Virus record (IMG/VR): IMGVR_UViG_3300028274_000043
Span: 1 to 24,532 of that record
DNA length: 24,532 nt
Reading direction: 5' to 3' (one strand)
Source: a virus
A model generated the notes under the pieces. That model was given only the letters and a program-made list of their open reading frames with translations. It did not search any database and was not told the DNA's origin. A program made the position numbers and the translations under genes. This document shows, in pieces, positions 1 to 24,532 of this stretch. Position 1 is the first letter of the stretch. Each line of letters starts with the position of its first letter.

Positions 1-1
1 T

Positions 2-706
2 AGTGCCAATGCTGTCAATATTACGACAGTCATTGCAGATGATAGTCATAATCACGTTATCAGTAATGTTGATGGATTACAAACTGCATTAGATGCGAAA
101 GCAACGCTGTCTCAATTAACTGGCACTAATACTGCTATTAGAACTTTAGTTTCTGATAGAATGCAGGTTGCTAATGTAACTGCTAGATTCGTAACTTCTG
201 ATGCATCTATTGCTACGAAGATGTCAGTTGCTAATACTCAAGCATTATTTGCTACTGTATCTGCTAACAATGCAACTATCAATAAGAAAATGTCAGTTGC
301 TAATACACAGACATTACATACATCTGTTACTGCTAACCTGAACAGTTACATTGCTAATACTAACCCTAGAATTACAAATATTCTTTCTTCGATAACTGGA
401 ACTAATACTGCTATTAGAACTTTAGTTTCTGATAGAATGCAGACTGCTAATACAACCTTATTAGTCAATGATAGGATGCAGGTTGCAAACGTAACATCAT
501 TACTAGCAAATAAATTAAACATCACAGATTCAGGTCAAGGTTTTTCTGAATCTACGGTTTTTGAATTTCCTACTGGAAACTATGACGGATCTGATTCGTA
601 TATCGGTCAAACAACAGTTGATGCCTTCGGAGTAGCATTATCCAACATATTTTCATGTATGGAACCAATTGGATCTACTGATGCAGTAGATTTAGGAACA
701 TTATAA
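2..706 (+). CDS. Long tail-fibre protein, C-terminal part (5' end outside window)
   Basis: The frame is open from base 2, so the gene starts before the window; the ATG at 161 lies inside the repeats and is not the real start. 234 residues are visible. They begin with a DDSHNHVISNVDGLQ segment of the kind common in phage fibre shafts, followed by several copies of an NTAIRTLVSDRMQ / NTQTLHTSVTANLNSYIANTN heptad-like repeat. The last ~60 residues (from GQGFSESTVFEF) are not repetitive and may be a small tip domain. The composition (A, N, T, S, V; few charges or aromatics) fits a trimeric fibre shaft at the distal tail. The next gene carries the same repeats, so the two share an origin. It is clearly a fibre; which fibre segment (gp34-37 equivalent) cannot be said. 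Confidence 0.8.
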   Translation, partial: SANAVNITTVIADDSHNHVISNVDGLQTALDAKATLSQLTGTNTAIRTLVSDRMQVANVTARFVTSDASIATKMSVANTQALFATVSANNATINKKMSVANTQTLHTSVTANLNSYIANTNPRITNILSSITGTNTAIRTLVSDRMQTANTTLLVNDRMQVANVTSLLANKLNITDSGQGFSESTVFEFPTGNYDGSDSYIGQTTVDAFGVALSNIFSCMEPIGSTDAVDLGTL

Positions 707-1128
707 ATAAATTAAAAATTAGGAGTATAGAAAATGCCAACTACAGTACAATTTAGAAGAGGAACTACGGTACAGAACGATGCCTTTACTGGTTCTGTGG
801 GAGAGTTATCAATAGATACTACTCTTGATGAGTTAAGAGTTCACGATGGTGTTGTTGCTGGTGGTGTTGCAACTGCAAGGAAATCAGAATTAACCAAGAT
901 GATGAGTGTTGCAAATACTCAAACACTACACACTAGTGTTACTGCTAATCTAAATAGTTATGTTGCTAATACTAATCCAAGAATAACAAATGTGTTAAGT
1001 TCTATTGGTTCTACTAATACTGCTATTCGTTCTTTAGTATCAACTGAATCGTCTAGAGTTGGTTTGGTTAATACTAATTTGACTGGTACCAATACTGCTA
1101 TTAGAACTTTAGTGTCTGATAGAGTACA
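119..1128 (+). repeat. Direct repeats shared by two adjacent fibre genes
   Basis: A 42-base segment at 125-166 recurs without change at 401-442, and its first part returns at 1091-1113 in the next gene (23 identical bases). A second unit, the TQTLHTSVTANLNSY coding segment, appears at about 301-375 and again at 914-988 with many synonymous changes. The repeats encode the fibre shaft and offer homology for recombination between the two genes. Confidence 0.85.
702..709 (+). promoter_or_regulatory. T4-type late promoter -10 box (TATAAATA)
   Basis: Exact TATAAATA overlapping the stop codon of the upstream fibre gene and ending 24 bases before the ATG at 734. T4-like late promoters need only this element, so the start would be near 715. 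Confidence 0.65.
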
Positions 1129-1252
1129 AGTAGCAAACAACAATACACTGTTAGGAGCTAAAGCGACATGGGATGCTCTAACTGCTACTAATACGTCTGT
1201 AAGAACTGCAGCAACTGGCGATGCAATGGCAATGAGCATTGTGTTTGGATAG
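734..1252 (+). CDS. Short tail-fibre protein with Mtd_N-like head
   Basis: 172 residues. Residues 1-48 (VQFRRGTTVQNDAFTGSVGE, then a DTTLDELRVHDG stretch) match the N-terminal head found in many marine phage fibres and in the major tropism determinant (Mtd_N family). Residues ~55-155 carry the same NTQTLHTSVTANLNSYVANTNPRI and NTAIR(T/S)LVS repeats as the gene just upstream. The C-terminus is short, with no recognisable adhesin tip, so it may be a shaft/adaptor, a decayed duplicate or a donor cassette for fibre recombination. A good ribosome binding site (TTAGGAG) lies 8 bases before the ATG, and a late promoter box lies at 702-709. Phage-fibre identity is firm; its exact place in the virion is inferred. 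Confidence 0.8.
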   Translation: MPTTVQFRRGTTVQNDAFTGSVGELSIDTTLDELRVHDGVVAGGVATARKSELTKMMSVANTQTLHTSVTANLNSYVANTNPRITNVLSSIGSTNTAIRSLVSTESSRVGLVNTNLTGTNTAIRTLVSDRVQVANNNTLLGAKATWDALTATNTSVRTAATGDAMAMSIVFG

Positions 1253-1263
1253 TATAAAATAAT

Positions 1264-1271
1264 TATAAATA
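1264..1271 (+). promoter_or_regulatory. T4-type late promoter -10 box (TATAAATA)
   Basis: Exact TATAAATA in the gap after the short fibre gene, ending 25 bases before the ATG at 1297. Confidence 0.7.
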
Positions 1272-1296
1272 TAGTAAATTAAAAGGATGACAAAAA

Positions 1297-1620
1297 ATGG
1301 CAAATACATTTAAAAACGCAGGAGTTGCGATAGGAACTTCAAGAACTACCTTATATACTGCTCCATCTGCAACGCAGTCGGTTGTACATGCATTGTATAT
1401 TAGTAACGTAGACGGAACTAATAATGCTACAGTAACAATTGAAATAACGATTGATGGTGGTATTACATATAGACATATTGGTAAAACTATTCCAGTAGAT
1501 GCGGATTCTACGTTAGTGTTAGAAAAACCAATCAATTTAGAAGCGGGAGATATTTTAGCAGTGACAGCGTCGGCAACAAGCGACCTAGAAGCAGTTGCTA
1601 GCATTTTGGAGATTACATAA
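1297..1620 (+). CDS. Small beta-rich virion-type protein
   Basis: 107 residues with no signal peptide or membrane segment. Alternating hydrophobic strands (ALYISNVDGTNNATVTIEI; STLVLEKPINLEAGDILAVT) suggest a compact beta-sandwich. Proteins of this size and pattern are frequent as structural or attachment proteins in marine myoviruses, but I cannot name a family member. It resembles the 91-residue protein at 17854-18129 in the pattern YI-N-DGT / IP-L-I-L / I-A, so the two may be paralogues. It has an AAAGGATG ribosome binding site and its own late promoter box (1264-1271). Its stop codon overlaps the next ATG (TAATG), so the following fibre gene is translationally coupled to it. A virion role is inferred from context. 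Confidence 0.7.
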   Translation: MANTFKNAGVAIGTSRTTLYTAPSATQSVVHALYISNVDGTNNATVTIEITIDGGITYRHIGKTIPVDADSTLVLEKPINLEAGDILAVTASATSDLEAVASILEIT

Positions 1621-2441
1621 TGGGTTACATAGAAAATAAAATTCTTGGTAGAGATATAAACAGTGCTACTGGTACTGCCAATACTACTACTTATTTAAGA
1701 GGTGATGATAGTTGGGCAACTCCTACTGATACAGGTTTATTAAATGTTGTTGAAGATACTACACCCCAATTAGGTGGTGACTTAGCATCTAATGGTAATG
1801 ATATTAACTTCGGTGATAACGATAAAGGACAGTTTGGTGCGGGAAATGACTTACAGATTTATCACGATGGTATTCATAGTTATATTTCTGACACTGGTAC
1901 GGGCAACTTATTTATAAAAGCGTCTAATAATCTAACATTAGAAAGTGCTACAGGTGAAAACTACTTAGCTGGCGTTGCTGATGGTTCAGTAACACTTTAC
2001 CATAATGCTGTTGCCAAACTAGCCACAACCACTGCTGGTGTGGATGTTACTGGTACAGTTGTTTGTGATGGTGCTAATCTACAAGATAACGAATTAGTTC
2101 GTCCAGTATTGAAAGACTATGCTGAAAAATGTAACAACCTCGGTGCTATTAGTGGAACAACTTCAATCAACATGGAAAGTGGTAATTATATAACCGCAAC
2201 TATATCTGGGACGACTACGTTTACATTTGACAATCCATATAATGGTTCTAATGATGGTACTTCATTCACATTAGTTCTTACTAATGGTGGTGCTTCTACA
2301 GTGAATTGGCCAGTTACGGTTGATTGGCATGATGCAACTGCTCCAACATTAACATCTAGTGGTGTGGATATGTTAGTATTCACTACTCCAAATGATGGAA
2401 GTACATGGTATGGGTTTATTGCTGGACAGGCAATGGCATGA
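1620..2441 (+). CDS. Tail-fibre protein with DLQIYHDG-type repeat
   Basis: 273 residues. Residues ~30-60 carry a TTPQLGGDLASNGNDINFGD motif, and ~75-105 a DLQIYHDG-HSYISDTGTGNLFIKAS motif. Both are hallmarks of tail-fibre shaft domains in marine T4-like phages. Residues ~155-273 form a separate beta-rich domain with an ISGTTTFTFDNP segment followed by VLTNGGASTVNW, a pattern seen at the C-termini of such fibres; the gene ends with a GSTWYGFIAGQAMA tail. The start codon overlaps the upstream stop by one base (TAATG), so expression is coupled. It has no intramolecular chaperone domain of its own; the chaperone-like gene at 4307 may serve it. Confidence 0.8.
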   Translation: MGYIENKILGRDINSATGTANTTTYLRGDDSWATPTDTGLLNVVEDTTPQLGGDLASNGNDINFGDNDKGQFGAGNDLQIYHDGIHSYISDTGTGNLFIKASNNLTLESATGENYLAGVADGSVTLYHNAVAKLATTTAGVDVTGTVVCDGANLQDNELVRPVLKDYAEKCNNLGAISGTTSINMESGNYITATISGTTTFTFDNPYNGSNDGTSFTLVLTNGGASTVNWPVTVDWHDATAPTLTSSGVDMLVFTTPNDGSTWYGFIAGQAMA

Positions 2442-2468
2442 TTTTGATTTTGATTAAGGAGATATAAT

Positions 2469-3446
2469 ATGCCTTTAGGTGCAAATAAAGTATTGTTCGG
2501 TGCAGGAACTAGAAACCAAGGCGCTGCAGCTGGGACGTTTGAAGGAAATAGTGGTGATTCTGGAATATTGTTAGATGGATGTGTGTATCAATTTTGGGAT
2601 ATAACCGTGACTGGTGCAGTTGCAACATATTTCGGTGATGGTTTGAATATGGGTAAGTCTTTTGGTGACGGCATGGCAGCTAATGGCAGTGGCCAAAGAT
2701 GTGTGACCCACGGCCATGGTTGTAATGGTTACACTGGAAAGATTGACTATGTCACCGTGAACAGTAAGAGTAACGCATCATTTTTTGGTAATATGGAAAA
2801 TAATCATATTACAGACGCAATGTCTAACAATACTAATAATCGTGCTTGTTTTACTGGTGGTAGATATTCCAATGCGTATGATGGAGATATCGATTATGTA
2901 AATATATCATCTACAGGAAATGCTAGTAACTTTGGCAGTTTATGTTTTAGTGGTACTCACATGGGAACATGTAGTAACGGAACAAGTAATAGAGCATTGA
3001 CTGCTGGAGCATGGAGAAAATATGGTGGACCATTAGCTACAATGTGTTATTTTAATATGGGATCTACTGGTAATGCTAGTAACTTTGGTAGTTTGGCCAC
3101 TGCCACGGGATTTAAGGCAGGCACTTCAAGTCTAACAAACAACCGTGCGTTGTGGGCTGGTGGAACAAGTTCAAGCAGTGTTGAGTATAGTAATATTTCA
3201 TCTGGAAGCAGTACTTCTAGTTTCGGAAATGTCCCTCAAGCATCAGGCAATTTTGCAGGTGGTCTTTGTAGTAACGGAACAGCAGGAAGAGCAGTTGGTG
3301 TAGTAGGTTATGACAATGGCTCAGGAAGTTATGTTTCATCATCAATGTATTATGTTTCTATTAGCAGCACTAGTAATTCTAGCGACTTTGGAACATTGTA
3401 TGCGGATGTTGGATCAACTGTGGGGTGTGAGTCTAATTCCACATAA
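2469..3446 (+). CDS. Gly/Ser-rich adhesin with six ~50-residue repeats
   Basis: 325 residues with a strong AAGGAGATAT ribosome binding site. A repeat of about 50 residues recurs around 41-56, 92-107, 141-157, 192-208, 238-253 and 293-310. Its core is an aromatic, an isoleucine/valine strand, then S-TGNASNFGSL, with NRA-TAGG between copies. Two of the cores are almost identical (NASNFGSL). The spacing and strand pattern suggest a kelch-like beta-propeller or a toroidal beta domain. Similar repeats occur in marine phage receptor-binding proteins. It is rich in Cys (near residues 38, 78, 85, 127, 159, 168, 193, 267), which is unusual for a fibre. It is the last gene of the adhesin series, as expected for a receptor-binding tip. 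Propeller fold and receptor role are inference. Confidence 0.72.
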   Translation: MPLGANKVLFGAGTRNQGAAAGTFEGNSGDSGILLDGCVYQFWDITVTGAVATYFGDGLNMGKSFGDGMAANGSGQRCVTHGHGCNGYTGKIDYVTVNSKSNASFFGNMENNHITDAMSNNTNNRACFTGGRYSNAYDGDIDYVNISSTGNASNFGSLCFSGTHMGTCSNGTSNRALTAGAWRKYGGPLATMCYFNMGSTGNASNFGSLATATGFKAGTSSLTNNRALWAGGTSSSSVEYSNISSGSSTSSFGNVPQASGNFAGGLCSNGTAGRAVGVVGYDNGSGSYVSSSMYYVSISSTSNSSDFGTLYADVGSTVGCESNST

Positions 3447-3464
3447 ATTATATTATAAAGGTGA

Positions 3465-4310
3465 ATGATGAGTGATATTATAAAATTGACGAAAGATGAA
3501 AGTGGGAAAGATGAAAGTGGGTTAAATGTATTAGCGACCCATAGAGGTGGACTTCAAACAATTACAGCTGAAAAATTAGCAGTAATTAGTGAGAAAATGG
3601 TCGAGGTAGATCGTGCTAATAATACTGCTGGTAAGATGAATACGCAGACTACCAGTCAGTTGATGACTTTAACAATGTTAAATGATTCTCCGTATAGGAG
3701 ATTGAGGCAATGCCTTGCTGAGATTGAAAAGACTAGAGGTACTCTAGGTGATACATATTATGCTAACAAAATGGCTCTTATTCAAATTCAACGTTGGAGA
3801 GAAATGGGTGATGATATGTCACTAGTGCGTATTGAGAAGAAAGAATATGAAATGGGCAGAAGGAAGATGTATATTGATGGAGCATTGAAAGAAATCGCTA
3901 CATTCCAATGTGCTTATGATGAGATTAGAGAGGCAAATGGTATTCCTGAGAATTGGGATGAACGTGATGCTGAAGAAGATGAAATTGCTCATCACATTAA
4001 AATGGCATTTAGAAACTGTATTAGAGATTTAATACAAAACAATGCAATGAATATGGGAACTATGGAATATTTAGAGCAATATGGTATTCATCCACAAACT
4101 GCTAGAAAGGTGGTTCAGGATTATATTGAGGAAGAAGAAAAAATGATTGCTGAAGGAAACTTTCCAACAGTGAATAGATTATATGACTTTTTAGACACTA
4201 TGGTGGAGACGTTTAAAAATGCGCATAAAGATGTGATGAACCGAATTGGTATCAAAGAAATTATAAGAAACGATTATTTATATTTAGAAAAGGAAAAGGA
4301 GAAGAAATGA
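3465..4310 (+). CDS. Conserved-looking helical protein of unknown function
   Basis: 281 residues, not recognised. It is highly charged and mostly helical, with no signal peptide or membrane segment. A short internal duplication (KDESGKDESG, residues 10-19) lies near the N-terminus. The centre has long amphipathic helices (YYANKMALIQIQRWREMGDD; an EYEMGRRKMYIDGALKEIATF stretch), and the C-terminus is a Lys/Glu helix. Tandem ATG codons at 3465 and 3468 compete. The AAAGG motif at 3458-3462 is better spaced for the second, so the true product may start MSDII. It lies between adhesin genes and a tail-fibre chaperone and overlaps the chaperone by four bases (ATGA), so an assembly or structural role linked to the fibres is plausible but unproven. 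Confidence 0.65.
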   Translation: MMSDIIKLTKDESGKDESGLNVLATHRGGLQTITAEKLAVISEKMVEVDRANNTAGKMNTQTTSQLMTLTMLNDSPYRRLRQCLAEIEKTRGTLGDTYYANKMALIQIQRWREMGDDMSLVRIEKKEYEMGRRKMYIDGALKEIATFQCAYDEIREANGIPENWDERDAEEDEIAHHIKMAFRNCIRDLIQNNAMNMGTMEYLEQYGIHPQTARKVVQDYIEEEEKMIAEGNFPTVNRLYDFLDTMVETFKNAHKDVMNRIGIKEIIRNDYLYLEKEKEKK

Positions 4311-4729
4311 ATTATTATTACGACGGAAAGGTAGACTCTTTACGGTTTTTATTTCCACAAATAAGTTGGCCTGGCGTTGTATCTGATGAAGATGCTGCAA
4401 CTGTTGGTGCCATTCCCGCACCAACACCACCTTCAATCGACCGTGCAACACAAAAAGTTGACACTATCCCAGGTGAAGAGCAATCTGGAGAATGGATTAC
4501 TTGGATTGTTAGAGATCTATCAGATTCTGAAATCTTGACCAACCTAAAATTAAAAAGAAACGGACTACTTTCCGCAACTGATTGGTATGGTGCTTCTGAT
4601 GTTACTATGCCATCAACTGTTGCGACTTGGAGACAAGAACTAAGAGATTTGCCTGCCAATACTGCAGACATTAGAAACCCAGTTTTTCCAACAGAACCAA
4701 CAGGTCTTGTAAAAATCAGTCCTCTGTAA
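4307..4729 (+). CDS. Tail-fibre assembly chaperone-like protein (Phage_tail_APC type)
   Basis: 140 residues. The C-terminal half (about 78-125) has the pattern LKLKRNGLLSATDW, then a D-TMP-TVATWRQELRDLP run, then NPVFPTEPTG. This is the signature of phage tail assembly chaperones (Pfam Phage_tail_APC / Tfa-like C-terminal domains). The N-terminal half is Pro-rich and variable, as is usual for the part that recognises the fibre. The product is thought to bind newly made fibre tips and help them trimerise in the cytoplasm. The start overlaps the previous stop (ATGA) and follows a clear AAAAGGAGAAGAA ribosome binding site. The position directly after the fibre/adhesin module supports the role. 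Confidence 0.75.
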   Translation: MNYYYDGKVDSLRFLFPQISWPGVVSDEDAATVGAIPAPTPPSIDRATQKVDTIPGEEQSGEWITWIVRDLSDSEILTNLKLKRNGLLSATDWYGASDVTMPSTVATWRQELRDLPANTADIRNPVFPTEPTGLVKISPL

Positions 4730-4760
4730 ACTTCCCTTTCCAATTTGATTATGCTATATT

Positions 4761-6305
4761 ATGTTATACGAAAATATTGATTTTGATAGAGACGAAAGCA
4801 CTTTAAATAATTTATACCACTCAGAAAACAAAACACTTTTTGAATCGACGTGTAGGAAATTATTAGATAAATGGCCTGAGTCTGAAAAAGTTTTAGAATT
4901 GCTTGGAAATTATTACCAAAAGAATAAAAATTTTGTTGATTCTTTTAAAGTTTATAATGAGATCCTCAGAATAAATCCAGACAGTTTTTGGATATATAAT
5001 AATAGGGGGACATTGTCTAGGGCAATGGGATTCTTGACAGATGCTGTTGAGGACTATACCACATCTATAAAAATCAATCCTGAAAACGCAGAAGCATACT
5101 ACAATCGTGGTAATGCATTACAAGAAATGGGACTTTTGGAAGAATCTATCTCAGATTATAAAACTGCCATATCAATCAACAAAGAATACACAGAAGCATA
5201 TGGGAATCTAGGCACAGCGTATCTTGATTATGGAGACTTAGATAAGGCGAAGGAAAATTATTTACACGCAGTCAAATTGAGACCAAACTATCCAATTGCA
5301 CATTTCAACTTGAGCGGTATAATCACATTTGTTAAAAACGATCCAGTGATCGATTATCTGGAAAGCATTTATCCGCAAGCATTAGGAATTGATAGGGGTT
5401 ATATAGCATTTTCATTAGGTAAAGCATTTGATGATATTGGGGAATATGATAAGTCGTTTAAATATTTTTATGAGGGAAATAATTTAAAGAGAAAGGGATT
5501 AGATTATAGTATATCTATGGACAAGGATTATTTAACCACCATAAAAACCGTATTCGATTCTTCTACTATTATTCCATCTAAACAAAAAAGCGAATACACC
5601 CCCATTTTTATTGTTGGTATGATGAGATCAGGAACGTCTTTGGTTGAACAAATATTATCAACACACACAAAGGTGTATGGTGCTGGTGAATTGAATTCAT
5701 TAGAAGATATTATAATTCCGTTAATAGATTCAAATAAGAATGGGTTATCTGACAATGACATAACCACTATAAGAAACAATTATACGCAAGTATTAAATTC
5801 ATTTAATGTTAATGAAAAGGTTGTTGTTGACAAAATGACTTACAATTTCCAGTGGATTGGGTTTATCCTGGCAGCATTTCCTAATGCAAAAATTATTAAT
5901 ATGGTGAGAGATCCAATTGCCACTGGTTGGTCAATATATAAACATAACTTTTCTGGTGATGATCATGAATATGCGTATAATTTAAAAGAGATTGCTGAGT
6001 TTAATAACCTATACGAAGATATGATGGCATTTTGGAAAGAGAAATTTCCTGGGAAGATATATAATGTTGGATACGAAAACTTAACAGAAAATCAATTAGA
6101 AGAATCTAAAAATATATTAGAATTTTGCGATTTAGAATGGCAAGATAAGTGTTTAGATTTCCATAAAACTAAAAGAGCAGTGAGGACTTCTAGTATTGTT
6201 CAAGTAACAAAAAAAATGTATAAAGGTAGTTCGGATAAATGGAAATCATACAAAAAATATCTGCAACCACTAATAAGTAGAATAGATAAGCACAATCATA
6301 ATTAA
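4761..6305 (+). CDS. TPR-repeat sulfotransferase
   Basis: 514 residues in two parts. Residues ~43-185 hold four to five TPR units (for example AEAYYNRGNALQEMGLLEES). Residues ~280-505 form a PAPS-dependent sulfotransferase domain: the 5'-phosphosulfate loop is G286-M-M-R-S-G-T-S293 after FIV, and the 3'-phosphate site is R383-DPIATGW-S391. The family transfers sulfate from PAPS to a hydroxyl on sugars, lipids or proteins; the acceptor is unknown. Such fusions occur in marine bacteria and some marine myophages. Both PAPS motifs look intact, so it is probably active. There is no Shine-Dalgarno before the ATG at 4761. Ile is often encoded by ATA, unlike the neighbouring structural genes, which suggests recent acquisition. 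Sulfation of a surface glycan or of the fibre itself are competing ideas. Confidence 0.85.
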   Translation: MLYENIDFDRDESTLNNLYHSENKTLFESTCRKLLDKWPESEKVLELLGNYYQKNKNFVDSFKVYNEILRINPDSFWIYNNRGTLSRAMGFLTDAVEDYTTSIKINPENAEAYYNRGNALQEMGLLEESISDYKTAISINKEYTEAYGNLGTAYLDYGDLDKAKENYLHAVKLRPNYPIAHFNLSGIITFVKNDPVIDYLESIYPQALGIDRGYIAFSLGKAFDDIGEYDKSFKYFYEGNNLKRKGLDYSISMDKDYLTTIKTVFDSSTIIPSKQKSEYTPIFIVGMMRSGTSLVEQILSTHTKVYGAGELNSLEDIIIPLIDSNKNGLSDNDITTIRNNYTQVLNSFNVNEKVVVDKMTYNFQWIGFILAAFPNAKIINMVRDPIATGWSIYKHNFSGDDHEYAYNLKEIAEFNNLYEDMMAFWKEKFPGKIYNVGYENLTENQLEESKNILEFCDLEWQDKCLDFHKTKRAVRTSSIVQVTKKMYKGSSDKWKSYKKYLQPLISRIDKHNHN

Positions 6306-6311
6306 AATTAT

Positions 6312-6319
6312 TATAAATA
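6312..6319 (+). promoter_or_regulatory. T4-type late promoter -10 box (TATAAATA) for gp13
   Basis: Exact TATAAATA ending 31 bases before the gp13 ATG (6351). With T4 spacing, transcription would start near 6325. The box overlaps the left arm of the inverted repeat at 6316-6348. Confidence 0.75.
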
Positions 6320-6348
6320 GTTCTATACAAATACATTCCGGAACTATT
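6316..6348 (+). promoter_or_regulatory. Inverted repeat overlapping late promoter and gp13 ribosome binding site
   Basis: AATAGTTC (6316-6323) pairs with GAACTATT (6341-6348). The right arm includes the only SD-like bases (GGA, 6340-6342) before the gp13 ATG. Only RNA that reads through from upstream would contain both arms; RNA starting near 6325 would lack the left arm. Confidence 0.45.
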
Positions 6349-6350
6349 CA

Positions 6351-7091
6351 ATGGCAAACCCCACTACTAGAGAAGAACTTAAAAAGTATTGTCTAAGACG
6401 TTTAGGTGCTCCAGTCATCGAGATTAACGTTGATGAAGACCAAATACAAGACCGACTTGACGATGCACTCGCATTCTATCACGACTATCACTATGATGGT
6501 ACAGAGAGAACATTCTTAAAGCATCAACTAACTGCTACTGATATTACTAATAAGTATATCGCAATCCCTACTACTGTTAATAGCATTATTGATATATTCC
6601 CTTTGGGTAATAATACAAGTTCTAATAACATCTTCAATGCTAAGTATCAAATCACACTAAACGATATTCAAAACTGGACTGGTTATCAGTTTGCTAATTT
6701 TGTAATGTCAATGGAACGTGTTGCCTTAATGCAAGAATTACTTGTGGGTAGACAACGTTACAGGTTTAGTCGTCATACTGATAAATTATATTTAGATGCT
6801 GATTGGTCAAGTTTAACTGCTGGTGAGTATGTTATTATTGAATGCTACAAAGCAATGGATCCTGAAACTTATTCACAAGTTTATGGTGATTGGTGGTTGA
6901 GACGCTATGCTACTGCGTTGATTAAAAAGCAATGGGGTCAAAACCTTTCTAAGTTTGAAGGAATGCAACTTCCAGGTGGAGTTACCTTTAATGGTACGCA
7001 AATACTACAAGATGCTACTGAGGAAATTGCTAAACTTGAAGAAGAAGTAATTACTAATCAAGGTGGTTTAGTATTTGACTTAACAGGTTAA
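6351..7091 (+). CDS. 13: Neck protein gp13
   Basis: 246 residues. The N-terminus (TREELKKYCLRRLGAPVIEI followed by NVDEDQIQDRLDDALAFYHD) is the conserved start of marine T4-like gp13, and the WWLRRYATALIKKQWGQNL segment is also typical. In T4, gp13 and gp14 form the neck/connector that seals the filled head and accepts the tail. It is shorter than T4 gp13 (about 309) but in the range of cyanophage homologues. It has its own late promoter (6312-6319) and starts the 13-14-15-16 run; the next gene begins one base after its stop. Orthology rests on recalled family features and on gene order, which agree. Confidence 0.88.
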   Translation: MANPTTREELKKYCLRRLGAPVIEINVDEDQIQDRLDDALAFYHDYHYDGTERTFLKHQLTATDITNKYIAIPTTVNSIIDIFPLGNNTSSNNIFNAKYQITLNDIQNWTGYQFANFVMSMERVALMQELLVGRQRYRFSRHTDKLYLDADWSSLTAGEYVIIECYKAMDPETYSQVYGDWWLRRYATALIKKQWGQNLSKFEGMQLPGGVTFNGTQILQDATEEIAKLEEEVITNQGGLVFDLTG

Positions 7092-7092
7092 T

Positions 7093-7830
7093 ATGTCTAC
7101 GACTAATCTTTACTTTAACAACTATGGAAACTTCCAAGAACAGAGTCTAATTGAAGACCTGATTATTGAGAGCATCAAGATCTATGGCATTGAGTGTTTC
7201 TACTTGCCTAGAACTATGGTCGCCGAAGATAACTTATTTGGTGAAGATGTTCTATCTAAATTTGAGAATGCATATCCTCTAGAAATGTATGTCAAATCAA
7301 CTGACGGTTTCGAGGGTGATGGCGACTTCCTTTCTAAGTTTGGACTTGAGATTAGAGATGAGATGGTTCTCACTATTTCGCAAAGACGATTCGGTGAAGA
7401 GATTGCTATTAGTGATACAACCGAATCTATTGGTAGACCTGCTGAGGGTGATTTAATTTACTTCCCCCTTAACGGTAAAACGTTTGAGGTTAAGTTCGTT
7501 GAACACGAAGCAATTTTCTATCAGATGGGTGGGTTACAAACCTACGACTTACGTTGTGAATTATTTGAATACAGTCATCAAGTTATTGACACTGGTATTG
7601 CTGGTATCGATGCACTTGAAGATGATTTATCTGGTGATATGTCATTCTTCGAATTACTTGATGAAGATGGTAACGTTCTTGCGTTTGAAAGTGGCGATCA
7701 AATGATACAAGATGGATTCCGTGTTGAGACTGCAGATAAGTCTGCTAATAACGAATTCTTCCAAACTTCATCAGCAGACTTTATAGATTTTTCAGAGAGC
7801 AATCCGTTCTCTGAAGGGACAGGGTGGTAA
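7093..7830 (+). CDS. 14: Neck protein gp14
   Basis: 245 residues, close to the ~256 of T4 gp14. The N-terminus (NLYFNNYGNFQEQSLIEDLI, then an ESIKIYGIECFYLPRT stretch) and the central segment (DLIYFPLNGKTFEVKFVEHE, then AIFYQMGGLQTYDLRCELFEY) match the conserved core of marine T4-like gp14. The C-terminal third is acidic. With gp13 it forms the neck between portal and tail. It is separated from gp13 by a single base and from gp15 by three bases, so the genes are probably co-translated. The SD is weak (AGG), as expected for a coupled gene. Confidence 0.88.
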   Translation: MSTTNLYFNNYGNFQEQSLIEDLIIESIKIYGIECFYLPRTMVAEDNLFGEDVLSKFENAYPLEMYVKSTDGFEGDGDFLSKFGLEIRDEMVLTISQRRFGEEIAISDTTESIGRPAEGDLIYFPLNGKTFEVKFVEHEAIFYQMGGLQTYDLRCELFEYSHQVIDTGIAGIDALEDDLSGDMSFFELLDEDGNVLAFESGDQMIQDGFRVETADKSANNEFFQTSSADFIDFSESNPFSEGTGW

Positions 7831-7833
7831 CAT

Positions 7834-8658
7834 ATGTTCGGACATTCATACTATCATAGTGCTATAAGAAAACATATTATTATGTTTGGCAATATGTTCA
7901 ACGACATAGACGTTTCTCGTTTTAATAAAGCAGGAACGGCAGTACAAACTATTCGTGTTCCTATTGCTTATGGTCCAAAAGAAAAGTTTCTTGTACGTTT
8001 AAGAGATGATGCTAACCTTAATAAAAAGGTAGCAATAACTTTACCTAGACTTTCGTTTGAAGTTACGGATATGACTTACGATCCGACTAGAACGTTGAAC
8101 AAGATGCAACGTAACACCAATATAAGTAAAGGTGCTGACAAAAATCGTTCACAATTTACTCCAGTTCCTTATGATATTAATATCACGTTAAGTGGTATGT
8201 TCGATAACAATGAGGATGCTGTTCAAGTTGTTGAGCAAATCCTACCGTTCTTCAGACCAGAGTGGACTAATTCAGTCAAACTTGTTCCTGAGATGAATGA
8301 GTATTATGATATTCCTACTGTATTAACTGGTATGAGTATTGAAGATGCATATGATGCAGACTTCCAGTCTAGACGTGCCATCATCTACACATTTACATTT
8401 ACGGTTAAAGGTTATATCTTTGGACCAGTAAGTAACAAGGGTGTTATTAAAAGAACTATACTTGACTTTACATCAGACCTAACAGGTGGACCTGACTCTA
8501 AGATTAAATTGACTCCAGGTCTATTGGCAAATGGCAATCCTACTTCTAATTCAAGTGCGAGTATAGCAATTGGTGGTATTACTTCTAATACTGACTATGG
8601 TTATGCATTTGATAAGTTTGATTACTTTGATGGAAAGGATCGACACAATCACGACTAA
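7834..8658 (+). CDS. 15: Tail completion / sheath stabiliser gp15
   Basis: 274 residues, near the 272 of T4 gp15. The start MFGHSYYHSAIRKH parallels the T4 start (MFGYFYNSSFRR), the VPIAYGPKEKF segment parallels VPITYASKEHF, and EQILPFFRPEW parallels EQILPYFQPHF. Further conserved parts are LSRR-like QSRRAIIYTFTFTVKGYIFGP and the IKRTILDF stretch. gp15 forms the hexameric ring that ends the tail and docks it to the neck. The choice of the ATG at 7834 is supported by the aligned N-terminus. The C-terminal ~60 residues are low-complexity Ser/Asn and more variable. Confidence 0.9.
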   Translation: MFGHSYYHSAIRKHIIMFGNMFNDIDVSRFNKAGTAVQTIRVPIAYGPKEKFLVRLRDDANLNKKVAITLPRLSFEVTDMTYDPTRTLNKMQRNTNISKGADKNRSQFTPVPYDINITLSGMFDNNEDAVQVVEQILPFFRPEWTNSVKLVPEMNEYYDIPTVLTGMSIEDAYDADFQSRRAIIYTFTFTVKGYIFGPVSNKGVIKRTILDFTSDLTGGPDSKIKLTPGLLANGNPTSNSSASIAIGGITSNTDYGYAFDKFDYFDGKDRHNHD

Positions 8659-8674
8659 ACAATGAGAATATATT

Positions 8675-9091
8675 ATGACAACAAATCTAACCAAAAACCT
8701 TAACGATATACTAGACGTAGACTCAGACTTAATTGAAACTGATACTGCGATCTCAACTGCAGTCGTACACGGTGATAAGCAAACTGACATCAACGATGAC
8801 TACGAGTTTGCTAGAGAAAACCTTTACAGTGTTATTGATAAAGGTACACAAGCACTAGACTCTCTATTAGATCTAGCAAAGGTTTCAGAACACCCACGTG
8901 CTTTTGAAGTAGTTGCTACGTTATCAAAAACCTTAATGGATGCTAACAAAGATTTACTATCTATTCAAAAGAAAGTAAAAGAGTTACAACGTGAGGAAGA
9001 AGATACTGGTAGCACTAATACAGCACAGAACGTGACGAATGCTTTATTCGTAGGCAGTACTGCGGAATTACAAAAGATGTTAAAAGGATAG
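8675..9091 (+). CDS. 16: Terminase small subunit gp16
   Basis: 138 residues against 164 in T4. The central region (INDDYEFARENLYSVIDKGTQALDSLL, residues ~38-65, then HPRAFEVVATLSKTLMDANK) and the C-terminal LFVGSTAELQKMLKG match the coiled-coil core and C-terminal tail of T4-like gp16. The small subunit forms a ring that recognises DNA and stimulates the gp17 motor. Normally gp17 follows directly; here a ~2 kb insert with four other genes separates them. The short acidic N-terminus fits the reduced DNA-binding region of marine homologues. Confidence 0.87.
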   Translation: MTTNLTKNLNDILDVDSDLIETDTAISTAVVHGDKQTDINDDYEFARENLYSVIDKGTQALDSLLDLAKVSEHPRAFEVVATLSKTLMDANKDLLSIQKKVKELQREEEDTGSTNTAQNVTNALFVGSTAELQKMLKG

Positions 9092-9118
9092 TATAATATA
9101 CTTTAATGCACTTAAAGA

Positions 9119-9147
9119 TTGACATAGTAGTCGTTATAGAGTATAAT
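9119..9147 (+). promoter_or_regulatory. Consensus sigma70 promoter
   Basis: TTGACA (9119-9124), a 17-base spacer and TATAAT (9142-9147): a perfect match to the housekeeping sigma70 consensus with ideal spacing. Transcription would start near 9154, 31 bases before the ATG at 9185. It is the only perfect sigma70 promoter in the window, and it stands out against the late-type promoters elsewhere. It suggests early, host-polymerase expression of the cytidylyltransferase-cupin gene. Confidence 0.85.
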
Positions 9148-9161
9148 AAGTGATAACGACT
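9129..9161 (+). promoter_or_regulatory. Operator-like dyad centred on the -10 box
   Basis: Perfect 9-base inverted repeat AGTCGTTAT (9129-9137) / ATAACGACT (9153-9161) with a 15-base centre. The centre of symmetry (9145) coincides with the TATAAT box (9142-9147), so a dimeric repressor bound here would cover the -10 and start point. The regulator is unknown. Confidence 0.6.
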
Positions 9162-9184
9162 TAATTTTAAATAGAGGATATATT

Positions 9185-9913
9185 ATGAATGAAGATAATT
9201 GGCAGAAGATAGGGTTTACTTGTAGTTCGTTCGACTTGTTACACGCAGGTCATATTGCTATGCTTAAAGAGTGTAGTGAAAATTGTGATAAACTAATCGT
9301 TGGTCTAAACGTTAATCCTCATAAGAATGGTAGATACCCAGTGCAATCTGTGGTTGAACGTTATGCTCAATTGTCAGCAGTTAAGTATGTTGATGAGATT
9401 ATCCCCTACAATACTGAAGCAGAGTTGATTGATTTACTTCAACTGTATCATATTGACGTAAGGTTTATTGGATCTGATTATAGAGATAGTTCTTTCACTG
9501 GTGACGACTTGCCAATTGATACATATTATAATAGACGTGACCACAACTTCTCATCATCTGGTTTAAAGAAACAAGTGTGTGAAAATCAAGCAACTAGAAT
9601 GTTAGACGGTGATGTAGTAAAGGATAATGATACTTATACTATTGTGGATAATACAGATCTAGAACAACTAACCGTTTCAACCACAATACTTAAACCAAGT
9701 CAAGAAACATCTGGTCACAGTCACGAAGGTATTGAAGAAGTTTATACATTCCTATCTGGTCAAGGATCTATGATTATTGGTGATTTGGAACATCACATTG
9801 AAGCAGGTAAAGCATTTATTATTCCAGATGGGGCATATCATAAAGTATATAACAAGTCTGATGATGAAGACTTAATGTTCATCTGTGTATTTAATCAAAG
9901 ACGTAACCACTAA
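9185..9913 (+). CDS. Cytidylyltransferase-like / cupin fusion protein
   Basis: 242 residues in two domains. Residues 1-130 are a nucleotidyltransferase of the glycerol-3-phosphate cytidylyltransferase/RfaE2 group: GFTCSSFDLLHAGH places the HxGH motif at H20-H23, followed by KLIVGLNV, IGSDYR and the C-terminal RRDHNFSSSGLKK motif (counterpart of RTxGISTT). Residues ~160-240 are a single cupin domain: motif 1 has H178, H180 and E184/E185 before SGQG, and motif 2 is IPDGAYHKVYN with P214, G216 and H219, so the metal ligands are present. The first domain would activate a phosphate ester with CTP or ATP; the cupin may act on or bind the same sugar/polyol. The substrate is unknown. A clear AGAGGATATATT ribosome binding site follows a consensus promoter. 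It overlaps the next gene by 29 bases. Confidence 0.82.
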   Translation: MNEDNWQKIGFTCSSFDLLHAGHIAMLKECSENCDKLIVGLNVNPHKNGRYPVQSVVERYAQLSAVKYVDEIIPYNTEAELIDLLQLYHIDVRFIGSDYRDSSFTGDDLPIDTYYNRRDHNFSSSGLKKQVCENQATRMLDGDVVKDNDTYTIVDNTDLEQLTVSTTILKPSQETSGHSHEGIEEVYTFLSGQGSMIIGDLEHHIEAGKAFIIPDGAYHKVYNKSDDEDLMFICVFNQRRNH

Positions 9914-10220
9914 AGCATTACTACTAACGTCCATTCTATTCTTGAGTGGATGTTCAACGTTTGATATAATATCGTCTTCACTAAATGCAGTACAACTTGT
10001 TGCTGAAGAACCAAACGCAGTTGTCAAGAAAAAGGTGAAGAAGGTTGAACCAGTTAAGAATTGGAATCCACCCAAAGTAACTCCAATCATCCCAACTAAA
10101 ACAGAAACACCTAAACCTACTAAGGAAGAAAGGAACTTTCCTTGGTGGGCATTCATATTAGCAATCGTCTCTGGAACGGCATATCTTATAAATATGGTAA
10201 AACATAATAACAAAAGGTGA
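9885..10220 (+). CDS. Lipoprotein with C-terminal TM segment, probable unimolecular spanin (u-spanin)
   Basis: 111 residues. The frame contains no ATG near its start; GTG at 9885 is the only suitable codon, inside the end of the previous gene (29-base overlap). Residues 1-22 form a lipoprotein signal (K5, K10, then ALLLTSILFLSG) with lipobox L20-S21-G22-C23 and Ser at +2, which predicts outer-membrane sorting. Residues ~45-85 are rich in Lys, Pro and Thr. Residues ~86-105 (WWAFILAIVSGTAYLINMV) form one TM segment followed by a basic tail. A lipid anchor in the outer membrane joined to a TM in the inner membrane is the layout of u-spanins such as T1 gp11, which disrupt the outer membrane at lysis. 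The ~63-residue linker could just span the periplasm. The neighbouring holin candidate supports this. It could instead be another envelope lipoprotein. Confidence 0.68.
   Translation: MYLIKDVTTKALLLTSILFLSGCSTFDIISSSLNAVQLVAEEPNAVVKKKVKKVEPVKNWNPPKVTPIIPTKTETPKPTKEERNFPWWAFILAIVSGTAYLINMVKHNNKR
10187..10194 (+). promoter_or_regulatory. Candidate late promoter -10 box (TATAAATA) before holin candidate
   Basis: Exact TATAAATA within the last codons of the lipoprotein gene, ending 30 bases before the ATG at 10225. The distance matches the intergenic late promoters of this window, so it may give late expression of the holin candidate. Confidence 0.45.
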
Positions 10221-10224
10221 TTAT

Positions 10225-10680
10225 ATGATTCCAGTTGAATTGATAACAATGGCAGGTGGTGCTGCGATGGGTGGTCTATTTAAGTTTATGGATGCTGCTC
10301 AGAAAGCAAAACGTGAGCAACAGAAACTTCTAATTGAAAAGATTAATGCCGAGCAAGAAGTTAAAGCAAAAGACAGAAAATCTGCTACCGAGTCTGCCGA
10401 TGCTGCAGCAAAACGTACAAGTGATCCATTCTCAAAACTAACAAGACGTATCTTTGTATTAACAATGTTATTCTTAGGTGGTTGGGCAATGATGGGCGCT
10501 TTGACTGGACTAGATATTGTAGTTCCAGTTACACAAGAACAAGGATTCAGTTTCCTTGGTCTAATTGATACTAAGAAAACAGTTACTGAATTCTATACAT
10601 TCGAAAATGCTATTGTACATTTTGAATGGTTGAAGATTTCTATACTTGCCGCAGGTTCATTCTACTTAGGTAAGTCTTAA
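10225..10680 (+). CDS. Small membrane protein, putative holin with three TM segments
   Basis: 151 residues. Hydrophobic stretches lie at about 3-21 (ELITMAGGAAMGGLFKFM), 75-96 (IFVLTMLFLGGWAMMGALTGL) and 134-149 (WLKISILAAGSFYLG). Between the first two is a charged, Ala/Lys/Glu-rich helix (residues ~24-66) that looks like a coiled coil. This order resembles the three-TM holins known from gene-transfer agents and marine phages (GTA_holin_3TM type), but I cannot confirm family membership. A holin would form holes in the inner membrane and release an endolysin; no endolysin is visible in this window. It lies four bases after the spanin-like gene and its stop overlaps the next start (TAATG). Confidence 0.6.
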   Translation: MIPVELITMAGGAAMGGLFKFMDAAQKAKREQQKLLIEKINAEQEVKAKDRKSATESADAAAKRTSDPFSKLTRRIFVLTMLFLGGWAMMGALTGLDIVVPVTQEQGFSFLGLIDTKKTVTEFYTFENAIVHFEWLKISILAAGSFYLGKS

Positions 10681-11108
10681 TGTTTGACTATCAAGCAAAG
10701 GTTAAACGAGTTGTTGATGGCGATACACTTGATGCTTATATTGACTTAGGTTTTGATGTGTGGACCACCAAACGAATTCGATTTATGGGTATTGATACTC
10801 CAGAATCCCGCACACGTGACTTGACTGAAAAACGTTTCGGTAAAGGTGCTAAGCATAGATTAGTATCTATCCTTGAAGCAAACGATAATGTATTCACACT
10901 CAAATCGCACGGCACTGGAAAGTTCGGTCGTGTGCTAGGTGAGTTGTTTGTAGAGTCTATTGAAGGATCTATAAATAGTAAACTAATTGAAGAAGGACAC
11001 GCAGTTGCATACTTCGGTGGATCTAAACAAGAAGTTAAGGATGCGTTGATGGAAGCACGAAACTTATCTACAGAATACGTGCATAAACATATTGAAGAAA
11101 TTAAATAA
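10680..11108 (+). CDS. Thermonuclease (staphylococcal nuclease family)
   Basis: 142 residues, a complete SNase domain with no signal peptide. The Ca-binding and catalytic residues can be placed against staphylococcal nuclease: VVDGDTLDAY gives D15, RIRFMGIDTPE gives R34, D39, T40 and E42, and GKFGRVLGEL gives R84. All key residues are present, so it should be an active Ca-dependent nuclease cutting DNA and/or RNA. With no secretion signal it would act in the infected cell (host DNA breakdown, nucleotide recycling) unless packaged or released at lysis. It starts inside the stop of the holin candidate (TAATG) and ends ten bases before the large terminase gene, so it belongs to one transcript with its neighbours. 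Confidence 0.87.
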   Translation: MFDYQAKVKRVVDGDTLDAYIDLGFDVWTTKRIRFMGIDTPESRTRDLTEKRFGKGAKHRLVSILEANDNVFTLKSHGTGKFGRVLGELFVESIEGSINSKLIEEGHAVAYFGGSKQEVKDALMEARNLSTEYVHKHIEEIK

Positions 11109-11118
11109 TGAGTAACAC

Positions 11119-12753
11119 ATGGGTAAAAACTATCTAGGTAACACCAACCTCAAGGGAAAGGGTCAAAAGTTTAACTGGACTAAGAAACGGTTAAAAGAGT
11201 ACATGAAGTGTGCTGAAGACCCTATATACTTTGCTGAGGAATACATTAAGATCGTGCATGTCGATCACGGGTTAATCCCCATTAAAATGTATGAGTATCA
11301 GAAAGAGATAACCAACCTCATCACGGACAACCGTAGAGTTACCGTTGTTACCTCAAGACAAGCAGGTAAAACTACTGTTGCTGCTGCAGTTATCCTACAC
11401 TACGTTCTATTCAACGAACATAAACTCATAGCATTACTTGCTAATAAAGGTGACAGTGCTAGAGAAATCCTTGACCGTATTAAGATTGCATATGAAGCAT
11501 TACCTAAATGGTTACAGCAAGGTGTTGTAGAATGGAATAAAGGTTCTGTTGAATTTGAAAATGGTTCTAAGATTGTTGCAGCGGCTACTTCCTCGAGTGC
11601 TATTCGTGGTAAGTCAGTATCATTTCTATACATTGATGAGGCAGCCTTTGTTGAAAATTGGGAAGAGTTTTCTAGTGCGGTACTACCTACAATTTCGTCT
11701 GGTAAAACTACTAAGACATTATATACTTCTACACCAAATGGTTTAAATCATTTTCATAAAACTTGTAGTGGTGCTAAGGAAGGCACTAACGGATTTAAAT
11801 TTGTTGAAGTTCCTTGGCAGAAAGTTCCTGGACGTGATGCTGAATGGAAGCAGGAAACTCTTGCTGCTATGGATTTTGACACACAGAAGTTTGCACAAGA
11901 GTATTCGTGCCAATTCCTTGGTAGTTCTAATACCTTAATTGATGGTGGCAAACTAAAAACACTTGTATCATTGACACCTATTAAAGAAGGACAAGGCATT
12001 TCGATGTATGTTGAACCTGAGAAAGACCATGCATATGCATGTGTAGTGGATGTGTCAAGAGGTAAAGGTTTAGATTACTCAGCATTCCAAATTATAGATG
12101 TATCTGAAATGCCATATAAACAGGTGTGTGTATTCAGAGATAACTTTGTGACACCTGTTGAATATGCCGAAATCATATATAGAACTGCTATGTTATATAA
12201 TGAGGCAACTTGTTTAATTGAGATTAATGATATTGGTGAGCAGGTGTCTGAGTTATTACACTACGAATTTGAATATGAGAATATTCTATTCACTGAAAGT
12301 GCTGGACGTGCAGGAAGAAGAATCTCAGCTGGTTTCAGTAAAGGTGTTGATAAAGGTATAAGGACAACTAAGACTGTTAAGAGTATTGGTTGTTCAATCT
12401 TAAAGTTATTAGTTGAACAAGAGCAATTAATTATTAACGACCACAATACAATTGAAGAGTTATCTAGATTCTCAAGGAAAGGCAGTTCGTATGAGGCAGA
12501 GTCAGGAACTCACGACGACTTAGTTATGTGTCTTGTATTATTTGCATGGTTAAGTAACCAAGCATACTTTAAAGATATAACAGATATTCAAACCTTATCT
12601 AAACTAAGAGAAAGAACAGAAGAAGAATTGATGAGTGATTTATTGCCTTTCGGTATTGTAGATGATGGTATTGTAGAAGATGACATAATTGAACTTCCAC
12701 AACATAATGATTGGATGAACAGTTCTGAGGATAGATTTGACTCGGGATGGTAA
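11119..12753 (+). CDS. 17: Terminase large subunit gp17
   Basis: 544 residues (T4: 610). ATPase domain: Walker A S79-RQAGKTT86, Walker B FLYIDEAAF with D173 and E174, and coupling motif YTSTPNG at 202-208. Nuclease domain (from ~300): CVVDVSRGKGLDYSAF with D311, LIEIND with E368, and GTHDDLVM with D466/D467, the expected three acidic metal ligands. It is the packaging motor that docks on the portal, translocates DNA and cuts the concatemer. The ATG at 11119 has only a weak SD; translation is probably coupled to the nuclease gene. The ATG at 11108, overlapping the upstream stop, opens only a nine-codon frame. All motifs are intact. Confidence 0.95.
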   Translation: MGKNYLGNTNLKGKGQKFNWTKKRLKEYMKCAEDPIYFAEEYIKIVHVDHGLIPIKMYEYQKEITNLITDNRRVTVVTSRQAGKTTVAAAVILHYVLFNEHKLIALLANKGDSAREILDRIKIAYEALPKWLQQGVVEWNKGSVEFENGSKIVAAATSSSAIRGKSVSFLYIDEAAFVENWEEFSSAVLPTISSGKTTKTLYTSTPNGLNHFHKTCSGAKEGTNGFKFVEVPWQKVPGRDAEWKQETLAAMDFDTQKFAQEYSCQFLGSSNTLIDGGKLKTLVSLTPIKEGQGISMYVEPEKDHAYACVVDVSRGKGLDYSAFQIIDVSEMPYKQVCVFRDNFVTPVEYAEIIYRTAMLYNEATCLIEINDIGEQVSELLHYEFEYENILFTESAGRAGRRISAGFSKGVDKGIRTTKTVKSIGCSILKLLVEQEQLIINDHNTIEELSRFSRKGSSYEAESGTHDDLVMCLVLFAWLSNQAYFKDITDIQTLSKLRERTEEELMSDLLPFGIVDDGIVEDDIIELPQHNDWMNSSEDRFDSGW

Positions 12754-12765
12754 ATACTATTATAT

Positions 12766-12773
12766 TATAAATA
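12766..12773 (+). promoter_or_regulatory. T4-type late promoter -10 box (TATAAATA) for gp18
   Basis: Exact TATAAATA in the 64-base gap after gp17, ending 44 bases before the gp18 ATG (12818). Confidence 0.75.
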
Positions 12774-12817
12774 AAAGCATAGAATCAAATTAAAAAGCAA
12801 ACACAGGAGAACCTAAT

Positions 12818-14731
12818 ATGCCTTTCCAAGTAAGTCCAGGTGTTAATGTAAGCGAAACCGATCTTACAACAGTCGTACCAGCAGTAAGCACCACAGAAGG
12901 TGCAATCGCAGGTCATTTTAGTTGGGGTCCAGTTAATCAACGTGTTTTAGTTGATACTGAAGATCGTTTAGTAGACATTTTCAACAAACCTAACGCAAAT
13001 ACTGCAGATGATTTTTTCACTGCAGCAAACTTTCTTTCATATGGTAGTGCATTATACACGGTTCGTGTAGTAAATGGTGCTAACAATGCTACTTCAGGTA
13101 CAGTTGGTACTTATGTTGAAGGTGAAGACTATTACAATGAAACATATGCTAATCAATCACTTCACGGTGACTGGGTTGCTAAGTATCCTGGTGAATTAGG
13201 TAATTCATTAAAGGTATCTGTATGTCAAACTGCAGCAGCATGGGAATCCACGGTTGCTACAAGTTACTATGCTACTAGAAACAGTGATACTGTCTCTCTC
13301 GCTGGTAGTGGTATTGGTGCTTCAAATACTGAAACATCTTTCGTAGTTGGTGATATTCTTTTACTTGGTCCAGATAAGGAACAAAGAAAAGTTAAGACAG
13401 TGTCAGGTAACACAGTTACATTGACTTCTAACTACACTGGTAATACAGTATCAAATTATACTACTGACATTACTAGACGTTGGGAATTCTCAAATAACTT
13501 TGATTCTGCTCCAGGCACTTCTACTTTTGCCACTGATGTAAGTGGTGTTACTGATGAAGTACACGTTGCTGTTGCTGATGAAGACGGTGTTATCACTGGT
13601 GCTTCTGGTTCAGTTCTAGAAGTATATGAAGGTTTATCGGTTGCAACTGATGCTAAGACTGATCAAGGTGCTAGCAATTACTACAAAACTGTTATCAATC
13701 AACAATCAAGTAATATTTGGTTTGGTGCTCATAACTCAAGTTTAACTAACAGTGGTAAGAAAGCATCTGGTTTAACGTTTGCTGGTAATGCTCTTCCAGT
13801 ATCTTCTAGTATGACTAACGGTAAAGATGGTTTAACACCTTCTTCTGCTCAAAGGATTGCTGGTTATGATAAGTTTAAGTCTGCTGAAGATGTAGATATC
13901 TCGTTAATTCTAGGTTCTAGTGCTGATGCGACTACAGCAGAACATATAATCACTAACGTTGCTGAGGTTCGTAAAGACTGTTTAGCAGTCATCTCACCTG
14001 AACGTGCTGATGTTGTTAATAACAATGGTTATGAAGGTAAAGAACGTGATGACATTATTTCGTTTAGAGATAGTTTAACATCTTCTTCATATGCAGTTAT
14101 GGACTCAGGTTGGAAATACCAATATGACAAGTATAACGATGTTTACCGTTATGTGCCATTGAATGCTGATACAGCAGGTCTAATGGTTCAAACCGATTCA
14201 ACTCGTGACCCATGGTTCTCTCCTGCTGGATTTAATCGTGGTAACGTTAAGAACGTTGTACGTTTAGCATACAATCCAACTAAGGCAGATCGTGATCAAT
14301 TATATAAGAAAGGTATTAACCCTGTAACTACATTCCCTGGACAGGGTACTGTATTATATGGTGATAAGACTATGTTATCTAAACCATCTGCATTTGACCG
14401 TATTAACGTTCGTAGATTGTTTATTGTTCTTGAGAAAGCAGTTAGTACTGCATCTAAATTCACTATGTTTGAATTCAATGATGACTTTACTCGTGCTCAG
14501 TTTAGAAACTTAGTTGAACCATTCTTAAGAGATGTACAAGGTAGACGTGGTATTACAGACTTTAAAGTAGTTTGTGATACTTCAAATAATACTACTGGTG
14601 TTATTGAAAGAAATGAGTTTGTAGGTGATATTTATGTTAAACCTTCTCGTTCTATCAACTTTATTCAGTTAAACTTTGTTGCAGTTAGATCTGGTGTAGA
14701 GTTCTCTGAGATTGTTGGACGTTCAACCTAA
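12818..14731 (+). CDS. 18: Tail sheath protein gp18
   Basis: 637 residues (T4: 659). The N-terminus FQVSPGVNVSETDLT, then PAVSTTEGAIAGHFSWGPVN, is the classic start of T4-like contractile sheath subunits. The conserved C-terminal core includes RINVRRLFIVLEKAVSTAS, then FEFNDDFTRAQFRNLVEPFL, and ends FSEIVGRST. The middle (~110-340) is the variable surface domain. The subunit stacks around the gp19 tube and contracts at injection. It has a strong CAGGAGAA ribosome binding site and a late promoter at 12766-12773. Confidence 0.95.
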   Translation: MPFQVSPGVNVSETDLTTVVPAVSTTEGAIAGHFSWGPVNQRVLVDTEDRLVDIFNKPNANTADDFFTAANFLSYGSALYTVRVVNGANNATSGTVGTYVEGEDYYNETYANQSLHGDWVAKYPGELGNSLKVSVCQTAAAWESTVATSYYATRNSDTVSLAGSGIGASNTETSFVVGDILLLGPDKEQRKVKTVSGNTVTLTSNYTGNTVSNYTTDITRRWEFSNNFDSAPGTSTFATDVSGVTDEVHVAVADEDGVITGASGSVLEVYEGLSVATDAKTDQGASNYYKTVINQQSSNIWFGAHNSSLTNSGKKASGLTFAGNALPVSSSMTNGKDGLTPSSAQRIAGYDKFKSAEDVDISLILGSSADATTAEHIITNVAEVRKDCLAVISPERADVVNNNGYEGKERDDIISFRDSLTSSSYAVMDSGWKYQYDKYNDVYRYVPLNADTAGLMVQTDSTRDPWFSPAGFNRGNVKNVVRLAYNPTKADRDQLYKKGINPVTTFPGQGTVLYGDKTMLSKPSAFDRINVRRLFIVLEKAVSTASKFTMFEFNDDFTRAQFRNLVEPFLRDVQGRRGITDFKVVCDTSNNTTGVIERNEFVGDIYVKPSRSINFIQLNFVAVRSGVEFSEIVGRST

Positions 14732-14754
14732 ATAGAATATAAAGGAGAAATAAT

Positions 14755-15303
14755 ATGGCATTTAATGTAAATTCGTTTTCGGGTGCACTAAAAGAGGGTG
14801 GAGCAAGAAATGCTCTATTCGAGGTAACAATCACTAACCCGATTGACGGTGCTGCCGATGTTCAAGTTCCATTTATGGTTAAGTCTGCTCAAATTCCTGC
14901 CTCAACTTTAGGTACAATCGAAGTTCCATACTTCGGTCGTCAAATCAAGTTAGCAGGTAACAGAACTTATGCAGAATGGACACCGACTATTATCAATGAT
15001 GAAGACTTCGCGATTAGAAATAATCTTGAGAAGTGGTCAAACGCAATCAACTCTGCTCAAGGTAACTTGAGAACTGCTGGTGGTTCTGCCCCATCATTAT
15101 ATAAGTCTAATGCACAAGTAACACAGTTTAGTAAGACTGGTGAAGTTTTAAGAACATATAACTTTGTTGGTCTCTATCCTTCTGAAGTTTCTACAATTGA
15201 CCTATCATGGGAAACTGAAGGAATTGAAGAGTACACTGTAACATTCCAGTATGATTACTGGGAAGTTGTTGGTGGTTCAACTGGCGATGCTGGCGGTATC
15301 TAA
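14755..15303 (+). CDS. 19: Tail tube protein gp19
   Basis: 182 residues (T4: 163). The conserved elements of the T4-like tube fold are visible: PFMVKSAQIPASTLGTIEVP, YFGRQIKLAGNRTYAEWT, and near the C-terminus FVGLYPSEVSTIDLSWETEG with VTFQYDYWEV. It polymerises inside the sheath and makes the DNA channel. It lies 23 bases after gp18 with an AAAGGAGAAA ribosome binding site and is probably co-transcribed with it; a hairpin terminator follows at 15324-15354. Confidence 0.93.
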   Translation: MAFNVNSFSGALKEGGARNALFEVTITNPIDGAADVQVPFMVKSAQIPASTLGTIEVPYFGRQIKLAGNRTYAEWTPTIINDEDFAIRNNLEKWSNAINSAQGNLRTAGGSAPSLYKSNAQVTQFSKTGEVLRTYNFVGLYPSEVSTIDLSWETEGIEEYTVTFQYDYWEVVGGSTGDAGGI

Positions 15304-15323
15304 TACCGTTTAAAGTGATTCCA

Positions 15324-15354
15324 GGGTATATAAATATACATATACCCTTTTTAT
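15324..15354 (+). terminator. Terminator hairpin after gp19, enclosing the gp20 late promoter
   Basis: GGGTATAT (15324-15331) pairs with ATATACCC (15340-15347) around an 8-base loop and is followed by TTTTTATT. It resembles a Rho-independent terminator for the gp18-gp19 transcript, though the stem is AT-rich apart from three G-C pairs. Confidence 0.6.
15329..15336 (+). promoter_or_regulatory. T4-type late promoter -10 box (TATAAATA) for gp20
   Basis: Exact TATAAATA lying within the left arm and loop of the terminator hairpin, 34 bases before the gp20 ATG (15371). The predicted start (~15342) would leave out the left arm of the hairpin. Confidence 0.65.
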
Positions 15355-15370
15355 TATAAGAGAGAAAAAT

Positions 15371-16861
15371 ATGGCTATCGACTTATTCGGTTATTCAATC
15401 GGCAAAAAGGAGGAAACCCCTCCTTCAATTCAATCATTCGCACCACCCACTAACGACGATGCTGCAGTTGCAGTCACCGAAGGTGGATTCTTTGGTACGT
15501 CTATTGATATGGAGCAATCCACTAAGACTGAGACAGTCCTTATTACTAAGTATAGGGATATATCACAACAACCTGAGTGTCAACGTGCAGTTGATGATGT
15601 TATTAATGAAGCAATCATTAGTGATGAAGACGGTTCTCCAGTTGAAATTGTTCTAGATGACGTAAACCAACCAGACGAAGTTAAGGATCGTATTCGTGAA
15701 GAGTATGAAGGCATCCTAAAACTTCTACAATTCAATACCAAAGCATATGACATTTTTAGTAAATGGTATGTAGATGGTCGTTTGTATTATCATCTAATGA
15801 TTGATACGAAGAAAACTAAAGAAGGTATTCAAGAGATTCGTTACATCGATCCACGTAGAATTAAAAAGGTACGTGCAGAGAAACGTCAGAAAGAAGCACC
15901 TCTTAACTCTAAAAACATATTCAATAAGAAGTACAACGAATATTATATCTACTCACCTAAAGGTGTTAAAGCAGGTAACGAGGGTGTTAAGATTGCTACT
16001 GATTCAATTGCTTATGTTCATTCAGGTATATTGAACGGTGACAATTCTGCTGTATTGGGGCATCTACATAAAGCAATCAAACCATTAAACCAATTACGCA
16101 TGCTGGAAGACGCAACGGTTATCTACCGACTTGCTCGTGCTCCAGAACGCAGAATCTTCTATATTGATGTTGGTAACTTGCCGAAGGGTAAAGCAGAACA
16201 ATATCTAAGAGATATGATGGCGAAGCATAAGAATAAACTTGTGTACGACGCAAACACTGGTGAAGTGAAAGACGATCGTAAGTTTATGACTATGCTTGAG
16301 GATTACTGGTTGCCTAGACGTGAGGGTGGTCGTGGTACTGAGATTACTACACTTCCTTCAGGTCAGAACCTTGGTGAATTAGATGATGTATTATATTTCC
16401 GTAAGAAACTATACGAATCGTTAAATGTTCCATCAACTAGACTGGAATCAGAAGCACAGTTTAATATGGGTCGTGCTAACGAAATTACTAGAGATGAGTT
16501 AAAGTTTAGCAAATTCATCAAACGTCTTAGAACTAGGTTCTCTGAGTTATTTAATATCATCCTTGAGAAGCAATTACTATTAAAAGGTGTTATCACTAAA
16601 GCAGAATGGTTAGAGATGAAAGACTCTATCAATTACGATTTTATGGAAGATAACTACTTCGCCGAACTTAAAGAAGGTGAAGTGCTTAGAGAACGTCTAT
16701 CACTATTACGTGATGTTGATGAATACACTGGTAAGTATTACTCTACCGAATGGATTAGAACTGAAGTTCTTAAACAGAGTGAAGATGATATTAAACAGAT
16801 TGATAAGCAGATTGAAGCAGAAGCACCTGAAGAGGGTGAAGAAGAAGATGAGGACTTCTAA
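15371..16861 (+). CDS. 20: Portal vertex protein gp20
   Basis: 496 residues (T4: 524). It has the typical T4-like portal features: ITKYRDISQQPECQRAVDDV, then NEAIISDEDGSPVEI; WYVDGRLYYHLMID; RYIDPRRIKKVRA; RLARAPERRIFYIDVGNLPK; and LGELDDVLYFRKKLYESLNV with PSTRLE. The C-terminus is strongly acidic (EEGEEEDEDF). Twelve copies form the channel at one head vertex, the start point of prohead assembly and the docking site of the gp17 motor. A GAGAGAAAAAT ribosome binding site precedes the ATG. Confidence 0.94.
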   Translation: MAIDLFGYSIGKKEETPPSIQSFAPPTNDDAAVAVTEGGFFGTSIDMEQSTKTETVLITKYRDISQQPECQRAVDDVINEAIISDEDGSPVEIVLDDVNQPDEVKDRIREEYEGILKLLQFNTKAYDIFSKWYVDGRLYYHLMIDTKKTKEGIQEIRYIDPRRIKKVRAEKRQKEAPLNSKNIFNKKYNEYYIYSPKGVKAGNEGVKIATDSIAYVHSGILNGDNSAVLGHLHKAIKPLNQLRMLEDATVIYRLARAPERRIFYIDVGNLPKGKAEQYLRDMMAKHKNKLVYDANTGEVKDDRKFMTMLEDYWLPRREGGRGTEITTLPSGQNLGELDDVLYFRKKLYESLNVPSTRLESEAQFNMGRANEITRDELKFSKFIKRLRTRFSELFNIILEKQLLLKGVITKAEWLEMKDSINYDFMEDNYFAELKEGEVLRERLSLLRDVDEYTGKYYSTEWIRTEVLKQSEDDIKQIDKQIEAEAPEEGEEEDEDF

Positions 16862-16865
16862 ATAT

Positions 16866-16873
16866 TATAAATA
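16866..16873 (+). promoter_or_regulatory. T4-type late promoter -10 box (TATAAATA)
   Basis: Exact TATAAATA just after the gp20 stop, ending 18 bases before the ATG at 16892. It would drive the prohead core and protease genes. It sits in a short AT-only palindrome (16861-16875). Confidence 0.65.
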
Positions 16874-16891
16874 TTCAAAAGGAGAATTACT

Positions 16892-17074
16892 ATGAGCGAA
16901 TACACTATGAATGATGCAGTATCAATGGCAGGTGATGGTAATGCATCACAATTTAAGGATACGGTAGGTTCTCTTTTAATGGACAAAATTAAAGATTCAG
17001 TTGCAATTAAGAAACACGAAGTTGCTGCTAATTTTATGAACGATATAGAGGACAGTCAAGATGAAGACATTTAA
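16892..17074 (+). CDS. 67: Prohead core protein gp67-like
   Basis: 60 residues (T4 gp67: about 80). It lies directly after gp20, where T4 has gene 67. The central MDKIKDSVAIKKHEVAANFMND segment (residues ~30-50) resembles the helical part of T4 gp67 (DLIKEEKIAIARNFL), and both end in an acidic tail (here EDSQDEDI, much shorter). gp67 is a minor core component, cut to small peptides during head maturation. It has a strong AAAAGGAGAATT ribosome binding site and a late promoter. It overlaps the next gene by 14 bases. Confidence 0.72.
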   Translation: MSEYTMNDAVSMAGDGNASQFKDTVGSLLMDKIKDSVAIKKHEVAANFMNDIEDSQDEDI

Positions 17075-17852
17075 AAGTTTTATTAACGAAGGGTCTATTG
17101 CCCAAGACTACGTCGCACCGAAAGATAGTGATGATGAAGTAAAGGATATCAAACCCCGTTCTAAGGGTGAGGAAGACTTTAAAAATACACATAAAATGAC
17201 TCACACTAAGCACCCTGTTGCTGGTGATCATCAGTTTGATGGTTCTATCAAAGGTATTAATGAAGATGTTGAACTTAATGAGAAATCGTATAAACAAGTT
17301 TTTGATTTAAAGAAAGGAAGTGCTCGTGTACGTGCATTCTTATACAATGATGGTGAGTATGTAGCATATTTCACTGGTAATGGTGAAACTTCAGTTGGTA
17401 TTCCTGGAAACAAACTAGATAAAAAATGGTTGAAAACTAAATTAGATAAGTTTTCTAAGTCAGGGTTAATTGGTGAAGAAGTTTGTGCATGTAGTAATGA
17501 GAAAGAAGCATATGATAAGGCATCTGAAAACGATAGTCCTAATGCTGGCGCATTACAAGACAAACTTAAAGCATGTATTGAAAGAGAAAAGTCACAGAAC
17601 GAATCAGTTGAAGTTAATGAAGATGCTTGGTCTGACTTACAAACTATTGTTAAAACACTTGCATCAAAGAATTCATCAGGAAAGGTTAAATTTGCCAACG
17701 GTAAACAAGAAACAGTTGATATGGGAACTGCTAAACAAATCGTTACAGTTTTAAATAAACTCAACCCTAATAATAAGAAGAAAGCAATTGCTACACTAAA
17801 CAAAGATCCTGCTGGATTGATGAAAGTGTTAGACATCGTACATAAGGCATAA
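17061..17852 (+). CDS. Prohead-internal protein with capsid targeting sequence (gp68 position)
   Basis: 263 residues. The first ten, MKTFKSFINE, closely match the T4 capsid targeting sequence (MKTYQEFIAE) that brings internal proteins into the prohead core and is then cut off by gp21. Further candidate gp21 sites of the form I/L-x-E lie at I66-N-E68, L72-N-E74 and I137-G-E139. Residues ~75-137 form a Lys-rich alpha/beta domain (KSYKQVFDLKKGSARVRAF), and the C-terminal 70 residues form a second helical, basic domain (LQTIVKTLASKNSSGKVKFA). It replaces T4 gene 68 by position but is nearly twice as long. Likely fate: packaged with the core, processed, and perhaps delivered with the DNA. The start overlaps the gp67-like gene; AGGACAG is a usable ribosome binding site. 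Confidence 0.7.
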   Translation: MKTFKSFINEGSIAQDYVAPKDSDDEVKDIKPRSKGEEDFKNTHKMTHTKHPVAGDHQFDGSIKGINEDVELNEKSYKQVFDLKKGSARVRAFLYNDGEYVAYFTGNGETSVGIPGNKLDKKWLKTKLDKFSKSGLIGEEVCACSNEKEAYDKASENDSPNAGALQDKLKACIEREKSQNESVEVNEDAWSDLQTIVKTLASKNSSGKVKFANGKQETVDMGTAKQIVTVLNKLNPNNKKKAIATLNKDPAGLMKVLDIVHKA

Positions 17853-17853
17853 T

Positions 17854-18129
17854 ATGAAACCATTAGCAAATACAGTAGCAACAGGATCAGCAACTAACGT
17901 ATATAAAGCAACTGCTGTTTATATTGCTAACGACGGTACTGCTAGAACTTTAACGGTTGCTAACACTGCTATCGATAACGGTAACGGTCAGAATGGAAAT
18001 TACGCAGGTGGTTCTGTTACAATCAGAATCCCAGCAAACGGTTCATTAGTTATTCGTAAACGTCCTAATGATACTATAATTTGTAATGCTGCAACTTATG
18101 CTACGGCAGTTGCAGAGAACGGAGCATAA
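17854..18129 (+). CDS. Small beta-rich protein, possible head/virion component
   Basis: 91 residues, no signal or TM segment, low in charge. The alternating pattern (KATAVYIANDGTARTLTVAN; GSVTIRIPANGSLVIRKRPN; DTIICNAATYATAVAENGA) suggests a small beta-sandwich. Small proteins of this kind occur between the core genes and gp21 in marine T4-like phages, but the function is unknown to me. It looks like a distant relative of the 107-residue protein at 1297-1620. It starts one base after the previous stop and ends two bases before gp21, so it is co-translated with head genes and a virion decoration or core role is likely. Confidence 0.68.
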   Translation: MKPLANTVATGSATNVYKATAVYIANDGTARTLTVANTAIDNGNGQNGNYAGGSVTIRIPANGSLVIRKRPNDTIICNAATYATAVAENGA

Positions 18130-18131
18130 CT

Positions 18132-18791
18132 ATGAGATTATTATCAGAAGTACACGAGGATATAAACTATATCACAGAAGCAAAGGAAGATGGAAAGGAT
18201 AACTTTTTCATTGAAGGCGTGTTTATGCAAGGTAACTTTAAGAACCGTAATGGTAGAGTTTACCCAACTGAGATCTTAGAGAAAGAAGTTGCTCGTTACA
18301 ACAAAGAATATGTAGACAAGAATCGTGCTTACGGTGAACTTGGTCATCCACAAGGTCCGACAATTAATCTAGAGAGAGTATCTCATATGATTACTAAGTT
18401 GGAAAGAGATGGCGATAACTTCGTAGGTAAAGCAAAGATTATGACCGAAACACCTTACGGTGCTATCGTTAAGTCATTAATAAAAGAAGGTGCTCAATTA
18501 GGTGTTTCGTCAAGAGGCATGGGAACACTTTCTGCAGGTAAGGGTGGTGTACAACAGGTCGGTAAGGATTTCTATCTAGCAACTGCTGGTGATATCGTTG
18601 CTGATCCAAGTGCCCCACTTGCCTTTGTCGAGGGTATTATGGAAGAAAGGGAATGGATCTTCGAAAATGGTATCTGGTCAGTACAGCAAGCAGAGAATAT
18701 GAAAGAGCAGGTGATTAAAATGTCTGTTCAAGAAGTAGAAGATAAGAAGTTTAAGATCTTCGAAACCTTTCTAAACTCTCTGAATAAGTAA
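18132..18791 (+). CDS. 21: Prohead core scaffold protein and protease gp21
   Basis: 219 residues (T4: 212). Serine protease of the herpesvirus/T4 prohead type: the catalytic His lies in AYGELGHP (H72) and the catalytic Ser in LGVSSRGMGTL (S126/S127), followed by GDIVADPSAPLAFVEGI with an aspartate-containing conserved loop. The family cuts scaffold and capsid precursors after I/L-x-E. Candidate self-processing sites are present near its own N-terminus (L4-S-E6, I14-T-E16). It lies between core genes and the scaffold gene, as in T4. All catalytic positions appear intact. Confidence 0.93.
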   Translation: MRLLSEVHEDINYITEAKEDGKDNFFIEGVFMQGNFKNRNGRVYPTEILEKEVARYNKEYVDKNRAYGELGHPQGPTINLERVSHMITKLERDGDNFVGKAKIMTETPYGAIVKSLIKEGAQLGVSSRGMGTLSAGKGGVQQVGKDFYLATAGDIVADPSAPLAFVEGIMEEREWIFENGIWSVQQAENMKEQVIKMSVQEVEDKKFKIFETFLNSLNK

Positions 18792-18803
18792 AATAGTTAT
18801 TAT

Positions 18804-18811
18804 TATAAATA
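18804..18811 (+). promoter_or_regulatory. T4-type late promoter -10 box (TATAAATA) for gp22
   Basis: Exact TATAAATA in the 61-base gap after gp21, ending 41 bases before the gp22 ATG (18853). Confidence 0.75.
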
Positions 18812-18852
18812 ATTGTTAATATAAAGAAACTTTTTAATAGGAGCATTCAAAA

Positions 18853-19947
18853 ATGTCTGAAAAAGAATTAAACGAATTAGAGTTAGAGGAAGCGAAGGCA
18901 TCATTTGGTGTGGATGCTGAAGTACCAGATCCGAAGACTAAAGAAATGACACCTCCAGGTGCTAAACCTGAAGATGAAGATAAGAAAGATAACCCAAAGC
19001 AAGGTTCATCTGTTAAGAAAACTAAGGTTGCTATGGTTACTGCCATGGTTGATGCTGTTAAAGGCATGAAGAAAGAAGACCTTGAGCATTCTTATAAAGA
19101 TATCATGGCAGCATTACAAGTTGAAGGTTTTGAAAAAGACGATGAAGACGAAGATGATGCTGACGATAAAGATGATAAGAAAAAGAAGAAGTCTATCAAA
19201 GATATCAAGAAGATTGATACTGATGACGTAGATGTTGCTGAAGATATTAAAGCAATGTTTAACGGTGAAGACTTATCTGAAGATTTCATTGCTAAAGCAA
19301 CTACTATCTTTGAATCTGCAATCGTATCTAAAGTAAATGACATTTTAGAGTCAGTTACTATTGACATGGAAGCAGACCTTGAAGTTGAGAAAGCAGAAAT
19401 TACTGAGTCTTTAACTACTAAGTTAGATGACTACTTAGAATATGTTTCTGAAGAATGGATGAAGGAAAACGAACTTGCTGTTGAAACTGGCATCAAGAAC
19501 GAAATTACTGAAAACTTTATGACTGGTCTTAAAGACTTATTCACTGAAAACTACATTGACATTCCTGAAGAGAAAGTTGACTTAGTAAATGAAATGGCAT
19601 TGAAGTTAGAAGAAATGGAAAATTCTCTTAACGAAGAAATGGAAAAGAACATTGAACTAAAGAAAGATATTACTGAATCAAATCAAAATGAGATTCTAGC
19701 AAATGTTTCTGATAGTTTAACCGAATCACAAGCAATCAAACTTAAATCACTTGCTGAAGGTGTAGATTTTGATAATGCTGATTCTTATGTAGAAAAACTT
19801 GAAACACTGAAGGAAAACTACTTCCCAACGGAAGAAGTAATTGCTGAAGACCTAGATGATGAACCTCTGGAAATTGATAATGATGTAACATCTGTTGATC
19901 CAGAAATGTCTGCTTATATGAGTGCTATTACAAATAGTATTCGATAA
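18853..19947 (+). CDS. 22: Major prohead scaffold (core) protein gp22
   Basis: 364 residues, larger than T4 gp22 (269). It is extremely rich in Glu, Asp and Lys, including an Asp/Lys tract at ~92-120 (DDEDEDDADDKDDKKKKK), and is predicted to be almost all coiled coil (AEDIKAMFNGEDLSEDFIAK; KLEEMENSLNEEMEKNIELK). The C-terminal PEMSAYMSAITNSIR is typical of marine T4-like gp22. The protein forms the internal scaffold around which gp23 assembles and is later cut to peptides by gp21; many L/I-x-E sites occur in it. It has a TAGGAGCA ribosome binding site and a late promoter at 18804-18811. The extra length lies mainly in the N-terminal acidic region. Confidence 0.9.
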   Translation: MSEKELNELELEEAKASFGVDAEVPDPKTKEMTPPGAKPEDEDKKDNPKQGSSVKKTKVAMVTAMVDAVKGMKKEDLEHSYKDIMAALQVEGFEKDDEDEDDADDKDDKKKKKSIKDIKKIDTDDVDVAEDIKAMFNGEDLSEDFIAKATTIFESAIVSKVNDILESVTIDMEADLEVEKAEITESLTTKLDDYLEYVSEEWMKENELAVETGIKNEITENFMTGLKDLFTENYIDIPEEKVDLVNEMALKLEEMENSLNEEMEKNIELKKDITESNQNEILANVSDSLTESQAIKLKSLAEGVDFDNADSYVEKLETLKENYFPTEEVIAEDLDDEPLEIDNDVTSVDPEMSAYMSAITNSIR

Positions 19948-19965
19948 GTTTAAATTTTTAAAAAA

Positions 19966-19973
19966 TACAAATA
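19966..19973 (+). promoter_or_regulatory. Near-consensus late promoter box (TACAAATA) before gp23
   Basis: One mismatch from TATAAATA and 12 bases before the gp23 ATG, overlapping the leader. gp23 is otherwise the only major virion gene with no exact late box nearby, so this may be its promoter, or gp23 may rely on the gp22 promoter. Weak call. Confidence 0.25.
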
Positions 19974-19985
19974 ACGGAGAAACAA

Positions 19986-21359
19986 ATGACTCAATCAAAC
20001 TTGCTAAATAAGTGGCAGCCAGTTCTTGAGCATCCTGAACTAGATAAAATCACGGATGCACACAAGAAGGCAACTATTGCTACTTTGCTAGAAAACCAAG
20101 AAATCGCTGCCAGAGAGCAGTCTAATCAAGGTGGCAACTTTGCCCCTACTTTACTAGGTGAAGCATCACCTGCAAACGCTATGGGTGGTTCTTCATCTAC
20201 TGCATCTGCAGGTAACGTAGATATCTTCGATCCAGTGTTAATATCACTAGTTCGTCGTTCTATGCCTAACCTAATTGCATATGATATCGCTGGTGTTCAA
20301 CCAATGACTGGTCCTACTGGACTTATCTTTGCTATGCGTTCTAAGTACTCTTCACAAAGTGGTACTGAAGCAATGTTCAATGAAGCAAATACTTCATTCT
20401 CTGCATCTGCTTCTGGTAATACTGCTTCATTAGGTGTTGCTAACGGTGCTGCAGGTACTGCTCAAACTGGTTCTGATCCTTCGGATCGTGCTTCTGGTTC
20501 TGGCTATACTGTTGAAACTGGTATGTCTACTGCTGATGCTGAAAAACTTGGTGATACTGCTAATAACGGTTTCAACGAGATGGCATTCTCAATCGAGAAA
20601 GTTGCAGTTACTGCAGTTACTCGTGCGTTGAAAGCAGAATACACTATGGAACTTGCTCAAGATCTTAAAGCAGTACATGGTTTAGATGCTGAGACTGAAT
20701 TATCTAACATCTTATCTGCTGAAATCCTTTCAGAGATTAACCGTGAAGTAATTCGTACAATTAACTACTCTGCTGTAGCAGGTGCTCAAAAGAACACTAC
20801 TACTGCTGGTACTTTCGACTTAGATACTGATTCTAATGGTCGTTGGTCTGTAGAGAAGTTTAAAGGTCTTATGTTCCAAATCGAACGTGATGCTAACGAA
20901 ATTGCTAAAGCAACTCGTCGTGGTAAGGGTAATATTATGATCACTTCATCTGACGTTGCTTCTGCACTTCAAATGGCTGGTGTTCTAGATTACACTCCTG
21001 CGTTGAATAACAACTTACAAGTAGATGATACTGGTAATACGTTTGCTGGTGTTATGAATGGTCGTATCAAAGTTTACATTGATCCGTACTTCTCAGATGC
21101 AACTAACAACTACTACACAATGGGTTACAAAGGTTCTTCTGCATTCGATGCTGGTATCTTCTACTGCCCATACGTTCCTTTACAAATGGTTCGTGCAGTT
21201 GGTGAGAACTCTTTCCAACCTAAGATTGGCTTCAAGACTCGTTACGGCATGGTTTCAAACCCATTTGCTACTAACGATGCTAATGGTGTTGCTGCTCGTT
21301 TAGGTACTGGAGATGGTAACATCTACTACCGTTTGACTAAGATTACTAACTTAATGTAA
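19986..21359 (+). CDS. 23: Major capsid protein gp23
   Basis: 457 residues (T4: 521). Conserved segments of marine T4-like gp23 are clear: NLLNKWQPVLEHPEL at the N-terminus, RRSMPNLIAYDIAGVQPMTG, PTGLIFAMRSKYSSQSGTEA, then MAFSIEKVAVTAVTRALKAE, YTMELAQDLKAVHGLDAETE, and PYVPLQMVRAVGENSFQPKI. The gp21 maturation site is predicted in TLLGEASP (after E59), corresponding to E65 of T4 gp23. It forms the hexamers of the head. It has an ACGGAGAAAC ribosome binding site. A strong terminator with a TTCG loop follows. No gp24-like vertex protein gene is seen nearby. Confidence 0.96.
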   Translation: MTQSNLLNKWQPVLEHPELDKITDAHKKATIATLLENQEIAAREQSNQGGNFAPTLLGEASPANAMGGSSSTASAGNVDIFDPVLISLVRRSMPNLIAYDIAGVQPMTGPTGLIFAMRSKYSSQSGTEAMFNEANTSFSASASGNTASLGVANGAAGTAQTGSDPSDRASGSGYTVETGMSTADAEKLGDTANNGFNEMAFSIEKVAVTAVTRALKAEYTMELAQDLKAVHGLDAETELSNILSAEILSEINREVIRTINYSAVAGAQKNTTTAGTFDLDTDSNGRWSVEKFKGLMFQIERDANEIAKATRRGKGNIMITSSDVASALQMAGVLDYTPALNNNLQVDDTGNTFAGVMNGRIKVYIDPYFSDATNNYYTMGYKGSSAFDAGIFYCPYVPLQMVRAVGENSFQPKIGFKTRYGMVSNPFATNDANGVAARLGTGDGNIYYRLTKITNLM

Positions 21360-21380
21360 TCACTAGTTAAACCCTAGATA

Positions 21381-21409
21381 AAACCTCAACTTCGGTTGGG
21401 GTTTTTTTT
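21381..21409 (+). terminator. Rho-independent terminator after gp23
   Basis: AAACCTCAAC (21381-21390) pairs with GTTGGGGTTT (21395-21404) around a stable TTCG tetraloop, followed by a run of eight T (21402-21409). It is a canonical strong terminator, as expected after the most highly expressed gene. Confidence 0.92.
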
Positions 21410-21426
21410 CGCATTCTTTTCAGTGT

Positions 21427-21434
21427 TATAAATA
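21427..21434 (+). promoter_or_regulatory. T4-type late promoter -10 box (TATAAATA) for amt
   Basis: Exact TATAAATA between the gp23 terminator and the amt gene, ending 42 bases before the ATG (21477). It makes the transporter a late gene with its own promoter. Confidence 0.75.
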
Positions 21435-21476
21435 GGTTTGTAATGTTGTGTAGCAATTCCAATATAGGAGAAATAT

Positions 21477-22649
21477 ATGGAATTGAATAGTTTAGGCTAT
21501 GCACTAAATACATTGTACTTCCTTGTCTCAGCAGTCTTAGTGATGTGGATGGCAGCAGGTTTTACAATGTTAGAAGCAGGATCGGTTCGTTCGAAGAACG
21601 TAACTGAGATCCTTATAAAAAACGTAGCACTTTATAGTGTTGCGTCATTAACCTTCTTGTTTGTGGGTTACGAATTAATGTACGGTGGATGGAATGCTCC
21701 AGAAGACCACGCATTGATGAGTGACTTTTTCTTTCAAGTAGTATTTGTAGCAACAGCAATGTCAGTGGTTTCTGGCGCTGTTGCTGAACGTAAGAAACTA
21801 TGGTCATTCTTAGTTTTCGCAGCAATCTTTACTGCTGTGATTTACCCAATTCAAGGTTCTTGGAGTTGGGGTGGTGGCTGGTTGTCAGAAGTAGGATTCT
21901 TTGACTTTGCAGGTTCGGGAATTGTACACATGGCAGGTGCTGCAGCTGCATTAGCGGCAGTACTACTAATTGGTCCACGTAAGGGTAAGTATGATAAGAA
22001 CGGAAATCCCGTTGCTATCCACGGTTCTAGTACAACGCAAGTTGCTCTAGGTACACTTATTCTTTGGATGGGCTGGTTTGGTTTTAATGGTGGTTCACAG
22101 TTAAGTATTTTAGGATTAGACAATGCTAACGCAGTTGCTCAAATCTTTGTTAATACTAATACTGCGGCTGCTGCAGGTTTACTGAGTGCAATGGTGCTCT
22201 CAAAACTTTGGTTAAAGAAGACCGTTTTGAATGTGACTCTGAATGGTGCATTAGCAGGACTGGTAGTTATTACAGCAGATCCTCTAACACCTTCACCTGA
22301 AATCGCTGCATTATATGGTGCGATTGGTGGTTTGATTGTTCCTATTTCTATGGCATTGCTAGAGAAGTGGGGTATTGATGACCCAGTGGGTGCAATCAGT
22401 GTTCACGGAGTAGCAGGTATTGTGGGACTAATGTTGGTTCCAATTTTAAATACTGATGCTACATTATATGGACAAGCAGTTGGTACTGGTGCAATCTTCG
22501 GATTTGTATTTGGTACTTCACTAATTGTCTGGTACTTACTCAAAAAGACTATTGGTCTGAGAGTAGGTGAAGATGAAGAACTTGCTGGTTCTGATATGTG
22601 GGAGACTGGTTCTTCTGCTTATCCAGAATTTATGGATAACAGCAAGTAG
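21477..22649 (+). CDS. amt: Ammonium transporter (Amt family)
   Basis: 390 residues with about eleven TM segments and no long signal peptide. Amt signatures are GFTMLEAGSVRSKN (28-41), SGAVAERKKLW (99-109), FFDFAGSGIVHMAGAAAALA (141-160) and WFGFNGGS (200-207). The twin pore histidines (H151, H310 in ISVHGVAGIVGL) and the D143 counterpart of AmtB D160 are present. The conserved C-terminal regulatory tail (ETGSSAYPEF) is also complete, so the protein should be a functional NH4+/NH3 importer in the host inner membrane. The gene has a TATAGGAGAAAT ribosome binding site, a late promoter (21427) and a terminator on each side. It is an auxiliary metabolic gene of host origin between virion genes; base composition is similar to its neighbours, so acquisition is not recent. 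No P-II gene is seen beside it. Confidence 0.96.
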   Translation: MELNSLGYALNTLYFLVSAVLVMWMAAGFTMLEAGSVRSKNVTEILIKNVALYSVASLTFLFVGYELMYGGWNAPEDHALMSDFFFQVVFVATAMSVVSGAVAERKKLWSFLVFAAIFTAVIYPIQGSWSWGGGWLSEVGFFDFAGSGIVHMAGAAAALAAVLLIGPRKGKYDKNGNPVAIHGSSTTQVALGTLILWMGWFGFNGGSQLSILGLDNANAVAQIFVNTNTAAAAGLLSAMVLSKLWLKKTVLNVTLNGALAGLVVITADPLTPSPEIAALYGAIGGLIVPISMALLEKWGIDDPVGAISVHGVAGIVGLMLVPILNTDATLYGQAVGTGAIFGFVFGTSLIVWYLLKKTIGLRVGEDEELAGSDMWETGSSAYPEFMDNSK

Positions 22650-22678
22650 ATCTTTAATCATTGTTACGCAACATGCCC

Positions 22679-22705
22679 AATCCCTCTTAATTGAGGGATT
22701 TTTTT
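22679..22705 (+). terminator. Rho-independent terminator after amt
   Basis: AATCCCTC (22679-22686) pairs with GAGGGATT (22693-22700) around a 6-base loop and is followed by T through 22705. Good stem and U-tract. Confidence 0.88.
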
Positions 22706-22710
22706 CGTGT

Positions 22711-22718
22711 TATAAATA
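22711..22718 (+). promoter_or_regulatory. T4-type late promoter -10 box (TATAAATA) for gp3
   Basis: Exact TATAAATA six bases after the amt terminator T-tract, ending 27 bases before the ATG at 22746. Confidence 0.75.
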
Positions 22719-22745
22719 TAGTACAAGGAATTTACCCGACACATT

Positions 22746-23240
22746 ATGCCTACAGAACCTACTAACAAAAGTTTACTATCCCCAATTGGATTCAGATTCA
22801 CAATCCAAAAACTTCCTCACGTAAACTATTTCTGTACTGCTGCATCTATTCCAGATATGGCACTTGGGCGTATTGACAGTGTTACGAATCCCTTCAACAA
22901 ACTACCTATTCCGTCAACTAAATTAGAATTCAGTGATTTGTCTATCAAGTTTAAGATTGATGAGGATATGAAGAATTACCGTGAGATATTTGATTGGATG
23001 AATGCTTTAGGATTCCCTGACAGTTATGACCAAAAGTCTAAATGGGCAGATACATATTCTGATGCTTCATTAATTATTATGACTTCTCAGTATCAACCTA
23101 ATATTGAAATTAAGTTTATTGACTTGTATCCTTCTAATCTTGCATCAGTTGAATTTGATATTTCTGGTTCTGATATTGAATTCTTATCTGGTGATGTAAC
23201 ATTTAATTATCGTTCTTATCAGATTAACTCTATAACATAG
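22746..23240 (+). CDS. 3: Tail completion / sheath stabiliser gp3
   Basis: 164 residues (T4 gp3: about 176). The pattern FRFTIQKLPHVNYFCTAASI (early), then IPSTKLEFSDLSIKFKIDED and MKNYREIFDWMNALGFP, and late FIDLYPSNLASVEFD, fits the T4 gp3/gp15-type tail terminator as I recall it (FVVTIPH, ISIPG, FEFDPLVVRFIVDE, YEWM in T4). gp3 caps the tail tube before gp15 and the neck join. The position between gp23 and uvsY is where marine T4-like phages carry gene 3. It is distantly tube-like (compare gp19 LYPSEVSTIDLSW with LYPSNLASVEFDI), as expected for tube-end proteins. SD is weak (ACAAGGAATTT far upstream). Confidence 0.72.
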   Translation: MPTEPTNKSLLSPIGFRFTIQKLPHVNYFCTAASIPDMALGRIDSVTNPFNKLPIPSTKLEFSDLSIKFKIDEDMKNYREIFDWMNALGFPDSYDQKSKWADTYSDASLIIMTSQYQPNIEIKFIDLYPSNLASVEFDISGSDIEFLSGDVTFNYRSYQINSIT

Positions 23241-23248
23241 ATTAAACC

Positions 23249-23277
23249 TTTTCAAAGAGGCACACCTCTATTATACT
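23249..23277 (+). promoter_or_regulatory. Weak sigma70-like promoter with hairpin in its spacer
   Basis: TTTTCA (23249-23254), 17 bases, TATACT (23272-23277). The spacer contains AGAGG-CACA-CCTCT (23256-23269), which could also be a weak terminator stem after gp3, though no T-tract follows. Low confidence. Confidence 0.25.
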
Positions 23278-23291
23278 ACTAAATCGGTGAT

Positions 23292-23337
23292 AAGTAAAGT
23301 TTTAAGGCAATTAATTTTATAGAGTGTAACTTTACTT
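23292..23337 (+). repeat. 10-base perfect inverted repeat upstream of uvsY
   Basis: AAGTAAAGTT (23292-23301) and AACTTTACTT (23328-23337), separated by 26 bases. The right arm contains the -35-like TTTACT of the uvsY promoter candidate, so this may be a regulator site rather than an RNA hairpin. Confidence 0.5.
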
Positions 23338-23359
23338 CTAATACCTTTTAAGGTATAAT
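23331..23359 (+). promoter_or_regulatory. Candidate sigma70-like promoter for uvsY
   Basis: TTTACT (23331-23336), 17 bases, perfect TATAAT (23354-23359). The start would fall at about 23366, exactly at the uvsY ATG, implying a leaderless message. A 7-base dyad (23341-23347 / 23350-23356, arms ATACCTT/AAGGTAT) overlaps the -10 box. Confidence 0.45.
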
Positions 23360-23365
23360 TATATT

Positions 23366-23800
23366 ATGAACATCGAACAAATCGTTTCTGAATGGAACAA
23401 AGACTCAAAAATAGATGACACTGAATTAGGATCTGAAAGTTCTAAGATCCCAATGGTGCACAACAAGTATCTTAAATACTATATGGGTGAACGTGTACAA
23501 CTTATTAAGTTAAAGGGTAAGCATAAGAAAACTCATAGAACCTTGCTTGAGTATTACCTTGGTGAGTTAGATAGACACGAATTACAAGAGATGGGTCGTG
23601 AGCAATTCTTTAAGAAGTTATTGAAGAATGAAGTCGGCACCTATATTGAGTCAGATGATATGTTTATTGAATCGACAATCAAGGTTGCTATGCAAGAGGA
23701 AAAGGTATCATACCTAGACTCAATTATTAAAAGTTTAAACAATCGTGGGTTTCAGATTAAGTCAGCATTAGATTGGATGAAGTTTACCTCAGGTGGTTAA
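23366..23800 (+). CDS. uvsY: Recombination mediator UvsY
   Basis: 144 residues (T4 UvsY: 137). It is a small, charged helical protein with the T4-like layout: an acidic N-terminus (NIEQIVSEWNKDSKIDDTEL), a central basic helix (LIKLKGKHKKTHRTLLEYYL, cf. LDYYSGRGD in T4), and a C-terminal SIIKSLNNRGFQIKSALDWM, parallel to AIKSRGFAIKHIQDM in T4. UvsY loads UvsX recombinase onto gp32-coated ssDNA during recombination-dependent replication. No SD stands at normal distance; AAGG lies 12 bases upstream. Its stop overlaps the uvsW start (TAATG), the usual uvsY-uvsW pair. Confidence 0.85.
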   Translation: MNIEQIVSEWNKDSKIDDTELGSESSKIPMVHNKYLKYYMGERVQLIKLKGKHKKTHRTLLEYYLGELDRHELQEMGREQFFKKLLKNEVGTYIESDDMFIESTIKVAMQEEKVSYLDSIIKSLNNRGFQIKSALDWMKFTSGG

Positions 23801-24532
23801 TGGATATTATTGATATACACAAGAGGGATGAAGTTTATTTGAAACTTGAATGCGACCGTGGTGTTGCTATGGAGTTATCAGAATACTTCACATTCGAAGT
23901 TCCAGGTGCTAAGTTTATGCCTGCTGTGCGTAATAAGATTTGGGATGGTAAGATAAGGTTATTCAACGTAAACTCTATGCAAATCTATGTAGGTTTACTA
24001 GACCATATTAAGAGGTTTGCTAAGGATAGAGATTATCAAGTAAACATACACGATGGTCTTGAAGATACAATGGATATCCCATTGAATGGACTTGAGAAAT
24101 ACTTAACTGAGAAACGTTTCAAACCTAGAGATTATCAGTTGCGTGCAGTTGCTCATGCTATTAGAAAGAACAGAGCATTAATACTTTCCCCAACTGCATC
24201 GGGTAAATCCTTTATCATCTACTCACTACTAAAATACTATTTGAGAAAGGAATGTAAGAAGGTTTTGGTCGTCGTTCCAACCACTTCTTTGGTCTCACAG
24301 ATGGATTCAGACTTCACTGATTATTCAGATGGTACGTTTTACGAAACTCATAAGATAATGTCGGGTCAGGATAAGGAGCATCCTACTGCAAGGGTTTTTA
24401 TTTCCACATGGCAGAGCATATACAAACTCCCGAAGAAATACTTTGACCAGTTTGACGCGATCGTAGGAGACGAGGCACACCTCTTCAAAGCAAACAGTTT
24501 AACTAAGATTATGGAGAAATTGACCGACTGTA
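23800..24532 (+). CDS. uvsW: DNA/RNA helicase UvsW, N-terminal part (3' end outside window)
   Basis: The frame is open from the ATG overlapping the uvsY stop to the last base; 244 residues are visible of the ~500 expected. Residues 1-105 form the small N-terminal domain of T4-like UvsW (FEVPGAKFMPAVRNKIWDGK is typical). The SF2 helicase core then begins: Q-like motif PRDYQLRAV (109-117), Walker A SPTASGKS (130-137), motif Ia VVVPTTSLVSQ, motif Ic STWQS and the DEAH-type box GDEAH (223-227). UvsW unwinds branched DNA and R-loops and helps switch T4 from origin- to recombination-dependent replication. All visible motifs are intact. Confidence 0.92.
   Translation, partial: MDIIDIHKRDEVYLKLECDRGVAMELSEYFTFEVPGAKFMPAVRNKIWDGKIRLFNVNSMQIYVGLLDHIKRFAKDRDYQVNIHDGLEDTMDIPLNGLEKYLTEKRFKPRDYQLRAVAHAIRKNRALILSPTASGKSFIIYSLLKYYLRKECKKVLVVVPTTSLVSQMDSDFTDYSDGTFYETHKIMSGQDKEHPTARVFISTWQSIYKLPKKYFDQFDAIVGDEAHLFKANSLTKIMEKLTDC

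Follow-up and report, generated by a model that had tools for sequence, protein, structure and literature searches.

The 58 unimolecular spanins (u-spanins) of a published survey have an N-terminal lipoylation signal and a C-terminal transmembrane segment (TM), and none has a periplasmic cysteine (PMC6139136). The prototype T1 gp11, Roseophage SIO1 gp22 and the cobavirus u-spanins combine a Cys-free linker with a single C-terminal TM, a basic cytoplasmic tail and a lysis-gene neighborhood (PMC6139136, PMC6775973), and known u-spanin genes stand last in a holin–endolysin–spanin cassette. Table 5 of the same survey includes no recognized T4-like u-spanin (PMC6139136). T4 itself fills the role with two proteins, PseT.3/PseT.2, an inner-membrane i-spanin and an outer-membrane o-spanin, rather than with one that bears both anchors. 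For many marine T4-like phages the survey came up without a spanin; it points out that T4-like phages do not cluster their lysis genes and that spanins stay hidden where a short gene is overlooked or given the wrong start, and it offers a fragile outer membrane as an alternative (PMC6139136). In the marine T4-like phage Melnitz few lysin-like genes were found, and curli pores have been proposed as its substitute holin (PMC9004378). On the holin side, TeaA of Vibrio phage ICP1, placed in GTA_holin_3TM (PF11351) by remote homology, acted as a holin when tested (PMC7182436).

We analyzed a 24.5-kb virus record (24,532 nt, IMGVR_UViG_3300028274_000043; hereafter, the window) in which the structural genes of a T4-like phage are clustered. 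The gene order is gp13, gp14, gp15, gp16, a cytidylyltransferase-cupin gene, an ORF of 111 aa, an ORF of 151 aa, an SNase-like gene, gp17 and gp18–gp23, the last group named from synteny and sequence. An earlier note had read the two ORFs as a lysis cassette, a u-spanin plus a three-TM holin, placed between the terminase genes. We consider it very likely that they are a phage lysis pair, comprising a new u-spanin family and its holin in T4-like phages. The architecture of the 111-aa product, the coding constraint on its gene, the conservation of both anchors, the constant linkage to the holin and the linkage of the holin family to endolysins support this reading. Points that weigh against it are the lack of homology to any tested spanin, the short linker and its predicted disorder, the missing endolysin in the window, the weak Pfam score of the window holin and the lack of spanin homologues among deposited phages.

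All genes of this region lie on the + strand. The terminase small subunit gene (terS, gp16; 8675–9091) is followed by the cytidylyltransferase-cupin gene (9185–9913), the u-spanin candidate (9885–10220), the holin gene (10225–10680), the SNase-like nuclease gene (10680–11108) and the terminase large subunit gene (terL, gp17; 11119–12753). The cytidylyltransferase gene (absent in the relatives L006 and L016) and the SNase gene (absent in L006, L008, L009 and L010) are not part of the pair, because each is missing in some relatives. As an observation in its own right, the gene at 9185–9913 fuses cytidylyltransferase and cupin domains; its presence between gp16 and the pair is optional. The nearest deposited TerL sequences to that of the window, at 60% identity, are those of the Sinorhizobium phages phiM12, phiM7 and phiN3; neither phiM12 nor pelagiphage HTVC008M has a spanin-holin pair between gp16 and gp17.

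The 111-aa product begins with a predicted type II (lipoprotein) signal peptide, MYLIKDVTTKALLLTSILFLSG (9885–9953, including the codon of Cys23 at 9951–9953), which consists of a short, charged n-region, a hydrophobic core of 10 residues and the lipobox L20-S21-G22-C23; the predicted mature protein starts CSTFD, with Ser24 at +2. Next comes a periplasmic linker (9954–10142) that is rich in Pro, Lys and Glu, Cys-free and predicted to be disordered. From Cys23 to Pro86 it measures 63 residues, at most ~21 nm when extended; the shortest reported total for a two-component spanin is 62 (PMC6139136), and the SIO1 gp22 linker is similarly short at 59. A single C-terminal TM (residues 87–105; 10143–10199) with conserved SG (96–97) and N103 precedes the basic tail KHNNKR. 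Hydropathy finds two segments only, the signal peptide (11–29) and residues 87–105 (KD 1.64, octanol dG favorable by 9.8), and AF2 models helices at 4–40 and 87–110 (pLDDT ~90 in the TM) with a disordered linker between them. The hydropathy, the AF2 helix 87–110 and the basic tail together predict an N-out/C-in topology for the C-terminal TM. The lipobox, the Ser at +2 and the single C-terminal TM described by the earlier note are thus borne out by sequence and hydropathy.

This architecture is not a product of chance. When both strands of the window were scanned for a lipobox combined with a C-terminal TM, no ORF besides 9885–10220 was found; the design appeared in 1 of 7,821 ORFs from 300 Markov-simulated windows and in 0 of 100,000 shuffles of the protein's own residues. 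With its criteria relaxed slightly, the detector recovers the documented u-spanins T1 gp11 and SIO1 gp22 (whose linker of 59 was measured in this way) in their genomes.

A direct search with the window spanin found 10 close relatives, and walking upstream from holin homologues, together with searches using subgroup alignments, brought the family to ~40 contigs, a count that takes in near-identical copies and refers to fragments. In an alignment of 23 representatives, 18–72% identical to the window spanin, only five positions are invariant: the Cys predicted to be lipidated, a Pro where the TM begins, Ser-Gly within the TM and an Asn near its end. The TM motif P..SG..N is accordingly present in 23/23, and the linker is strongly divergent. 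Across 36 spanin sequences the linker spans 56–85 residues with a Cys in none of them, Asp at +2 is likewise found in 0/36, consistent with predicted sorting to the outer membrane, and the basic tail after the TM has a mean net charge of ~+2.9. The lipobox, LSGC in the window and thereby of the pattern [LVI][ASTVI][GAS]C, shows a few LNGC and LNSC variants among homologues; LNGC is on the published list of spanin lipobox deviations (PMC6139136). Homologues that had lost either anchor were looked for, and both the lipobox and the C-terminal TM proved to be conserved, which argues for the u-spanin reading.

The family appears to be distinct from those already described. Homology to T1 gp11, which the earlier note had suggested checking, did not hold up: the hhalign match (probability 48.6) was confined to the lipobox region, 18 columns in all, which places the window spanin outside the T1 gp11 family, and T1 gp11 is predicted to be beta-rich whereas the window linker is predicted to be disordered. 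The lipobox LSGC and the overall design are common to both. A tblastn search with four spanins of the window's family against 50,697 deposited phage records, T1 included, found no homologue at the sensitivity used, matches to PHROG Rz-like spanins were weak (best E 0.011–0.016), and a profile search of solved structures gave nothing useful. By the rule of 40% identity over 40% of length (PMC6139136), these proteins would constitute one or more new u-spanin families.

Wherever a T4-like locus includes the sequence upstream of the holin, the spanin gene immediately precedes a holin-family gene. The pair recurs in related uncultivated T4-like phages. The pair occupies at least three genome positions. 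In the first, as in the window, it stands between gp16 (with or without the cytidylyltransferase gene) and gp17 (with or without the SNase gene), both optional genes being absent from L006, the former from L016 and the latter from L008. In the second, the order is pair–gp13–gp14–gp15–gp16–gp17 (L024, most of L028–L043, L048–L051 and L095–L106), and in the third the pair lies elsewhere (L015/L094, L019/L093 and L046). The contig of L046 measures 219 kb; the pair is found at ~28.7–29.5 kb and the gene for a T4-like TerL (68% identical) at 143 kb, ~115 kb away, and an M15 endolysin gene is located 3.5 kb from the pair on the other strand. The location between gp16 and gp17 therefore holds for the window's own clade, and other clades place the pair elsewhere.

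L081 and L082 have the spanin (54% identical) before a different holin that matches PHROG holin family 3427 (E 0.0015). In these two loci (L081:2992–3803), whose holin is 29% identical to a distant type, the TM end of the spanin is changed and the conserved Asn is lost: TSYFYKYFLYRRDL.

No endolysin is encoded in the window, and we therefore describe a spanin-holin pair and not a complete lysis cassette. Phage_lysozyme (PF00959) was not found in 16 related contigs, nor was Peptidase_M15_4 found in related contigs; M15_3 matches there were confined to L046 and, as expected, L045. Unlike in the holin–endolysin–spanin cassettes of known u-spanins, the window's spanin gene is upstream of the holin gene and the endolysin is elsewhere.

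The constant pairing could also be that of a regulator, an antiholin or lysis-inhibition sensor analogous to T4 RI, which would touch the holin through its TM and sense the periplasm, and which would not be an envelope-fusing spanin. Such a protein would fit the strict adjacency to the holin, the better conservation of the TM (SG..N) than of the linker, and the altered TM end, with its Asn lost, beside the different holin of L081. T4 RI, however, bears a SAR signal and is soluble in the periplasm, unlike an outer-membrane-directed lipoprotein. Moreover, a regulator would need neither a Lol-permissive +2 residue in every homologue nor a near-constant membrane-to-membrane linker, and it is spanins that characteristically keep their anchors conserved while the linker between them varies. 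We judge the regulator reading to be quite unlikely.

A superinfection-exclusion or envelope-modifying lipoprotein that sits beside the holin by chance has less in its favor. Cor is a small lipoprotein of lambdoid-type phages, and 9 of 23 family members match the PHROG Cor family (best E 0.0009). The match covers residues 1–74 at most, a stretch that includes the signal peptide and lipobox, and leaves the conserved C-terminal TM outside, on which ground we rejected an identity as Cor; nor would this reading, which we hold to be very unlikely, explain how the pairing with the holin stays constant through relocations.

The coding frame of the u-spanin candidate is real. Its GTG is the first usable start past an in-frame TAA, and the ORF overlaps the end of the cytidylyltransferase-cupin gene by 29 nt (9885–9913), in agreement with the GTG start, upstream overlap and short length on which the earlier note had remarked. 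The ORF is without a good Shine-Dalgarno sequence (GAAG is ~15 nt upstream), so translation by re-initiation or coupling is likely. NG86 dN/dS values for this frame are 0.19/0.49 against L008, 0.27/0.73 against L006 and 0.50/1.11 against L010, and every comparison divergent enough to be useful gives a ratio below 1, indicating purifying selection. In L006 a related GTG-start ORF lies directly 3' of terS, and the frame is therefore no by-product of the upstream gene. An antisense ORF of 125 aa on the same DNA (9872–10249) was rejected on account of stops in that frame in relatives. It is thus extremely unlikely that the short ORF is an artefact, untranslated as drawn, as the weak Shine-Dalgarno, the overlap and the antisense ORF might suggest, since the sense frame is constrained while the antisense frame gains stops, the ORF is kept in L006 and L016 despite different upstream genes, and all 22 lipobox-plus-TM ORFs detected in the fetched loci are members of this one spanin family.

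The Shine-Dalgarno sequence of the holin gene, AGGTGA (10215–10220), overlaps the spanin stop codon. The 151-aa product was described as a three-TM holin; the holin type is supported, with 27 of 31 family members matching GTA_holin_3TM at E ≤ 0.1, and only two TMs are firm. The TM at 76–94 is strong and that at 130–148 moderate, whereas the N-terminal segment (1–19) is weak (KD 1.44, dG unfavorable), so that three TMs are plausible; the AF2 model is of low confidence (pLDDT 55.7). The family resembles GTA_holin_3TM in its weakly hydrophobic, charged N-terminal segment, central TM and, at the C terminus, a short TM whose last residues are F[YF].G. The window holin alone matches with E 0.039 and scores 14.9 bits against a PF11351 gathering score of 24.8 bits, and like it most members fall below the cut-off, L044 (25.2) being the sole one above. 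TeaA shows no direct alignment with the family (hhalign probability 5%).

Homologues of the holin (P0002), 58–73% identical, are also present in podovirus-type contigs that have no u-spanin, and in several of these the gene after the holin encodes a GH24-type lysozyme (L034, L036, L047) or an M15 peptidase (L045). These endolysins (L034:1758–2330, L036:3459–4004, L047:2329–2886, L045:3396–3989) themselves carry a lipobox (LSGC-S, LSGC-S, VAGC-S and LQGC-S, respectively) and appear to be lipoprotein endolysins. More distant holin homologues (27–38% identical) are found in pelagiphages (HTVC-type, Skadi), where they adjoin M15 peptidase genes, and in Roseobacter CRP phages; several of these records carry a peptidase M15 annotation at the match. 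These phages are podovirus-type and have no lipoprotein-TM gene directly upstream of the holin homologue. A holin profile search of genome contigs returned no relative and thus no prophage or host clue.

In one clade the two genes of the pair are interlocked. The first holin search yielded 17 loci of this clade, with the pair before gp13 (L028–L033, L035, L037–L040, L042, L043 and L048–L051), and in all of them the frame of the spanin runs 182–206 nt into the holin gene; at the 23 other holin loci the same frame closes within 14–128 nt, giving a long overlap in 0/23. When holin codons were redrawn synonymously, the frame stayed open past 180 nt with a probability of 0.0005–0.0075 per genome, and it is open in 17/17 although nucleotide identity there falls to 67% (the 17 share ancestry and are not independent). 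L024 and L044 also have the pair before gp13, but without the overlap. This pattern speaks for a genuine gene overlap that looks selected and that gives the spanin a long cytoplasmic tail. We found no description of such an overlapped spanin-holin arrangement.

If the pair acts as its families and work on T1 and lambda suggest, signal peptidase II processing would leave a triacylated Cys23, and Ser at +2 would send the 111-aa protein to the outer membrane by Lol. The C-terminal TM would stay in the inner membrane, with the ~63-residue disordered linker passing through the peptidoglycan to bridge the periplasm. The holin of 151 aa would accumulate in the inner membrane and trigger at a set time, probably by forming pores, which would let a cytosolic endolysin encoded outside the window degrade the peptidoglycan; the freed u-spanin would then collapse or fuse the outer and inner membranes, finishing lysis. 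The TM motif (P..SG..N) might in addition contact the holin, so that the two proteins are coupled to each other physically within the inner membrane. We think this unlikely; the idea comes from the genes traveling as a unit, the spanin tail inside the holin gene in one clade and the different TM end in L081/L082. If true, holin triggering would directly arm the spanin, unlike in the uncoupled three-step model.

An environmental T4-like lineage thus appears to have a clear u-spanin and holin pair at its terminase or neck genes, in a group whose canonical example, T4, uses two spanin genes. Since the pair recurs on ~40 related fragments, the lysis genes of this lineage are now recognizable, and the TM signature (P, SG ~10 residues on, N six further), with the adjacency rule, can be used to seek hidden spanins in other T4-like genomes.

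The window also contains genes of separate interest. The gene at 21477–22649, 3' of the gp23 gene, encodes an ammonium transporter over its full length (Amt, Pfam E 1.6e-92), which phages do not usually carry as an auxiliary metabolic gene, and a second protein weakly like the T4 tail-tube gp19 family (22746–23240; E 0.0009) is encoded apart from a gp19-like gene at 14755–15303. Among the tail-fibre-region genes, that at 4761–6305 encodes a fusion of a TPR-repeat protein with a sulfotransferase (Sulfotransfer_3, E 1.5e-39).
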